Part shown: piece by piece, positions 1 to 64,000 of the stretch
Position numbering within the stretch: the first letter of the stretch is position 1
Layout: every line of letters begins with the position of its first letter
NCBI RefSeq assembly: GCF_005145045.1
Contig: NZ_CP039691.1
Coordinates: forward strand, 62,001 to 126,000
From: Agrobacterium larrymoorei
GTDB taxonomy: Bacteria > Pseudomonadota > Alphaproteobacteria > Rhizobiales > Rhizobiaceae
Direction of reading: 5' to 3'
DNA length: 64,000 nt
The notes under the pieces: model-generated
What the model was told of the DNA's origin: nothing
Database searches by the model: none
Seen by the model: the letters and a program-made list of their open reading frames with translations, nothing else
Position numbers and translations under genes: made by a program

Positions 1-11
1 TTATCGGTCAT
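1..11 (-). CDS. infB: Translation initiation factor IF-2, first codons only (partial)
   Basis: The first 11 bases, read on the minus strand, are an ATG followed by codons for Thr, Asp and the start of a fourth residue. A purine-rich Shine-Dalgarno stretch (AGGAACGGGAACGG) lies immediately upstream at 12-25. Rhizobial IF-2 begins MTDN, and infB is the expected next gene after ylxR in the rimP-nusA-ylxR-infB operon. Only the start codon region lies in the window, so the call rests on gene order and these few residues. Confidence 0.6.
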
Positions 12-112
12 TCCGTTCCCGTTCCTTCAGACGAGAGCCGGATGACACCATCAGGCCCTGTCTTTCAATTGCTGCATCCGAACACGGAAACCGGTCTTGT
101 CCGATAACCGCA

Positions 113-808
113 TCATTGTCGTTCCGTTCGGGCAGCGCCAACTTCCGCTTCAGTTTTCTCGCCGTGGCGATACCGCTCAAGCATCTTTGCGCGCTTCACT
201 ACACCCTCACCCGCCTGTCCCGCAAGCGCGCAGGCATGGATAAAAGCATTCTGGCCCATCAGTTCGTCCATTTCCGCTCCGGTGAAGAGCTTGAAGGACG
301 GTATTTCCTTGTCGGTGCCCGTACCGAGCACCCAGGCCTTGCGGGCCTGATCCAGTTTGCGGACACCATCGGCTGCGGCATCGGTGGCGTGGAAGACGGC
401 GAGCGCCTGTCCAGACCGGACAGCCGCATCCACCTTCATCGCGCCGCTGATGAACTGACCCGCCTTGCGCGCCATGTTCATCATGCCCGTCACCTGCTGC
501 ACCATCAGCCGGTCCAGTATCTCCAGAAGATCCGGCCCTGCCTTGGCATCCGTTTTCAAGGCGCGCGCAAAGAGCTTCTTTGCGATTGCCTTTTCGACCA
601 CGGCGCGCTCTGCGGTTACCCAGCAGCCGCGCCCCGGCAATTGGCGTTTCAGGTCCGGCACGACGGAGCCGTTCGGGCCTGCGACGAAGCGGATCAGCTC
701 ATCCGGCGATCCGCTCTGCCGTGTCACAATGCACATACGCCCATTGGCGTTGCCTTCTGCCAAATCCTCGTCGGATTCGACCTCGGGCTCATGCGCCTGC
801 GAAATCAT
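113..808 (-). CDS. YlxR/DUF448 family RNA-binding protein with a C-terminal L7Ae-like domain
   Basis: 231 residues. Residues about 20-95 form a YlxR (DUF448) domain with the conserved GRGCWV segment. Residues about 105-200 resemble the ribosomal protein L7Ae/L30e fold, an RNA-binding module. This two-domain form is usual in rhizobia, and the gene sits between nusA and infB in many bacteria. Its ATG (806-808) overlaps the stop codon that nusA would use if its reading frame were restored (805-807), the ATGA arrangement of translational coupling. The acidic N-terminus (EPEVESDEDLAE) and Arg/Glu-rich tail are probably disordered. The exact cellular role is not known; binding to rRNA or RNase P RNA is an inference from the family. 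Confidence 0.9.
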   Translation of the reverse strand: MISQAHEPEVESDEDLAEGNANGRMCIVTRQSGSPDELIRFVAGPNGSVVPDLKRQLPGRGCWVTAERAVVEKAIAKKLFARALKTDAKAGPDLLEILDRLMVQQVTGMMNMARKAGQFISGAMKVDAAVRSGQALAVFHATDAAADGVRKLDQARKAWVLGTGTDKEIPSFKLFTGAEMDELMGQNAFIHACALAGQAGEGVVKRAKMLERYRHGEKTEAEVGAARTERQ

Positions 809-1125
809 TCCTCAACAGCGGTATCCGCCTCCTCGGTCGTATCCGCATCTTCCGCAGCCTGCTGTTCGGCAGCCAGTTCTTCCTCGGTGATCCAGCCAGC
901 CAGAAGGCGGGCCTGAAGAACCATGTTCTCAGCTTCGACGCGCGAAACGTCGAGCTTGGAGAAGATGCCGTCGAACTTCTTCGTCTCGCCATCCTTGCGT
1001 TCGGTCCAGCCAACCAGATCGTCAGCCGCACAGCCTGCGAAGTCTTCAACCGACTTGATGCCGTCTTCACCGAGGGCAACCATCATCTGCGAGGTCAGAC
1101 CGTCGTCTGGCGCAGCTCGTCAGCA
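805..1125 (-). pseudogene. nusA: Out-of-frame C-terminal segment of nusA
   Basis: This segment encodes DGLTSQMMVALGEDG followed by a helix-hairpin-helix-like repeat (VEDFAGCAADDLVGWTERK) and an acidic tail. That is the normal C-terminus of rhizobial NusA, but it lies in a different frame from the preceding 443 codons. Its TGA (805-807) overlaps the ylxR ATG by the usual ATGA, so this is the ancestral 3' end of nusA and not a separate gene. It has no start codon with a ribosome-binding site of its own; the internal ATGs belong to the domain. Confidence 0.8.
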
Positions 1126-2426
1126 ACACCGAGTTCGCGACGCTTGGCATCCATTTCCGCTTCGACGCGGTCGAGATATTCCTTGGCGCGCGTCTGGATT
1201 TCAACAGCGGTGTCTTCATCGAAGCCATCGATGGACGAGATTTCGTCCAGCTCGACATAGGCGAGTTCCTCGACCTGCGCGAAGCCTTCCGATGCCAGAA
1301 CCTGGCCGACCATCTCGTCAACGTCCAGCGCTTCCATGAAGAGGTTGGTACGCTCGTTGAATTCCTTCTGACGACGCTCGGATTCTTCCTGTTCCGTCAT
1401 GATGTCGATGTCCCAGCCGGTCAGCTGCGAAGCGAGGCGGACGTTCTGACCGCGACGACCGATGGCAAGCGACAACTGCTCATCCGGCACCACCACTTCG
1501 ATACGCTCGGATTCTTCATCCAGAACGACCTTGGCCACTTCCGCAGGCTGCAGCGCGTTGACGATGAAGCTTGCAGGCTCCTGGCTCCACGGAATGATGT
1601 CGATCTTTTCGCCCTGAAGCTCGCCGACAACGGCCTGAACGCGCGAACCGCGCATACCGACGCAGGCGCCGACAGGATCGATGGAGGAATCGTTCGAAAT
1701 CACGGCGATCTTGGCGCGCGAACCCGGATCACGGGCAACCGACTTGATCTGGATGATGCCGTCGTAGATTTCCGGCACTTCCATGGTGAAGAGCTTGACC
1801 ATGAACTGCGGATGGGTACGCGAGAGGAAAATCTGCGGGCCGCGCTGTTCACGACGAACGTCGTAGACATAGGCGCGAACGCGGTCGCCGTAACGCAGGT
1901 TTTCACGCGGAATCATCTCGTCACGACGGATGATGCCTTCGCCACGACCGAGGTCAACGATAACGTTGCCATATTCGACGCGCTTGACCGTGCCGTTGAT
2001 GATTTCACCAATACGATCCTTGAACTCGTCATACTGGCGGTCACGCTCGGCTTCACGAACCTTCTGTACGATGACCTGCTTTGCAGACTGTGCGGCGATA
2101 CGGCCAAAATCCATCGGCGGCAGCGGGTCTGCGATGAAGTCGCCGATCTTGGCATCGACATTGCGGTCGCGCGCCAGTTCAAGCGGAATCTGGGTGCCGT
2201 AATCCTCGGCCTTCTCCACCACTTCCAGAAGACGCTGAAGGCGGATTTCGCCGGTCTTGGAGTTGATGTCGGCGCGAATGTTGGTTTCGGAGCCGTAACG
2301 CGAGCGGGCGGCCTTCTGGATAGCATCGGCCATTGCGGCAAGCACGATCTCGCGGTCGATGACCTTTTCGCGCGCCACAGCATCGGCGATCTGCAGAAGC
2401 TCAAGCCGGTTAGCACTTACTGCCAT
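1095..2426 (-). CDS. nusA: Transcription termination/antitermination protein NusA (frameshifted near the C-terminus)
   Basis: NusA binds RNA polymerase and nascent RNA and modulates pausing, intrinsic termination and antitermination. The 443-residue open frame contains the N-terminal polymerase-binding domain (about 1-125), an S1 domain (about 130-200), two KH domains (about 200-345, with VGACVGMRGSRVQAV and AIGRRGQNVRLASQL) and one acidic helix-hairpin-helix repeat. It then stops after ADELRQTTV. The expected second repeat continues in another frame from about 1125 down to 805 (see the separate entry). Restoring the frame gives about 540 residues, the usual rhizobial length. One base appears to be missing near 1108-1118. 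This is either a sequencing error or a real truncation of the accessory C-terminal domain. Confidence 0.93.
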   Translation of the reverse strand: MAVSANRLELLQIADAVAREKVIDREIVLAAMADAIQKAARSRYGSETNIRADINSKTGEIRLQRLLEVVEKAEDYGTQIPLELARDRNVDAKIGDFIADPLPPMDFGRIAAQSAKQVIVQKVREAERDRQYDEFKDRIGEIINGTVKRVEYGNVIVDLGRGEGIIRRDEMIPRENLRYGDRVRAYVYDVRREQRGPQIFLSRTHPQFMVKLFTMEVPEIYDGIIQIKSVARDPGSRAKIAVISNDSSIDPVGACVGMRGSRVQAVVGELQGEKIDIIPWSQEPASFIVNALQPAEVAKVVLDEESERIEVVVPDEQLSLAIGRRGQNVRLASQLTGWDIDIMTEQEESERRQKEFNERTNLFMEALDVDEMVGQVLASEGFAQVEELAYVELDEISSIDGFDEDTAVEIQTRAKEYLDRVEAEMDAKRRELGVADELRQTTV

Positions 2427-2491
2427 TTTTCTGTCTCCATAAGTCGCATGTTTGCGTTGGGTACAGCCCCGTGGGGCGTCTCTAATTCGAA

Positions 2492-3079
2492 TTAGTCTTC
2501 GTCTGCTTCTTCGTTCTGGTTCGCAGCAGCGGCGGCCTTGGCCTGCTTGTCTGCCCGCAGAGCGTCACGAATAAGGTCATCCGTCAAAATCAGCTTCGCA
2601 TCCGAAAGCGTGTTGAACGGGATCGTCACGACCGGCTCTTCACCATAGCCGATCTGATCACGCTCGAGCTTGAAACCGTCCGCCTCTACTTCCGCGATCT
2701 TGCCGCGGAAACGCTTGCGATTATCCACCAGGATAGACGTCTCGACCTTGACGAGATGTCCCTGCCAGCGCGCAAAATCCGACTTGCGCACCATGGGGCG
2801 ATCGATGCCGGGCGACGATACTTCCAGATGATACGCTTTCTCGACCGGATCTTCCACATCGAGAACCGGCGAAATGGCCATGGAGACCGCTTCGCAATCT
2901 TCCACGGTCATGGTGCCGTCCTCGCGTTCGGCCATGATCTGCAAAGTCGAGCCATTCTGGCTGGAAAGTCGAACTCTGACAAGAACGAAACCCATTCCGG
3001 TCAAAACCGGCTCGATGATTTCGGCGATCCGCTGGTCGATGCCAGTTTCGGTTATCAGTCTCGGTTCGGCTTCTGCCAT
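2492..3079 (-). CDS. rimP: Ribosome maturation factor RimP
   Basis: 195 residues, the normal length for alphaproteobacterial RimP (YhbC/DUF155-type), needed for late maturation of the 30S subunit. The N-terminal alpha/beta domain contains [21 protein letters not shown] and the family motif [13 protein letters not shown] (about residues 95-107). An SH3-like C-terminal domain follows, with an acidic, Asn/Glu-rich tail. It is the first gene of the minus-strand rimP-nusA-ylxR-infB operon, which links ribosome assembly, transcription and translation initiation. A promoter lies at 3200-3228 and a terminator-like hairpin lies between that promoter and the start codon. The AT-rich gap to nusA is 65 bp. 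Confidence 0.95.
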
Positions 3080-3138
3080 TATGCTCTTCCGGTCTTCCTC
3101 AAGCGGAACATCTGCTCCGATAAAACAATCCGCCTAAC

Positions 3139-3171
3139 GAAAAAGAGCGGAGCCTTGCGGGCCCCACTCTT
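3139..3171 (-). terminator. Leader terminator/attenuator upstream of rimP
   Basis: Read on the minus strand, an approximately 10-bp stem (AGAGTGGGGC paired with GCTCCGCTCT-side bases, with G-U pairs) and a small CGCAA loop are followed at once by TTTTTCG. It sits inside the transcribed leader, between the predicted promoter (3200-3228) and the rimP start (3079). Premature termination here would reduce expression of rimP, nusA and infB. Because NusA stimulates intrinsic terminators, autoregulation is a reasonable inference. Confidence 0.65.
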
Positions 3172-3199
3172 CATCAGACGATCAAGAATTTGAATGGGC

Positions 3200-3228
3200 A
3201 TATAAACCCTTGTAGCCGGAATTGCAAG
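3200..3228 (-). promoter_or_regulatory. Housekeeping promoter of the rimP-nusA-infB operon
   Basis: On the minus strand CTTGCA (3228-3223), a 17-base spacer and TTATAT (3205-3200) match the rhizobial housekeeping consensus CTTGAC-N17-CTATAT with few mismatches. Transcription would begin near 3193, giving a leader of about 110 nt before rimP. Confidence 0.7.
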
Positions 3229-3343
3229 GTTTACGGCTTAAAACCGGAGATTCGATTTTTTTGCCACAAAATGACCACTGGCGAGTTTGAATGAGTGGCG
3301 CTACCCGCCTCGCCGTTTATAGTGGCTTGCGCCAGAACAGCAG

Positions 3344-4993
3344 TTGAAATCAATTGGATCGCTCGTGCCGGACCGTAAATCGCCACTCGCGCCACTCAGG
3401 CACCCGACCTACAAGCGAATATGGTTCGCCAGCCTCGCCTCCAATTTCGGTGGCCTCATTCAGGCGGTGGGTGCCGCATGGATGATGACCGCGCTTTCGA
3501 CATCCGAAAACATGATCGCGCTGGTGCAGGCATCCACCTCGTTGCCGATCATGCTCTTCTCTCTGGTATCTGGCGCACTCGCAGACAGTTTCGACCGCAG
3601 GCGCATCATGATCTCGGCCCAGCTTCTGATGCTGGTGGCTTCCGTGCTGCTCACCGCCTTCGCCTGGGCCAACCTGCTGACGCCATGGCTGTTATTGTTC
3701 TTCACCTTCATGATCGGCTGCGGCACGGCGCTCAACAATCCCTCCTGGCAGGCGTCCGTCGGTGAGATGGTCCCACGCGAAGACTTGCCAGCCGCGGTCA
3801 CGCTCAACAGCGTCGGCTTCAACATCACCCGCAGTGTTGGTCCTGCCATCGGCGGTGTCATCGTCGCTGCCGCCGGTGCTGCCGCGGCCTTCTTCGTCAA
3901 TGCGCTCAGCTATTTCGCGCTGATCTACGCCCTGGTCAAATGGCAGCCGCCGAAGAACACGTCGACGCTTCCGCGTGAGCAGCTTCTCGCCGCCATATCT
4001 GCCGGTATGCGCTATGTGGCGATGTCGCCCAATATCGGCAAGGTTCTGGTGCGCGGCTTCCTTTTCGGGCTTTCCGCCAGTGCCATCCTTGCCCTCATGC
4101 CGCTTGTGGCGCGCGATCTGGTTCAGGGCGGGCCGCTGACCTATGGCGTCATGCTCGGAGCCTTCGGCGTCGGTGCCATCGGCGGCGCGCTGATCAGCGC
4201 CCGGCTGCGCGAGATGCTGAGCAGCGAGTGGATCGTGCGGGTGGCCTTCCTTGGCTTTGCGCTCAGCGCGGGTGTGACGGCCATCAGCACCAACGCCATC
4301 ATCACCAGCCTCGTGCTGACGATTTCCGGCGCCAGCTGGGTTCTTGCGCTCTCGCTCTTCAACACCATCGTCCAGCTTTCCACTCCGCGCTGGGTGGTTG
4401 GACGTGCTCTTTCGCTTTACCAGACGCTGACCTTCGGCGGCATTGCGCTGGGTAGCTGGCTATGGGGCTCACTGGCCGAAGATCACGGCCTGACCTTCTC
4501 GCTTCTCTGTTCCTGCGCGCTGATGTTGCTCGGCGTCGTCGTCGGCTTCAAGCTGACCATGCCAGCCTTCGCCTCGCTCAACCTCGATCCGCTCAACCGC
4601 TTCGTGGAACCATCGCTGCGGCTGGACGTGAAGCCGCGCAGCGGACCCATTGCCATCATGGTTGATTACGAAATCGATGATGCGGATCTGCCGGAATTCA
4701 TGGCGATCATGGCGGAGCGACGGCGTATTCGCCTACGTGATGGCGCGCAGAACTGGAGCCTGATGCGGGATCTCGAAAACCCGGATATCTGGACCGAGAT
4801 TTACCATGTCCCGACATGGGTGGAATATGTCCGGCACAATCACCGCCGCACGCAGGCAGATGCCGAAAGCTGGGATCGTATCCTGACCCTCCATCGCGGG
4901 CAGACACGCCCGCGTGTCCACCGTATGATCGAACGCCAGGCCATTCCGCCGCAGGACGATATCTTCCATAAGGCGCATATCGACCCGCACTGA
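3344..4993 (+). CDS. MFS transporter of the transmembrane secretion effector (MFS_3, EntS-like) type with a cytoplasmic C-terminal extension
   Basis: 549 residues from a TTG start; an alternative GTG lies a few codons downstream. Residues about 15-410 form a 12-helix major facilitator core with the MFS loop motif GALADSFDRRR between helices 2 and 3. This family exports siderophores or drugs using the proton gradient; the substrate here is unknown. The last about 130 residues (from about PSLRLDVKPRSGP) are soluble and resemble a dimeric ferredoxin-like (monooxygenase-type) domain, with conserved-looking Trp/Tyr-rich segments such as NPDIWTEIYHVPTWVEYVRHN. A perfect hairpin overlapping its stop codon separates it from the convergent transglycosylase gene. 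Confidence 0.85.
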   Translation: MKSIGSLVPDRKSPLAPLRHPTYKRIWFASLASNFGGLIQAVGAAWMMTALSTSENMIALVQASTSLPIMLFSLVSGALADSFDRRRIMISAQLLMLVASVLLTAFAWANLLTPWLLLFFTFMIGCGTALNNPSWQASVGEMVPREDLPAAVTLNSVGFNITRSVGPAIGGVIVAAAGAAAAFFVNALSYFALIYALVKWQPPKNTSTLPREQLLAAISAGMRYVAMSPNIGKVLVRGFLFGLSASAILALMPLVARDLVQGGPLTYGVMLGAFGVGAIGGALISARLREMLSSEWIVRVAFLGFALSAGVTAISTNAIITSLVLTISGASWVLALSLFNTIVQLSTPRWVVGRALSLYQTLTFGGIALGSWLWGSLAEDHGLTFSLLCSCALMLLGVVVGFKLTMPAFASLNLDPLNRFVEPSLRLDVKPRSGPIAIMVDYEIDDADLPEFMAIMAERRRIRLRDGAQNWSLMRDLENPDIWTEIYHVPTWVEYVRHNHRRTQADAESWDRILTLHRGQTRPRVHRMIERQAIPPQDDIFHKAHIDPH

Positions 4994-5007
4994 GCGGGTC
5001 GATATTT
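4977..5007. terminator. Convergent hairpin terminator
   Basis: A perfect 12-bp inverted repeat (ATATCGACCCGC, loop ACTGA, GCGGGTCGATAT) is followed by TTTA. It spans the stop codon of the MFS gene and abuts the stop codon of the opposing transglycosylase gene, so it can serve both directions. The T-tract is short. Confidence 0.6.
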
Positions 5008-6271
5008 ACTTCAGCTTTGCCTTTAGAGAAGCATCCGGGAAGCAGGTGGGCTGCAAACCGTTCTTTGCCTGCCAGTCGCCCAGTGAGCGGCGTGTCTTGA
5101 AACCGGCCAGACCATCTGCTTTGCCAACGTCGTAACCCCTGGCGACCAGAGCCTTCTGCATTGCCAGCACGTCGGATCGTAACATGGAGCCGACATTGCC
5201 CCACTCGGCCTTGAAGGGACCCGCACCATAGGCGATGCGATCTGCGAGGTTGCCGATGAAGAGCGCGTAGAGGTCTGAGTTGTTGTATTCCTTGATGACG
5301 TAGAAATTCGGCGTCACGACGAATTCCGGGCCATGGCGTCCAGCCGGGACGAGCATCATGCCCTCGGCACTCAAGTCATTGGCGGGAAAGCCCTTTCCGG
5401 AAATGCGGGTGATCCCCATCTTCGCCCATTCCGCAACCGGCTTTGCCAGATCAGGCCCTTCCTGCGCGCAGGATACATTGTCTGGTATGGAAACCTCGAA
5501 GCCCCAGTCGCGGTCGCGCTGCCAGCCGCGCTTCGATAGATAGTTAGCGATGGATGCGAGCGCGTCAGGTACGGAATTCCAGATGTCACGATGACCGTCA
5601 CCATCGAAATCGACGGCGTATTTCAGATAGCTGGAGGGCATGAATTGCGGCTGGCCGAGCGCGCCTGCCCATGATCCCATCATGCGCGAGGCGGGCACAT
5701 CCCCGCTTTCGGCAATCTTCAACGCATCGATCAACTCGGCGCGGAACATATCCTTGCGGGTGGAGGCATAGGCCTTGGTTGCCAAAACGTCGATGACGGA
5801 ATTCGGAAGTTTGGCGCGACCGAAACCGGACTCGCGGCCCCATATGGCAACGACAATATTGCCGGGCACGCCATAGGTCGCCTCGATGCGTTTCAGTGTC
5901 GCGGCGTGGGTGGTGGCCAGAGAACGGCCCGTTGCTGCCAGACCTTGCAGGCGCGTTTCGGAGAAGTAGGCGCCGGGAGAGGAAAACTCCGCCTGGCTCT
6001 GCGCCTGCTCCTTCGGCGGCTTCTGGCCGGGAACGATGACATCCGGCAGTTTCCAGTTGATCGTCAGTCCCGTCAGCGCTGCTTCGAGAGTTTTCTGCGA
6101 AACACCCGCCTTGCGCGCTTCCGGCCAGATTTCTTTTCTCAGCCAGGCGTTGAATTCCGCATCGTATTTTGCTGCAGCAGCGCCGGTTGGGATGGATTGC
6201 GCCATTGCAGAACCGGATGACAAAAGCGAGATGGCGGCGGCTATAGCAAGGCCGATGGTGTGAGCGCGCAT
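5006..6271 (-). CDS. Periplasmic lytic murein transglycosylase (MltB/SLT_2 family) with a peptidoglycan-binding domain
   Basis: 421 residues. A signal peptide (about 1-24, ending SAMAQ) directs it to the periplasm. The SLT_2 catalytic domain (about 30-330) contains the motif WGRESGFGR, whose Glu is the catalytic acid of the family, and GALGQPQFMPSSYLKYAVDFDGDG. A C-terminal PG_binding_1 domain (about 355-415) has MQKALVARGYDVGKADGL. The enzyme cleaves MurNAc-GlcNAc bonds to form 1,6-anhydro products. There is no obvious lipobox, so it is probably soluble. It is monocistronic and convergent with the MFS gene. Confidence 0.93.
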   Translation of the reverse strand: MRAHTIGLAIAAAISLLSSGSAMAQSIPTGAAAAKYDAEFNAWLRKEIWPEARKAGVSQKTLEAALTGLTINWKLPDVIVPGQKPPKEQAQSQAEFSSPGAYFSETRLQGLAATGRSLATTHAATLKRIEATYGVPGNIVVAIWGRESGFGRAKLPNSVIDVLATKAYASTRKDMFRAELIDALKIAESGDVPASRMMGSWAGALGQPQFMPSSYLKYAVDFDGDGHRDIWNSVPDALASIANYLSKRGWQRDRDWGFEVSIPDNVSCAQEGPDLAKPVAEWAKMGITRISGKGFPANDLSAEGMMLVPAGRHGPEFVVTPNFYVIKEYNNSDLYALFIGNLADRIAYGAGPFKAEWGNVGSMLRSDVLAMQKALVARGYDVGKADGLAGFKTRRSLGDWQAKNGLQPTCFPDASLKAKLK

Positions 6272-6352
6272 TCGGTCTCCTTCGATAATCTGACTCTGTG
6301 TTTACGCATTTTCCCAACGCAAAACCACGTCACACGTTTGCTGAAAATACTT

Positions 6353-6958
6353 CTAAATCGCCGTGCGTGCACGAAGTGCCGCCGTTAGCGTGCCTTCGTC
6401 CAGATAATCCAGTTCGCCGCCCACTGGGACGCCATGTGCAAGGCGGGTGATCTTGACGCCGAGATCGGTCAGTCGGTCGGTAATATAATGCGCCGTCGCC
6501 TGCCCCTCGACGGTGGCGTTGACGGCGATGATGAGTTCCTTGATGCCGCCAGCGGTGACGCGCTCGATCAGGCCCTTGATGTTCAAGTCCTCCGGCCCCA
6601 CACCATCCAGCGGCGAGAGCGTGCCGCCTAAAACATGATAGGCCGTGTTCATTGCGCCCGCCCGCTCCAGCGCCCAGAGGTCCGAGACATCTTCGACAAC
6701 GATGATGACGGACTGGTCACGACGTTCATCCGAACACACGGTGCAGGGATCGATCGTATCGACATTGCCGCAGCAGGAGCAGATCTTTACCTTGTCATAG
6801 GCTTCGCCCATGGCGTGGCCGAGGGGACCGAGCAGCTGTTCCTTCTTTTTGATGAGGTGAAGGGCTGCGCGGCGGGCCGAGCGCGGCCCAAGCCCCGGCA
6901 CCTTTGCCAGAAGCTGGATCAATTTTTCGATTTCAGGACCAGTGACTCGTTTTGCCAT
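6353..6958 (-). CDS. recR: Recombination protein RecR
   Basis: 201 residues, full length. RecR works with RecF and RecO to load RecA on gapped DNA. The sequence shows the helix-hairpin-helix (about 10-50, [15 protein letters not shown]), a four-cysteine zinc finger ([16 protein letters not shown], about 58-73) and the Toprim domain with [15 protein letters not shown] and the HVLGG/SPLDG segments. In many bacteria dnaX-ybaB-recR form one operon. Here the order is kept on the minus strand but a MOSC gene on the opposite strand separates ybaB from recR. Confidence 0.97.
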
Positions 6959-7015
6959 GAAGCGTTTCTACTGCATTAATCGTTGAACGGGAATCACAAG
7001 CGCGAAAGGCGTGTC

Positions 7016-7630
7016 ATGAAAATTCAGGCCGTTTGCCGGGCCGAGCCCAGAGCACTCCCCGGCAAGACATCGAAGACCGGCATCTTCAAGCATGCCCTGC
7101 AAGGCCCGGTCATGGTGGATGAGGCTGGCATCGTGGGAGATGCCGTCTGTAACCGCAAGCACCACGGCGGGCCGGATCAGGCCATCTATGTCATGGGCTC
7201 CGCCGATCTGGATTTCTGGTCACGCGAACTTCGCCGTGAGATCGAGCCCGGATTTTTCGGTGAAAATCTGGTGATCGAGGGCATCGACAGCGCAGAACTT
7301 CATGTCGGCGACCGGCTGGAACTGGTGCAGGTCACACTTGAAGTCACCGCAGCGCGCATACCCTGCGCCACATTGAACGCCCGTATCGGTGATCCGCATT
7401 TTACCCCACGGTTCCGGGAGGCCGGTCATCCCGGCTTTTACTGCCGGGTGCTGAAACCCGGCATGATAGAGGCTGGCGAAAGCGTGACCTTCGTTCCCTA
7501 TGAGGGGACGAAACTGCTGATCCCGGTCATCCTGCAGCGCTTCCGGCCCAACCGCCTGTCTGAGGAAGAGCGCGTCGCGTTTCTCGACACGCCCCTTGCC
7601 AGTCGCTTTCGCGCGATGATCGAGACTTAG
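7016..7630 (+). CDS. MOSC domain-containing protein (YiiM-like)
   Basis: 204 residues. The start at 7016 is chosen because an AAAGG ribosome-binding site lies 6 bases upstream; the frame is open further upstream without support. The MOSC fold, shared with the C-terminal domain of molybdenum cofactor sulfurases, shows the conserved PCATLN cysteine (about residue 120) that may carry sulfur or ligate molybdenum. The opening segments (GDAVCNRKHHGGPDQAIYV) and GFFGENLVIEG are typical of YiiM, which reduces N-hydroxylated bases such as 6-hydroxylaminopurine. The substrate here is an inference. It is inserted on the opposite strand between recR and ybaB. Confidence 0.9.
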   Translation: MKIQAVCRAEPRALPGKTSKTGIFKHALQGPVMVDEAGIVGDAVCNRKHHGGPDQAIYVMGSADLDFWSRELRREIEPGFFGENLVIEGIDSAELHVGDRLELVQVTLEVTAARIPCATLNARIGDPHFTPRFREAGHPGFYCRVLKPGMIEAGESVTFVPYEGTKLLIPVILQRFRPNRLSEEERVAFLDTPLASRFRAMIET

Positions 7631-7650
7631 CGCCGTTTCCAAGCAGCTTC

Positions 7651-7974
7651 TTAGAAAGGCAGCTTCATGCCGGGCGGCAGAGGAATACCGGCAGTGATGC
7701 CCGCCATCTTTTCCTGCGCCTGCGCCTCACCCTTTTCCTTTGCATCCTTGTGAGCTGCAACGATCAGGTCTTCGAGAATTTCGACGTCGTCTTCCTTGAA
7801 GAGCGATGGATCGACCTTGAGGCCGCGCATTTCACCCTTGCCGTTGAGTGTAACGGTGACGAGGCCGCCACCGGATGTGCCGTGGACTTCCAGTGCGGCA
7901 ATTTCTTCCTGCACCTTCTCCATCTTGGCCTGCATTTCCTTGACCTTGCCCATCATGCCCATGATGTCACGCAT
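7651..7974 (-). CDS. YbaB/EbfC family nucleoid-associated protein
   Basis: 107 residues, the usual size. YbaB/EbfC proteins form tweezer-like dimers that bind DNA without strong sequence preference. The N-terminal helix [22 protein letters not shown] is coiled-coil-like, followed by a beta-rich core ([21 protein letters not shown]) and the C-terminal PPGMKLPF tail typical of alphaproteobacteria. It lies downstream of dnaX on the same strand; the 72-bp gap contains a palindromic repeat element. Confidence 0.93.
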
Positions 7975-7997
7975 GGCTGAAACTCCTCTTTTGTTGT

Positions 7998-8044
7998 AGC
8001 GGCGGATTGTCCGAAAACCGCTTCACACTTTTCGATCCGCCGCT
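7998..8044. repeat. Dispersed palindromic element, copy 1 (between ybaB and dnaX)
   Basis: Perfect 10-base terminal inverted repeats (AGCGGCGGAT and ATCCGCCGCT) flank the core CCGAAAACCGCTTCACACTT. The same core, in either orientation, recurs at 13315-13357 and in diverged form at 48654-48699 and 60645-60689. It lies exactly in the dnaX-ybaB intergenic gap. Confidence 0.7.
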
Positions 8045-8046
8045 TA

Positions 8047-9915
8047 TTAGAATTCGATATCGTCGCCCGGAAGGATGTCACCTTCGCTGGATTCGGCAAC
8101 GGAAGGCGGTGCGATCTCATCCGCCTCTTCCACCAATGGCGCGCGAATACGCACGTCCGTAATCTTGGCACCGGGAAACTGCGAGAGGATCGCGGCAACA
8201 TCCGGGTCCTGACGCGCATCGACAAGCCGCGCATTTCGCGCATTGCCTTCGGCCTCGACCAGCGTCGGCTCGCCCTCTTCCTTGCTGAGGCTGACGATCC
8301 AGTGGATGCCGGTCCATTCCTTCAGCTTGACGCCGAGTTCACCGGGAAGCGTTCCCGGTGCGCCTTCGCCAAGCCGCATGTCGAGACGACCCGGCTCCAG
8401 CCGCACCAGACGAACGAAATTGCGAACCTTCGCCCTCATCACCGGATCGCGGTTCTTCTGGCAGAGATCGGCGATATCCTGCACCGATTTTACCGGCACC
8501 TTCGGTTCCGGTCGTTCTTCGGTCCGGGGTGCCGCAACCTGCATCTCCTGCGGGCGGCTATCCGGCACGGCGCGCAACATGGCTGTCGGCTGCGGAGAGG
8601 ATTGCATCTGCGGTGAGGCTTGGGCTGAGGCTACGGCCTGAGTGGATGAGTACGCACGCGCACCACCGCCATTTCCGCCACCGCCTGACGGACCGCCGTT
8701 CGAAGAGCTGCCCTCACCATTGGAAAGCTCCGCCAGACGGCGCGCTGCATCTTCAGGTGCAGGAAGATTTGCCGCATGCGACAGGCGGATCAGCACCATT
8801 TCGGCAGCGCCTGCCGGACGCGAGGCGTTTTCCGTTTCCGGTATTCCCTTCAGCAGCATCTGCCAGATGCGGGACAGGGTGGAGACGGCAATGCTATCAG
8901 CAAATTCGGCACCGCGCACACGCTCCACTTCCGAAAGCGACGGGTCTTCCGCTGCATCCGGCACATATTTCATACGCGTGACGAGGTGGGTAAAATCCGC
9001 CAGATCGTTGAGAATGACGACAGGGTTGGCACCTGCCTCATATTGCGCGGTGAACTCGGAAAGTGCCGCGGCCACATCGCCTTTGACGACATGTTGAAAC
9101 AGATCGACGATGCGAGCGCGGTCCGCAAGACCCAGCATGCCGCGCACCGCTTCCGCCTCTACGCGACCGCCGCCATGGGCAATCGCCTGATCCAGTAGCG
9201 AGAGACCGTCACGCGCCGAACCCTCCGCCGCACGCGCGATCATCGCCAATGCCTGTGGATCGGCCTCGAAACCTTCCTTGGAGGAAATGGCCGTGAACAG
9301 ACCAACCAGATCGGCAGCGCTGATGCGGCGCAGATCGAAGCGCTGGCAGCGCGAGAGAACCGTGATCGGAACCTTGCGGATTTCGGTCGTCGCGAAAATG
9401 AACTTCACATGCTCCGGCGGCTCTTCGAGCGTCTTCAACAGGCCGTTGAAAGCCTGCGTCGAAAGCATGTGCACTTCATCGATAATGTAGACTTTGTAGC
9501 GCGCCGAAACCGGGCGGTAACGCACCTGCTCGATGATCTCGCGAATGTCATCGATACCCGTATGCGAGGCGGCGTCCATCTCGATAACATCGACATGGCG
9601 GCCTTCCATGATGGCCTGGCAATGTTCGCCGGGAACGCGCAGGTCGATGGTCGGCTTGTCGATCTCGGGCGTCTTGTAGTTCAGCGCGCGCGCCAGAATG
9701 CGCGCCGTCGTCGTCTTGCCCACGCCGCGAACGCCGGTCAGCATATAGGCCTGGGCAATACGACCGGTTTCGAACGCGTTGGTCAGCGTGCGAACCATCG
9801 GCTCCTGCCCGACCATCAGATCGGAGAAATCCTTGGGGCGATATTTGCGTGCCAAGACCCGGTAACCGGTACCCTGCTCATTCGTCTGGGGCATGTTGGT
9901 TCCGGTGTCGCTCAT
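8047..9915 (-). CDS. dnaX: DNA polymerase III subunits gamma/tau
   Basis: 622 residues. This is the clamp-loader ATPase of the replicative polymerase. The AAA+ module (about 20-240) has Walker A GVRGVGKTTT, Walker B-type IIDEVHMLS and the sensor SRCQRFDLRR with its arginine finger. The usual four-cysteine zinc module of bacterial DnaX is not intact: only one Cys remains in the GEHCQAI segment. A collar domain (to about 380) is followed by a Gly/Ser/Pro/Gln-rich linker (about 395-475) and a tau-like C-terminal domain. No A-rich slippery heptamer is evident, so a separate gamma form by frameshifting cannot be supported. The SRP RNA gene lies just upstream. Confidence 0.96.
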   Translation of the reverse strand: MSDTGTNMPQTNEQGTGYRVLARKYRPKDFSDLMVGQEPMVRTLTNAFETGRIAQAYMLTGVRGVGKTTTARILARALNYKTPEIDKPTIDLRVPGEHCQAIMEGRHVDVIEMDAASHTGIDDIREIIEQVRYRPVSARYKVYIIDEVHMLSTQAFNGLLKTLEEPPEHVKFIFATTEIRKVPITVLSRCQRFDLRRISAADLVGLFTAISSKEGFEADPQALAMIARAAEGSARDGLSLLDQAIAHGGGRVEAEAVRGMLGLADRARIVDLFQHVVKGDVAAALSEFTAQYEAGANPVVILNDLADFTHLVTRMKYVPDAAEDPSLSEVERVRGAEFADSIAVSTLSRIWQMLLKGIPETENASRPAGAAEMVLIRLSHAANLPAPEDAARRLAELSNGEGSSSNGGPSGGGGNGGGARAYSSTQAVASAQASPQMQSSPQPTAMLRAVPDSRPQEMQVAAPRTEERPEPKVPVKSVQDIADLCQKNRDPVMRAKVRNFVRLVRLEPGRLDMRLGEGAPGTLPGELGVKLKEWTGIHWIVSLSKEEGEPTLVEAEGNARNARLVDARQDPDVAAILSQFPGAKITDVRIRAPLVEEADEIAPPSVAESSEGDILPGDDIEF

Positions 9916-9982
9916 CGCCTCGCCAGTTTTGAAGTTGGGCCCGCTTTCAGGCTGAACTGGCCCGGCGAAGCAGAGCGCGTCT

Positions 9983-10095
9983 AAAAAAGAAAAGGTGGGA
10001 GGCTGGCACGGCGACCCGTGCCTGGCTCGTTAGGGCTGCTTCCTTCCGGACCTGACCCGGTTGGCGAGTGGCTCGTCCACCACCAACCTCCCGGG
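9983..10095 (-). ncRNA. ffs: Small signal recognition particle RNA (4.5S-type) with its terminator
   Basis: On the minus strand the invariant apical region of bacterial SRP RNA is present (GGTCAGGTCCGGAAGGAAGC at about 10057-10038). It is flanked by complementary arms ending in GGGAGG and CCTCCC that close an approximately 100-nt rod. The 3' end near 9994 runs directly into a TTTTCTTTTTT tract (9993-9983), giving an intrinsic terminator. The RNA binds Ffh and targets membrane proteins. It is divergent from the HIT gene and upstream of dnaX. Confidence 0.95.
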
Positions 10096-10234
10096 GCCAC
10101 ATATCGGCAATATTAAAAGCAAATGCAAGCCAAGCCTTCAAAAAACTGCTATCGCTGTGAAAACAGTTTATAATTGCGCCTGTGGCAGGAGCGAAAACGC
10201 TGACATTTCCACGCCACATGCTTTGGAGGACACC

Positions 10235-10639
10235 TTGGACACATTCCGGCTGGACGACAGACTGGCTCGCGATAGCGCGCTGATCACCACTCTTGGTCTC
10301 TGCCAGCTGCGCATTCAGAACGACAGCCGCTGGCCCTGGCTTGTGCTCGTCCCGCAGCGCAACGATGTCAGCGAATTGTTCGACCTGACGCCTCTCGATC
10401 AGGCGGTGCTGACATTCGAAACCAATCTGGTTGCGGCAGCCCTGAAGGACATCACCGGCGCGACCAAGATCAATGTCGGCGCACTTGGCAATATCGTTCG
10501 CCAGCTACACGTCCATATTATCGCACGCAACGAAGGCGATCCTTGCTGGCCGGGGCCGATCTGGGGACAGGGCACCGCTATACCTTACGCCGAAGACGAG
10601 AAACAGACATTCATGAAGAAACTGGCTGGCGCGCTCTGA
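10235..10639 (+). CDS. HIT family protein
   Basis: 134 residues from a TTG start at 10235, supported by GGAGG 5 bases upstream. HIT proteins are nucleotide hydrolases or transferases using a histidine triad. Here the motif reads QLHVHIIARNEGDPCWPGP, the variant common in alphaproteobacterial HIT proteins, with two of the three His of the classical motif. The N-terminal half has the expected nucleotide-binding strands (WLVLVPQRNDV-like). Its stop codon overlaps the ATG of nudC by one base (TGATG), so the two nucleotide-cleaving enzymes are translationally coupled. The substrate is unknown. Confidence 0.88.
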   Translation: MDTFRLDDRLARDSALITTLGLCQLRIQNDSRWPWLVLVPQRNDVSELFDLTPLDQAVLTFETNLVAAALKDITGATKINVGALGNIVRQLHVHIIARNEGDPCWPGPIWGQGTAIPYAEDEKQTFMKKLAGAL

Positions 10640-11607
10640 TGATCTCAAAAAGCATTTTCGAAACCAACTCGCCACATCCCGAACCCTCGACTCTCACAGC
10701 ATTCGCTCAGAACGGTCTCAACCGTCTGGCGGAGAAACGTGATGAAAACTGCGTTGTCGATGCCTTGAAGGTCGAAGGTACGCATCTGCTTGCCTTTGCG
10801 GGCAACAAGCTTGTTCTGAAGCACGACGATCAGGTGCTAGACCCGCTCTTCTCCGCCTATGAACTGGCTGAGCTCGATCCGGATTTCGAACGGGCGATCC
10901 TGCTCGGCCACAAGGAAAACGGCGAGCCCCGCGTGGCCGTGCCGGTGGGTGTGGCGGAAGATGCGCTTGCCAGTCACTACAAGCCGGTGGATGCACGCTC
11001 GCTCTACCGCGACCAGCTGATTGGCGAGGAACTGCTCGGCGAAGTCGCGCAGGCCGTCAGCCTCGTCAACTGGAATGCCGACAACAGGTTCTGCGGTCGC
11101 TGCGGCGGTCACATGGAACTTCGCATCGGCGGCTACAAGCGCATCTGCGCCAGCTGCGGCCACACCATCTTTCCGCGCACCGACCCCGTCGTCATTATGC
11201 TGACCATCGATCTGGAGCGCGAACTCTGCCTTTTGGGCCGTGGAGCCCATTTCGCGCCGGGCATGTATTCCTGCCTTGCGGGGTTCGTGGAGCCGGGCGA
11301 GACGATCGAGAATGCTGTGCGCCGCGAAACGCGGGAAGAGTCCAGCATCGAGATCGGTCGCGTCCGTTATCACGCATCACAGCCATGGCCTATGCCACAT
11401 ACGCTGATGATCGGCTGCTATTCGGAAGCACTCTCCTTCGATATTACGCGTGACGAGGCAGAGCTTGAGGATTGCCGCTGGTTCACGCGTGACGAGGTGG
11501 TGGAGATGTTGAATGCGAGCGCCGCCAACGGCAAATCCCCTCCCCCACGCGGCGCGATTGCGCATCGGCTGATGCGGGACTGGATCGAGTGGGATGGGGT
11601 GAGGTAA
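10639..11607 (+). CDS. nudC: NAD(+) diphosphatase / NAD-capped RNA decapping Nudix hydrolase
   Basis: 322 residues. NudC hydrolyses NAD(H) to NMN(H) and AMP and removes NAD caps from RNA. The N-terminal domain is followed by a zinc ribbon (CGRCGGHMELRIGGYKRICASCG, two CxxC pairs at about 152-175). The Nudix box has the form GFVEPGETIENAVRRE...REESSIE, and the NudC family signature SQPWPMPHTLM follows it. All catalytic Glu residues are present. The start at 10639 overlaps the HIT gene stop. Confidence 0.95.
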   Translation: MISKSIFETNSPHPEPSTLTAFAQNGLNRLAEKRDENCVVDALKVEGTHLLAFAGNKLVLKHDDQVLDPLFSAYELAELDPDFERAILLGHKENGEPRVAVPVGVAEDALASHYKPVDARSLYRDQLIGEELLGEVAQAVSLVNWNADNRFCGRCGGHMELRIGGYKRICASCGHTIFPRTDPVVIMLTIDLERELCLLGRGAHFAPGMYSCLAGFVEPGETIENAVRRETREESSIEIGRVRYHASQPWPMPHTLMIGCYSEALSFDITRDEAELEDCRWFTRDEVVEMLNASAANGKSPPPRGAIAHRLMRDWIEWDGVR

Positions 11608-11714
11608 ACCGTCAGCACCATCGCGTTCTTCGACACGCTCCCGTGCTAACCTTCGACGAGCTGCGCTCTTGTCTTGCATTATGCCTTGCTGAGGTTAGCG
11701 CAGTACGCTCTCCA

Positions 11715-12074
11715 TCACTCAAGCACGATACCAAGTTCAGTCCGCAGTTTCTTCGTCAGTCCCGCAGCCACGAGCTCATACGAACGACGCACATAATGCT
11801 CGAGCTCTTCACCCTCAAGCGGAGAATGATCGGCAATCGACACCCATTTCCGTTTGGCGAAATAGGGAGCCTGCGCAATGCCTTCCAGTGAGGTGAGTAT
11901 CTCGAAACTTTCCTCGGAACATTTGACGACAAGTCGCCAATTGTCACGCTCACCCAGAACGGCGAAGACCTTGTCGCCAACCTTTGCGACGTGGGAATCC
12001 CATTGGTCCACGAAGGTAACACCGGGCCAGGTACCGAGCGTGGCATCGAAAGTCTTGCGTTCGAAAATGCTCAT
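11715..12074 (-). CDS. MmcQ/YjbR family DNA-binding-like protein
   Basis: 119 residues. The YjbR fold (CyaY-like) is recognised from WDSHVAKVGDKVFAVLGER near the middle and the C-terminal helix with YVRRSYELVAAGLTKKLR. Family members bind DNA non-specifically in vitro, but their role is unclear. The start overlaps the last 4 bases of coaBC on the same strand (ATGA), so the two are co-translated. Confidence 0.88.
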   Translation of the reverse strand: MSIFERKTFDATLGTWPGVTFVDQWDSHVAKVGDKVFAVLGERDNWRLVVKCSEESFEILTSLEGIAQAPYFAKRKWVSIADHSPLEGEELEHYVRRSYELVAAGLTKKLRTELGIVLE

Positions 12075-13276
12075 GCCAGCGTCTCCGCGATCAAGGCGGC
12101 CAGACGCTCCGCGACCTCGGCTTTTGTCATTTTCGGCCAGGCGTCAATGCCTGATTTCGAGATGACCCTCACCTGATTGTTCGCGCCGCCCATGATGCCG
12201 GTTTCGGCGGATACATCGTTGGCGATGATAAAATCTGCTCCCTTGCGCTCCAGCTTGGCGCGTCCATTCTCTTCAATATTCTGCGTTTCGGCGGCGAAAC
12301 CGACGACGAGCTTCGGGCGGTTCTCGTGATGGCCGACGGTTTTCAGGATGTCCGGGTTCTCGGTCAGTTGCAGTGCGGGCGGCGCATCGCCCGGTTGCTT
12401 CTTGATCTTCTGATCGGCAGATGCCGCCACCCGCCAGTCTGCGACCGCAGCGACGAAAACAGCGATATCGGCAGGTAGCTTTGAAACGACGGCATCGCGC
12501 ATCTCTTCGGCGCGCTCCACATGGATGGTTCTCACTCCTGCGGGATCAGGGGTCGTGACTGGACCGGAAACGAGGGTTACGTCTGCGCCGAGTTTTGCCA
12601 GCGCAGCGGCAATGGCGTGGCCTTGTCTGCCGGATGAACGGTTGGCGATATATCGCACGGGATCTATGGGCTCATGCGTGGGGCCGGAGGTAACGATTGC
12701 GGTCTTACCGGCCAGGGGTTTGGCGGAATTATCCAGCAAGTCTTCCACAGTGGCCACGATCTGCAACGGCTCGGCCATGCGTCCGACGCCAGCCTCACCT
12801 TTCTCCGCCATTTCACCTGCCATGGGACCGACAAAGGAAATGCCGTCCTGTTTCAGGGTGGCAATATTGCGCTTTGTAGCCTGCGCCTCCCACATTTTCG
12901 GGTTCATGGTGGGCGCCAACAGCACCTTGCGATCAGTGGCCAGCAAAACGGTAGAGGCAAGGTCATCGGCCAGACCATGTGCCATCTTGGCCATCAGGTC
13001 CGCCGTGGCGGGTGCCACCAGAACCAGATCGCAATCGCGCGCCAGCCGAATGTGGCCTACATCCTGCTCGTCCTGCCGGGAGAAAAGCTCCGTGAAGACG
13101 TGGGTTGCAGAGAGCGCACCGACTGCCAGCGGCGTGACGAATTCCTGCGCGCCCTTCGTCATTACCGGCGTCACCTTTGCGCCACGTTCTTTCAGGCGGC
13201 GGATGAGATCGAGGCTCTTATAGGCCGCGATGCCGCCGGAAATGATGAGAAGAATATGCTTGCCTGAAAGAGCCAT
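12071..13276 (-). CDS. coaBC: Bifunctional phosphopantothenoylcysteine decarboxylase / phosphopantothenate-cysteine ligase
   Basis: 401 residues. It carries out two steps of coenzyme A synthesis: CTP-dependent joining of cysteine to phosphopantothenate (CoaB, C-terminal) and FMN-dependent decarboxylation (CoaC, N-terminal). The CoaC half has the flavodoxin-like start LLIISGGIAAYKSLDLIRRL and the PTMNPKMW substrate loop (about 155-162). The CoaB half has TSGPTHEPIDPVRYIANRSSG and the KIKK motif at about 288-291. The gene is followed by the overlapping yjbR gene. The upstream gap to prfC carries a palindromic repeat. Confidence 0.96.
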   Translation of the reverse strand: MALSGKHILLIISGGIAAYKSLDLIRRLKERGAKVTPVMTKGAQEFVTPLAVGALSATHVFTELFSRQDEQDVGHIRLARDCDLVLVAPATADLMAKMAHGLADDLASTVLLATDRKVLLAPTMNPKMWEAQATKRNIATLKQDGISFVGPMAGEMAEKGEAGVGRMAEPLQIVATVEDLLDNSAKPLAGKTAIVTSGPTHEPIDPVRYIANRSSGRQGHAIAAALAKLGADVTLVSGPVTTPDPAGVRTIHVERAEEMRDAVVSKLPADIAVFVAAVADWRVAASADQKIKKQPGDAPPALQLTENPDILKTVGHHENRPKLVVGFAAETQNIEENGRAKLERKGADFIIANDVSAETGIMGGANNQVRVISKSGIDAWPKMTKAEVAERLAALIAETLA

Positions 13277-13314
13277 GATGCTGGACCAGTTTTCCGTTTG
13301 GCTGGGAAACTATA

Positions 13315-13357
13315 GCGCATCCCGAAAAGTGTGAAGCGGTTTTCGGAAAAGATGCGC
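13315..13357. repeat. Dispersed palindromic element, copy 2 (between coaBC and prfC)
   Basis: GCGCATC and GATGCGC form the ends around GAAAAGTGTGAAGCGGTTTT, the reverse complement of the core at 7998-8044. It occupies the gap upstream of coaBC. Confidence 0.7.
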
Positions 13358-13446
13358 GCATCAGAAATATTGCAGCAGCGACTTTGCTTTCGCTACTGCA
13401 AGCCCCTGGCATACAAAGTGCAATCGCCTCGGCGTAGCGCGGTTTA

Positions 13447-15030
13447 TCACGCCGCCTTGGCGACGTGATATTCCTTGATGGCAACCATCTTGATGGCGGG
13501 GAAACGCTCCGCCTCATAGCGCAGCGAAAACGCATCCTGCGCCAGAAACACGGGATCACCGTCCAGATCGCGCGCGATATCGCCGCGCTTGACGTTCAGG
13601 AACTTTTCGAACTCGGCGGACTGGTCCGAAGAAATCCAGCGGCAGACCGAGAAGCGCGACATTTCGAAGGAAACCGGCAGGCCATATTCGCCCATCAGGC
13701 GTTCCTTCAACACGTCCAACTGCAGCGCGCCGACGACGCCGACGATGGCTGGAGAGCCATCTTCCGGCGAAAAAAGCTGTACGACGCCTTCCTCAGCCAT
13801 CTGCTGAAGGGCTTCCTTCAGCTTCTTCGCCTTCATCGCATCTTCCAGACGCACGCGGCGCAGAATTTCTGGCGAGAAGTTCGGCACGCCCTGGAAGACG
13901 AGGTTCTCGCCTTCGGTCAGCGTATCGCCAATGCGGAGCGTTCCGTGGTTGGGAATGCCCACTACGTCACCCGCATAGGCAGTATCCGCCAGCTGGCGCT
14001 GCGAAGCGAAGAAGAATTGCGGGGCGGTGAGGCCCATCTGCTTGCCGGTGCGTGCCAGCCGCGCCTTCATCCCACGCTCCAGCTTGCCGGAGCAGATGCG
14101 AGCGAAAGCAATACGGTCGCGGTGGTTCGGGTCCATATTGGCCTGAATCTTGAAGACGAACGCCGTCATCTTTTCTTCAGCCGCATGCACGGTGCGGATG
14201 TCTGCCACCTGATCGCGCGGCGGCGGTGCGAAATCGCCCAGCGCGTTGATGAGATCGCGCACACCGAAGTTTCTTAAGGCCGATCCGAAGAAGACCGGCG
14301 TCATATGGCCTTCGAGAAATGCCTGACGATCGAACGGACGGCAGGCTTCCATTGCCAGTTCCGTTTCTTCGATAAAGGCATCGCGCTCGTTTTCCGGCAA
14401 GCGGTCTGCAACGGCCTGTGGTCCATTGACGGGCAGACCGTCAACCTGCGTATCGTTGCCGCGAAACGTGTTTTCCGCCAGATTATAGGCACCGCAGAAT
14501 GTCTTGGAACGACCGACCGGCCAGGTTATCGGCGCGGTATCGAGCGCAAGCTTCTCTTCCACCTCATCCAGAATTTCGAAAGCGTCGCGGCTTTCGCGGT
14601 CCATCTTGTTGATGAAGGTGATGATCGGAATATCGCGCATGCGGCAGACTTCGAACAGCTTCAGCGTTCGCGGCTCGATACCCTTGGCGGCGTCGATGAC
14701 CATGATCGCTGCATCCACCGCCGTCAGCGTGCGGTAGGTGTCGTCAGCAAAGTCTTCGTGGCCGGGCGTATCGAGAATGTTGAAAACGCGATCATTATAT
14801 TCGAAGGTCATGACCGAGGTCACGACCGAGATGCCGCGCTCGCGCTCGATCTTCATCCAGTCCGAACGGGTCTGGATGCGGTCCTTCTTGGCCTTCACTT
14901 CACCGGCCAGCTGGATCGCTCCGCCGAACAGCAGCAGCTTTTCGGTCAGCGTCGTCTTACCCGCGTCCGGGTGCGCGATAATAGCAAAGGTGCGGCGGCG
15001 GGAGACCGCCTCGGCAAGTGTTTCGGCCAT
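13447..15030 (-). CDS. prfC: Peptide chain release factor 3
   Basis: 527 residues, full length. RF3 is a GTPase that removes RF1/RF2 from the ribosome after peptide release. G1 is AHPDAGKTTLTE (about 18-29), the switch region contains ERERGISVVTSV, G3 is DTPGHEDF (about 88-95) and G4 is NKMD (about 142-145). Domain II (about 290-380) and the RF3 C-terminal domain follow. It is divergent from dut across a 91-bp gap. Confidence 0.97.
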   Translation of the reverse strand: MAETLAEAVSRRRTFAIIAHPDAGKTTLTEKLLLFGGAIQLAGEVKAKKDRIQTRSDWMKIERERGISVVTSVMTFEYNDRVFNILDTPGHEDFADDTYRTLTAVDAAIMVIDAAKGIEPRTLKLFEVCRMRDIPIITFINKMDRESRDAFEILDEVEEKLALDTAPITWPVGRSKTFCGAYNLAENTFRGNDTQVDGLPVNGPQAVADRLPENERDAFIEETELAMEACRPFDRQAFLEGHMTPVFFGSALRNFGVRDLINALGDFAPPPRDQVADIRTVHAAEEKMTAFVFKIQANMDPNHRDRIAFARICSGKLERGMKARLARTGKQMGLTAPQFFFASQRQLADTAYAGDVVGIPNHGTLRIGDTLTEGENLVFQGVPNFSPEILRRVRLEDAMKAKKLKEALQQMAEEGVVQLFSPEDGSPAIVGVVGALQLDVLKERLMGEYGLPVSFEMSRFSVCRWISSDQSAEFEKFLNVKRGDIARDLDGDPVFLAQDAFSLRYEAERFPAIKMVAIKEYHVAKAA

Positions 15031-15121
15031 TCTCTGAAATCCTGTGGAATTGCGGGCTATCTAGCGTTTTGAGCCCGCATTTGCAATTGACCTTGGCGAT
15101 GCAAGGGCAAACTAATGCCGC

Positions 15122-15592
15122 ATGAACACGCAAAACACCCTTTCCCCCGTCCTGAAACTCATCCGCCTTCCGCATGGGGAGGGCATCGAGCTGCCTTCCT
15201 ATGAAACCGCAGGTGCCGCGGGCATGGACCTGCGTGCCGCCGTCTCGCCAGATGAGCCGATGGTGCTGAAGCCCGGCGCGCGCGCTCTGGTGCCGACCGG
15301 TTTCATCTTCGAGGTACCCTTCGGCTACGAGGCACAAATCCGGCCACGCTCGGGTCTCGCCATCAAAAACGGTATCACCTGTCTCAACTCACCCGGCACG
15401 GTGGATAGCGATTATCGCGGTGAGGTGAAGGTCATTCTCGCCAATCTCGGAGACACCGATTTCATCATCGAACGCGGCATGCGCATCGCCCAGATGGTGA
15501 TTGCGCCCGTGACGCAGGTGACGATTACGGAAGCGGAAGAGTTTTCCGAAACGGCGCGCGGAACAGGCGGTTTCGGCTCGACGGGCGTGTGA
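15122..15592 (+). CDS. dut: Deoxyuridine 5'-triphosphate nucleotidohydrolase (dUTPase)
   Basis: 156 residues, trimeric dUTPase. It converts dUTP to dUMP and pyrophosphate, keeping uracil out of DNA and supplying dTMP synthesis. The five family motifs are visible in order: [41 protein letters not shown] and the glycine-rich tail [10 protein letters not shown]. The start ATG is the first in frame. A 14-bp palindrome directly follows the stop codon. Confidence 0.97.
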
Positions 15593-15606
15593 TCACAACG
15601 TTGTGA
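15593..15606. promoter_or_regulatory. Perfect 14-bp palindrome between dut and the LysE-family gene
   Basis: TCACAACGTTGTGA begins immediately after the dut stop codon and lies 50 bp before the LysE-family start. Perfect dyads of this size are typical of dimeric regulator operators. No T-tract follows, so it is not an intrinsic terminator. The regulator is unknown. Confidence 0.4.
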
Positions 15607-15655
15607 CGCATGCTGTTTTGGAGTATGCCAAGGGAAACACGCCGGGGGCATCTTC

Positions 15656-16273
15656 ATGACGATTACGACCATTCTCGCCTATGCGACTGCATTGTTCATC
15701 GCCGCCGCCATTCCCGGCCCGGGCATGACGGCCATCGTTGCACGAGCGCTGGGTTCCGGTTTCCGAGAAACCTTCTTCATGGGTCTTGGTCTGGTGCTTG
15801 GCGATATGGCCTATCTGACGGCCGTGATCCTCGGCCTTGCCTTCGTGGCGCAGACTTTTCAGGAAGCCTTCATGGTGCTGAAGTTCGCGGGCGCTGCCTA
15901 TCTGCTCTACATCGCCTGGAAGCTCTGGACAGCTGGACTTCTGCCGCAGGATTTGCAGGCGAAGAAAAGTACGAGCATCGGAATGTCCTTCCTTTCCGGC
16001 CTGTTCATCACGCTCGGAAACCCCAAGACGATGCTATTCTATGTCGCGCTGGTTCCCACATTGATCGATATCCGCATGATCGGAACATCCGAATACATGC
16101 TTCTGCTTGGCGTCACATTCGCTGTGCTGATGGCGGTGCTGCTGCCCTATATTTTGTTGGCTTCAAAGGCCCGCACGCTGCTCAAGCGACCAAGCGCTCT
16201 GACAATCCTCAACCGCACCGCTGCAGGAATTCTCGCTGGAACGGCAGCAATGATCGCCACCCGCACGAACTGA
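15656..16273 (+). CDS. LysE/RhtB family amino-acid exporter
   Basis: 205 residues with six predicted hydrophobic segments. The family signature PGPGMTAIVARALGSGFR (about 20-37) and the GAAYLLYIAWKLW segment (about 77-90) identify it as an inner-membrane exporter of amino acids or their analogues. The substrate cannot be told from sequence. It follows dut by 63 bp and precedes cysK, separated by an AT-rich inverted repeat. Confidence 0.88.
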   Translation: MTITTILAYATALFIAAAIPGPGMTAIVARALGSGFRETFFMGLGLVLGDMAYLTAVILGLAFVAQTFQEAFMVLKFAGAAYLLYIAWKLWTAGLLPQDLQAKKSTSIGMSFLSGLFITLGNPKTMLFYVALVPTLIDIRMIGTSEYMLLLGVTFAVLMAVLLPYILLASKARTLLKRPSALTILNRTAAGILAGTAAMIATRTN

Positions 16274-16290
16274 AAATAATCCCTCGATAC

Positions 16291-16336
16291 TGCTTTATAT
16301 TGAGCAATCCGTCCTAAGAACTGCTCAATATAAGCA
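16291..16336. repeat. AT-rich inverted repeat between the LysE-family gene and cysK
   Basis: Arms TGCTTTATATTGAGCA (16291-16306) and TGCTCAATATAAGCA (16322-16336) pair over 15 bp with a single bulged T, enclosing a 15-nt loop. It lies 80 bp upstream of the cysK start. It lacks a T-tract. It could be a transcript end, or a leader structure or operator for cysK. Confidence 0.5.
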
Positions 16337-16414
16337 TATTCGTTCTCTGGCTTCTCGACGTGCATCGCCCTATCCTGCGCCAAAGTTTTGCGGGCATTAG
16401 CAGGAGAACACAGC

Positions 16415-17383
16415 ATGTCTGAAGCCAGAAAACCCGGACGCGGACGCATCTATTCCTCCATCACCGACACGATTGGCGATACGCCGTTGGTGCGCCTCGA
16501 CAAGCTGGCGGCGGAAAAGGGTGTGAAGGCGACACTTCTGGCCAAGCTGGAATTCTTCAACCCGATTGCCTCGGTAAAGGACCGCATCGGCGTCGCGATG
16601 ATCGAGTCTCTCGAAGCGCAGGGCAAGATCGCGCCGGGAAAGACGACGCTTGTCGAACCGACATCGGGCAATACGGGCATTGCGCTTGCTTTCGCAGCCG
16701 CGGCCAAGGGCTATAAGCTCATCCTCACCATGCCGGAAACAATGTCGGTGGAACGTCGCAAGATGCTGGCTTTGCTGGGCGCTGAACTTGTGCTGACGGA
16801 AGGCCCGAAGGGCATGAAAGGCGCGATTGCCAAGGCGCATGAACTGGCCGAGACGCTGCCCGATGCCATCATTCCGCAGCAGTTCGAAAATCCCGCCAAC
16901 CCGGAAATCCATCGCAAGACGACGGCAGAGGAAATCTGGAACGACACGAATGGCGCAGTCGATATTTTCGTTTCGGGCATCGGCACGGGCGGAACGATCA
17001 CTGGCGTTGGACAGGTGTTGAAGGGCCGCAAGCCCGATCTCAAGGTCGTGGCCGTAGAGCCTGCCGACAGTCCGGTTCTCTCAGGGGGCAATCCCGGCCC
17101 ACATAAGATTCAGGGCATCGGCGCTGGCTTTGCGCCCGCCATTCTCGACACCAAAATCTATGACGAAATCGTCACGACGACCAACGACGAAGCGTTCGAA
17201 ACCGCACGCCTGGCTGCACGGCTGGAAGGCGTCCCGGTCGGCATCTCCTCAGGCGCCGCCCTCGCTGCCGCCATCAAGGTCGGCGCGCGTGAAGAAAGCG
17301 CCGGCAAGACAATCGTGGTGATCATCCCGTCATTTGCTGAACGGTATCTTTCAACGGCGCTGTTCGAGGGTTTGGGGCTGTAG
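16415..17383 (+). CDS. cysK: Cysteine synthase A (O-acetylserine sulfhydrylase)
   Basis: 322 residues; the start at 16415 has AGGAGAA upstream. This PLP enzyme makes cysteine from O-acetylserine and sulfide. The PLP lysine lies in the segment [13 protein letters not shown] (about 43-55). The substrate loop TSGNTG (about 80-85), the phosphate-binding [10 protein letters not shown] (about 190-199) and the C-terminal SSGA motif are all present. It is a type-fold II enzyme with no cystathionine-beta-synthase extension. Confidence 0.96.
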
Positions 17384-17587
17384 TATTTCGGACGAGCGCG
17401 AACATTCGTCTGCGCCGTCCAAAATGCACGAGAAGTTTCATCCGGATCGCGTCCACTAATGTCCGATGTAACTACTCAGACATGATGCAGGACATAAACT
17501 CCATGCATTCTGCTAACTCGCAGGACTTCGGACGCAAGCGAAGAATGGCGTGGGGTATGTGTATGACACCATCGACAAACCCACCAC

Positions 17588-17665
17588 CGTCATCCTCGGC
17601 CTTGAACCGAGGATCCATCGCCGCCAACGAAATCAAACGGTTGTGGATCCTCGGGTCAAGCCCAC
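17588..17665. repeat. Diverged, shortened RIME1-like element
   Basis: It begins CGTCATCCTCGGCCTTGAA, with a palindromic CTCGGCCTTGAACCGAGG arm. It then passes through a shortened middle to TGGATCCTCGGGTCAAGCCC, which matches the right arm of the full-length copies but has lost the terminal TGACGG end. It lies 53 bp from the intact copy at 17719. Confidence 0.55.
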
Positions 17666-17718
17666 TTCTGTCCGGTTTAACTGGGTGGGTAGTTCGGGGC
17701 GAGAACAGCTCCCCCACC

Positions 17719-17830
17719 CGTCACCCCGGCCTTGAGCCGGGGTCCAGCAGACGCGCGTCTGCGCGTCGAAAAAGTCTTTCAGACCAAGGACTTGGTCTGA
17801 CTGGATCCCGGATCAAGTCCGGGATGACGG
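17719..17830. repeat. RIME1-like intergenic element, copy A
   Basis: 112 bp with inverted ends (CGTCACCCC... and ...GGGATGACGG) and two internal palindromes: CCCCGGCCTTGAGCCGGGG on the left and CCCGGATCAAGTCCGGG on the right. A copy of identical length is at 53059-53170. The size and two-palindrome architecture match the rhizobial intergenic mosaic elements (RIME1). Confidence 0.8.
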
Positions 17831-17959
17831 AAGTGGGGATTGCCGTTGCCACATTCATAGCCAGCGTTGCACGGGCGAGTCCGAGTTCGGACAGATTACA
17901 AAAACGAAATGCAATCAATACCCTATACCAAGTCCATAAAGATTAATTGAGGAAGCTGC

Positions 17960-19270
17960 CTATCCCAAGCGCTTGAAAACAACCGGCCCGACCTGCGTCT
18001 CCGTCGGCGAAACGCCATACGCCCGTTGAACGGAAGCAACGACGCGCTGCGCATCCTCTCGGCTCGCGGCATGCACCATGGCAATCGGCTGGCCCTCATC
18101 CACCTTCGTACCCAGCGGCACGATGTTCGAGATACCGACGCGATGATCGATTTGGTCGCTTGGATGACGTCGGCCGCCGCCGAGTTCCACCACGGCCATG
18201 CCCAGATCACGCGTCTGGCACGACGCAAGCCACCCGCTTGCGGGAGCGGGAACTGGCAGGATGTGTGGCGCGACTTTCAGATAATTCTGAGGCCGGGCGA
18301 TGAAATCATGGGGGCCGCCGAGCGCTGCCACCATCTGCCCGAAGCGCTCCAAAGCCTGACCCGAGGAAAGCGCATCGCGTGCCGTGGCTTCCGCGTCGGG
18401 AAGCTCAGCCGCAACCCCGCCCTGAACCAGCATTTCCGCTGCGAAAGCGAGGACGAGCGTTTCGATGCGCGTGCCGCTCTTTTTACCGTTCAGGAAATCC
18501 AGACAATGGACGATTTCGAGTGCGTTCCCCGCAGCATCCGCCAAAGGCTCGTTCATGTCGGTGATCAGCGCTGACGTTTTCACGCCTGCGCCATTGGCAA
18601 CCTGAACCAGCGCTGCTGCCAGCAGTTCCGCTTCGTCAGACGTCAACATGAAGGCGCCGCTGCCGAACTTCACGTCCAGCGCCAGCGTTTCGAGGCCCGC
18701 CGCCAGCTTTTTCGAGAGGATCGAAGCAGTAATCAGTGGCACGGAGTCCACTGTCGCCGTTACGTCACGAATGGCATAAAGCCGCTTGTCGGCAGGGGCC
18801 AGATCGCCCGTCTGGCCGATGATGGCGCAGCCGACCTCTTTGACCGTGCGACGAAACAGCGCTTCATCCGGCATGACATTGTAATCGGGAATGGCTTCCA
18901 GCTTATCCAGCGTGCCGCCCGTATGGCCGAGGCCTCGACCCGAAATCATCGGCACAGCCAAGCCGCAGGCAGCCACGATTGGGGCAAGCATCAGCGAGAC
19001 ATTGTCTCCGACGCCGCCTGTCGAATGCTTGTCGGAAATCGGCTTGCCGATATCCGACCAAGAGAGAACATCGCCGCTATCGCGCATGGCAAGCGTCAGC
19101 GCCACAGTTTCATCCCGCGTCATGCCCCGGAAGAAGGTGGCCATGGCAAACGCTGCTGCCTGTCCTTCGGAAATCGAGCCGTTGGAAAGCGCGGCGATAA
19201 AGGCTGCGATATCATCGGCCCCCAACGTTTCGCCATCGCGTTTGCGACGGATGATTTCCTGCGGGATCAT
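17960..19270 (-). CDS. deoA: Thymidine phosphorylase
   Basis: 436 residues. The enzyme cleaves thymidine (and deoxyuridine) with phosphate to the base and deoxyribose 1-phosphate. The family signatures are clear: KHSTGGVGDNVSL (about 80-92, phosphate binding) and SGRGLGHTGGTLDKLE (about 110-125). The C-terminal PYNP domain ends GPVVFKRLG. It is the last gene of a minus-strand nucleoside operon, 6 bp after deoC. Confidence 0.97.
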   Translation of the reverse strand: MIPQEIIRRKRDGETLGADDIAAFIAALSNGSISEGQAAAFAMATFFRGMTRDETVALTLAMRDSGDVLSWSDIGKPISDKHSTGGVGDNVSLMLAPIVAACGLAVPMISGRGLGHTGGTLDKLEAIPDYNVMPDEALFRRTVKEVGCAIIGQTGDLAPADKRLYAIRDVTATVDSVPLITASILSKKLAAGLETLALDVKFGSGAFMLTSDEAELLAAALVQVANGAGVKTSALITDMNEPLADAAGNALEIVHCLDFLNGKKSGTRIETLVLAFAAEMLVQGGVAAELPDAEATARDALSSGQALERFGQMVAALGGPHDFIARPQNYLKVAPHILPVPAPASGWLASCQTRDLGMAVVELGGGRRHPSDQIDHRVGISNIVPLGTKVDEGQPIAMVHAASREDAQRVVASVQRAYGVSPTETQVGPVVFKRLG

Positions 19271-19276
19271 GGTCGA

Positions 19277-20050
19277 TCAGTATCCGCTGGAAGCCTTGGC
19301 AGGCTCGCCGCCACCCAGCACGTTCAACACGTCGTCCAGAAGGCTGGACGCGCCGAAACGGAAGGTGGAAGGCATGGCCCAGTTAGGCTGCATGATGGTT
19401 TCCGCAAGCCGCAGATAGAGCGTCGCATCTTCGACGGTGCCAATGCCACCGGCTGGCTTGAAGCCGACTTTCTTCCTGCTGTCGCGGATGGCCTGCAACA
19501 TGATGTCGGCTGCTTCGAGCGTAGCGTTTGTCGAGACCTTGCCGGTGGAGGTCTTGATGAAATCCGCACCCTCGGCAATTGCGATTTCCGATCCCCGGCG
19601 GATCAGCGCCTTGTCCTTCAGCTCTCCCGTTTCCAGAATGACCTTGAGAAGCACCGGTTCGGGGCAGGCCTTGCGAACAGCCGCGACCATTTCAGACACC
19701 GCATTTTCATCGCCTGCGATGAATTTCCGGTAGGGGATGACGAGGTCTATCTCATCCGCGCCATCGCGAACCGCGCGTTCGGTTTCCCCAACAACGGTTT
19801 CGACATCGAGATCGCCGGACGGGAAATTGACGACAGTTGCGATGCGGATCGCGTGATCATTGCCAAAGGCTGCACGCGCCTGTGCCACGAAACGCGGCCA
19901 GATGCAGATGGCAGCCGTGTTGCCATATTGCGTGCGGGCACGCTGGCATAGAGCTGCAATCTGCTCAGGCGTGCAGTCATCCTTGAGATTGGTCAGGTCC
20001 AGCAAGGACAAAGCGAGAGCGGCAGCTTCGCGCGGGCGCTGAAGTTCCAT
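19277..20050 (-). CDS. deoC: Deoxyribose-phosphate aldolase
   Basis: 257 residues from the ATG at 20050, chosen over a TTG two codons upstream because AGGAGG lies 9 bases before the ATG but only 3 before the TTG. It splits deoxyribose 5-phosphate into glyceraldehyde 3-phosphate and acetaldehyde. The TIM-barrel shows the Schiff-base lysine segment GADFIKTSTGK (about 160-170), the second active-site Lys in KVGFKPAGGIGT (about 195-206), and VNFPSGD near the N-terminus. It acts on the product of deoA after isomerisation. Confidence 0.95.
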   Translation of the reverse strand: MELQRPREAAALALSLLDLTNLKDDCTPEQIAALCQRARTQYGNTAAICIWPRFVAQARAAFGNDHAIRIATVVNFPSGDLDVETVVGETERAVRDGADEIDLVIPYRKFIAGDENAVSEMVAAVRKACPEPVLLKVILETGELKDKALIRRGSEIAIAEGADFIKTSTGKVSTNATLEAADIMLQAIRDSRKKVGFKPAGGIGTVEDATLYLRLAETIMQPNWAMPSTFRFGASSLLDDVLNVLGGGEPAKASSGY

Positions 20051-20052
20051 GC

Positions 20053-20853
20053 TCAATTTCCTCCTGAAATCATTTCCGTTAAAATCGCGGCGAGACGTTT
20101 GCCGCCAATGGGAGCCATGTCCTTGGTTTCTTCATGGCTGAGTTCCGCGCCGGTCATTCCGGCGCCGTAATTCGTAATAACTGAAGCGGCGGCAACGCGC
20201 ATCCCGAAAAAGCGCGCGAGGATGACTTCCGGCACGGTGGACATGCCGACAGCATCTGCACCCAGCGTGCGGGCCATGCGGATTTCCGCCGGTGTTTCGA
20301 AGCTCGGGCCGGAAAACCACATGTAAACGCCGGGAAACAGAGGCACTGTCGCGCGGATGGCGGCATTGCGCATGGCGAGCGCCAGATCGGCGTCATAAGC
20401 GCTGGTCATGCCGACGAAACGGCGGTCGCTCTCTTCGCCGATCAGCGGGTTCATGCCGGAGTAATTGATGTGGTCGGTAATCTGCATCACGGAACCCGGC
20501 GGCAGATCCTGTCGCACGGAGCCTGCGGAATTGGTAAGGATCAGCGACTGAACGCCAATGCCTGCCAGTGCTTCGATAGCCGGGCGCATGGCGCCCGCAT
20601 CGCCTCTTTCGTAATAATGCACACGACCTGACAGCATGATGACCGGCTGGCCGCCGAGGTAACCGGCAACCAGTTCGCCCGCATGGCCCGATACTGCACT
20701 TTCCGGGAAACCCGGAATATCCGCATAGGGAATGCGGATCGCATCCGCGACCTCATCCACCAGCGAACCAAGGCCGGAACCCAGCACGATGGCCGTGCGC
20801 GGCACGAGGCCGTTCAGTCTGTCGACCAGCACGTCGATGATCGCGTGATCCAT
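20053..20853 (-). CDS. Purine-nucleoside phosphorylase, trimeric (inosine/guanosine) type
   Basis: 266 residues of the trimeric PNP/MTAP family. It splits purine (deoxy)nucleosides with phosphate. Motifs include VLGSGLG near the N-terminus (phosphate loop), the SGRVHYYERGD segment (about 75-85), SLILTNSAGSV, and the base-binding FSGPSFETPAEIRM (about 175-188) with VGMSTVPE. It is followed by deoC and preceded by cdd on the same strand with almost no gaps, so purine and pyrimidine nucleosides feed one catabolic route. Confidence 0.94.
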   Translation of the reverse strand: MDHAIIDVLVDRLNGLVPRTAIVLGSGLGSLVDEVADAIRIPYADIPGFPESAVSGHAGELVAGYLGGQPVIMLSGRVHYYERGDAGAMRPAIEALAGIGVQSLILTNSAGSVRQDLPPGSVMQITDHINYSGMNPLIGEESDRRFVGMTSAYDADLALAMRNAAIRATVPLFPGVYMWFSGPSFETPAEIRMARTLGADAVGMSTVPEVILARFFGMRVAAASVITNYGAGMTGAELSHEETKDMAPIGGKRLAAILTEMISGGN

Positions 20854-20854
20854 C

Positions 20855-21256
20855 TTACAACTCGGTCTTGAAGCTGAAGGGCAGAAGCTCGTCCATGGTC
20901 ATCACCTTCTGGACGCCGGTCTCATCGCAGAGATAGACCTTGGTTTCAGGCGTGGCGAACTCGGCAATCTTCTGGCGGCAGCCGCCGCAGGGCGGGCAGA
21001 GCGCCAGCTTTTCCGCGATAACGGCGATCTCCTTGATCTGCTTTGCCCCGCCCATCACCATTGCGCTGATGGCGGAAGGCTCCGCGCACCAGCCCTGTGG
21101 GAAGGACAGGTTCTCGATATTGGCGCCCTTATAGACCTTGCCGTCTTCCGCGCGGATGGCAGCACCCACCGGAAACTTGGAGTAAGGCGCATGGGCAAAA
21201 CCCATGGCCTCGCGGGCGGCTTCGAAGAGCGCGTGAGATGCGGTGTCGTTCGACAT
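20855..21256 (-). CDS. cdd: Cytidine deaminase
   Basis: 133 residues, the homotetrameric type. It deaminates cytidine and deoxycytidine to the uracil nucleosides. The zinc site is seen in CAEPSAI (catalytic Glu after Cys) and PCGGCRQ (two further Cys), about residues 57-95. GANIENLSFPQGWCAE is the substrate loop. It is placed between the nucleoside permease and the phosphorylase in the same operon. Confidence 0.95.
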   Translation of the reverse strand: MSNDTASHALFEAAREAMGFAHAPYSKFPVGAAIRAEDGKVYKGANIENLSFPQGWCAEPSAISAMVMGGAKQIKEIAVIAEKLALCPPCGGCRQKIAEFATPETKVYLCDETGVQKVMTMDELLPFSFKTEL

Positions 21257-21259
21257 GGT

Positions 21260-22231
21260 TTAGCGCTCCTTCGTATAGGCAACGCCACCGGCCTTCGGCG
21301 GCTTGGCAACGCCGATGAAACCGGCCAGCAGGAGACACGTGAGAACGTAGGGCATCACCTGAAATGTCTGGACTGGTACCTCTCCGATGCCTGGAATCGC
21401 CTTGCCTTGCAAAAAGTTTCCCATCGCATCCAAGAAACCGAACAAAAGGCAGGCAAACATAACCGGCACTGGCTTCCACTTGGCGAAGATCAATGCGGCC
21501 AGCGCAATGTAACCCTTACCCGCCGACATATTCTGAATGAAGGCAGCCGATTGCGCCACCGCCAGATAAGTGCCTGCAAAACCGCAGAGGAAACCGGCGA
21601 CCATGACGGCGCGGAAGCGCATCCATGTGACGGAAATGCCAGCCGTATCGACAGCGCCCGGGTTTTCACCCACAGCCCGCAGGCGAAGACCGAAGCGAGT
21701 GCGGTACAGCACCCACCATGAGATCGGCACCGCCAGAAACGCGAGATAGGTAAGAATATTGTTGCCGGAAATGACGTTGGCATAGAGCGGGCCTATGAAC
21801 GGCACGTCGCGCATCATATCCACGCCAGGCAGGATGACGGGCGTGAAGCGGCCCTCGCCCGCGATCTGCGGCGTGCGGCCACCCTGGCCGAACCATGCCT
21901 GACCGAGAACGACCGTCAGACCGGCTGCGACGAAGTTGAGCGCCACACCGGAAACGATCTGGTTGCCGCGGTTGGTGATGACGGCAAAACCGTGCACCAG
22001 CGAGAAAAAGATCGAAACGCCGATGCCAGCCGCGAGACCGGCCCATGGGTCTGACGTCAAATAGGCAACGCAGGCGGATGCGAAGGCTGCTGCCAGCATC
22101 TTGCCTTCGAGGCCGATATCGAACACGCCAGCGCGTTCGGAAAACAGGCCTGCGAGTGCGGTGAACAGAAGCGGAATGGTCAGGCGAACGGTCGAACCGA
22201 GAATGCTGACCAGCATATCGAAGGTTTCCAT
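21260..22231 (-). CDS. Nucleoside ABC transporter permease (second permease)
   Basis: 323 residues with about nine hydrophobic helices. It belongs to the branched-chain/ribose-type permease family (BPD_transp_2), with FSERAGVFDIGLEGKML near the N-terminus, a sequence diagnostic of the nucleoside transporter branch (YufQ/NupC-like). It ends three bases before cdd begins. Together with the neighbouring permease, ATPase and Bmp-type lipoprotein it forms an inner-membrane importer for nucleosides. Confidence 0.9.
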   Translation of the reverse strand: METFDMLVSILGSTVRLTIPLLFTALAGLFSERAGVFDIGLEGKMLAAAFASACVAYLTSDPWAGLAAGIGVSIFFSLVHGFAVITNRGNQIVSGVALNFVAAGLTVVLGQAWFGQGGRTPQIAGEGRFTPVILPGVDMMRDVPFIGPLYANVISGNNILTYLAFLAVPISWWVLYRTRFGLRLRAVGENPGAVDTAGISVTWMRFRAVMVAGFLCGFAGTYLAVAQSAAFIQNMSAGKGYIALAALIFAKWKPVPVMFACLLFGFLDAMGNFLQGKAIPGIGEVPVQTFQVMPYVLTCLLLAGFIGVAKPPKAGGVAYTKER

Positions 22232-22235
22232 AGCC

Positions 22236-23339
22236 TTACCTCTTCACGAAATTCTGGTAGATGCGCACGAGCGCGGGACGATACATATATTCAAGAGCAC
22301 CGGCGAACAGGATCACCAGACCCTGAATGACGACGATCATCTCGCGGGTGATATTGGGCATTTCAAACGAAAGGTCCGCGCCGCCCTGATAGAGAATGCC
22401 GAACAGCAAAGCTGCAAAGACGATGCCGAGCGGGTGGCTTCTGCCCATCAGCGAAACGGCGATACCGACAAAGCCCGCGCCGCCGACGAATTCCACCTGC
22501 AAACGAGCGGATGCGCCCATGACAGGGTTCAGCGCCATCATGCCAGCGAGACCACCGGAAATGAGCATGGCGATGATTACGGTGCGCGAATAGGGAATGC
22601 CAGCATAGACGGCAGCAGAAGGGCTGATGCCGAGAGTGCGCATTTCATAACCCAGCTTGGTGCGCCAAATCAGCACCCACACCAGAAACGCCATGACGAG
22701 CGCGATGATGAAAGACACGTTGAACGGTGCGGGGCCGAGCTTGAGGCCGAACATCGCCATCAACCAGTCGAGCTTCGGCAACTGTCCGCCAGCGAGGAAG
22801 GTGCGCGTTTCAGGCGCCATCTTGCCGGGAACGATGAAGACGTTGACCAGCAGATAAACCATCAGCGCCGCAGCGATGAAGTTGAACATGATGGTGGTGA
22901 TAACGACGTGGCTGCCGCGCTTTGCCTGCAACCAGCCGGGAATGAAGGCCCAGGCCGCACCGAAAAGGGCAGCGCCGATGACGGCGAATGGCATGGTTAC
23001 ATACCATGGCACATAATGATCGAGCGCCAATGCAACGATGGCGGCACCGAGACCGCCAATATAGGCCTGACCTTCGGAGCCGATGTTGAACAGCCCGGCA
23101 TGAAACGCAACCGCGACGGAAAGGCCGGTGAAAATGAAGCTGGTCGTATAGAACAGGGTGAAGCCAATGGCGTCACCGCGTCCCAGCGCGCCTTCGATCA
23201 ACAATCGAAGGGCTGCAAAAGGGTCTTCGCCAATCGACCAGACCACGAGGCCGGAGATGAAAAAGGCAGTAAGGATGTTGAGCAACGGCAGAAGGCCGTA
23301 AGTCATCCAACTGGGTAGGGGTACGGAAGCTGTACTCAT
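22236..23339 (-). CDS. Nucleoside ABC transporter permease (first permease)
   Basis: 367 residues. The BPD_transp_2 domain has about ten helices and the conserved GLFNIGSEGQAYIGGLGAA segment, the partner of FDIGLEGK in the second permease. The spacing to the second permease gene is 4 bp. Family and context agree on nucleoside uptake (YufP/NupB-like). Confidence 0.9.
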   Translation of the reverse strand: MSTASVPLPSWMTYGLLPLLNILTAFFISGLVVWSIGEDPFAALRLLIEGALGRGDAIGFTLFYTTSFIFTGLSVAVAFHAGLFNIGSEGQAYIGGLGAAIVALALDHYVPWYVTMPFAVIGAALFGAAWAFIPGWLQAKRGSHVVITTIMFNFIAAALMVYLLVNVFIVPGKMAPETRTFLAGGQLPKLDWLMAMFGLKLGPAPFNVSFIIALVMAFLVWVLIWRTKLGYEMRTLGISPSAAVYAGIPYSRTVIIAMLISGGLAGMMALNPVMGASARLQVEFVGGAGFVGIAVSLMGRSHPLGIVFAALLFGILYQGGADLSFEMPNITREMIVVIQGLVILFAGALEYMYRPALVRIYQNFVKR

Positions 23340-23351
23340 GAATATCCGGCC

Positions 23352-24857
23352 TTATGCGGCAATGCCGGCCATCATCAGGCCCAGCGTCTGTTCTTCGGCT
23401 TCCGCCGTTTTTTCTCCAACGACCCGGCCCGCAAACATGACCAGAATACGGTCCGATAGCGAGCGAATCTCGTCCAGTTCAACCGATACCAGCAATATCG
23501 CCTTGCCAGCATCGCGCATTTCGATGATGCGACGATGAATGAACTCGATGGCACCGATATCGACACCGCGTGTCGGCTGGCCGATGATCAACATGCTTGG
23601 GTCACGCTCGATTTCACGCGCGACGACGATCTTCTGCTGGTTGCCGCCCGAAAAATTGGCCGTCTTCAGCCGCGCATTCGGTGGGCGAATATCGTATTTC
23701 TCGATCTTCTCCTCAGCATCCTTGCGGATCGCTTCGGGGTTTAGGAACGGACCTTTGCCGTATCGCTCGTCACGATGATAGCCGAGGATCGAGTTCTCAT
23801 ATTCCTCGAACTTCAGAACCAGACCCATATGATGCCGGTCTTCTGGGATATGGGCGAGGCCGAGCTGGCGCAGAATAGCAGGATCGACCTTATCCACCGG
23901 CTTGCCGCCGATCAGAATTTCACCCGAATGCGGTTTGCGAATGCCGGCAAGGGCTTCCAGCAATTCGGACTGACCGTTACCTGCAACACCGGCGATACCG
24001 ACGATTTCGCCAGCGCGTACATCGAAGGAAACATCATCGACCATGGTCACGCCACGGCTGTCCTTGACGGTGAGATTGCGCACGGAGAACAGAATTTCGC
24101 CGGGCTTTGCCTCACCCTTTTCCACGCGCAGAAGCACGCGGCGACCGACCATCAATTCGGCCAGTTCTTCGACTGTCGTTTCCGATGTCTTGCGCGTCGC
24201 CACCATCTCGCCGCGGCGCATGACGGACACCTCGTCGGTGATCGCCATGATTTCGCGCAACTTGTGGGTGATGAGGATGACCGTCTTGCCCTGATCACGC
24301 AGCACACTTAGAATCTTGAACAGGTGATCGGCTTCGGCTGGCGTCAGAACGCCGGTTGGCTCGTCGAGGATCAGTATTTCTGCGCCGCGATACATGGCTT
24401 TCAGGATCTCAACACGCTGCTGCAGGCCAACCGGCAGATCCTCGATGATGGCATCGGGGTTCACCTCGAGACCGTATTCGTCCTCCAGACGCTTCAGTTC
24501 CTTGCGGGTCGCAGCCGTGCCTTTCGACAACAGCGCGCCACCTTCGGCACCCAGCATCACGTTTTCCAGAACGGAAAAATTCTCGACCAGCATGAAGTGC
24601 TGATGCACCATGCCGATGCCCGCATCGATGGCCGCCTGACTGTCCTTGATGGACACCGGCTTGCCGTTGACGCGGATTTCGCCGGAATCGGCGTGATAAA
24701 AGCCATAGAGAATCGACATCAAGGTCGATTTCCCCGCCCCGTTTTCCCCGATGATGCCGTGGATCGAACCCTTGGCAACGGTGAGATTGATATTCTTGTT
24801 GGCGTGTACCGCACCGAATTTCTTATCGATGCCTACAAGCTCGATTGCAGGTTCCAT
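23352..24857 (-). CDS. Nucleoside ABC transporter ATP-binding protein (two fused ATPase domains)
   Basis: 501 residues from the ATG at 24857; an upstream TTG in frame is less likely. The first ATPase domain has an intact Walker A ([10 protein letters not shown]), the signature [10 protein letters not shown] and Walker [10 protein letters not shown]. The second has a degenerate Walker A ([10 protein letters not shown], no Lys), the signature FSGGNQQK and LIIGQPTRG in place of a full Walker B. One strong and one weak ATP site is normal for sugar and nucleoside importers of this class. A hairpin separates the gene from the binding-protein gene upstream. Confidence 0.93.
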
Positions 24858-24892
24858 GGTCAAAACCAGACGTCTCCGAAGACAGAAATGAA

Positions 24893-24924
24893 AAGGGCGC
24901 AACGCGAAGCCGCGATGCGCCCTT
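24893..24924 (-). terminator. Hairpin between the binding-protein and ATPase genes
   Basis: AAGGGCGCA and TGCGCCCTT arms with an inner CGCG/CGCG stem form a long, nearly perfect hairpin, followed on the minus strand by TTCATTTC. Such hairpins after a periplasmic binding-protein gene protect its mRNA or partly terminate transcription, so the receptor is made in excess of the membrane complex. Confidence 0.65.
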
Positions 24925-24939
24925 GTTCAAATGGTTAGA

Positions 24940-25932
24940 TCACTTTGGGCAGGAATTGTCCGACATATAGTCGTGAACCTTGACTGCGCCGGAGATGATG
25001 TCGGCCTTCGCCTTATCGACCGCAGCCGTCATTTCCGGCGTGATCAGCGCCTTGTTGTTGTCGTCGAGAGCGTATGCAACGCCGTCTTCCTTCACGCCAA
25101 GTGCCGTAACGCCGCCGGTGAACTTGTCGTCCTTGGCATCCTTGTAGGCGTTGTAGACGGCGAGGTCGACGCGCTTGACCATCGAGGTCAGAACGGAGCC
25201 CGGATGCAGGTGGTTCTGGTTGGAATCGACGCCGATCGAGAACTTCTTGTTGTCGGCAGCCGTCTGCAGAACGCCGATACCGGTAGCACCTGCCGCAGCG
25301 TAAATCACGTCAACGCCCTGGTCGATCTGGTTCTTGGTCAGTTCACCGCCGCGAACAGGGTCGTTCCAGGCCGCGCCGGTCGTGCCGGTCATGTTTTGGA
25401 AGACTTCGATCTTTGCGTTTGCAGCCTTTGCGCCCTGCGCGTAGCCACAGGCGAACTTGCGGATCAGCGGAATGTCCATGCCGCCGATGAAGCCGACCTT
25501 GCCGGTCTTGGAAGCCATGCCTGCCAGAAGGCCAACGAGGTAGGAACCTTCTTCTTCCTTGTAGACGACCGAACGCACGTTCGGCAGTTCAACGACGGAG
25601 TCCACGATCACGAACTTGGTGTCCGGGAATTCGGCGGCAACCTTTTCCATGGCCGATGTCCATGCGAAGGACACTGCAACAACCGGGTTGAAGCCGCGGC
25701 TTGCGAAGTTGCGGATCGCCTGTTCACCCTGCGTGTCGCTGGTCGGCTCGAAATCGCGATATTCGATGCCGGTCTCGGCCTTGAACTTTTCAGCGCCCGT
25801 CGCAGCAGCTTCATTGAACGACTTGTCGAACTTGCCGCCTGTTCCGTAGACCAGTGCAGGCTTGATATCCGCAGCCAAAGCGGAAGCCGACATCGCGGCC
25901 AGCGCGAAAAGCGTCAGAAGGGATTTTTTCAT
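24940..25932 (-). CDS. BMP family nucleoside-binding protein of the ABC transporter
   Basis: 330 residues. A signal peptide (about 1-20, ending SASALA) precedes the mature sequence ADIKPALVYG. No lipobox Cys is present, so the protein is predicted periplasmic and soluble. The PnrA/Bmp fold is recognised from YGTGGKFDKSFNEAA, GFIGGMDIPLIRKFACGYAQG and DVIYAAAGATGIGVLQ. It captures nucleosides for the downstream permeases. It is the first gene of the operon that ends with deoA, and its leader contains two small hairpins. Confidence 0.92.
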   Translation of the reverse strand: MKKSLLTLFALAAMSASALAADIKPALVYGTGGKFDKSFNEAAATGAEKFKAETGIEYRDFEPTSDTQGEQAIRNFASRGFNPVVAVSFAWTSAMEKVAAEFPDTKFVIVDSVVELPNVRSVVYKEEEGSYLVGLLAGMASKTGKVGFIGGMDIPLIRKFACGYAQGAKAANAKIEVFQNMTGTTGAAWNDPVRGGELTKNQIDQGVDVIYAAAGATGIGVLQTAADNKKFSIGVDSNQNHLHPGSVLTSMVKRVDLAVYNAYKDAKDDKFTGGVTALGVKEDGVAYALDDNNKALITPEMTAAVDKAKADIISGAVKVHDYMSDNSCPK

Positions 25933-25981
25933 TGTGCAGCCCTGTTGTTGCAGTTTGGTTTTATAAAGGGTCCTCCCGCAA

Positions 25982-26029
25982 GCCCGTTTAATCGGGCATG
26001 TTCTGCGGAAAAGCCAGCCGTTTTCGGCT
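25982..26029 (-). promoter_or_regulatory. Structured leader of the nucleoside operon
   Basis: Two small perfect hairpins lie 50-97 bases before the binding-protein start: GCCCGTTTAATCGGGC (25982-25997) and AGCCGTTTTCGGCT (26016-26029). No T-tract follows either. The sequence does not show the conserved joining segments of a purine riboswitch. The function is unknown; operator or leader structure is possible. Confidence 0.35.
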
Positions 26030-26083
26030 GTGCGTAAGGATTACCTTTGCACGGCTGCGAGAAAAATTCATCCGTTTTTTTTA

Positions 26084-26132
26084 CCCGGTGGAAAAAGCTG
26101 TTTCTGATGCTTTTTTAATCCTTTCCACCGGG
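26084..26132. repeat. Nested inverted repeat between msrA and the nucleoside operon
   Basis: Perfect 11-bp arms CCCGGTGGAAA (26084-26094) and TTTCCACCGGG (26122-26132) enclose a second repeat (AAAAAGC and GCTTTTTT). This could fold into one long hairpin. The inner stem with its T-run on the minus strand may be the msrA transcript end. Confidence 0.5.
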
Positions 26133-26147
26133 CATAATGTTGAAAAA

Positions 26148-26798
26148 CTAGCCGATGTTGCAGCTGACGCCGGTGCCGCGCAGGCCGCAATAACCGCCGG
26201 GATTTTTGGCCAGATATTGCTGGTGATAGTCTTCGGCATAATAGAAGATATCGAGCGGCTCGATCTCGGTGGTGATCTTCGGGCGGTGACCGGCGGCTTC
26301 CAGTGCCTGCTGGAACGTGTCGCGCGCCGCTTTTGCCTCGGCCAGTTGCTCGTCACTCGTCGTGTAGATGACGGAGCGATAGGTCGTGCCGACATCATTG
26401 CCCTGACGCATGCCCTGCGTGGGGTCATGCTCTTCGAAAAATATCTTCAACAGGGAAGCCAGCGTAACCTGTGACGGATCGTAAACGACTTTCACCACCT
26501 CGGCATGGCCCGTCAGCCCCGTCGTCGTTTCCTGATAGGTGGGGTTGCGGGTGATACCGCCGGAATAGCCGACAGCCGTAACCCACACGCCTGGCGTCTT
26601 CCAGAAAAGCCTCTCTGCCCCCCAAAAGCAGCCCATGCCAAGATAGACCGTCTCCAGACCTTCCGGATACGGGCCCTTCAGGGGGTTCCCGTTGACGAAA
26701 TGATGTTCGGGCACCGCAAGCGCCTGATCGCGACCGGGGATCGCGGTGTCGGCGGTAGGCATCACGGTTTTCTTTGAAATTGTATCGAATCCAAACAT
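26148..26798 (-). CDS. msrA: Peptide methionine sulfoxide reductase MsrA
   Basis: 216 residues from the ATG at 26798, which has AGGGAGA just upstream; longer in-frame starts lack support. MsrA reduces the S-epimer of methionine sulfoxide in proteins. The catalytic Cys is in [13 protein letters not shown] (about residue 54). Substrate-binding segments include GYSGG and [11 protein letters not shown], and resolving Cys residues are near the C-terminus ([14 protein letters not shown]). Confidence 0.96.
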
Positions 26799-26863
26799 TG
26801 CAGTCTCCCTGCGGCAGTCAGACGCCGCGTTCCGATGTGCATTGCGTGGTTGCTGCCGTCTCG

Positions 26864-27181
26864 TCAGGCCGCAAAACGACCCAAGGGCCTTGGCTTCCTG
26901 TATCCTGCCATCCAGAACAGCAGGGAAAGCCCGAGAAGAACTGCAAAGGCGGGAATTGCAGACAGGCCGTCTTCGATCCAGCGCCACGCTTCCGGATGAA
27001 TATAGTGTGCCGTCATGCTTTCTGCCATGGCAAGCGATGAAGGAGAAAGTTGCGCCCAGCCCTGGCTAAAGCTCATGAGATCGACGGAGGATGTGGAAAC
27101 GGAGCGGATGGAATCAAAAACGCCGATTGCCACCGCACCAGCCAGGAGCAGGAAGCTTACGAACCGGAACAACGCTTTCAT
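26864..27181 (-). CDS. Small membrane protein of unknown function
   Basis: 104 residues from the ATG at 27181, which has GGAGA upstream. A first membrane helix lies at about 4-22 ([17 protein letters not shown]) and a second at about 72-92 ([19 protein letters not shown]), with a polar loop between and a basic C-terminus. No family was recognised from sequence. Two-helix proteins of this size and layout occur upstream of tRNA-Ser in rhizobia, but that is only an impression. Confidence 0.7.
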
Positions 27182-27324
27182 GGCAGGTCTCCCCGGTTTT
27201 TCGACAGGCAAATCACAAACCGATATTCGGCTTTCATGCCTCTTGGATACTGTCCGCAGAAGCGCTTTGCAATCACGTCATAAACAGGCTTTTTGCACAC
27301 ATTTAAAAAAACTGTCAGAATCGG

Positions 27325-27353
27325 GTTGATCGCGGCGAATTCATCGGTATATA
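27325..27353 (+). promoter_or_regulatory. Promoter of tRNA-Ser
   Basis: GTTGAT, a 17-base spacer and TATATA match the rhizobial housekeeping pattern. The predicted start (about 27360) is 45 bp before the mature tRNA 5' end. Confidence 0.6.
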
Positions 27354-27404
27354 TCGCGCCGTTCCAGTGATTTGCATTTCCCAAAACATGCAGATGCTCA
27401 AAAA

Positions 27405-27494
27405 GGACAGGTGGCCGAGTGGTTTAAGGCGCACGCCTGGAACGCGTGTGTGCGTGAAAGCGTACCGTGGGTTCGAATCCCACCCTGTCCGCCA
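27405..27494 (+). tRNA. tRNA-Ser (anticodon GGA)
   Basis: A 90-base cloverleaf with acceptor arms GGACAGG and CCTGTCC, the anticodon loop CTGGAAC between CACGC and GCGTG, the long variable arm typical of serine tRNAs, the T-arm GGTTCGAATCC and an encoded GCCA 3' end. It reads UCC/UCU codons. The AT-rich two-gene island starts directly behind it. Confidence 0.96.
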
Positions 27495-27607
27495 TTTGGC
27501 TTTTCCCGAGGAAATACGAGATAACTTTAAAAAAGCGGCTACTTCACGCTTATATTTTACTGGACTGACGAACACAACCGAAAGTAAAAAAAGAACAAAT
27601 AGGGAAC

Positions 27608-27636
27608 TTGCATTGGAATTGTATTTTTACTATATA
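27608..27636 (+). promoter_or_regulatory. Promoter of the ImmA-cyclase island operon
   Basis: TTGCAT (27608-27613), exactly 17 bases and TATATA (27631-27636) form a strong sigma-70-type promoter. Transcription would begin near 27643, about 46 bases before the peptidase start codon. It gives the island its own promoter. Confidence 0.65.
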
Positions 27637-27688
27637 GGGAGTAGTGTTTGCGGGCAGTGATTCGGCCCTCCTGAAAGCGAGGCATCGG

Positions 27689-28234
27689 ATGTCAACAAAA
27701 TATATTGCACCTGAAGCTGTTGGGGCAACAAAGAATCAGGTTGAAATCTTCGCTGAAGATGTTGCTAAGCATATAGGTTTTTTTCCTGGTGATAGCCTAG
27801 AAGAACTCGTTAGCAAGACTGGTGGCCAACTTTTGTTTGGCTCAAGCGGTACGGGCGACTATGAGAGCGGCTCCATCATAGCCCGCGATATGAGTGACTA
27901 TACTATATATTTGTCTAGAAATACTTCCAGGCAGAGAGATAGATTTACAATAGCTCATGAGTTAGGTCATTTACTCCTCCACCTCCCTAAGATTAAGCAG
28001 CAGGATGCTGATGCGATCATGAGAGCCACTCGCTGGGTTGACGAAAATAGCGAAGCTCAGAAGCGGGCAGAATGGGAAGCTAATTGGTTTGCTGCAGCGT
28101 TCTTGATGCCGAAAGAGCCCTTTATTCGTTCCTTCAATAATGGCGGTGCCGTTACTGCTCAACACGAATTTGACGTGAGCGCAGCAGCAGTACAAACGCG
28201 CGCTAAGTCGCTTGGTCTTTTATCGCATGGATGA
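27689..28234 (+). CDS. ImmA/IrrE-type (COG2856) zinc metallopeptidase
   Basis: 181 residues from the ATG at 27689, with GAGG 6 bases upstream. The zinc site is HELGH at residues 90-94, preceded by RQRDRFTIA. The third ligand is the Glu of EANWFAAAFLMP (E130), the standard ImmA/IrrE pattern. Known members cleave or relieve HTH repressors: ImmA acts on ImmR, IrrE/PprI on DdrO, and CapP on CapH in CBASS loci. Unlike most relatives, no HTH domain is fused to it and no HTH gene is adjacent. Codon use is AT-rich, unlike its neighbours. Its last 8 bases overlap the cyclase-like gene. Role as regulator or effector of the cyclase is an inference. Confidence 0.85.
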   Translation: MSTKYIAPEAVGATKNQVEIFAEDVAKHIGFFPGDSLEELVSKTGGQLLFGSSGTGDYESGSIIARDMSDYTIYLSRNTSRQRDRFTIAHELGHLLLHLPKIKQQDADAIMRATRWVDENSEAQKRAEWEANWFAAAFLMPKEPFIRSFNNGGAVTAQHEFDVSAAAVQTRAKSLGLLSHG

Positions 28235-29351
28235 CGAAGTTCCGCCGGAATACCGAATTCGCCTCTTTCTATCTGTAGATTTAGTTGGATCGACCGCATA
28301 CAAATCAAAAGAGGGCAGCACCAATTTAAAGTGGATAAAAGCTTTTCAAAAATTCTACGGAGAATTTCCTTATCAATTTAAAAGGAATTATAAGCAGCTT
28401 TGCTCATCGATTCCCGAAATACCCGTAGAAGAATATAGCGTCGACCCAAAAGTCTGGAAAACGATTGGAGACGAGATATTATTTGTCAATAGAGTTAATA
28501 GCATTACTCACTTAGGTGCGTATGTTAAAGCGTTTGCGCAGACTCTAATAGATTTTGGACGAGAGGTGCACACTTCTTACGAGTTGAACACGAAGGGAAA
28601 TGCTTGGATTGCAGCGTTTCCTAATCCCAATCGAAGTATTCGCTTATCAATGAATGGTGACGATCCATTAATTGGGGAGAATGAAGTTTTAACTGAGGCA
28701 TTTGAGGCAAAGGTCGACGATACCCCAAGCAATTATGATTTTTTGGGAAAAGGTATTGACGGCGGTTTTCGCATCTCACGTAATTCTACAATTGATACTT
28801 TTACTATTTCCCCAGCGCTCGCATATCTTTTATGTAAAGCAAAGCGAAATGTAGATACTACAAAGTTTGACGGAAGGTTTGTCTTTCACGAACCACAAGA
28901 ATTTAAAGGTGTAGTAAAGGGCCAGAAATATCCAGTTATTTCTCTAATTACTAGTCGCGATGAGGCTTTTGATTATCTTCAAAGTTTAGAAAGTGAATTA
29001 CTGGATCGTCCGAGAGAAGCTGACTTTGTTAAATTGTTTACATACTTGGAAAGCTACATAGTTCACCATGGAATTGAGCGCCCAGAGTTGCGATTAACGG
29101 CGAATGGAGCGTCTGTTGATCCACCTGAGCATTATAGTGACTATATAAAGGAATGGCGCGAGGACTTAGAAAAGATCAGAGCGGCTAAATCTTATGAAGA
29201 CAGCGCCTCTTCTGCCAATGGCGAAGCCGATGAGTCCAGTGCGTTGAATCCTCAAACAAAAGCCGTAAATCTTGAAGCTGCGATCAAAGATTTTCTACGA
29301 TTAGCAGAGAGCGTACCCGCAAAAAATGACAGGAAAACGGTAGAGGAATAA
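28227..29351 (+). CDS. Class III nucleotidyl-cyclase-like protein (candidate Pycsar-type or signalling cyclase)
   Basis: 374 residues from the ATG at 28227, 8 bases inside the peptidase gene. The N-terminal part (about 8-215) has hallmarks of a class III cyclase homology domain. LSVDLVGSTAYKSK supplies the first metal-binding Asp (D18). WKTIGDEILFV supplies the purine/pyrimidine-side Lys (K78) and the second metal Asp (D82). KGNAWIAAFP (123-132) follows, and then YDFLGKGIDGGFRIS (170-184), where D178 and R182 fall near the base- and transition-state positions. The C-terminal part (about 220-374) is unrecognised, and about 318-345 is low-complexity and probably disordered. There is no membrane helix and no known sensor domain. 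The DNA is strikingly AT-rich: the 60 bases 28321-28380 contain only 16 G or C. The product nucleotide is unknown. Confidence 0.75.
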   Translation: MDDEVPPEYRIRLFLSVDLVGSTAYKSKEGSTNLKWIKAFQKFYGEFPYQFKRNYKQLCSSIPEIPVEEYSVDPKVWKTIGDEILFVNRVNSITHLGAYVKAFAQTLIDFGREVHTSYELNTKGNAWIAAFPNPNRSIRLSMNGDDPLIGENEVLTEAFEAKVDDTPSNYDFLGKGIDGGFRISRNSTIDTFTISPALAYLLCKAKRNVDTTKFDGRFVFHEPQEFKGVVKGQKYPVISLITSRDEAFDYLQSLESELLDRPREADFVKLFTYLESYIVHHGIERPELRLTANGASVDPPEHYSDYIKEWREDLEKIRAAKSYEDSASSANGEADESSALNPQTKAVNLEAAIKDFLRLAESVPAKNDRKTVEE

Positions 29352-29541
29352 CGTGATGGCCGAAGACAGGTGTCGCTAACGCCAGTATTTGAGACAGCTT
29401 GTTGATTGCGATTCTAAATAAAAAATTAGATTACCAAAACTTAAGGTGATTTTGGTGCAGGAAGGATGTTTCCTCTAGCTTGGAAAGCCTCAACGGCACG
29501 GTGGCGTGCTGCGGTTTTCTCATCCAAGCCGGAACTCCGTC

Positions 29542-30855
29542 ATGAAAAAATTATGGATACTTGCCAGTGTCGCCGTCATCGCTGTTGCAGCATGGCCATT
29601 TCGCGACTCTATTCCCTATATTAAGACCCTGCCATTCATTGCCGGAGAAAACCACCAGAAGCTTGCCGCTGCTGGCGGAGAACAGAAGAACGGTGAAAAA
29701 GCTGGCGGCCGCTCGCAGGACGGCCAATCATCGAGTGAAAAGTCATCCGGCGGGCAAGGTTCCGGCAGGGGCCAGGGCGGCGGTCGCCGCAATAGTGGCC
29801 CGCCTTCGGTTTCCACCGTCGCAGTCGAAGAAGCGACACTGCCAATGGATGTTGCAGCAACCGGCTGGGCCGTTGCGGCAGACTCTACCAATATCGCGCC
29901 GAGAGAACAGGGCGTCGTCCTGTCCGTCAGTGCCAAGGATGGGCAGGAAGTCAAGGCTGGCGATCTGATCCTCAAGATGGATGACCGATACGCGGTCGCC
30001 GCAGTGGCGAAGGATCAGGCAGATATCGCTGCCGACCAGGCCACGCTGGCGCAAAACGAGGCCGCGTTTCAGCGCGCTTCCAATCTGGCAAAGCAGAGCG
30101 TCGAATCGCAGCAGTCGCTGGAACAGACGCGGGCCGCGCGTGATTCGGCAGCAGCCAAGATCGACGCCGATAAGGCGACCCTTCAGTCCGATCAGGCAGC
30201 GCTTCAGGATATGGAAATCCGCGCGCCCTATAATGGGCGGCTCGGCGATGTGACGGTCAGCCCCGGGGCTTACCTGAGCGCAGGCGTCACCATCGTCAGC
30301 ATTACGCGCTACGACCCGATCTCGATGGAGTTCAGGCTGCCCCAACGCTATCTGCCGCAGCTTCATGAGGGTCTGAAGTCGGAAGCCGCCGTCAGCATCG
30401 ATCCTGCCGCAACGGGCGGAACACCGGTCACCGGCAAGCTCAGCTTCTTCGATAACAATGTCGATCAGGCCTCCGGCACGGTTCTCGTCAAGGCGGAATT
30501 CCAGAACGATAAAGGCCTTGTATGGCCGGGCCAATCGGCCAATGTCACCGTGCACTTCAAGTCGGATGACGAGCAGATCGTCGTTCCAACGGTTGCTCTG
30601 AGAGCCGGGCCGACAGGCGCTTTCGTCTATACTGTGGATGACAGCCAGCATGTGCACGTCACGCCCGTCGATGTCGCACGTTCGAATGGCGACATGACTG
30701 CGATTGCCAAGGGGCTTTCTGCCGGGCAGCATATCATCGTTGAAGGTCAGTCAGAGTTGGTGGATGGCCAGACGGTCATCGAGAAGATGTCGCCGACTGC
30801 GGATAAGGCAGACACCGTTGCGCAGAACGGCCCTGTCACGGAGGCCGCCCAATGA
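29542..30855 (+). CDS. RND efflux periplasmic adaptor subunit (HlyD/MFP family)
   Basis: 437 residues from the ATG at 29542. A single N-terminal hydrophobic segment (LWILASVAVIAVAAW) anchors or exports it. A Gly/Ser/Lys-rich low-complexity linker (about 40-90) precedes the lipoyl halves and a coiled coil rich in Ala/Gln/Asp (about 155-235). The barrel and membrane-proximal domains follow, ending about residue 410. It links the inner-membrane pump to an outer-membrane channel. It overlaps the pump gene by 4 bases. No TolC gene or adjacent regulator is in the window. Confidence 0.93.
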   Translation: MKKLWILASVAVIAVAAWPFRDSIPYIKTLPFIAGENHQKLAAAGGEQKNGEKAGGRSQDGQSSSEKSSGGQGSGRGQGGGRRNSGPPSVSTVAVEEATLPMDVAATGWAVAADSTNIAPREQGVVLSVSAKDGQEVKAGDLILKMDDRYAVAAVAKDQADIAADQATLAQNEAAFQRASNLAKQSVESQQSLEQTRAARDSAAAKIDADKATLQSDQAALQDMEIRAPYNGRLGDVTVSPGAYLSAGVTIVSITRYDPISMEFRLPQRYLPQLHEGLKSEAAVSIDPAATGGTPVTGKLSFFDNNVDQASGTVLVKAEFQNDKGLVWPGQSANVTVHFKSDDEQIVVPTVALRAGPTGAFVYTVDDSQHVHVTPVDVARSNGDMTAIAKGLSAGQHIIVEGQSELVDGQTVIEKMSPTADKADTVAQNGPVTEAAQ

Positions 30856-33800
30856 TCGCACGCTTCTGTATCAATCGCCCTGTTGCCACCGTCCTGCTCG
30901 CGATAGGCCTTATCCTTGCGGGTCTGGCGGGCTATCGCCTGCTGCCAGTCGCGGCCCTTCCCAAGGTTGATTTTCCGACGATCAACGTCTCGGCCTCGCT
31001 GTCCGGTGCTTCGCCGGAAACCATGGCGACGTCCGTTACGACACCGCTGGTCAAGCAGTTCGAAACCATCCCCGGTATCAGCGAAATCAGCGCCACCAAC
31101 ACGCTCGGCAACACCTCCATCGTAATCCAGTTCGATCTGAACCGCGATATCGACGCCGCCGCTGCCGACGTGCAGGCCGCGATCTCGCGCGCGCAGCGGC
31201 AGCTGCCGACGAACATGACGACGACGCCGAGCTACCGCAAGACCAACCCGGCAGATGCGCCGGTCTTGCTGCTTGCCGTCAACAGCAAGGAAATGCCCGC
31301 CAGCAAGGTGGATGATATTGCGGAAAACGTGATTTCGCCGCTGCTTTCCACCATTTCAGGCGTGGCGCAGGTCAGTATTTACGGTGCCAAGACCTATGCC
31401 GTGCGTGTGGGTCTCGATCCATCGCTACTTCAGGCACGCAATATCGGCGTCGATACCGTGACGACGGCAATCACCCAGGCCAATAATCAGGTGCCGGTCG
31501 GCGCGCTGCAAAATCAGAACCAACGCCTGACCATCGATGCCGACACGCAGAGAACCAATGCAGAAGAGTTCAAGTCGCTCGTCATCGCCACGGCGAATGG
31601 CGCTCCGATCCATCTCGGCGATGTCGCCAATGTGCAGGACAGCGTGGATAATCCGGATGCGGGCAGCTGGTTCGATGGCGAACCTGCCATTATTCTCGCC
31701 GTCCAGCGCCAGTCTGATGCCAATACGGTGGATGTGGTCAACGCCATCAAGGACAAGCTGCCTGCGCTGAAGGAGCAGCTGCCGCCATCGATCAATATCC
31801 ACGTGATGAACGACACCTCGACCGCGATCAAGGATGCGGTATCCGACGTTCAGTTCACGCTGTTCCTGACGATAGCGCTCGTCGTCCTCGTCATCTATCT
31901 CTTCACGGGGCATCTGACGGCGACGATCATCCCCGGCCTCGCCGTTCCGCTGTCGCTGATCGCTGCCTTCGGCGCCATGTATTGCCTCGGATACAGCATC
32001 GACAACATCTCGCTACTGGGGCTGACACTTTCCGTCGGCCTTGTGGTGGACGATGCCATCGTCATGCTGGAGAATATTCTGCGCCTGCATGAGGAAGGCC
32101 TGCCCATGCGCGAAGCGGCGCTTCAGGGCGCAGGTGAAGTCAGCGCCACCATCCTCTCCATGTCGGTATCGCTGGTTGCCGTCTTCATCCCCATCCTGTT
32201 GATGGGCGGTGTTGTCGGGCGTCTGTTCAACGAGTTCGGCATGGTGGTGACGCTTGCCATCATGGCGTCTGCGCTGGTGTCGCTCACCGTCACGCCGATG
32301 CTTGCCTCGCGGTTGTCCTCGCATTCCTCGCGGCCTCCTGCCATCATCCGCTGGTTCAATGCCGGGTTCGATCGCACACTTTCGGGTTACGACCGGGCGG
32401 TTGGCTGGTGCCTGCGCCATCGCGCTATCGTGCTGATGTGCTTCCTCGGCTCGATTGCTGCGTCTGGCATCCTCTTCAAGATCCTGCCCTCCAGCTTCTT
32501 CCCGCAGGAAGACATCGGCCAGCTGTCCGTTTCGACGCGCGCTCGTGAGGATATATCCTATACCGCTATGAGCGATCTTCAGAACCAGGTTGCCGCGGCC
32601 ATTCGCGCCAATCCGGCTGTGCTGCACGTCACCTCCATCGTCGGCGGCAACTCGCGCAGTCCTCTCAATAACGGCTCGATGTTCGTTCAGCTGAAGCCGA
32701 AGGACGAAAGACCGCCTCTTTCACAAACGCTTGGCGAATTGACCAAAACCACTTCCAAGGTCGTGGGCATCAGAACCTACATCACCCCGCAGCAGAGCCT
32801 TCGCTTTGGTGGCCGCAGCTCCGCCTCGCAATATCAGCTGGTGGTGCAGGGCCTGAGTGCCGATGCCACCAGCCAGTGGTCCGGCAAGTTGATGGATGAG
32901 ATGCGCAAGGACCGCACCTTCACATCCGTCACTTCGGATGCGCAGAACGGCGCGATTTCGGCAACGATCAAGATCGATCCCGAAAAGGCCGCCGCCTTCG
33001 GCATCACCAACGATCAGCTGCGCAAGACGCTGGAAATGTCTTTCGGCGGCTATGATGCCGCGCAAATCCAGTCCACCGGCAACAGCTATAACGTGGTGGT
33101 GGAATTCGACCGGGCCAAGCCCTGGACGGACGACTTCCTGCGCGACATCAACATCCTGTCGACCAAGACCAATACGCTGGTGCCACTGTCGAACTTCGCT
33201 TCCGTCGAACGCCTGCAGGCTCCGGTCACGATCAACCAGACCGGCCAGCTGGTCTCCACCACCATCTCCTTCAACTTGCCGGACGGTGTGTCGCTCAGTC
33301 AGGCCATGGAGCGGATCGATACGATCAAGTCCGAAATCGGCCTGCCTGCGGATGTCTTCACCACCTATGGCGGCACGGCTGCGATCTTCCAGCAATCGCA
33401 GGGCAACACCGGATTGCTGATTCTGGCTGCGGTGCTGACGATCTATGTGGTGCTGGGCGTGCTGTATGAAAGCTTCATCCACCCGCTCACCATTCTCTCA
33501 GGTCTACCCGCTGCCGCCTTCGGTGCGCTTCTAGCACTTGAGCTGATGGGCATGGACTTCTCCATCATCGCGCTTATCGGCCTGCTTATGCTGATCGGTA
33601 TCGTGAAGAAGAACGCGATCATGATGATCGACGTGGCAGTGGACAATATTCGCAGCAAGGGCGAATCGCCCATCACCGCCATCCACGAAGCCTGCGTGCG
33701 ACGGTTCAGGCCCATCATGATGACGACCTTCTGCGCGCTTCTGGGTGCATTGCCCATTGCGCTCGGTTCGGGTGCCAGTTCGGAACTTCGCCAGCCGCTT

Positions 33801-33983
33801 GGCATCGCGGTTGTGGGCGGCCTGGTGGTTTCGCAGATCCTGACGCTGTTCATCACCCCTGTCATCTTCGTGGAGATGGACCGGATGGGAACGCGTCTGG
33901 GCAAGCTCTTTTCCAGAAAGCATGACCGAGAACATGCCACCAATGCGGACGCGGTTGAAACACCCAAAAAAGCCGCTGCATGA
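30852..33983 (+). CDS. RND family efflux pump, inner-membrane subunit (MdtB/MuxB-like)
   Basis: 1043 residues, the normal length for hydrophobe/amphiphile (HAE1) RND pumps. The N-terminus IARFCINRPVATVLLAIG and FPTINVSASLSGASPETMA are typical. Transmembrane helix 4 carries the proton-relay pair in GLVVDDAIVMLENI (two Asp), and KKNAIMMIDVA in helix 10 supplies the relay Lys. Periplasmic porter and docking domains lie at about 40-330 and 560-870. It probably exports drugs or amphiphilic compounds; the substrate is unknown. Confidence 0.95.
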   Translation: MIARFCINRPVATVLLAIGLILAGLAGYRLLPVAALPKVDFPTINVSASLSGASPETMATSVTTPLVKQFETIPGISEISATNTLGNTSIVIQFDLNRDIDAAAADVQAAISRAQRQLPTNMTTTPSYRKTNPADAPVLLLAVNSKEMPASKVDDIAENVISPLLSTISGVAQVSIYGAKTYAVRVGLDPSLLQARNIGVDTVTTAITQANNQVPVGALQNQNQRLTIDADTQRTNAEEFKSLVIATANGAPIHLGDVANVQDSVDNPDAGSWFDGEPAIILAVQRQSDANTVDVVNAIKDKLPALKEQLPPSINIHVMNDTSTAIKDAVSDVQFTLFLTIALVVLVIYLFTGHLTATIIPGLAVPLSLIAAFGAMYCLGYSIDNISLLGLTLSVGLVVDDAIVMLENILRLHEEGLPMREAALQGAGEVSATILSMSVSLVAVFIPILLMGGVVGRLFNEFGMVVTLAIMASALVSLTVTPMLASRLSSHSSRPPAIIRWFNAGFDRTLSGYDRAVGWCLRHRAIVLMCFLGSIAASGILFKILPSSFFPQEDIGQLSVSTRAREDISYTAMSDLQNQVAAAIRANPAVLHVTSIVGGNSRSPLNNGSMFVQLKPKDERPPLSQTLGELTKTTSKVVGIRTYITPQQSLRFGGRSSASQYQLVVQGLSADATSQWSGKLMDEMRKDRTFTSVTSDAQNGAISATIKIDPEKAAAFGITNDQLRKTLEMSFGGYDAAQIQSTGNSYNVVVEFDRAKPWTDDFLRDINILSTKTNTLVPLSNFASVERLQAPVTINQTGQLVSTTISFNLPDGVSLSQAMERIDTIKSEIGLPADVFTTYGGTAAIFQQSQGNTGLLILAAVLTIYVVLGVLYESFIHPLTILSGLPAAAFGALLALELMGMDFSIIALIGLLMLIGIVKKNAIMMIDVAVDNIRSKGESPITAIHEACVRRFRPIMMTTFCALLGALPIALGSGASSELRQPLGIAVVGGLVVSQILTLFITPVIFVEMDRMGTRLGKLFSRKHDREHATNADAVETPKKAAA

Positions 33984-33990
33984 CAAAAGA

Positions 33991-34015
33991 AAAGCCCGGT
34001 CACCCGGGCTTTTTT
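33991..34015. terminator. Convergent intrinsic terminator after the RND operon
   Basis: AAGCCCGG-TCA-CCCGGGCTT followed by TTTTT on the plus strand; the minus strand has AAAAAAG before the stem and TTTTCTTTTG after it. It serves the RND pump gene and the convergent cytochrome gene. Confidence 0.9.
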
Positions 34016-34031
34016 GATGAACTGATAAGGA

Positions 34032-34616
34032 TCAATTCGTCGCGGCAGGCATGGTCGGTGCTGCATTCGGGTCCGGCAGCGGTGCCGGATTGTCCGAAAG
34101 CGTGCGCAGGTAAGCGATCAGGTCTGCTCGTTCGGTTTCCTTCTTCAGGCCCGCAAAGCCCATCGCAGTGCCGGGAACATGCTTCTTGGGCGCTTCGATG
34201 AAGTAGTTGAGGTGATCGTAGTCCCACTTCTCGGTGCTGCCCTTGGAGAAATCCTTCATGCCTGCAGAGTAGCTGAAGCCTTCGTGGCTCGCGATCGGGC
34301 GGTTGACGACGTCGTAAAGGTCAGGGCCGACTTTATTGGGGCCGCCCTTTTCCCCGGAGTGACAGCTCGTACACTTCTTGAATGTGGTCTCGCCCTTTGC
34401 CGCATCGGCGCTGGCGAGAAGCTTGGCAATCGGCGTCGCGGGCGCTTCGGCTGCTCCACCAGCACTTTCGCTACCGCTAATTTCCGCAACAATGGCGTAG
34501 CCTTCCTTTTCGGGGGCCGGGGCGTGAAAAATACCCTCCGACGCTATAGACACCGACATAAGGACGAACACCGTGCCCAGAAGGGCGCCGACCGCCATGT
34601 TTACCCGTGAATTCAT
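34032..34616 (-). CDS. cycM: Membrane-anchored cytochrome c (CycM/c552 type)
   Basis: 194 residues from the ATG at 34616, with GAGGGAG 8 bases upstream. An uncleaved N-terminal helix (about 6-27, [19 protein letters not shown]) holds it in the membrane. An Ala/Glu/Pro-rich linker precedes one class I cytochrome domain (about 75-175) with the haem motif CTSCH and a Met ligand in [10 protein letters not shown]. Members of this family carry electrons from the bc1 complex to aa3-type oxidase. A short Pro/Ala-rich tail ends the protein. Confidence 0.88.
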
Positions 34617-34765
34617 TGATTTGCGCTCCCTCACAACCGTTTGCTCGAAACGGGCATCTTGAAATTGCTTGAAAGCTATGGCTTTTGCACAGCCTGCGCA
34701 ACTTGAATATGCTCTCCGCCCCGTGACGTATTGCCACTTTTCCGGCGGAATTTGAAGGGTGTCGA

Positions 34766-35521
34766 ATGAATAATCGGTTTTTCGAAAAGGCGATCGTGCT
34801 TATTCCTGCACGAATGGCTTCAACCCGCCTTCCAGGCAAGCCGCTGGCCGACATTTGCGGCAAGCCGATGATCGTTCAGGTTGCTCTGCGCGCCCGCGAA
34901 GCAGGAGCGGAACGCATTGTCGTTGCCGTCGATAACGAACAGGTTTTCGAGGCCGTGAAGAATGCCGGTTTCGATGTCACCATGACCCGGCAGGATCACC
35001 AGTCAGGCTCCGATCGCATCTATGAAGCGCTTCAGAAAGCCGATCCGAACGGTAGCGCCGAATTCATCATCAACGTGCAGGGCGATCTTCCGACCATCGA
35101 GCCGGAGACGATCCGCGCGTCGCTTCGCCCGATGGAAGATCCCTCCGTCGATATCGCCACGCTGACCGTGCCGATCACCGATGAGGAAGAAAAGACCGAT
35201 CCGAGCATCGTGAAAATTGTCGGCAGCCCGCTTTCCGACACGCGTCTGCGCGCGCTTTATTTCACACGCGCCACCGCACCCTATGGCAACGGCCCGCTTT
35301 ATCATCACATCGGCCTGTACACCTATCGACGTGCCGCACTCGAAAAATTCGTGTCGCTGAAGCCTTCGGTGCTTGAGAAGCGCGAGAGCCTCGAGCAGCT
35401 GCGCGCTGTGGAGGCGGGAATGCGGATCGATGCGGAAATCGTGAATTCCGTTCCTCTTGGCGTCGATACCCAGCCACAGCTGGAAACCGCCCGCAAAATT
35501 CTCAGCAGCAAACAGAACTGA
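34766..35521 (+). CDS. kdsB: 3-deoxy-manno-octulosonate cytidylyltransferase
   Basis: 251 residues. KdsB activates KDO with CTP to CMP-KDO for lipopolysaccharide core synthesis in the cytoplasm. The nucleotide-binding start is [20 protein letters not shown] (about 10-29). [12 protein letters not shown] and [19 protein letters not shown] are typical substrate-site segments. It is followed 13 bp later by the prephenate dehydratase gene, a pairing seen in rhizobia. Confidence 0.96.
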
Positions 35522-35534
35522 CGGCATCATCATC

Positions 35535-36395
35535 ATGACCAGCAGCAATCGCATTGCCTTTCAGGGCGAATATGGCGCCAATTCCGACATGGCCTGCCGG
35601 GATGTGTTTCCCACCATGGACCCGCTGCCATGCCCGACATTCGAGGATGCGTTCAACGCGCTTGAAAATGGTGATGCCGATCTGGCCATGATCCCCATCG
35701 AAAACACGCTGGCGGGACGCGTGGCGGATATTCATCATCTTCTGCCCGAATCCCGCCTGCACATCATCGGCGAATATTTCATGCCGATCCGCTTTCAGCT
35801 GATGGTGCTTCCGGGCGTTGAAAAGGACGAGATCAAGACCGTCCACAGCCACATCCATGCGCTGGGTCAATGCCGCAAGATCATCCGCTCCAACGGCTGG
35901 AAGCCGGTGGTGGCAGGTGACACCGCCGGTGCCGCAAAGCTCGTATCGGAAAAGGGCGACCGCAGCATGGCAGCGCTCGCGCCACGCCTCGCGTCCTCAC
36001 TTTACGGGCTTGATATAATTGCCGAAAATGTTGAGGATTCAGACAACAACGTCACGCGCTTCGTCGTCCTGTCGCGAGACGAGCAATGGGCGAAGCGCAC
36101 GACGCCGGAAGAGGTGATCGTCACCACCTTCGTCTTCAACGTCCGCAACATTCCCGCAGCCCTCTACAAAGCCATGGGCGGCTTCGCCACCAACGGCATC
36201 AACATGACGAAGCTCGAAAGCTATCAGATCGGCGGCAAGTTCGTTGCAACGCAATTCTACGCAGATATCGAAGGCCACCCTGAAGACGAATCGGTGCGCC
36301 ACGCGCTGGAAGAGCTGAAGTTCTTCTCGGAGAAGGTGCGGATCCTCGGCGTGTATACGGGGCATGCGATGCGTGGGAAGCTGAACAACGTTTGA
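35535..36395 (+). CDS. pheA: Prephenate dehydratase
   Basis: 286 residues from the ATG at 35535, a stand-alone dehydratase without a chorismate mutase domain. It converts prephenate to phenylpyruvate for phenylalanine synthesis. The catalytic domain (about 5-180) has FQGEYGANSDMA, the catalytic Thr in the NNVTRFVVLSR region and IENTLAGRV. The C-terminal ACT domain (about 195-280) with TKLESYQIGGKFVATQFYADIEG has the ESRP-like position used for allosteric phenylalanine sensing. Confidence 0.94.
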   Translation: MTSSNRIAFQGEYGANSDMACRDVFPTMDPLPCPTFEDAFNALENGDADLAMIPIENTLAGRVADIHHLLPESRLHIIGEYFMPIRFQLMVLPGVEKDEIKTVHSHIHALGQCRKIIRSNGWKPVVAGDTAGAAKLVSEKGDRSMAALAPRLASSLYGLDIIAENVEDSDNNVTRFVVLSRDEQWAKRTTPEEVIVTTFVFNVRNIPAALYKAMGGFATNGINMTKLESYQIGGKFVATQFYADIEGHPEDESVRHALEELKFFSEKVRILGVYTGHAMRGKLNNV

Positions 36396-36536
36396 GCTCT
36401 ATCGAGGCTCGATCTTCAACGCGGCAACGCGCGGTGGCTACCTTGAACAATTCAGCGCCCGAAAAGCCCGCGATAGCGCTTTTTGCAGCGATAGAACAGC
36501 TTCCATTTGAGCGCGAAACCCTCTATAGCGCGGGGC

Positions 36537-38363
36537 ATGAGCACCAATTCGACCCGCACGCCACTCGACCATATCCGCAACTTCTCCATCGTCGCCCATA
36601 TCGACCATGGCAAATCGACCCTTGCCGACCGGTTGATCCAGTCGACGGGCGGGCTTGCCGAGCGCGATATGTCGGAACAGGTTCTCGACTCGATGGATAT
36701 CGAGCGTGAGCGCGGGATCACCATCAAGGCACAGACAGTGCGCCTGCATTACAAGGCGAATGACGGCGAGACCTACGTCCTGAACCTCATCGACACACCC
36801 GGCCACGTCGATTTTGCCTATGAAGTCTCGCGTTCGCTGTCGGCCTGCGAGGGCTCGCTGTTGGTGGTCGATGCCTCTCAGGGCGTGGAAGCGCAGACGC
36901 TTGCCAACGTCTATCAGGCCATCGACAACAATCACGAACTGGTCACCGTTCTCAACAAGATCGACCTGCCGGCTGCTGAACCGGACCGTATCAAGGAACA
37001 GATCGAGGAAGTCATCGGCATCGATGCATCGCAGGCGGTGCTGATTTCGGCCAAGACCGGTCTTGGCATTCCCGATGTGCTGGAAGCAATCGTGCAGCAG
37101 CTGCCAGCACCCAAGAGCGAGCTTGGCGAAAAGGGTCCGCTTAAGGCGCTGCTGGTGGATAGCTGGTACGACACCTATCTCGGCGTCATGGTTCTTGTGC
37201 GCGTTCTCGATGGCGTACTGAGCAAGGGCCAGACCATCCGCATGATGGGCACGGACGCCAAATATCAGGTGGAACGCGTCGGCGTCTTGACGCCAAAAAT
37301 GGTGGCTGTCGATAGCCTCGGTCCGGGCGAAATCGGATTCATCACCGGTTCGATCAAGGAAGTGGCCGATACCCGCGTGGGTGATACCATAACCGAAGAC
37401 AAGCGCCCGACCGCCAATGCGCTGCCGGGCTTCAAGCCTGCGCAGCCGGTGGTGTTCTGCGGTCTCTTCCCCGTCGATGCGGCAGATTTCGAAGATTTGC
37501 GCGCGGCCATGGGCAAGCTTCGCCTCAACGATGCGTCCTTCTCCTTCGAAATGGAATCGTCTGCGGCTCTCGGCTTTGGTTTCCGCTGCGGCTTCCTGGG
37601 CCTGTTGCACCTGGAAATCATTCAGGAGCGTCTTGAGCGCGAGTTCGATCTGGATCTCATCGCGACCGCGCCTTCGGTGGTTTATCAGCTGACAATGACG
37701 GATGGCTCCGAGCGTGAGCTTCACAATCCGGCTGACATGCCGGATGTCGTGAAGATTGCGGAAATCCGCGAACCATGGATCAAGGCAACCATCCTGACGC
37801 CGGATGATTATCTCGGCGGTATTTTGAAGCTTTGCCAGGATCGTCGCGGCGTCCAGACAGAACTGACCTATGTCGGCAAGCGCGCCATGATCACCTATGA
37901 GCTGCCGCTCAACGAAGTCGTGTTCGATTTCTACGACCGTCTGAAGTCTATCTCGAAAGGCTATGCCTCCTTCGATTACCATCTGGATGGTTATCGCGAA
38001 GGCAATCTCGTGAAGATGTCGATCATGGTCAACGGCGAGCCAGTGGATGCTCTCTCCATGCTCGTACATCGGATGGCTGCCGAAAAGCGCGGCCGCGACA
38101 TGTGCGAAAAGCTGAAAGACCTCATTCCGCGCCACATGTTCAAGATTCCGATCCAGGCTGCAATCGGCTCGAACGTGATTGCCCGTGAAACGATCTCTGC
38201 CATGCGCAAGGATGTGACCGCCAAGTGCTATGGCGGCGACGCCAGCCGCAAGCGCAAACTTCTGGACAAGCAGAAGGAAGGCAAGAAGCGCATGCGCCAG
38301 TTCGGCAAGGTGGACATTCCTCAGGAAGCGTTCATCGCAGCGCTCAAGATGAAAGATGAGTAA
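36537..38363 (+). CDS. lepA: Elongation factor 4 (back-translocase LepA)
   Basis: 608 residues from the ATG at 36537; a TTG ten codons upstream is in frame but unlike known LepA starts. LepA is a ribosome-associated GTPase related to EF-G. G1 is AHIDHGKST (about 19-27), the switch [12 protein letters not shown]3 DTPGHVDF and G4 NKID. Domains II, III and V are followed by the LepA-specific C-terminal domain (about 490-608) with [19 protein letters not shown] and the basic [23 protein letters not shown]. Confidence 0.97.
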
Positions 38364-38419
38364 GCTTTTCCTCCGGGCGCAATGCGTATAGGATATGCGC
38401 ATTGCTTTTGGAGATTGCC

Positions 38420-38650
38420 ATGCCATCGACAGCCAGAAAAGCCGCTAATCTTTCTCTCGATGGTGCTCTTGTCGAGCAGGCCAAAGAGTTGAAAATCAAT
38501 ATTTCCCGTGCAGCCGAAGAAGGCATCAGCCACGCCATCAAGGCGGAGCGTGAGCGCTTATGGCGACTTGAGAATGCTGAGGCTATTCGGCAATCGAACG
38601 AATATGTCGAAAAGCATGGTTTGCCACTTGCCCAATATCGCACCTTCTGA
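38420..38650 (+). CDS. ccdA: Type II toxin-antitoxin system antitoxin CcdA
   Basis: 76 residues from the ATG at 38420, with GGAGA upstream. The N-terminus (TARKAANLSLDGALVEQAKELKIN) fits the ribbon-helix-helix DNA-binding fold of CcdA, and the C-terminal part (about 35-76) is the toxin-wrapping tail with WRLENAEAIRQSNEYVEKHG. Its TGA overlaps the ccdB ATG by one base. CcdA normally represses its own operon together with CcdB; the 35-bp gap from lepA leaves little room for a separate promoter. Confidence 0.9.
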   Translation: MPSTARKAANLSLDGALVEQAKELKINISRAAEEGISHAIKAERERLWRLENAEAIRQSNEYVEKHGLPLAQYRTF

Positions 38651-38946
38651 TGACGCGATTTGATGTGCATCGCCTGAAGTCGGGCGCGCTTGTCGTGGAC
38701 CTTCAATCGTCCATTATCGATGGATTAGAAACACGCGTCGTAGCGCCACTTTTACGTCTCGAAGAGTTTCCCAGACCCGTCGCACGCCTCAATCCCGTAT
38801 TTGATCTCGATGGCATACGATATGTCATGGTCACCCATATGCTTGGTGCAATCTCTTCCAGAGACATACAAGCTACCGTTTCGAACTTTGCGGTCCACAA
38901 CGACGCCATCATCGCAGCAACTGATTTCCTCTTCCAGGGATTCTGA
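38650..38946 (+). CDS. ccdB: Type II toxin-antitoxin system toxin CcdB (gyrase poison)
   Basis: 98 residues, very near the 101 of plasmid F CcdB. The fold is recognised from the RLNPVFDLDGIRYVMVTHMLGAIS core and the terminal helix (about 78-98). The tail ends FLFQGF rather than the WGI of F CcdB, where the terminal residues contact gyrase. Those last residues matter for killing, so activity cannot be assumed. The pair sits between lepA and a convergent hypothetical gene. Confidence 0.9.
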   Translation: MTRFDVHRLKSGALVVDLQSSIIDGLETRVVAPLLRLEEFPRPVARLNPVFDLDGIRYVMVTHMLGAISSRDIQATVSNFAVHNDAIIAATDFLFQGF

Positions 38947-38955
38947 TCAAAAGAA

Positions 38956-38984
38956 AAACCGCCTGCCCCGAGGCAAGCGGTTTC
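38956..38984. terminator. Convergent terminator after ccdB
   Basis: AAACCGC-C-TGCC-CCGA-GGCA-A-GCGGTTT is a stem with one mismatched pair, flanked by A- and T-rich sequence. It lies between ccdB and the opposing hypothetical gene. Confidence 0.75.
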
Positions 38985-39006
38985 CATAACAATAACAACG
39001 AACCGA

Positions 39007-39330
39007 TTACGGCTGTGTGGACGTACCGTTAGGCGAAGCCGGGGCAGCGTTATTTGCTGGTGGCGTAGCCGGGGCGGTTGGCGTCATCGGTGCCGGTGCT
39101 GGAGCCTGATCGCTTGCGGCTGGCGGCGTCGTGGACGATGTTGTCGTCGGGTCGGTGGTGGATGGGCTGCTCATCTGCATCCAGATGAAACCACCTACCA
39201 GCAGCACGACGATGATTGCGGCCCATGGAGCCCAACCGGCGGATTTGCGGGAGGCTTCGGGGGTAGTACGCAGTTCAGGGCGATCCGGACGAAGATTCGG
39301 GTCGCGGGGCAGGTTTGGATCAAAAGTCAT
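39007..39330 (-). CDS. Hypothetical single-span membrane protein with a Pro/Thr/Ala-rich tail
   Basis: 107 residues from the ATG at 39330, with GAGGAGA upstream. A cytoplasmic N-terminus rich in Asp/Pro/Arg repeats (PNLPRDPNLRPDRPELR) precedes one membrane helix (about 33-53, WAPWAAIIVVLLVGGFIWM). The outer half is low complexity, almost only Pro, Ala, Thr, Ser and Asn. No enzymatic motif is present. Proteins of this kind are common in rhizobia, with unknown role. Confidence 0.75.
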   Translation of the reverse strand: MTFDPNLPRDPNLRPDRPELRTTPEASRKSAGWAPWAAIIVVLLVGGFIWMQMSSPSTTDPTTTSSTTPPAASDQAPAPAPMTPTAPATPPANNAAPASPNGTSTQP

Positions 39331-39407
39331 GTCATTTTCTCCTCTTCCTATGCGGAGAAAATGCACATCTGCGTGAATTGTTCCGAATATGATAAATCGC
39401 CGTTTCG

Positions 39408-40820
39408 CTACTTGCGGGAGGCGGCGATTGCTTGCCGGAGAATCTCAACGAATTTGGAATGATCGCACTGGGACACGTTGAAGCGCATGAAGCCGGATGC
39501 AGCTTCCGACTGGCTAAAGACATTGCCCGGTGCAAGCACCATGTTTTCATTAAGCGCGTGACGCGCAACAGTGGCGGCATCGACGACATGCGGCAGCCTG
39601 CACCAGAGAAAGATGCCGGATCGCGGCTCGATCCATGGCTGGATATCAAGCGTCTTCAGTATCGGGATCAATTCGGCCCGCGCCTTTGAGAGCCGAACTT
39701 TAAGTGCTTCCATGTGCCTCCGGTAGCTGCCATCCTTCAGAACTTCCAGCACCAGAGCCTCGGAGAGCTGGCTTGCCGCGAAATTGGCGGCAATCTTCAT
39801 ATCGACCAGCGGCTCCATCCACTCCTTGCGGGCGGCGATGTAGCCGCATCTGGCAGAGGCGGAGAGCGTTTTCGAGAAACTTCCGATCTGGACGACACGG
39901 TTCAGGCCATCGAAAGCGGCCAGTCGCGGCGCTTTGGTGATTTCGAAATCCGCGAAAATATCGTCTTCGATAATCGTCAGCCCGGCGCGCTCCGCCAGCA
40001 TCAATATGCGGTGAGCGTTGACGGGTGAGAGGACGGCGCCCGTCGGGTTATGAATGGCCGAATTCGTGATGTAGAGCCGGGCCCCATGCTCTTCCAGAGC
40101 CCTTTCGAAGAGCGCGACATCGGGCCCATCCGCCGTGTACTGAACGCCGACGACCTTGACGCGGTGCGCCCGCAGCAATGCGTGGAAATTGAAATAGCAG
40201 GGATCATCCACCAGCACCGTCTGGCCCGGCTCCAGAAGAAAACGGCAGATAAGGTCGATAGCCTGCGTTCCGGAATCGACCAGCAAAAGCTGATCGGCTC
40301 CGACCGCAAGCCCATTCTCCGCCATCCTTCTGGCAAGCAATTGCCTGAGCGGCAGCAGGCCGAGCGGCGTGCCGTAATCCGTCAGGATGTTGGTTTGCAT
40401 ACGCGATAAATTGCGCAGCGCCTTTCTGAGCGCCTCCTCCGGCATCCATGATGGCGGAAGCCAGCCGCAACCGGGCTTGGCGATATCCTCTCTCGGATCG
40501 AGCGCTAAACGCGAAACCCAGAAGGGGTCGACCGCCCTGTCGAGCCTTGGACCGATGTCCGCCAGCGACAGGGGTGCGAGAGCGCTGGCCACATAGAAGC
40601 CGGAGCCCGGGCGCGATCGTATCGCGCCCTCTGCAACCAGCCGCTCATAGGCTTCGACCACGGTCGAGGTCGAGACGGCTAAAATCTTTGCAAGCGCCCG
40701 AACCGAGGGAAGCTTCGCCCCCGGCGTCAATGTGCGGGAAGAGATACGCCGCCGAATTTCCGTCATGACGGCATCTATTCGGGGAGACAAGCTTTCGGTA
40801 CTGCTTCGAGTGACATCCAT
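39408..40820 (-). CDS. MocR/PdxR-like GntR family regulator with a PLP aminotransferase-like domain
   Basis: 470 residues. An N-terminal winged helix (about 12-80, with LPSVRALAKILAVSTSTVVEAYERL) is joined to a fold-type I aminotransferase domain (about 115-470). The PLP lysine is in GSFSKTLSASARCGYI (about 305-320), and DDPCYFNF and TNSAIHNPTG are further cofactor-site segments. MocR proteins are transcription regulators that respond to PLP or amino-acid-like effectors. It is divergent from the EamA exporter across 105 bp, which makes that gene a likely target. Confidence 0.93.
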   Translation of the reverse strand: MDVTRSSTESLSPRIDAVMTEIRRRISSRTLTPGAKLPSVRALAKILAVSTSTVVEAYERLVAEGAIRSRPGSGFYVASALAPLSLADIGPRLDRAVDPFWVSRLALDPREDIAKPGCGWLPPSWMPEEALRKALRNLSRMQTNILTDYGTPLGLLPLRQLLARRMAENGLAVGADQLLLVDSGTQAIDLICRFLLEPGQTVLVDDPCYFNFHALLRAHRVKVVGVQYTADGPDVALFERALEEHGARLYITNSAIHNPTGAVLSPVNAHRILMLAERAGLTIIEDDIFADFEITKAPRLAAFDGLNRVVQIGSFSKTLSASARCGYIAARKEWMEPLVDMKIAANFAASQLSEALVLEVLKDGSYRRHMEALKVRLSKARAELIPILKTLDIQPWIEPRSGIFLWCRLPHVVDAATVARHALNENMVLAPGNVFSQSEAASGFMRFNVSQCDHSKFVEILRQAIAASRK

Positions 40821-40925
40821 CTGTTCTGCTCAAGAAACCATAACAGTTTTGCAAAACTGTATGCCACTGTTTCTGGTAGCGCCAGCCTTTTCAAGCCATA
40901 AAAATTTTGAAATGGAGTGCATGGC

Positions 40926-41789
40926 ATGAACAGATTATCGAGCGGCTGGCTGAGCGGCTTTATCGGCGTTTTGATTTTCAGCGGATCGCTTCCCGCGACC
41001 CGACTGGCGGTGACGGGCTTCGATCCGGTTTTCCTGACACTGGCCCGCGCCAGCATTGCGGGACTACTGGGTTTTTCGCTGCTGCTTATCTTTCGTCAGA
41101 AAAGACCGGCGGGGCGTGACCTGTTTTCGCTCGTCATCGTGTCACTGGGAGTCGTCGTCGGCTTTCCGCTGCTGACTGCGCTGGCGTTGAAGCATATCAC
41201 GTCCGCTCACTCCACCGTCTTCATCGGGTTGCTGCCGCTGGCGACAGCCATCTTCGCGGTCCTTCGCGGCGGTGAGCGGCCTCGGGCGGCGTTCTGGCTT
41301 TTCTCCTGCATCGGCAGCGCGCTGGTCGCCGGTTTTGCGATCAGCCTCAACGGTCAGGGTAATCTCGAAGGTGATTTGTTGATGCTGGCGGCAATCGCTG
41401 CTTGCGGGCTGGGTTATGCGGAAGGTGCCGCACTTTCGCGCAGGCTTGGCGGATGGCAGGTAATTTCCTGGGCGCTGGTCATTTCCCTGCCGATCATGCT
41501 TCCGCTGGCCTTCCTCACCATGCCTTCTACATGGAGTGGAATCGCGACACAGGCCTGGGGCGGACTTTTCTATGTCTCGCTCTTCAGCATGCTGATCGGC
41601 TTTATCTTCTGGTATCGAGGTCTGGCGCTTGGCGGCATCGCGGCAGTGGGTCAGTTGCAACTATTGCAGCCATTCTTCGGGCTGCTGCTCGCAGCGACCC
41701 TGCTTGGCGAGACCGTCAGCATTGCCATGCTGGCGGTCACGCTTGGCGTCGTTGCCTGCGTGGCAGGTGCCAAGAAGTTTGCGAAGTAA
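40926..41789 (+). CDS. EamA/DMT family transporter
   Basis: 287 residues from the ATG at 40926, with GGAG 8 bases upstream. Ten hydrophobic helices form two EamA repeats (about 10-140 and 150-285). It has the family segment PVFLTLARASIAGLLGF in the first repeat and a short polar tail GAKKFAK. DMT carriers usually export metabolites or amino acids. The divergent MocR gene suggests it is induced by an amino-acid-like or PLP-related compound; that is an inference. Confidence 0.88.
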   Translation: MNRLSSGWLSGFIGVLIFSGSLPATRLAVTGFDPVFLTLARASIAGLLGFSLLLIFRQKRPAGRDLFSLVIVSLGVVVGFPLLTALALKHITSAHSTVFIGLLPLATAIFAVLRGGERPRAAFWLFSCIGSALVAGFAISLNGQGNLEGDLLMLAAIAACGLGYAEGAALSRRLGGWQVISWALVISLPIMLPLAFLTMPSTWSGIATQAWGGLFYVSLFSMLIGFIFWYRGLALGGIAAVGQLQLLQPFFGLLLAATLLGETVSIAMLAVTLGVVACVAGAKKFAK

Positions 41790-41806
41790 GCCTCCGGCCT
41801 TAAGCC

Positions 41807-42910
41807 TCAACCATTACCGCCACGCCCGACCCAACGATGCCAGGCCTCTTCGCTGCCGTTGAAGACGTTGAGATCGATCTTGCCTTCCACGCCGTGGGAG
41901 AGGCCCGAGCCGGAATATTGCCAGAACAACCACTTACGGTCTGGATAAACCTTGGATGGATGCTGCGCGACGGCGCGCAGCCAGAAGGGATAATCACGCA
42001 GCTCACCGGCAAGGTGATCCTTGTAGAAATCCGGCGCGGTATAGATGATCGGGCGCTGGCCGTAATGGCGTTCCAGCTTGTCCATGAAGACCTGCATCTT
42101 CTCCAGCACCTGCGCGCGGGAAAGCCGGAATCGGCAGCTGGATTCGCCGTTATATTCCACATCGATAACCGGAGGCAGGGCGTCCGGGTCTTTCGGCACG
42201 TTGCGGATGAACCAGTCTGCCTGATGGCTCGCAGGGCGGCACCAGTAGAAGAAATGATAGGCGCCACGGCGAACGCCAGCGGCCTTGGCTCGTGCCCAGT
42301 TGGTCCTGAACATGGGGTCCAGATGGTCGCCGCCATCTGTCGCCTTGATGAAGGCGAAGTTCGCGCCACGCGATCTTAAGCGCTCCCAATCGATATTGGC
42401 CTGCCAGCGGGAAACATCGACACCGTGAACTTCAAAATGCCGCGGTTGAATTCTGCCGAAATTGATCGGCTTTGCATCGGAGAAAGCCGAGCGAAAAATT
42501 CTCGAACGTGCGGACGAACCAGCGCTGATGGCCGCGCTGCCCGCCATGGCAACCTGCACCGGTCGATCCTGCGGGAGATCGATGCGGGCTTGCGGAGCAA
42601 CGGGCGCGACCGGCTGCGGCACTGGAATATTCTGTCCCCCAACCTGCTTATCGACAGCGGCAAATGCCGGAGAACCTCCCGGCATAGGGCCGCCCCAGGC
42701 GAGAACTTCCTGATGCGGCTCTGCACGCAAGGGAGCTTTGACCTGACCTTGACCGACGCTTGCCTGTGGAACAGGCGCAGACGGCGTGACGGAATTCGTC
42801 ACTTCCTTTGAAGGCACGCCCGCCATCAGGCTCTCAGGCCCGGAACTGGACGTACAGCCCGTAATGGATAGGCAGGCGAGAACTAAAGCTGGCACTGTCG
42901 ATCGACGCAT
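41807..42910 (-). CDS. Glycoside hydrolase family 25 (lysozyme-type muramidase) lipoprotein
   Basis: 367 residues from the ATG at 42910. A lipoprotein signal peptide ends LSITGC, so Cys about 19 is probably lipidated. A Pro/Gln/Val-rich spacer (about 25-125) leads to a GH25 domain (about 150-365). Active-site features are GVDVSRWQANIDW (first Asp), FAFIKATDGGD, and the catalytic pair in PPVIDVEYNG. The enzyme cleaves MurNAc-GlcNAc bonds of peptidoglycan, likely in remodelling. It is convergent with the EamA gene. Confidence 0.92.
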   Translation of the reverse strand: MRRSTVPALVLACLSITGCTSSSGPESLMAGVPSKEVTNSVTPSAPVPQASVGQGQVKAPLRAEPHQEVLAWGGPMPGGSPAFAAVDKQVGGQNIPVPQPVAPVAPQARIDLPQDRPVQVAMAGSAAISAGSSARSRIFRSAFSDAKPINFGRIQPRHFEVHGVDVSRWQANIDWERLRSRGANFAFIKATDGGDHLDPMFRTNWARAKAAGVRRGAYHFFYWCRPASHQADWFIRNVPKDPDALPPVIDVEYNGESSCRFRLSRAQVLEKMQVFMDKLERHYGQRPIIYTAPDFYKDHLAGELRDYPFWLRAVAQHPSKVYPDRKWLFWQYSGSGLSHGVEGKIDLNVFNGSEEAWHRWVGRGGNG

Positions 42911-43120
42911 GAGAACCCGTACGCAAAACAAAACCGGCGGCGAAAAATCCGCAACCCCGGTGACCAAAAGGTATGACTAACGGAAGATTATCAAAAAAGA
43001 CTGAATCCAATCTTTACGCCAAGCGGCAACGAGCCGGATGAAGGCAAGCTTCACCGGCAGTTGATTTTGCGTGATTGGCAGAATTGTGCAGCGGCAGGCG
43101 CGGCGCTGATGGGTCGGCTC

Positions 43121-45433
43121 TCAATTACCCATAAGAATGTCGAAAAGCGTCGTCTGTTTCGGCCCGTTTTGACGCTGCGGTGAACCGCCGCCGACATCCG
43201 CAGGCGGAACCGGGCCACCATATTGCTGTTGCGGATAGGCTTGGCTCGGGTATTCGGAAGGCGGCGCAGGTACGGTGCCTGCTGTCTGTTCGCGGCCCAC
43301 CGGTGCTGCGGGATATTCAGGTGGCGTGGGTGCCGAGCCGCCCCCAAGCGCATGCGATATGATGTCGCCGATTGTTGAAGGCGGTGCGGCAGGTGTTTGT
43401 GCCATGGGCTGGCCGATATCCGGTGCGCCGTAGGTTCCAAGGCCGAAGAGTGGCGAAGGTGACAGGCCGCTATGGGCTGCCGTCATGAATTCCTTCCATG
43501 CCTTGGCAGGCAGGCCACCGCCGGTGACCTTCTTCATCGACGTGCCATCATCATTGCCGAACCAGACCCCGGTCGTCAGCTGGCTGGTGTAACCGACGAA
43601 GAGAGCATCGCGGAAGGATTGCGTGGTCCCGGATTTGCCCGCCGCCTGCCAGCCCTTGAGGCGTGCAGCCTTGCCGGTACCTTCATTGATGACGCCGGTC
43701 AGCATGCCATTCATCGTTGCGGCAATGCCCTCATCCAGCACGCGGGGCGGATCGTCATATTTGTTTTCGTACAGAACCTTGCCATCGCTATCGGTTATCC
43801 GCTTGACGATGTGCGGCGTGGCCTTGAAGCCGCCATTCATCATCGGCGCATAAGCGGATGTCAGCTCCAGCAGCGAGACTTCCGAGGTGCCGAGCGCAAT
43901 GGAGGCATTGGCCTGAAGATCGGATTCGATCCCCATGCGATGGGCGACCTGCGTTACCCGGTTCGGGCCGACTTCCATGACCAGCTGCGCTGCAATGGTG
44001 TTGAGCGAATTGGCCAGAGCCGTCGCGAGCGTTACCTCGCCGCGATATTTCTGGTCGTAATTTTCAGGCGTCCAGTTGCCGATCTTCACCGGCGCGTCGT
44101 TGCGAACCGAATTCGGCGTCAGGCCGGATTCCAGCGCGGCGATATAGACGAAGGGCTTGAAAGCAGATCCGGGCTGGCGCTTGGCCTTGGTGGCGCGGTT
44201 GAACTGGCTTTCGGCATAATCCGCACCGCCGACAACTGCGCGCACGGCACCGCTTCCATCGATGGAAACGAGAGCGGCCTGCGACGCGCCAAGCTTCTTG
44301 CCTTCACCCTTCAGCACATCGCCCAGGGATTTTTCCGCATCCTTTTCAAGGCTGAGATCGATTGTCGTATCGACCGTCAGATCCTGCTTGATATCGCCGA
44401 TCAGGCCACGAACCTCGTCTAGCACCATGTCCGCTGCATAATGCTCGGCACCCGACCAGAAGCGTTTAGCTTTGGTAGGCGGCTGGGACATGGCGGTCTT
44501 GATTTCGCTTTCAGAGATGAAGCCGACATCCTGCATGGATTGCAGCACCACCTGCGCACGCTCTTCCGCGGCCTGTGGATCACGCGCGGGAGAGAGGCGG
44601 GACGGTGCCTTCAACAGGCCCGCCAGCATTGCCGCTTCGCCAAGATTGACGTCTCGCGCCGACTTGTTGAAATAACGCCTCGCTGCGGCCTCGACACCAT
44701 AAGCATTCGAACCGAAATAAACGCGGTTCAGATACATCGCGAGAATCTGGTCCTTGGTGTATTTCTGCTCCAGCCAGATGGCGAGCAGCGCTTCCTGTAT
44801 TTTTCTTTCGAATGTCTGCTCGGGCGAGAGGAAAAGGTTCTTTGCCAGCTGCTGGGTCAGCGTGGAGCCGCCCTGCACCGTTCGTCCATGCATGAGGTTG
44901 GTGACGATGGCGCGGCCAAGACCCAGCGGATCCACCCCGAAATGCGAATAGAAACGACGGTCTTCAATCGCGATGACGGCCTGCGGAATATAGGGCGACA
45001 TATCTTCGAGAGACAGCGCCTCCCCGCCGGTCGTTCCACGGTTGGCAAGCACCGTTCCATCAACAGCGACGATTTTCAGATTTGGTGGTCTTTCGGGGAT
45101 CGTCCATGTGCTGGCGCTCGGCATGCGCGCGCCGTAATAGACGACGACGCCTGCAACGGCGATGCCGCCCCAGATGCCCAGCACGATGCACCAGTAGATG
45201 CAGGAGCGGATAAAGCCTGTGAACCCGCCGCTGCTTTCACGGGATTGCCTCTTTGGCGCGGATGTTTTGCTGCGGCGTTTTTTCGTCGGCGCGTCGGATG
45301 GTCCGGATTTTTTGCCGCCGCCATTGGTCCCAGCCACGCGGTCGCTCGCATCCAGACGCAGATCGTCACCGGAATCGTGGAAATCCCCAAAAGAAGGTTC
45401 AACTCTCTGGCGTGATTTTCCACTACCTGCCAT
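43121..45433 (-). CDS. Penicillin-binding protein 1A (bifunctional transglycosylase/transpeptidase)
   Basis: 770 residues. A basic, Ser/Lys-rich cytoplasmic tail (about 1-75) precedes one membrane helix (about 78-103). The GT51 glycosyltransferase domain (about 130-310) has EDRRFYSHFGVDPLG with the catalytic Glu and GGSTLTQQLAKNLFL. The transpeptidase domain (about 390-640) has the SxxK motif in QPGSAFKPFVY, SLN in ANSLNT and KSG in AGKSGTTQ. The tail (about 670-770) is Pro/Gln/Gly-rich. It builds and cross-links peptidoglycan. Confidence 0.95.
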   Translation of the reverse strand: MAGSGKSRQRVEPSFGDFHDSGDDLRLDASDRVAGTNGGGKKSGPSDAPTKKRRSKTSAPKRQSRESSGGFTGFIRSCIYWCIVLGIWGGIAVAGVVVYYGARMPSASTWTIPERPPNLKIVAVDGTVLANRGTTGGEALSLEDMSPYIPQAVIAIEDRRFYSHFGVDPLGLGRAIVTNLMHGRTVQGGSTLTQQLAKNLFLSPEQTFERKIQEALLAIWLEQKYTKDQILAMYLNRVYFGSNAYGVEAAARRYFNKSARDVNLGEAAMLAGLLKAPSRLSPARDPQAAEERAQVVLQSMQDVGFISESEIKTAMSQPPTKAKRFWSGAEHYAADMVLDEVRGLIGDIKQDLTVDTTIDLSLEKDAEKSLGDVLKGEGKKLGASQAALVSIDGSGAVRAVVGGADYAESQFNRATKAKRQPGSAFKPFVYIAALESGLTPNSVRNDAPVKIGNWTPENYDQKYRGEVTLATALANSLNTIAAQLVMEVGPNRVTQVAHRMGIESDLQANASIALGTSEVSLLELTSAYAPMMNGGFKATPHIVKRITDSDGKVLYENKYDDPPRVLDEGIAATMNGMLTGVINEGTGKAARLKGWQAAGKSGTTQSFRDALFVGYTSQLTTGVWFGNDDGTSMKKVTGGGLPAKAWKEFMTAAHSGLSPSPLFGLGTYGAPDIGQPMAQTPAAPPSTIGDIISHALGGGSAPTPPEYPAAPVGREQTAGTVPAPPSEYPSQAYPQQQYGGPVPPADVGGGSPQRQNGPKQTTLFDILMGN

Positions 45434-45611
45434 CTGTCGGAAACTGCTCCATGATAATGACGCCGCTGCGGACGCTTCGTGATTTCAGGTTCATCCCGAT
45501 GAAGCTTAAATGCGGCGATTTAAGGTGGCGTTAAGGGCGCTTGCGCTTCACATTGTCGACACTGGAGCGTCACTTGGGCGTGCCTGCGGCGCCGCGACCG
45601 ATCACTGGCAT

Positions 45612-46070
45612 TCACTGGCAAACATCGACCCATTCGGCATGTGTCAGTTGCACCAGACGCTCCGGCGAGATGTGCACGGCCGCATTGATGGCGCCCGCAG
45701 CCGGAACCACTTCGGCATATTGCTTAAGCGATACATCGCAATAGATAGGCAAGGGAGACGGCAGGCCAAAGGGGCATACGCCGCCGATGGGATGGCTCGT
45801 AACCTCTACGACTTCTTCGGCACCCAACATGCGCGGCTTTGCCGAAAAGCGGTCCCTGAATTTGCGATTATCCAACCGCTTCATACCCGTCGCGACCACA
45901 AGGATAATGGTGTCGCCCGCCTTGAGGCAGATTGTCTTGGCAATCTGGTCGGGATCGACGCCATGGGCCTCAGCAGCCAATGCGACGGTGGCGGAGCTTT
46001 CCTCTGTCTCCAGCACCTTGATGTCTGGAGCATGGTTGGCGAAGAATTCTTGGACGGAAACGAGGCTCAT
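45612..46070 (-). CDS. YbaK/EbsC (ProX/INS family) aminoacyl-tRNA deacylase
   Basis: 152 residues from the ATG at 46070. The YbaK fold is shown by AKTICLKAGDTIILVVATGMKRLDNRKFR (about 43-71), including the Lys needed for tRNA, and GVCPFGLPSPLPIYCD (about 98-113). Family members hydrolyse mischarged tRNAs such as Cys-tRNA(Pro) or Ala-tRNA(Pro). The substrate cannot be assigned. It lies upstream of PBP1A on the same strand with a 178-bp gap. Confidence 0.9.
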   Translation of the reverse strand: MSLVSVQEFFANHAPDIKVLETEESSATVALAAEAHGVDPDQIAKTICLKAGDTIILVVATGMKRLDNRKFRDRFSAKPRMLGAEEVVEVTSHPIGGVCPFGLPSPLPIYCDVSLKQYAEVVPAAGAINAAVHISPERLVQLTHAEWVDVCQ

Positions 46071-46189
46071 GCGCAATCTTTAGGCGTCGAATGTTCTGGA
46101 AGCAAGTGGCAACGGCCTAGCTATGCGTAATTTGCAATGCTGCGCTGCAATGATAGGTCTGTTTTCGGACGGGAACTATTGTATCCTAC

Positions 46190-46312
46190 AGGCATCGAAG
46201 CGACGCACTCCTCCTCCCAGCGTCGCCCGATTGGACTGGCAACACTCCTCCTCCCAGTTGTCAGTCAGTTTTAAGAACCCGGCGCACCTCCTCCCGCGCC
46301 GGGTTTTTTATT
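46190..46312 (+). ncRNA. Small RNA with three hairpins exposing CCUCCUCCC loops (alpha-r14/CuckooRNA-like)
   Basis: Three consecutive hairpins each present an anti-Shine-Dalgarno CUCCUCCC loop: stem CGACGC/GCGTCG (46201-46225), stem ACTGGCAAC/GTTGTCAGT (46235-46265) and a terminator stem AACCCGGCGC/GCGCCGGGTT (46276-46305) followed by TTTTTTATT. The T-tract fixes the strand. Alphaproteobacterial sRNAs with repeated CCUCCUCCC loops act on mRNAs through their ribosome-binding sites. The 5' end is approximate. Confidence 0.82.
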
Positions 46313-46392
46313 GCCGTCATGTGACGCAATCATCTGACTTTCATAGAAATTATCGCCTACGAAATTTGTCGGTCTGCGTTTGATCGCGTAAA

Positions 46393-46421
46393 CTTGACTT
46401 CTTGATCGTTGCACCCTACTT
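46393..46421 (+). promoter_or_regulatory. cspA promoter
   Basis: CTTGAC, a 17-base spacer and CTACTT match the rhizobial housekeeping consensus closely. The start would be near 46428, giving a leader of about 135 nt before cspA, the long 5' UTR typical of cold-shock genes. Confidence 0.75.
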
Positions 46422-46563
46422 CTCTTGCCATCGATATTTGTTTGACGACCAGAGCTTCGGCGTCCCTTAAAAGACGCACACGACGATCTTTCTTTCCTTC
46501 AAATTCGACCAAACCGCGCTGATTCTCAGCGCAAACGTAATTTGCCAACGGAAGGAAATCGTT

Positions 46564-46773
46564 ATGGCGACTGGTACTGTAAAGTGGTTCAACGCAACCA
46601 AGGGCTACGGCTTCATTCAGCCGGATGACGGCGCACAGGACGTATTCGTTCACATCTCTGCAGTTGAGCGTGCAGGCATGAGCGGTCTCAAGGACGGTCA
46701 GAAGATCTCCTACGAACTCGTTCAGGACCGTCGTTCTGGCAAGATGTCTGCTGACAGCATCGTAGCTGCATAA
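46564..46773 (+). CDS. cspA: Cold-shock protein (CspA family)
   Basis: 69 residues. A single OB-fold cold-shock domain with RNP1 (KGYGFIQPD) and RNP2 (VFVHISAV) binds single-stranded RNA and DNA and melts mRNA structures. The start ATG has GGAAGG upstream. The basic segment [13 protein letters not shown] is typical of alphaproteobacterial CspA. A long AT-rich leader and a strong terminator flank it. Confidence 0.97.
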
Positions 46774-46807
46774 CGCAACTGCTGGCCTGGCCAGCAGTCA
46801 TCATTCG

Positions 46808-46837
46808 AAAGGCCGGGACTTCGTCTCGGCCTTTTTC
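46808..46837 (+). terminator. cspA terminator
   Basis: AAGGCCGGGAC-TTC-GTCTCGGCCTT with one mismatch is followed by TTTTTCGTTTTT. A second palindrome, CTGCTGGCCTGGCCAGCAG, lies just upstream at 46779-46797. Confidence 0.9.
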
Positions 46838-46872
46838 GTTTTTAGGTCTTTTCAGTTTAATTGATGATCGGC

Positions 46873-46901
46873 CTTGTAAAAGACATGATGCACACCAATA
46901 T
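46873..46901 (+). promoter_or_regulatory. Candidate promoter of a small transcript behind cspA
   Basis: CTTGTA, 17 bases and CAATAT resemble the rhizobial housekeeping pattern with two or three mismatches. A strong terminator follows at 47107-47138, which together define a possible transcript of about 225 nt. Confidence 0.4.
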
Positions 46902-46907
46902 AGGGTT

Positions 46908-47138
46908 CCTCAGTGTTTCGGCAGTTCCCGATGAGGCTTTAGATGAGCCGCCGCATTGCTCTTCCCGTTAATGAAAAATTAACCAAGGTGCGCAATGATG
47001 AAAGGGAAGACATGAGCGACAGCGAAAAGTTGGCGCCGTGCTGAGACACAAACCGTTTTAGCGCTTTGACCACGGATGTACTGGCACTGAAAGCTTAAAC
47101 GGAATGAAAGGTCGGGCTTGCCCGGCCTTTTTGTTTTT
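46908..47138 (+). ncRNA. Candidate small transcript, possibly encoding a 33-residue peptide
   Basis: The 335 bp between the cspA terminator and the M20 peptidase gene holds no long gene. However, it has a promoter-like motif (46873-46901), an open frame of 33 codons (46943-47044) with GAGG 7 bases before its ATG, an inverted repeat (CCGTTT and AAACGG near 47053 and 47096), and a clear terminator. The peptide is highly charged, starts MSRRIALPVNEKL and ends SEKLAPC; no family is recognised. Either an sRNA or a small protein gene is possible. Confidence 0.35.
47107..47138 (+). terminator. Intrinsic terminator behind the candidate small transcript
   Basis: AAAGGTCGGG-CTTG-CCCGGCCTTT, a 10-bp stem with one G-U pair, followed by TTTTTGTTTTT on the plus strand. 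The only gene that could use it lies between 46840 and 47106. Confidence 0.85.
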
Positions 47139-47188
47139 CAGGCTCCGAATTGGAGCAGGTGCCGCCCGACAGGCGGCACCACTCGATT

Positions 47189-48580
47189 TCACTTTCCGCT
47201 CAGCGCAGCCAGAATCCGTACCCAGGAGCGCGTGCCCTTGTGGAAGGATTGAAGCTCGTATTTTTCGTTTGGCGAGTGAATGCGGTCATCCGTCAGACCG
47301 AAGCCGATCATGAGCGAATCCATGCCCAGCAACTTCTGGAAGTCGCCCACGATCGGGATCGAGCCACCCATGCCGATAACGACGGCAGGCTTTTCCCATT
47401 CATCGGAAAGGGCGGACTTGGCTTTGGTCAGCGCGGGAGAATCATAAGACAGTTGGATAGCGGGAGACGCACCATGCTCGTGGAATTCAACCGAGCAGTC
47501 AGCCGGGATCTTCGAGCGCACATAGGCGCGGAAACTTTCGCGGATGGCTGCCGGGTCCTGCTGGCCGACCAGACGGAAGGAAACCTTCGCTGAAGCCTTG
47601 GCAGCAATGACAGTCTTGAAGCCATCGCCCGTATAGCCGCCGACGATGCCATTCACTTCGGCGGTTGGGCGAGCCCAGGTCAGCTCGAGAACGGAACGGC
47701 CTTTCTCACCGGCTGGAATGGAGAGCCCGACTTCGCCGAGGAAGGATTCCGCCGAGCGACCGAGATTTTCCCAAGATGCCTTGATATTGGCGGGCGTTTC
47801 CTCGACACCGTCGTAGAAGCCGGGAAGAGTGACGCGGCCCGTTTCATCATGCAGACCGGCAAGAATGCCGGTTAGAATATGGATCGGATTTGCGGCAGCG
47901 CCGCCGAAAAGGCCGGAATGCAGATCGCGATCAGCGGCGGTGATGACGATTTCTTCGCCCACCAGCCCGCGAAGAGCGGCGGCAATGGCGGGTGTCTGCT
48001 TGTCCCACATGCTGGTATCGCAGACCAGCGCGTAGTCGGCCTTCAGCTCATCCGCATTGGCATCGAGGAATGGCTTGAGGGACGGCGAACCGGATTCCTC
48101 TTCGCCTTCGAACAGGATGGTGACGCGGATGGGCAGCGAGCCACTGACCTGCTTATAGGCGCGGCACGCTTCCACGAAGGTCATCAACTGACCCTTGTCA
48201 TCCGAGGTGCCACGACCGGTGATGACCTGTCGTCCCTCGCCAATGTCCTTCAGGCCCGCGTCGAAGGGATCGTTTTCCCAAAGCTCGATAGGATCGACAG
48301 GCTGAACATCATAATGGCCGTAAAACAGCACATGCGGCGCATCAGCCGCTGCACCATCATGATGCGCAACCACCATGGGATGACCGGCGGTATCGCGAAT
48401 GGAGGCATCGAAGCCGATGCCGGTCAGGTCACGCACCAGCCACTCGGCTGCCTTGCGGCACTCGGCCTTATAGGCCGGGTCCGTCGAGATGGATTTGATG
48501 CGGACGAGTTCGAACAATCTTTCGAGGCTGGAAGGAAGATTGTCGTCAACCGCCGAAAGAACGGGGGAAATATCTGTCAT
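47189..48580 (-). CDS. M20 family metallopeptidase (carnosinase/ArgE/DapE-type dipeptidase)
   Basis: 463 residues. The dinuclear zinc site is built from VLFYGHYDVQP (His, about 83-93), GRGTSDDKGQL (bridging Asp, about 121-131), LFEGEEESGSPSL (catalytic Glu pair, about 154-166) and DYALVCDTSMWD. A dimerisation domain (about 215-375) interrupts the catalytic domain, as in the family. It probably hydrolyses dipeptides or N-acylated amino acids in the cytoplasm. It is monocistronic. Confidence 0.92.
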   Translation of the reverse strand: MTDISPVLSAVDDNLPSSLERLFELVRIKSISTDPAYKAECRKAAEWLVRDLTGIGFDASIRDTAGHPMVVAHHDGAAADAPHVLFYGHYDVQPVDPIELWENDPFDAGLKDIGEGRQVITGRGTSDDKGQLMTFVEACRAYKQVSGSLPIRVTILFEGEEESGSPSLKPFLDANADELKADYALVCDTSMWDKQTPAIAAALRGLVGEEIVITAADRDLHSGLFGGAAANPIHILTGILAGLHDETGRVTLPGFYDGVEETPANIKASWENLGRSAESFLGEVGLSIPAGEKGRSVLELTWARPTAEVNGIVGGYTGDGFKTVIAAKASAKVSFRLVGQQDPAAIRESFRAYVRSKIPADCSVEFHEHGASPAIQLSYDSPALTKAKSALSDEWEKPAVVIGMGGSIPIVGDFQKLLGMDSLMIGFGLTDDRIHSPNEKYELQSFHKGTRSWVRILAALSGK

Positions 48581-48653
48581 TGCGCGATCCTGTCATAACT
48601 GGAGAGTTGCGCGCCATATGGACGCACTGGAACGCTCCAACTGTTTGAACCTC

Positions 48654-48699
48654 CGCATCGCGCTATCCGAAAATCGTGTGCGGTTTTCGCGCCGATGCG
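48654..48699. repeat. Dispersed palindromic element, copy 3 (diverged)
   Basis: CGCATCG and CGATGCG ends enclose TCCGAAAATCGTGTGCGGTT, a diverged form of the core at 13315. It lies between the convergently placed ends of the M20 region and the MarR gene. Confidence 0.55.
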
Positions 48700-48750
48700 T
48701 TAGATCGGCGGAAGATAGAGCAAACCCACCGCGGTTTCGAGCCGGAAAAC

Positions 48751-49194
48751 TCACTTTTCGGATTTTGCTGCGTCGATTGCCCGGCCCATATATTCCAGCA
48801 GCAACTGACGCTCGAACTTCAACAGACCTTGCAGGATCGTATCATCCGTTGCCCTCGATGCGGCGATTGCCTGTTGCTCGAGGCTCAAGCCTTTTTCCGT
48901 GAGCTTGATCACCTGCGCGCGGCGATCATTCGGGTGAGGCTTGCGCTCGATGAGGCCGTCCCGTTCCATGCGGGATAAGGTATTGGCGAGGGTGGCCTGC
49001 TCGATATCGACCCTGTCGAGAAGCTGGCGTTGCGTCAAGCCGTCTTCATTCCAGAGTTCCAGCAGAACGGGGAACTGGCCCGGTGAAAAGCCGAGAGCGG
49101 CGGCGCGCTTGTGCAGCGCTCTCGAAAAGGTCTTGGCAAGTTGTGCCGCGAGATAGGTCGCCGAATCATGTCGTGAAAATCGCATCGGGCGCAT
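48751..49194 (-). CDS. MarR family transcriptional regulator
   Basis: 147 residues from the ATG at 49194; two other starts within 12 codons are possible. The winged helix (about 35-115) contains the recognition helix region TQRQLLDRVDIEQATLANTLSRMERDGLIERKP and the wing NDRRAQVIKLTEKG. MarR dimers usually repress and are relieved by small phenolic or oxidative signals. It lies downstream of the sRNA at 49261-49404 on the same strand. Confidence 0.92.
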   Translation of the reverse strand: MRPMRFSRHDSATYLAAQLAKTFSRALHKRAAALGFSPGQFPVLLELWNEDGLTQRQLLDRVDIEQATLANTLSRMERDGLIERKPHPNDRRAQVIKLTEKGLSLEQQAIAASRATDDTILQGLLKFERQLLLEYMGRAIDAAKSEK

Positions 49195-49260
49195 CGTCCG
49201 GATCAATTACATACCATGCGATATAGAAGGGAATGCTTTCGCGAAACATGCGTCATCCAC

Positions 49261-49404
49261 AAAAAGAAACCGCCATGACCGGGAGGGGACGGTCATGGCG
49301 GTCATATTGAGGGACAAAGGCCCGGAGAGGGGGAAAGGCCTTTGCCCGGTCTGACGCGGCGGGGGACGAGCCAGCAATCAGACTACGGCGTGATCAGTCG
49401 CCGT
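49261..49404 (-). ncRNA. Small RNA with C-rich loops upstream of polA (possibly alpha-r7/Smr7C-type)
   Basis: On the minus strand three hairpins follow each other. The first is a TCTGA/TCAGA stem (49350-49382) with a CGTCCCCC loop. The second is CAAAGGCC/GGCCTTTG (49315-49344) with a CCCCCUCUCC loop. The third is the perfect 11-bp stem CCGCCATGACC/GGTCATGGCGG (49270-49301) with loop GTCCCCTCCC, followed by TTTCTTTTTG. The last is an intrinsic terminator, fixing the strand. The location beside polA fits the rhizobial alpha-r7 family as I remember it; the name is less certain than the RNA. Confidence 0.75.
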
Positions 49405-49412
49405 CCTCCTAG

Positions 49413-49441
49413 AAATGAGGCCCCAAATGCGGCTTTTCAAG
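49413..49441 (-). promoter_or_regulatory. Possible promoter of the polA-upstream sRNA
   Basis: CTTGAA (49441-49436) is a good -35 match; 17 bases on, the -10 region TCATTT is poor. It would start transcription near 49404 and give a transcript of about 145 nt. Confidence 0.35.
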
Positions 49442-49462
49442 GGAAGACCGGATTACAAATCG

Positions 49463-49472
49463 GTAACGTTAC
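49463..49472. promoter_or_regulatory. Palindrome GTAACGTTAC upstream of polA
   Basis: This perfect 10-bp dyad (extended to CGGTAACGTTACGG with one mismatch) sits between the divergent sRNA and polA. Its centre resembles LacI-family operators. No candidate regulator is nearby. Confidence 0.25.
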
Positions 49473-49579
49473 GGTGAAAAACCGAGTGACTGGTAGAGAG
49501 CGAAATCCGCCCTCCGCTCACCGCTCTTCCATCAAGTTTATGTGGACGTTATCTGCCCTGCGCGCTATCCATGCTTCCC

Positions 49580-52570
49580 ATGAAAAAAGGCGATCATCTC
49601 TTCCTCGTGGACGGCTCCGGTTTCATCTTCCGGGCGTTCCATGCCATCCCTCCGCTCAACCGCAAATCAGACGGTTTGCCGGTCAATGCCGTGTCCGGTT
49701 TCTGCAACATGCTGTGGAAGCTTTTGAAGGATGCGCGCAATACCGATGTCGGGGTGACGCCAACCCATTTTGCCGTGATTTTCGACTATTCCTCCAAAAC
49801 CTTCCGAAACGAGCTTTACGATCTCTACAAGGCCAACCGCTCCGCGCCGCCGGAAGATCTCGTTCCGCAGTTCGGCCTCATCCGCCACGCCACGCGCGCT
49901 TTCAACCTGCCCTGCATCGAGACGGAAGGTTTCGAAGCTGACGATATCATCGCCACCTACGCCCGCCAGGCGGAAGCAATCGGCGCGGATGTGACCATCA
50001 TCTCCTCCGACAAGGATTTGATGCAGCTCGTCACGCCGAATGTGCATATGTACGACGCGATGAAGGACAAGCAGATCGGCGTTCCCGATGTCGTCGAGAA
50101 ATGGGGCGTGCCGCCTGAAAAGATGATCGACCTTCAGGCGATGACAGGCGATTCGACCGATAATATTCCGGGCATCCCCGGCATCGGGCCTAAGACGGCG
50201 GCGCAATTGCTGGAAGAATATGGCGATCTCGATACGCTGCTTTCACGCGCTGGGGAAATCAAGCAGCAGAAGCGCCGTGAAAACATCATCGCCAATGCGG
50301 AACTGGCGCGTCTTTCCCGCCAGCTCGTCGCGCTGCGCACAGATGTTCCGCTGGAGCTTGCTCTGGATGCACTGACGCTCGAGCCGCAGGACGGCCCGAA
50401 GCTGATCGCCTTCCTGAAGGCCATGGAATTCACCACACTGACGCGCCGCGTGGCCGAAGCGACCGGAGCGGATGCCTCTGCCATCGACCCCGCGCATGTT
50501 CCTGTCGAGCGTGGCGCAGAAGCACACGGGCCCGATCTGGATGCAATAGCGGGCTCGGCAGACGAGGCTGGGGTTCCGCTTGGCGAGAATTCGGTTTCGG
50601 ATGTCGGTGCCGTTCTTTCCAAGGCAGAAGGCGACACGCCGAAAGAGCTTGCATCTGCCCGCGAAGCGACATTCTCCGCTGCAAAGATAGACACGACAGC
50701 CTATCAGACCATCCGCACCATTGAAGAACTGGATCGCTGGGTCGCCATGGCGCGCGAAACCGGCGTCGTCGCTTTCGATACCGAAACGACATCGCTCGAC
50801 CCGATGAATGCCGAACTGGTGGGTTTTTCGCTGGCGATTGCCGATAACAGCAAGAACGCGAGCGGTTCCGATATTATCGCGGCCTATGTACCCCTCACTC
50901 ACAAGACCGGCTCCGGTGGCGATCTGTTCAGCGATGGCATCAAGCTGGCACCCGACCAGATTCCTTACGATCTTGCGATCGAGCGGCTGAAGGCGCTTCT
51001 GGAAGACCCCGCCGTTCTGAAGGTCGCTCAGAACCTGAAATATGATTACCTGCTGGTGAAACGTCTCGGCATTGTCATGCAGAGCTATGACGACACGATG
51101 CTGCTGTCTTACGTTCTGGAAGCGGGCAAAGGCGCGCATGGAATGGATGCGCTCTCGGAACGCTGGCTCGGACACACGCCGATCCCTTACAAGGATGTCG
51201 CGGGCTCCGGCAAATCCGGCGTCACCTTCGATTTCGTGGATATCGACAAGGCGACTGCCTATGCCGCCGAAGATGCCGATGTCACGCTTCGCCTCTGGAT
51301 GGTGCTGAAACCTCGTCTCGTGGCAGATCGCCTGACCACGGTTTACGAGCGGCTGGAACGCCCGCTTGTGCCGGTTCTGGCGCATATGGAAGAGCGCGGC
51401 ATTTCCGTAGACCGGCAAATCCTCTCGCGCCTTTCAGGCGAGCTGGCGCAGAAGGCCGCTGCCTTCGAAGAAGAAATTTACGAGCTCGCCGGCGAGAAAT
51501 TCAACATCGGCTCACCGAAGCAGCTTGGCGATATTCTCTTCGGCAAGATGGGCCTGCCGGGTGGCTCGAAGACCAAGACCGGCCAATGGTCCACCTCCGC
51601 TTCTGTGCTGGAAGACCTTGCCGCCGAAGGTATGGAGCTGCCGCGCAAAATCGTGGACTGGCGTCAGCTGACCAAGCTGAAATCCACCTATACGGATGCC
51701 CTCCCCGGCTATATCCACGCCGACACCAAGCGCGTCCACACCTCCTATTCGCTGGCATCCACGACAACGGGACGCCTCTCCTCCTCCGAGCCGAACCTCC
51801 AGAACATTCCGGTGCGCACGGCAGAAGGTCGCAAAATCAGAACGGCTTTCATCTCCACGCCGGGCAACAAGCTGCTTTCTGCCGATTACAGCCAGATCGA
51901 GCTTCGCGTGCTGGCGCATGTCGCTGACATTCCGCAGCTGAAGAACGCTTTCGAAAACGGCATCGATATTCACGCCATGACGGCATCCGAAATGTTCGGC
52001 GTGCCGGTGGAAGGCATGCCGTCCGAAGTGCGTCGCCGCGCCAAGGCCATCAACTTCGGCATCATCTACGGCATCTCCTCTTTCGGCCTTGCCAACCAGC
52101 TGAGCATTGGCCGCTCGGAAGCGGGCGATTACATCAAGAAGTATTTCGAACGCTTCCCCGGCATTCGCGATTATATGGAAAACACCAAGGCTTTCGCGCG
52201 CGAAAACGGCTATGTCGAAACCATCTTCGGTCGCCGGGTGAATTACCCTGAAATCAAGTCGTCCAATCCATCGGTGCGCGCCTTCAACGAACGCGCCGCC
52301 ATCAACGCACCGATCCAGGGCTCCGCCGCCGACATCATTCGCCGCGCCATGATCCGCATGGAACCTGCCCTTGATGAGGCAAAGCTTTCGGCCCGCATGC
52401 TGCTTCAGGTACACGACGAACTTATCTTCGAAGTCGAGGAAAGCGAGATCGAGAAGACCCTGCCCGTCGTGGTCTCCATCATGGAAAACGCCGCCATGCC
52501 CGCCATCGACATGAAGGTGCCGTTGCAGGTGGATGCCCGCGCTGCAGACAATTGGGATGAGGCGCATTGA
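49580..52570 (+). CDS. polA: DNA polymerase I
   Basis: 996 residues from the ATG at 49580; an ATG three codons earlier is in frame. The 5'-3' exonuclease (about 1-300) includes FLVDGSGFIFRAFHA, the acidic cluster EGFEADDIIATYA and SSDKDLMQL. The 3'-5' exonuclease (about 370-560) keeps the DEDD acids (VVAFDTETTSLDP, LKYDYLLVKR, YAAEDADVTLRL), so proofreading is probably active. The polymerase domain (about 580-996) has SADYSQIELRVLAH (motif A), RRRAKAINFGIIYG (motif B) and QVHDELIFEVEE (motif C). A variable linker (about 305-370) separates the first two modules. Confidence 0.97.
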   Translation: MKKGDHLFLVDGSGFIFRAFHAIPPLNRKSDGLPVNAVSGFCNMLWKLLKDARNTDVGVTPTHFAVIFDYSSKTFRNELYDLYKANRSAPPEDLVPQFGLIRHATRAFNLPCIETEGFEADDIIATYARQAEAIGADVTIISSDKDLMQLVTPNVHMYDAMKDKQIGVPDVVEKWGVPPEKMIDLQAMTGDSTDNIPGIPGIGPKTAAQLLEEYGDLDTLLSRAGEIKQQKRRENIIANAELARLSRQLVALRTDVPLELALDALTLEPQDGPKLIAFLKAMEFTTLTRRVAEATGADASAIDPAHVPVERGAEAHGPDLDAIAGSADEAGVPLGENSVSDVGAVLSKAEGDTPKELASAREATFSAAKIDTTAYQTIRTIEELDRWVAMARETGVVAFDTETTSLDPMNAELVGFSLAIADNSKNASGSDIIAAYVPLTHKTGSGGDLFSDGIKLAPDQIPYDLAIERLKALLEDPAVLKVAQNLKYDYLLVKRLGIVMQSYDDTMLLSYVLEAGKGAHGMDALSERWLGHTPIPYKDVAGSGKSGVTFDFVDIDKATAYAAEDADVTLRLWMVLKPRLVADRLTTVYERLERPLVPVLAHMEERGISVDRQILSRLSGELAQKAAAFEEEIYELAGEKFNIGSPKQLGDILFGKMGLPGGSKTKTGQWSTSASVLEDLAAEGMELPRKIVDWRQLTKLKSTYTDALPGYIHADTKRVHTSYSLASTTTGRLSSSEPNLQNIPVRTAEGRKIRTAFISTPGNKLLSADYSQIELRVLAHVADIPQLKNAFENGIDIHAMTASEMFGVPVEGMPSEVRRRAKAINFGIIYGISSFGLANQLSIGRSEAGDYIKKYFERFPGIRDYMENTKAFARENGYVETIFGRRVNYPEIKSSNPSVRAFNERAAINAPIQGSAADIIRRAMIRMEPALDEAKLSARMLLQVHDELIFEVEESEIEKTLPVVVSIMENAAMPAIDMKVPLQVDARAADNWDEAH

Positions 52571-52739
52571 TATGAAAATGGCGCGGCGATTCGCCTCTCG
52601 CGAAAAAATGCGCGTCAGGGCTGGTCAAAGCCCCGTAAGGCATGTATAAGCGCGCCAAATTTCCGATATCGAGACATGCGACATTCGGCCTTGGTTCTGG
52701 CCGGTTCCCGTGTTTCGCCGCTTAAGTGGAGTAACACAA

Positions 52740-52925
52740 ATGGCAGTACCTAAGAGAAAAACGAGCCCGTCCAAGCGCGGTATGCGCCGTTCGGCTGACG
52801 CCTTGAAGGCAGCAACCTACGTTGAAGACAAGAACTCCGGCGAACTGCGCCGCCCGCACCATATCGATCTGAAGACCGGTATGTATCGTGGCCGTCAGGT
52901 TCTGACGCCGAAAGAAAGCGCATAA
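52740..52925 (+). CDS. rpmF: 50S ribosomal protein L32
   Basis: 61 residues, starting [18 protein letters not shown] as in all rhizobial L32 proteins, with the central [17 protein letters not shown] segment. It is the version without zinc-binding cysteines. GGAG lies about 10 bases before the ATG. A strong terminator follows. Confidence 0.97.
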
Positions 52926-52957
52926 TATAGCGCTTCAACATGTCCTGCATGACGAAT

Positions 52958-52985
52958 GAGCCGGCCTTTGGGTCGGCTTTTTTGT
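52958..52985 (+). terminator. rpmF terminator
   Basis: GAGCCGGCC-TTTG-GGTCGGCTT, with one G-U pair, is followed by TTTTTTGTTTTG on the plus strand. Confidence 0.9.
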
Positions 52986-53058
52986 TTTGCTAAGGGTGCT
53001 TGGAAAGTTGGGCGCTTCCACTTAGACTTGCTGAGAGGAGAGCTGCATTTTTTCTCTC

Positions 53059-53170
53059 CGTCATTCCGGCCTTAAGCCGGAATCCAGCAGCGGCGCGTCT
53101 GCGGCGCAAAGACTCTTTCGCGATCAAAGACTTGATCGCACTGGATTCCGGATCAAGTCCGGGATGACGG
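53059..53170. repeat. RIME1-like intergenic element, copy B
   Basis: 112 bp, the same length as the copy at 17719-17830. Ends are CGTCATTCCGG and CCGGGATGACGG, with palindromes TTCCGGCCTTAAGCCGGAA on the left and CCGGATCAAGTCCGG on the right. The middle differs more than the arms, and many changes keep the pairing (for example CCCCGG...CCGGGG versus TTCCGG...CCGGAA). Confidence 0.8.
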
Positions 53171-53209
53171 CGGAGCGGAAAACCAGCTAACGTGGAGGGT
53201 TCAACTTCG

Positions 53210-55033
53210 TTGAGATACCGATGGATCGGCATCGTTTTGCTTTGCCTTGGAATTGGCGGCATCGCGCTGACCAAGGGAAGCGATCTTGTTGCCGAAAGCT
53301 ATTTCAACGAGGCTGCCGCACAGGGCGGCACGACGTTGCGGCTTGCGGTTTCAGCACTCGGTGGGCATCTCAACCGCTATGAGCCGCTTCCTGCCCTGAT
53401 GGCGGATCATGACGATATCGAGGAACTCGTCGCGCACCCGGATGATCAGCTGCTGCGCCAACGGGCCAATATCTACCTGAAATCCATCAACGACCTGCTG
53501 AAATCCTCCGACATCTACATCATGACGCTGGATGGCGAGACCATTGCGGCCAGCAATTATGACGGACCGGCAAGCTTCGTCGGCCAGAATTTCAGCTATC
53601 GGCCTTATTTTCAGGATGCCGCAAAAGGTCTGCAATCCCGCTTCTTCGCACTCGGCACAACGTCTCACAAGCGCGGCTATTATTTCGCATCGCCGATCCT
53701 TTTCAACGACGTGATCAAGGGCGTCATCGTCTTCAAGGTGGATATCGAAGGCATCGAATCCTCCTTCGGCAATGGTGAGAACCGCATTTTCGTCACCGAT
53801 CCCGAAGGCATCATCTTCATGACGGGAACGCCGGAATGGCTTTACTCCGCCATCCTGCCCCTGACGCCTGACAGGATTGCCCGCACCGAAGCCTCCCGCC
53901 GCTATGCCGATGCAAGGCTGAGCCAGCTTCCTGCCTCCGAAGGAGCCTTCGGCAGCCACCGGCTGATGACGATCAAGGAGGGCGAACAGGACCGCGAATA
54001 CCTTCTGCTGACCCAGCCCATGCCCGAAGCCGGGTGGACGGTAAACGTGCTGATGGACACAGGCTCCGTGCGCACGCAGGTCAAGACGATGATGATTGCC
54101 GCCATCCTCTGCCTCGGGCTGGCAGGCGCGGTGACTGCGGCCATGCTTCAGCGGCGCAGGCGACTGCGGGATCGGCTTGTCCATCAGGCGGAGGCGCAGG
54201 CAGAACTGGAACATCGCGTGGAAGAGCGCACAGCTGATTTGGCGCGGGTGAACCGTGACATTAAGCGCGAAATCGCGGAACGCCGCCAGACGGAAAAGCA
54301 GCTGCGCAAAACGCAGAAGGATCTCATTCAGGCAGGCAAGCTCGCAGCACTCGGCCAGATGTCGGCAGCGCTTTCGCATGAATTCAACCAGCCGCTTGCC
54401 GCTGCCAAGACCTATGCCGAGAGCGCCGCCCTATTGATTGAGCGGGGGCGCGTCGAGGAGGCAAGCTCCAACCTCTCGCGCATTTCCGCGCTCATCGACA
54501 GGATGGCGGCGATCAGTAAGCACCTGCGCAATTTCGCCCGCAAACCCAATGAACGTATTGGACCGGTGTCTCTGGATGCAGTGGTGGCCGATACGCTGGA
54601 GATAGTCAGCGCGCGGCTGAAGGCGGCGGATGCGGTTCTGCATGTCGATTTCGGGCCTGATCCGCTCTTCGTAAAAGCCGGGCCGGTGCGACTTCAACAG
54701 GTTCTCGTCAACGTCATCTCCAACGCTGCCGATGCGGTGGAAGGCCTCGAAGACCGGCGGATCGACCTTACGGCCAGCCGACAGGACGAGCGGATCGTGA
54801 TTTCAGTGCGCGACCGGGGACCGGGTGTACCGCCCGCGATCATGGAGCGCATATTCGACCCCTTCTTCTCCACCAAGGGCGTGGGCAAAGGGCTGGGGCT
54901 TGGCCTGTCCATCTCCTACAACATCGTGAAGGATTTCGGTGGGCGTCTTAGCGTCACCAATCTTGACGGCGGCGGCGCGCGGTTCGATATCGAACTGGCG
55001 GCGCAGGCGCCGATGGAGGTTGCGGCGGAATGA
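53210..55033 (+). CDS. DctB-like sensor histidine kinase
   Basis: 607 residues from the TTG at 53210, placed 10 bases after GGAGGG; a GTG at 53192 is an alternative start. Two membrane helices (about 6-24 and 290-310) flank a periplasmic double-Cache sensor (about 30-285, with FVGQNFSYRPYFQDAAKG and KRGYYFASP typical of DctB). A coiled coil (about 320-375) follows, then the His-box AALSHEFNQPLAAAKTYAES with the phospho-His, and the HATPase domain (NVISNAADA, DRGPGVPP, GKGLGLGLSIS). DctB senses C4-dicarboxylates. Here the neighbouring transporter is of the tricarboxylate Tct type, so the signal may differ. It overlaps the regulator gene by 4 bases. Confidence 0.92.
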   Translation: MRYRWIGIVLLCLGIGGIALTKGSDLVAESYFNEAAAQGGTTLRLAVSALGGHLNRYEPLPALMADHDDIEELVAHPDDQLLRQRANIYLKSINDLLKSSDIYIMTLDGETIAASNYDGPASFVGQNFSYRPYFQDAAKGLQSRFFALGTTSHKRGYYFASPILFNDVIKGVIVFKVDIEGIESSFGNGENRIFVTDPEGIIFMTGTPEWLYSAILPLTPDRIARTEASRRYADARLSQLPASEGAFGSHRLMTIKEGEQDREYLLLTQPMPEAGWTVNVLMDTGSVRTQVKTMMIAAILCLGLAGAVTAAMLQRRRRLRDRLVHQAEAQAELEHRVEERTADLARVNRDIKREIAERRQTEKQLRKTQKDLIQAGKLAALGQMSAALSHEFNQPLAAAKTYAESAALLIERGRVEEASSNLSRISALIDRMAAISKHLRNFARKPNERIGPVSLDAVVADTLEIVSARLKAADAVLHVDFGPDPLFVKAGPVRLQQVLVNVISNAADAVEGLEDRRIDLTASRQDERIVISVRDRGPGVPPAIMERIFDPFFSTKGVGKGLGLGLSISYNIVKDFGGRLSVTNLDGGGARFDIELAAQAPMEVAAE

Positions 55034-56388
55034 ACATGTCCCGCATATTGCTGATCGATGACGAAGAGGACTTGCGGCTTTCCACCGCGCAGGCGCTGGA
55101 GCTTGCGGGGCTCGACGTCGTCACCATTGAAAATGCCGACCATGTGTTTGAGTTGATCGGCTACAGTTTCGATGGTGTCATCGTCAGCGATATTCGAATG
55201 CCGGGCATGGACGGCATGACCTTGCTGCAAAAGGTGCGCGAACTGGACGCCGAAATTCCGGTCATTCTGGTTACGGGTCATGGCGATGTGCAACTGGCCG
55301 TCAGCGCCATGCGCAACGGCGCCTATGACTTCATCGAGAAGCCCTTCAGCATCCAGTATCTCGCAGGCATCATCAAACGCGCCATGGACCGGCGTGCGCT
55401 GGTGCTGGAAAACCGACGCCTGCGCGCAGTGGCAGGCAAGCGCGACGATCTGGAAACGCGCCTTCCGGGCCGCACGCAGGTCATGGTGGACCTGCGTTAC
55501 CGCATCCGTGCCATCGGTGCAGCAGATGCCGATACGCTGATCATCGGCGACACGGGGGCCGGTAAAGAAGTCGTCGCCCGCGCTCTTCACGATGTCAGCG
55601 CCCGCGCCGACCGGCCCTTCGTGGCCATCAATTGCGCGGCGCTGCCGCAGCATTTGATCGAAAGCGAACTCTTCGGCCATGAGGCAGGAGCTTTTCCGGG
55701 CGCGCTTCGCCCTCGTTACGGCAAGTTCGAACATGCACGCGGCGGGACTATCCTGCTGGATGAAATCGGCTCCATGCCATTCGAGATGCAAGGCAAGCTG
55801 TTGCGCGTTCTGCAGGAGCGAACCATCACAAGGCTTGGCTCCAATGAAACGGTTGAGCTCGACGTCCGCTTCATCGCCACCAGCAAGGTCGATCTGGCGC
55901 AGGAGGCACTCGCGGGACGCTTCCGTCAGGATCTGCTCTATCGCCTGAATGTCGCAACCGTGCATGTACCCTCGCTTGCCCAGCGGCGTGCCGATATCCC
56001 GCTGTTGTTTCTGCATCTCGTGCGGGAAGCGGCGGCGCGGTACGGCAGAGAGGACACCGAAGTTCCCTCCGACATCATTTCATCGCTGGCTATGCAGGAC
56101 TGGCCAGGTAACGTTCGCGAGTTGAGAAACGCTGCTGACAGATTCGTTCTCGGGCTGGATGGACAGCTTGCCGAAGGCGTACAGTCGGGTGATCTCTCGG
56201 CTCACGGCCTTTCGGCCAAGGTCGCGGAGTTCGAAAAGAGCATCCTCGCAAGAACAATTTCTGCCCATAAAGGCAATCTCAAAGCCGTCTATGAGACGCT
56301 CGGAATATCGCGTAAGACGCTTTACGAAAAGATGCAGAAATACGCGCTGACGAAACACGCTCTTGTCGAAGAAGACATGAAGAACTGA
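55030..56388 (+). CDS. DctD-like sigma-54-dependent response regulator
   Basis: 452 residues. A receiver domain (about 1-120) carries the acidic pair D10/D11 and phospho-acceptor D54 (VSDIRMPGMDG). An AAA+ sigma-54 activation domain (about 145-375) has Walker A GDTGAGKEVVAR and GTILLDEIGSM. The sigma-54 contact motif normally GAFTGA reads GAFPGA here (220-225), a substitution at the key Thr. A Fis-type HTH (about 405-445, KAVYETLGISRKTLYEKMQKY) binds enhancers. A palindrome downstream (56414-56431) resembles a DctD site, so tctCBA is the likely target. Confidence 0.9.
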   Translation: MNMSRILLIDDEEDLRLSTAQALELAGLDVVTIENADHVFELIGYSFDGVIVSDIRMPGMDGMTLLQKVRELDAEIPVILVTGHGDVQLAVSAMRNGAYDFIEKPFSIQYLAGIIKRAMDRRALVLENRRLRAVAGKRDDLETRLPGRTQVMVDLRYRIRAIGAADADTLIIGDTGAGKEVVARALHDVSARADRPFVAINCAALPQHLIESELFGHEAGAFPGALRPRYGKFEHARGGTILLDEIGSMPFEMQGKLLRVLQERTITRLGSNETVELDVRFIATSKVDLAQEALAGRFRQDLLYRLNVATVHVPSLAQRRADIPLLFLHLVREAAARYGREDTEVPSDIISSLAMQDWPGNVRELRNAADRFVLGLDGQLAEGVQSGDLSAHGLSAKVAEFEKSILARTISAHKGNLKAVYETLGISRKTLYEKMQKYALTKHALVEEDMKN

Positions 56389-56413
56389 TCCTGCGCATCT
56401 AGCTTTAGTGCGA

Positions 56414-56431
56414 TGGGTGGAAATCCACCCA
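56414..56431. promoter_or_regulatory. DctD-like enhancer palindrome upstream of tctC
   Basis: TGGGTGGAAATCCACCCA is a perfect 18-bp dyad. A half-site, GGAATCCACCCAT, repeats at 56452-56464. The architecture (outer GTG/CAC, inner GGAAATCC) resembles rhizobial DctD upstream activating sites. It lies about 180 bp before tctC, a normal enhancer distance. Confidence 0.6.
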
Positions 56432-56608
56432 CGTCTTGACGACGATGTTTCGGAATCCACCCATCCCGGCACATAAGGATGATCTTTTCCGATCTCGTCC
56501 TTTCCTATCCGTTGCACGGCGGATCGAGCCGATTGCAAATGGTCACACCCCGGCGGGCGCAGAGGAGTGCGTTTCGCCGCAGAGGCCATATTTCATCGGG
56601 AGGAAAAG

Positions 56609-57592
56609 ATGAAACTTCTGAAAACCGTCACGGGTGCCGTTGCTGCTGCTGCCGTATCACTGTTTGCGCTCTCCGCTGCCGCGCAGTCCTACCCAACCCG
56701 CAACATCACCATGGTCGTGCCTTTCGCCGCAGGCGGCCCGACGGATACGGTGGCGCGCCTTGTGGCGGAATCCATGGGCAAGGATCTCGGTCAGCAGATC
56801 ATCGTTGAAAATGTCGGCGGTGCCGGTGGCACGCTGGGTGCCGGTCGCGTGGCGGCGGCTGATCCGGACGGCTACACGATCCTTCTTCACCACATCGGCA
56901 TGGCGACCAGCGCGACGCTCTATCGCAAGCTCGCCTACGACACGACAAACGCCTTCGAATATGTCGGTCTGGTCACCGAAGTTCCAATGACGATCCTGTC
57001 GCGCAAGAACCTCGAGACCAATGATCTCAAGGGCCTGATCGACTATGCCAAGGCCAACAAGGACACGGTAACCGTTGCCAATGCCGGTATCGGCGCTGCC
57101 TCGCATCTCTGCGGCATGCTGTTCATGAGCGCCATCCAGACGCCACTCGTCACGGTGCCGTACAAGGGCACCGGCCCTGCCATGACCGATCTTCTCGGTG
57201 GACAGGTCGATATCATGTGCGATCAGACGACCAACACGACCAAGCAGATTCAGGGCGGCACCGTAAAAGCCTATGCCGTTACCTCTCCAAAGCGTCTCGA
57301 CGTTCTTCCGAACGTGCCGACCGCGGAAGAAGCTGGCCTTGCGAACTTCGAAGTCGGCATCTGGCACGGCGTCTACACGCCGAAGGGCACGCCTGCGGAG
57401 ATTAATGAGCGCCTGTCGAAGTCGCTTCAGGTCGCACTGAAGGATCAGAACGTGTCCGCACGTTTCGCCGAACTCGGCACCGTTCCTTCGCCTGAAGCAG
57501 ATGGCACGCCAGCCGCTCTGAAGGCGAAGCTGGAAAGCGAAATTGCGCGGTGGAAGCCGGTCATCGAATCCGCTGGCCAGTACGCCGACTGA
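56609..57592 (+). CDS. tctC: Tripartite tricarboxylate transporter substrate-binding protein TctC
   Basis: 327 residues from the ATG at 56609, preceded by GGGAGGAAAAG. A signal peptide (about 1-25, ending LSAAAQ) leads to the periplasmic Bug/TctC fold. YPTRNITMVVPFAAGGPTDTVAR (about 27-49), VENVGGAGGTLGA and YKGTGPAMTDLLGGQVD are typical. It binds citrate or another carboxylate and delivers it to TctA/TctB. It is the first gene of the tctCBA operon. Confidence 0.94.
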   Translation: MKLLKTVTGAVAAAAVSLFALSAAAQSYPTRNITMVVPFAAGGPTDTVARLVAESMGKDLGQQIIVENVGGAGGTLGAGRVAAADPDGYTILLHHIGMATSATLYRKLAYDTTNAFEYVGLVTEVPMTILSRKNLETNDLKGLIDYAKANKDTVTVANAGIGAASHLCGMLFMSAIQTPLVTVPYKGTGPAMTDLLGGQVDIMCDQTTNTTKQIQGGTVKAYAVTSPKRLDVLPNVPTAEEAGLANFEVGIWHGVYTPKGTPAEINERLSKSLQVALKDQNVSARFAELGTVPSPEADGTPAALKAKLESEIARWKPVIESAGQYAD

Positions 57593-57739
57593 TCATTCGC
57601 CAGCAACGGCGGCATCGACAGGTGCCGCCGGTTCGCTGTTTGCGGGCTGTTCCGCATAGCGCGATGAAACCCTATCGATCTTTCGAACTCTACAGACATC
57701 GAGCCTGATTTTCATGCCGATGCACAGGCGGGGACGACC

Positions 57740-58201
57740 ATGAAATCACAATCTATCGATGCCACAGAGGCAATCTGTGGTGCCATATTTATCTGCGCGG
57801 GCATCTTCTTTGCCCTGCAATCCTATGGGCTGGAACTGGGTACAGCCTTCCGCATGGGGCCGGGATATTTTCCCCTCGTTCTGTCCTTCATTTTAATTGC
57901 GCTCGGTGGGGTCATCCTGTTGCGTGCGGGCAAGGTTACGAATGAGGCTCTCGGTGCGATCGCCTGGCGCGGTATTTTTCTCATTCTGCCTGCACCGATC
58001 TTCTTCGGCTTCACGGTGCGTGGTCTCGGCTTCGTGCCTGCGCTGTTCTTCAGCGCGCTGATCGCCTCCTTTGCATCGCATAAGATGAAACCGCTCATGG
58101 CCGTCATTCTGTCCGCCGCCATCACGGTCTTCTCCGTTGCCGTTTTCAATTACGGTCTTGGCCTGCCTTTCCAGCGCTTCGGCCCCTGGCTCAATTTCTA
58201 A
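57740..58201 (+). CDS. tctB: Tripartite tricarboxylate transporter small membrane subunit TctB
   Basis: 153 residues with four hydrophobic helices, the expected topology. The FRMGPGYFPLVLSFILIALGGVILL segment (about 35-60) is characteristic of TctB. It lies between tctC and tctA with a short gap to tctA. Confidence 0.92.
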   Translation: MKSQSIDATEAICGAIFICAGIFFALQSYGLELGTAFRMGPGYFPLVLSFILIALGGVILLRAGKVTNEALGAIAWRGIFLILPAPIFFGFTVRGLGFVPALFFSALIASFASHKMKPLMAVILSAAITVFSVAVFNYGLGLPFQRFGPWLNF

Positions 58202-58211
58202 AGGTGGCGTC

Positions 58212-59717
58212 ATGGAACTCTTCGATAATCTGGCGCTCGGCTTCTACACCGCTTCGTCCATTCACAACCTGTTCTTCTGCCTGATCGGTGTTCTGCTCGG
58301 AACGCTGATCGGCGTGTTGCCCGGCATCGGCGCGACGGCAACGATTGCCATGTTGCTGCCGATTACCTTCCAGCTGGAGCCGGTCTCCTCGCTCATCATG
58401 CTGGCAGGCATCTATTACGGCGCGCAATATGGCGGCTCGACCACGGCGATCCTGATCAACATGCCGGGCGAATCCTCATCCGCCGTCACCGCCATCGATG
58501 GCTATCAGATGGCGCGCAAGGGTAAGGCGGGCGTGGCGCTGGCGATTGCAGCCATCGGCTCCTTCTTTGCCGGTACCGTTTCGACCTTCCTCGTTGCGAT
58601 CTTCGCGCCGCCACTGACGGCTATCGCGCTGGAATTCGGTGCTGCCGAATATTTCTCGCTGATGGTGGTCGGCCTCGTGTCTTCCATCGCGCTGGCCCAT
58701 GGTTCCATCGTCAAGGCGCTGGCCATGGTGGTGCTCGGCTTGCTGCTCGGTCTGGTGGGTACGGATATCTACAGCGGCACACCGCGCTTTACGCTTGGCA
58801 TCCGTGAATATGCTGATGGTCTGAACTTCGTTGCGGTTGCGGTCGGCGTCTTCGGTATTGCAGAAATCCTCCGCAATCTCGAGGATGAGAAGAGCCGTTC
58901 CGTACTGATGGCCAAGGTGGCAGGCCTTCTGCCCAGCAAGGAAGACTTCAAAAAGATGTTTGGCCCTGTCCTTCGTGGCACGGCCATTGGTTCGGCGCTT
59001 GGCATTCTGCCGGGTGGCGGCGCCATTCTTGCGGCCTTCGCTTCCTATACGGTTGAAAAGCGTGTTTCGAAGAACCCGGAAGAATTCGGCCACGGCGCGA
59101 TTGCCGGTGTGGCAGGCCCGGAATCGGCCAACAATGCCGGTGCGCAGACCTCGTTCATTCCGCTGCTGACGCTCGGCATTCCCGCCAATCCGGTCATGGC
59201 GCTGATGATCGGTGCGATGATCATTCAGGGCATCGTGCCCGGTCCGAATGTTGCAACAGAACAGCCAGCCCTCTTCTGGGGCATCATCGCCTCCATGTGG
59301 ATTGGCAACCTTATGCTGGTGGTTCTGAACCTGCCACTGATCGGGCTCTGGGTGAAGCTTCTGACGATCCCCTACTACGTGCTGTTCCCGATCATCATGG
59401 CCTTCTGCGCTATCGGGGTTTACAGCGTTAATTCCAACGTCTTCGATCTCTACGCCGTCGCCTTCTTCGGTTTCATCGGTTACGTGCTGGTGAAACTGCG
59501 CTGCGAGCCTGCACCATTGCTACTTGGCTTCGTGCTGGGACCGCTGCTGGAAGAAAACCTGCGCCGCGCTATGATCCTGTCTCGTGGTGATCCAAGCACC
59601 TTCGTCACTCGCCCGATCAGCGCGACGCTGCTGGTTATCGCTCTTCTGGTTCTCGTCGTCGTCTTCCTGCCAAGCGTGAAGAAGAAGCGCGAGGAGGTTT
59701 TCCAGGACGAGGGCTGA
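58212..59717 (+). CDS. tctA: Tripartite tricarboxylate transporter large permease TctA
   Basis: 501 residues from the ATG at 58212. About twelve helices form the DUF112/TctA permease. The family motif [20 protein letters not shown] (about 35-54) and its inverted partner [16 protein letters not shown] (about 264-279) are present. It imports the substrate with sodium or protons using the TctC-bound ligand. Confidence 0.95.
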
Positions 59718-59741
59718 GGCTGCCGAAATATTCGAGCTACG

Positions 59742-59772
59742 AAGGCCGGGCACATCGTGTCCGGCCTTTGTC
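59742..59772 (+). terminator. tctCBA terminator
   Basis: AAGGCCGGGCAC-ATC-GTGTCCGGCCTT forms a near-perfect 12-bp hairpin followed by TGTCTTGTTTGTT on the plus strand. Confidence 0.8.
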
Positions 59773-59827
59773 TTGTTTGTTGGGTATAAAGCTGCGAAAG
59801 CAGGGCTCAATAATAAAGGAGATATCC

Positions 59828-60040
59828 ATGGCAGAGGACAGCGAAGCGCGGATCATCGCTTTGGAAGAAACGGTGGCGCATCAGGCGAAGACGATCGAGG
59901 AACTGTCGGACCAGCTGGCCGAACAATGGAGAGTGGTGGAACAGACACGCGCCAAGCTCGACCGTCTGACCGAACGTTTCCTAAGCCTTGAGGAGCAATC
60001 GCTGGACGCGCCCGCAATCACCAAGCCACCGCATTATTGA
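59828..60040 (+). CDS. slyX: SlyX family protein
   Basis: 70 residues from the ATG at 59828, with AAGGAGA upstream. It is almost entirely one coiled coil (about 5-55, RIIALEETVAHQAKTIEELSDQL) and ends with the SlyX signature KPPHY. The function is unknown. It ends 10 bp before the DUF924 gene, with which it is probably co-transcribed. Confidence 0.9.
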   Translation: MAEDSEARIIALEETVAHQAKTIEELSDQLAEQWRVVEQTRAKLDRLTERFLSLEEQSLDAPAITKPPHY

Positions 60041-60050
60041 GGAGTATGCA

Positions 60051-60605
60051 ATGACGTCCGATTCCCTCCCCGTTTCCGCCGCCGACGTTCTGGCCTTCTG
60101 GAACGATGCTGGCCCCGACAAGTGGTTCAACAAGGACGCTCATTTCGATGCGAGCTTCCACGAACGCTTCTTCGAACTGCATTTCATGGCAGCGCGCCGG
60201 GAGCTGGATAGCTGGCTGGACAGTGCGGAAAGCAGCCTCGCACTCCTGCTTCTTCTCGATCAGTTCCCCCGCAACTGCTTTCGCGGCACGGCGCATATGT
60301 ATGCGACGGACCCGCTGGCACTGCATTATGCGGAGCAGGCAATGGCAAAGGGTCTCGATCAACAGATCGATGAAGAGCTGCGCATCTTCTTCTACCTGCC
60401 GCACATGCATTCAGAGAAGATCGAGGATCAGGAGCTTTGCTGCAAATTGTGCGAGCCGCTTGGTGAGCGTTGCCTGCCCTTTGCGATAGAACATCGGGAT
60501 ATCGTAAAGCGGTTCGGTCGCTTCCCGCATCGCAACGACATTCTTCTGCGCCCGACCACGCCGGAAGAAGAAGCCTTCCTTCGTGAGGGAGGCTTTGCGG
60601 GCTGA
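60051..60605 (+). CDS. DUF924 family protein
   Basis: 184 residues from the ATG at 60051, with GAGGAGT upstream. An all-helical, TPR-like fold is recognised from VLAFWNDAGPDKWFNKDAHFDASF at the N-terminus, LLLLDQFPRNCFRGTAHMYATDPLAL in the centre and FGRFPHRNDILLRPTTPEEEAFL near the C-terminus, all hallmarks of DUF924. The biochemical role is unknown. Confidence 0.92.
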   Translation: MTSDSLPVSAADVLAFWNDAGPDKWFNKDAHFDASFHERFFELHFMAARRELDSWLDSAESSLALLLLLDQFPRNCFRGTAHMYATDPLALHYAEQAMAKGLDQQIDEELRIFFYLPHMHSEKIEDQELCCKLCEPLGERCLPFAIEHRDIVKRFGRFPHRNDILLRPTTPEEEAFLREGGFAG

Positions 60606-60644
60606 TCGAGAGGGTTTCCGCGTTTCTTTGAGGCACGGAAATAA

Positions 60645-60689
60645 CGCATCGTCCGGATGCAAAACCGCTTCGTGCTTTTCTGGAAATGC
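60645..60689. repeat. Dispersed palindromic element, copy 4 (diverged)
   Basis: GCATCGTCCGGATGC opens an element containing AAAACCGCTTCGTGCTTTTC, close to the core at 7998-8044, and ends GAAATGC. It lies between the DUF924 gene and the convergent terminator. Confidence 0.5.
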
Positions 60690-60695
60690 TCTGAC

Positions 60696-60735
60696 AAAAA
60701 CGCCGCCTGTCTTTGAGAGACGGCGGCGTTTTTGA
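60696..60735. terminator. Convergent terminator between the DUF924 gene and dnaJ
   Basis: AAAAACGCCGCC and GGCGGCGTTTTT arms (with an inner GTCT/AGAC stem) give a long hairpin with A- and T-tracts on both sides, usable in both directions. Confidence 0.9.
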
Positions 60736-60755
60736 AATGCGATGATCCGACGGGA

Positions 60756-61895
60756 TCAGCCGTCGAAGAATTCCTTCATCCGGGCAAAGAAGCCGGTGGA
60801 TTCCGGATTGTTTTCCTTGGAGGAAATCTGCTCGAATTCCTGCAGCAGTTCGCGCTGGCGCTTGGTCAGCTTCTGCGGTGTTTCGATCTGGATCTGGATG
60901 TAGAGATCGCCCTGTTGTGCAGAACGCAGAACCGGCATGCCCTTACCCTTGAGGCGGAACTGTTTGCCCGCCTGCGTACCTTCCGGCACTGTCACACGCG
61001 ACTTCGTTCCGTCCAGCGTCGTTACATCGAAGGTGCCACCAAGCGCTGCCGTCGTCATGGAGATCGGCACCGCGCAGTATAGATCGGCGCCATCGCGCTG
61101 GAGGAACTCGTGCGGGCGCACCGATAGGAAGATGTAGAGATCACCCGAAGGGCCGCCGCGCATACCCGCTTCACCCTCACCCTGAAGGCGAATGCGGGTG
61201 CCGTCTTCGATACCGGCCGGAATGTTGACGGAGAGCGAACGCTCCTCCGTTACACGGCCCTGGCCGTGGCATTTGGTGCAGGGATCGGTGATCGTCTGGC
61301 CGCGACCGTGACAGGTCGGGCAGGTACGTTCGACCGAGAAGAAACCCTGCGCTGCACGCACGCGCCCAGAACCCTGGCAGGTGCCGCAGGTTTTCGGGCT
61401 GGTGCCCGGCTTTGCGCCGGAACCGGAACAGACATCGCAGGTTATGGATGTTGGCACCCTGATCTGCGCCGTCTTGCCGGCAAAAGCTTCTTCCAGCGAG
61501 ATTTCCATATTATAGCGCAGATCGGCACCGCGTTCGCGACCGCCGGAAGAGCGACGCGCACGTCCGCCACCCATCATCTCGCCGAATATGTCTTCGAAAA
61601 TATCGGAGAAGCCGCCACCGGCAAATCCGCCGCCGCCGAAGCCACCGCCTGCGCCGCCCATTCCGCCCTGTTCGAAGGCAGCATGGCCGAAACGGTCGTA
61701 GGCCGCCCGCTTCTGCGGGTCCTTCAGCGTTTCATAGGCCTCGTTGATTTCCTTGAACTTCTTCTCGGACTCGGCGTCATCAGGATTCTTGTCCGGATGG
61801 TACTTCATCGCGAGTTTGCGGAAGGCGCTTTTCAGCTCTTTTTCGTCAGCGGTTTTGCCAACGCCAAGTGTTTCGTAAAAGTCTGCTTTCGCCAT
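60756..61895 (-). CDS. dnaJ: Chaperone protein DnaJ
   Basis: 379 residues from the ATG at 61895. The J domain (about 1-70) has the HPD triad in [12 protein letters not shown] Gly/Phe-rich region (about 75-115) follows. The zinc domain (about 140-225) has four CxxCxGxG-type repeats: [27 protein letters not shown] and CTKCHGQGR. The C-terminal substrate domains complete a type I DnaJ. It stimulates the ATPase of DnaK. It is downstream of dnaK on the same strand across a structured 133-bp gap. Confidence 0.97.
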
Positions 61896-61919
61896 CAATT
61901 AACAAGCCCCGGAAATGGA

Positions 61920-61990
61920 TTTCCGGCTGCCAGACAAAGATGATTTCAGGTTGAAACAACTTAAATCATCAGAGATTCGGGGCAGCCGGA
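61920..61990 (-). other. Nested inverted repeats in the dnaK-dnaJ intercistronic gap
   Basis: The outer arms TTCCGGCTGCC (61921 region) and GGCAGCCGGA (61981-61990) enclose an inner stem GATGATTT/AAATCATC. The fold would lie between the dnaK stop and the dnaJ start in the mRNA. There is no T-tract, so partial termination is less likely than RNA processing or stabilisation. Confidence 0.5.
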
Positions 61991-62028
61991 TTTTAGTCAA
62001 GCATCAATCTGGATTTCAAGAGCTGCGA

Positions 62029-63933
62029 TTAAGCAGACTTCTTGTCGTCCTTGATTTCCTCATAGTCGGCATCGACGACACCGTCGTCCTTGCCGCCTTC
62101 TGCGCCTTCGCCACCTTCAGCCTGCTGGGCCTCATAGATGGCCTGACCGAGCTTCATGGACACTTCCATGAGGGTCTGGGTCTTGGCCTGAATGTCATCG
62201 GCATCCGGCTCGGCTGCTTCAACAGACGTCTTGAGGGCAGCAATGGCGTCTTCAATCGCCTTGCGGTCGGTTTCGGAAACCTTGTCGCCATATTCCTTCA
62301 CCGACTTCTCGGTGGAGTGGATCAGGCTTTCGGCCTGATTCTTGGCTTCAACGCCAGCACGACGCTTCTTGTCGGCTTCGGCGTTTGCTTCGGCGTCCTT
62401 GACCATCTTTTCGATGTCGGCGTCGGACAGACCACCAGATGCCTGAATGCGGATCTGCTGTTCCTTGCCGGTGCCCTTGTCCTTGGCGGAAACCTGCACG
62501 ATACCGTTGGCGTCGATATCGAAGGTGACTTCGATCTGCGGAACGCCGCGTGGTGCCGGTGGCAGGCCGACGAGGTCGAACTGACCGAGCGACTTGTTGT
62601 CGGCAGCCATTTCGCGCTCACCCTGCGAAACGCGGATGGTCACGGCAGACTGGTTGTCTTCAGCGGTCGAGAAGGTCTGGCTCTTCTTGGTCGGGATCGT
62701 CGTGTTACGGTCGATCAGACGGGTGAAGACGCCGCCCAGCGTTTCGATGCCGAGGGACAGAGGCGTCACGTCGAGAAGCAGAACATCCTTAACGTCGCCC
62801 TGCAGAACGCCTGCCTGAATGGCAGCGCCCATGGCAACGACTTCGTCAGGGTTCACGCCCTTATGCGGCTCCTTGCCGAACAGCTGCTTGACGACTTCCT
62901 GCACCTTCGGCATGCGGCTCATGCCACCGACGAGAACGACTTCATCGATCTCGGAAGCGGAAACACCGGCATCCTTAAGGGCTGCCTTGCAGGGAGCGAC
63001 CGTGCGCTGCACGAGGTCATCGACCAGGCTTTCGAACTTGGCGCGGGTCAGCTTCAGCGTCAGGTGCTTCGGACCGGTCGCATCTGCGGTGATGAACGGC
63101 AGGTTGATTTCGGTCTGCTGCGAAGAAGACAGTTCGATCTTTGCCTTTTCGGCAGCTTCCTTCAGGCGCTGCAGAGCAAGCTTGTCGCCCTTCAGGTCGA
63201 TGCCCTGATCCTTCTTGAACTCGCCAGCAAGGTACTCGACCAGACGCATGTCGAAGTCTTCACCGCCGAGGAAGGTATCGCCGTTGGTGGACTTTACTTC
63301 GAAAACGCCGTCGCCGATTTCCAGAACGGAAATATCGAAGGTACCGCCGCCAAGGTCGTAAACGGCGATGGTCTTGCCGTCCTTCTTGTCGAGACCGTAA
63401 GCAAGAGCTGCAGCCGTCGGCTCGTTGATGATGCGCAGAACTTCGAGACCAGCGATGCGGCCTGCATCCTTGGTGGCCTGACGCTGGGCGTCGTTGAAGT
63501 ATGCGGGAACGGTGATGACGGCCTTCTCGACCTTTTCGCCGAGGTAGGATTCAGCGGTTTCCTTCATCTTCTGAAGGATCATCGCGGAAATCTGCGACGG
63601 GGAGTAACCCTTGCCCTGAGCCTGAACCCACGCATCGCCGTTATCGCCCTTGACGATTTCGAACGGAACGAGGCCCTTGTCCTTTTCAACGGTCGGGTCT
63701 TCATAGCGGCGGCCGATCAGGCGCTTGACTGCGAAGAGCGTGTTGGTCGGGTTGGTGACGGCCTGGCGCTTTGCCGGCTGACCGACCAGACGCTCACCAT
63801 CGTCGCTGAATGCGACCATGGAAGGGGTCGTGCGCGCGCCTTCCGCATTTTCAATAACTTTAGTGTCCTTGCCGTCCATCACTGCGACGCAGGAGTTGGT
63901 CGTGCCAAGGTCGATACCGATTACTTTTGCCAT
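62029..63933 (-). CDS. dnaK: Chaperone protein DnaK (Hsp70)
   Basis: 634 residues from the ATG at 63933, preceded by AAGGAGAGAAG. The nucleotide-binding domain (about 1-385) has [31 protein letters not shown] and [14 protein letters not shown]. The interdomain linker [16 protein letters not shown] is followed by the substrate-binding domain and an alpha-helical lid with a Gly/Glu/Asp-rich tail ending [10 protein letters not shown]. It is a general protein-folding chaperone. Its promoter would lie mostly beyond the right edge; no convincing sigma-32 site is visible in the last 60 bases. Confidence 0.98.
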
Positions 63934-64000
63934 TTTTCTTCTCTCCTTGAAGCGAGACGTCGGAACCCCGGGAGGCATTCCATTGACGTATCCTTGACTT

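Follow-up and report, generated by a model that had tools for sequence, protein, structure and literature searches.

Introduction

M78 (ImmA/IrrE) zinc peptidases and class III nucleotidyl cyclases are each known from bacterial stress and immune circuits. Among the former, the available sections of Makarova 2009 (PMC2701414) describe M78 (COG2856) genes whose neighbours are often XRE repressors, report that the ICEBs1 repressor ImmR is not proteolysed unless ImmA is present, include phages phiC2 and LE1 among the carriers of COG2856 operons, and discuss COG2856 modules alongside toxin-antitoxin-like mobile operons. PprI, another member of this family, requires a GAF-like domain for its stimulation by ssDNA (PMC10904395, in the sections available). 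On the cyclase side, the Pycsar layout consists of a cyclase gene and a neighbour gene (PMC11224242, again in the sections available). A dedicated pair of an M78 peptidase and a class III cyclase was not found described in the open-licence literature.

Here we report on such a pair, an M78 peptidase gene (A) followed by a class III cyclase-like gene (B), in a 64,000-nucleotide stretch of Agrobacterium larrymoorei DNA (the window hereafter, always meaning the whole stretch that was analysed) from a 5.26 Mb genome in 4 contigs. The positions of all features are collected in Table 1.

A horizontally acquired two-gene island behind tRNA-Ser

A preliminary description of this locus had placed a two-gene AT-rich island at 27495..29360, between a tRNA-Ser gene and ordinary core genes, and most of that picture held. 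GC content falls sharply after the tRNA, from ~0.58 before the island to 0.39-0.48 across 27.5-29.5 kb (16 G/C by count in 28321-28380), and then recovers, the A-B pair standing at 0.425 vs. 0.576 for its 12 kb flanks. The island's content is A and B, which overlap by 8 bp (A ends at 28234, B starts at 28227), and ordinary genes resume on either side, with an MsrA-type reductase gene and an unnamed short ORF before the island and pump genes (HlyD and AcrB-type) after it (the six flanking ORFs scanned being Bmp, MsrA-type, unnamed, HlyD, AcrB and cytochrome c). Alignment with congeners puts the left edge at ~27495-27500, as described, and the right edge at ~29430, which makes the island slightly longer than proposed. 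The -35/-10 promoter that the island had been credited with did not stand out: a scan of 27400-29600 returned 6 promoter-like sites vs. 3.9 +/- 1.8 in shuffled sequences, no better than chance, and just one of the six lies on the correct strand and upstream of A. No integrase gene was found within the island's ORFs and no tRNA-end repeat of the attachment-site type at its far edge, and the tRNA was the sole match in an Rfam scan of 26500-30500.

Each of the 39 congeneric genomes searched, that of the window among them, contains a match to the tRNA region, and 30 loci at the tRNA-Ser site were retrieved, i.e., the window's own and 29 others. The three closest by DNA identity (L023-L025) align on both island flanks with 114-146 bp between them; in the remaining 26 the left flank alone aligns, within the ~1.5 kb covered on that side. 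Different sequence lies 3' of tRNA-Ser across the congeners examined (L026-L051), with dnaK in some of them by our reading of the alignments, and the site is therefore variable within the genus.

B itself was detected in 2 of the 39 congeneric genomes, the second copy (G025) lying elsewhere on its contig and belonging to another lineage, so that the pair is not syntenic in all relatives. Further out, B occurs in 3/101 relatives, 10/394 family genomes and 15/385 class genomes (own genome counted), and the window's B clusters in the tree with its counterparts from Cypionkella, a viral contig and an isolate of Rhizobiales. Given the empty site, the sporadic presence, the AT-richness and the nearest relatives outside the genus, the island is an inserted, horizontally acquired two-gene segment, as had been proposed.

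Table 1. Features of the island and its insertion site (positions within the window).
Feature	Position	Strand	Remarks
tRNA-Ser (GGA), insertion site, intact	27405..27494	+	ARAGORN; Rfam tRNA 61.2 bits
AT-rich inserted segment	27495..29430	+	114-146 bp instead in three closest congeners
Gene A, ImmA/IrrE (M78) zinc peptidase with HTH-like helices, 181 aa	27689..28234	+	ATG start
HELGH zinc motif of A, residues 90-94	27956..27970	+	H90, E91, H94 invariant 40/40
EWEANWFAAAFLMP of A, residues 128-141	28070..28111	+	E128 invariant 40/40
Gene B, class III nucleotidyl cyclase-like, 374 aa	28227..29351	+	ATG start; 8 bp overlap with A
Cyclase core of B (predicted), residues 8-245	28248..28961	+	
Metal Asp 1 of B (D18)	28278..28280	+	D in 54/56, gap in 2
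KTIGDE of B, residues 78-83: base Lys K78, metal Asp 2 D82	28458..28475	+	
DFLGKGIDGGFR of B, residues 171-182: base Asp D171, D178, R182	28737..28772	+	
C-terminal region of B after KGVVKGQKYP motif, residues 237-374	28935..29348	+	

Gene A, an M78 peptidase

Both protein identities suggested earlier, an ImmA/IrrE peptidase and a class III cyclase-like protein, found support. A, which could alternatively begin at a GTG 45 bp further upstream, matches PF06114 (M78) with an E-value of 8.4e-20 (71.3 bits vs. a cut-off of 22) and carries the HELGH and EANWFAAAFLMP already noted in the preliminary description. HExxH is present in 45/45 aligned A-type sequences, 31 of them from pair loci. E128 aligns with the Glu in CapP's IEAQAD and is likely the third zinc ligand. 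A extends only as far as the position of CapP residue 185 (the CapP chain having 278 residues resolved and 291 in sequence), and neither a domain scan nor the comparison with CapP found a GAF-like or other recognised cyclic-nucleotide-binding domain in it.

Gene B, a divergent class III cyclase-like protein

The predicted structure of B has the class III nucleotidyl cyclase fold with both metal Asps, which belong to the two motifs pointed out previously (FLSVDLVGST and WKTIGDEILF). K78, G81, D82 and E83 are kept in 56/56 aligned sequences, as are D178 and R182, and D171 is kept in 54/56 (E in 2). R182 is the transition-state Arg; D178 stands at the transition-state Asn position, which is never Asn in these sequences, and this invariant Asp could mean altered or absent cyclase chemistry. 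The C-terminal region is predicted to comprise the last core strand, helices and a low-confidence, partly disordered end.

B has no match to Pfam Guanylate_cyc, and PDB sequence searches with two B profiles (A1 and A3) gave 0 matches at E 10. A profile of 16 distant B members matches PF00211 members (hhalign probability 90.8, E 1.2e-6), whereas that of close homologues (A1) gave no significant match to them (probability 0.5), 20 column-shuffled A1 profiles scoring similarly and two of these higher than the real one; the sequence-level cyclase match is thus significant solely with distant members. PHROGs 18024 and 6174 match B at 1.8e-35 and 5.4e-6, and also match the six other B proteins scanned. 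No model of PADLOC, which presumably includes PycC models, matches the window's B, and among 10 other B proteins 8 gave no match and 2 weak ones. The absence of PycC structures from the 50 structure matches listed carries no evidential weight. From its predicted fold and conserved residues, B is probably a catalytically active, divergent class III nucleotidyl cyclase.

A and B are linked across distant bacteria, plasmids and phages

Broadly speaking, A is found directly upstream of B wherever B was examined: in 17 of 18 genome loci, Methylobacillus and a Verrucomicrobiales MAG among them (L019 is the exception), in 10/10 of the family sample, and in 22 of 24 viral contigs, several of which are near-copies (L118 is truncated where its contig begins, and L132 is without A upstream). 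The class sample has A adjoining B in 11 of 16 further B genes (window's excluded), the exceptions being two loci without A (L066, L070), one cut by a contig end (L067) and two whose upstream proteins are without HExxH (L071, L072). Five of seven matching plasmid records were examined, with A adjoining B in four and absent in L113; of seven matching phage records, the four examined (covering LE1, phiCD27 and phiC2) all have the pair, phiC2 by annotation. Homologues of the two genes therefore do not co-occur rarely, in line with the coupling previously claimed for them.

The linkage also holds from the side of A. A-profile matches in the 385 class genomes numbered 24 at 1e-15 or better, 12 of them beside a B match: all of the 11 best and one of the 13 weaker. 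Spacing in 49 pairs is tight (18 overlap, 29 lie at 0-20 bp, 2 further), and A and B distances correlate over 42 pairs (r 0.787, with 0/2000 shuffles as high and the best at 0.318), a value that mere co-inheritance would also give; mean identity is 38% for A vs. 27% for B. The A-B pairing is real, a unit travelling across distant bacteria, plasmids and temperate phages.

Copy number and integrity vary in some places. Genome G439 holds three divergent pair copies on three contigs (L068, L073, L076), and a Mycolicibacterium plasmid has two tandem ImmA/IrrE genes before B (L111:3617-4968). In L017, B appears interrupted (7432-8148), its C-terminal piece (profile 234-352) lying ~2.6 kb downstream at 10732-11121. 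B is also broken into two ORFs in L065:1364-2445 (G262), with a tRNA-Met and an A frame that is still open next to it, and G360 holds an intact copy.

Variation in the C-terminal region of B and in its partner

The catalytic positions of B are kept in L019, L066, L070, L071 and L072 (Glu at 171 in L072), where A is degenerate (L019), missing (L066, L070) or replaced (L071, L072). This suggests that B activity, and not that of A, is the constant part. Clear loss of HExxH is limited to one protein, that of L019 (5502-6026), which shows an M78 pattern without HExxH (hhalign probability 90) and looks like a pseudo-peptidase partner of a B with intact catalytic residues. The L071 and L072 partners were considered as degenerate M78 proteins as well; with hhalign probabilities of 7.7 and 2.2, we make no such claim.

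The C-terminal segment of B is 62-66 aa long in a clade formed by L066, L070, L113 and L067 (tree support 100/96), and at least 80 aa in the others measured (L006 was left out, its motif not being scorable). The upstream side of L067 is off its contig, and the absence of A in this clade covers L066, L070 and L113 alone. As the short tail is confined to one clade, the contrast represents one evolutionary event. The B of L070 lies near a STAS-like protein and a histidine kinase (read from the translations), and that of L113 adjoins a PP2C phosphatase; these neighbours suggest a partner-switch role for the A-less clade.

Other B tails carry additional domains. The Aquabacter B (L010:7989-9356) is one protein with a fused C-terminal XRE HTH at 403-454 (HTH_3, 4e-13), the domain type usual as a partner of M78 peptidases. 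The B at L127:3914-5359 has a C-terminal NUDIX-like domain (PF14815 at 4.9e-7, below cut-off; PF00293 at 1.5e-4, above cut-off). The clade with this NUDIX-like domain is phage-borne; phiCD27 (L107:4839-6425) gives a weak PHROG hint of it, and L132:1270-2319 is alike by eye.

Genomic setting

The AT content of the pair exceeds that of its flanks in 26/28 chromosomal or unclassified loci and in 20/21 viral, phage or plasmid loci, the loci being partly non-independent in both sets. Five of 32 loci have a tRNA gene on the same strand as A and 49-207 bp ahead of it, namely tRNA-Ser in the window (GGA), L005, L169 and L171 (CGA), and tRNA-Met in L061. With ~60 tRNA genes per 5 Mb bacterial genome, well below one such upstream tRNA would be expected by chance among 32 loci. 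The mobile carriers of the pair include Leptospira and Mycolicibacterium plasmids as well as phages LE1, phiC2 and phiCD27. Among the 166 viral neighbour ORFs listed, 20 were scanned, and these placed integrases near L116, L117, L127, L132 and L134, CI-like repressors near L119 and L126, and tail or portal genes near L115, L121, L122 and L124, the other scanned ORFs being unknown or unmatched. LE1 carries the pair close to a CI repressor, with a ParA-like gene ~0.5 kb away, and the phiC2 copy, annotated 'similar to phage LE1 ORF 2/ORF 1', has an AbiF-like gene 2.1 kb away.

For the chromosomal copies, 128 of the 130 listed neighbours were scanned (a very long one, L013:10735-15489, and the B fragment L017:10732-11118 were left out). 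PADLOC matched 54 families at 1e-10, as raw tallies; among the 25 of these families listed, the commonest were a type IIG restriction enzyme (3/128) and DrmMI-type methylases (2), with single matches to candidate families. Pfam tallies (25 of 142 families listed) were mostly of ordinary metabolic families with 1-3 members each. These raw tallies over 128 neighbours gave no clear defence-gene enrichment or defence-island setting around chromosomal copies. The earlier proposal of a horizontally acquired cyclic-nucleotide defence or stress module is borne out in part: the acquisition, the protein identities and the co-occurrence hold, while a defence role and cyclic-nucleotide production by B stay conjectural, B having no PADLOC match and the chromosomal neighbours no clear defence setting.

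What the pair may do

We tentatively favour, at somewhat below an even chance, a mobile stress or phage-conflict module whose cyclase, B, is switched when A binds or cleaves it. The island would be one of the copies of a mobile two-gene module that spans phyla, B being its constant, probably active cyclase part. A GAF-less A of the IrrE/CapP type, translated just ahead of B, would act on B by binding, and in most lineages cleaving, its variable C-terminal tail, the putative contact or cleavage region. Stress or infection would provide a cue that alters the state of A and B and so switches nucleotide cyclisation; the resulting signal or NTP drain might benefit the carrier, most likely in conflict with phages or mobile elements. 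We infer an action of A on the tail because M78 peptidases often act on an adjacent regulator, the tail is modular, and it is short in the A-less clade. An action on B is also supported by the XRE neighbours of M78 genes, by ImmA-ImmR and by the XRE fusion in L010. Support for mobility and conflict comes from the temperate phages, the integrase/recombinase or CI genes nearby, the AbiF-like neighbour, the plasmids and the tRNA sites.

Chance neighbours or an ordinary core locus, in favour of which nothing emerged, can practically be dismissed, given the bidirectional linkage, the correlated divergence and the empty site, and the linkage counts refute the chance reading outright. In a Pycsar-like scheme, B would make a cyclic mononucleotide on infection and thereby activate A, a proteolytic effector halting growth or cutting a repressor. 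The class III fold and near-complete active site of B, the HExxH in 45/45 aligned A sequences that makes A a plausible executioner, and the layout of a cyclase with a neighbour (PMC11224242, in the sections available) all fit it. We nevertheless consider this unlikely: A is a protease with HTH-like helices alone, no recognised cyclic-nucleotide domain being found in it, and intact-looking cyclases stand beside an HExxH-less partner (L019) or without a peptidase (L066, L070, L113). On the same grounds, of the two roles that the preliminary description had offered for the peptidase, regulator or effector, the latter is the weaker half.

An addiction system, with B toxic through NTP use or cyclic-nucleotide excess, A restraining it, and loss of the pair punishing plasmid or prophage loss, agrees with two adjoining genes of which A is first, with the plasmid copies and the ParA-like gene ~0.5 kb away on LE1, and with sporadic presence. 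It too seems unlikely, as A is missing beside B in two genomes (L066 and L070), in a plasmid (L113) and in a viral contig (L132), and A is better conserved than B (38% vs. 27% mean identity). An antitoxin better conserved than its toxin is atypical. The available sections of PMC2701414 lend something both to addiction, by discussing COG2856 modules with toxin-antitoxin-like mobile operons, and to a control of lysogeny or of mobile elements, since ImmA acts on ImmR, the ICEBs1 repressor. Such a pair would tune induction or superinfection immunity, chromosomal copies being remnants, and CI-like repressors do lie near it in LE1, L119 and L126. This is quite improbable in our view: the chromosomal copies sit among mostly ordinary genes (among the families listed), their frames are mostly open (broken in L065, split in L017), and several phage copies are near tail or portal genes, not the switch.

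Beyond the favoured reading of a cyclase switched by its peptidase, it is possible, though less likely than not, that the pair represents a new mobile nucleotide-signalling conflict family, an Asn-to-Asp cyclase gated by a minimal M78 peptidase that swapped its XRE partner, and that this family spans Agrobacterium to Leptospira, Mycolicibacterium and Clostridioides phages. The phage families PHROGs 18024 and 6174 gain a predicted enzyme fold, the orphan genes of phages LE1, phiC2 and phiCD27 gain a lead, and one small cloneable operon becomes available for direct study of a putative peptidase-gated cyclase.

Comparison with known systems

CapP has C-terminal ~100 residues that A lacks, and its partner is a repressor (CapH) where that of A is a cyclase-like enzyme; no repressor or CBASS genes were found in the island or the six flanking ORFs scanned. 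IrrE/PprI-DdrO differs in that A has no GAF-like domain and the island no repressor gene. PHROGs 18024 and 6174, which B matches, are entries without function or partner. With Pycsar the island shares a class III cyclase, a small mobile system and a neighbour gene, but here the neighbour is an M78 peptidase, and PADLOC does not match B. When positions are counted from the metal Asps, S16, K78, I80 and L85 of B differ from the pyrimidine-site residues of AnPycC and EaPycC, K78 occupying the position of EaPycC R142 (PMC11224242, in the sections available). CyaB, CyaC and Rv1900c have in common with B the fold, the metal Asps, the base Lys and Asp, the transition-state Arg and the phosphate Lys, and B departs from them in its lack of a Pfam match, its Asn-to-Asp change and its C-terminal tail. 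ImmA-ImmR and the COG2856-Xre operons are alike in being mobile two-gene operons with an M78 peptidase; in LE1, phiC2 and phiCD27, the gene next to the peptidase is the cyclase-like B, which goes unmentioned in the available sections of PMC2701414. The pair is built of known parts, with a reasonable prospect that it constitutes a new system.
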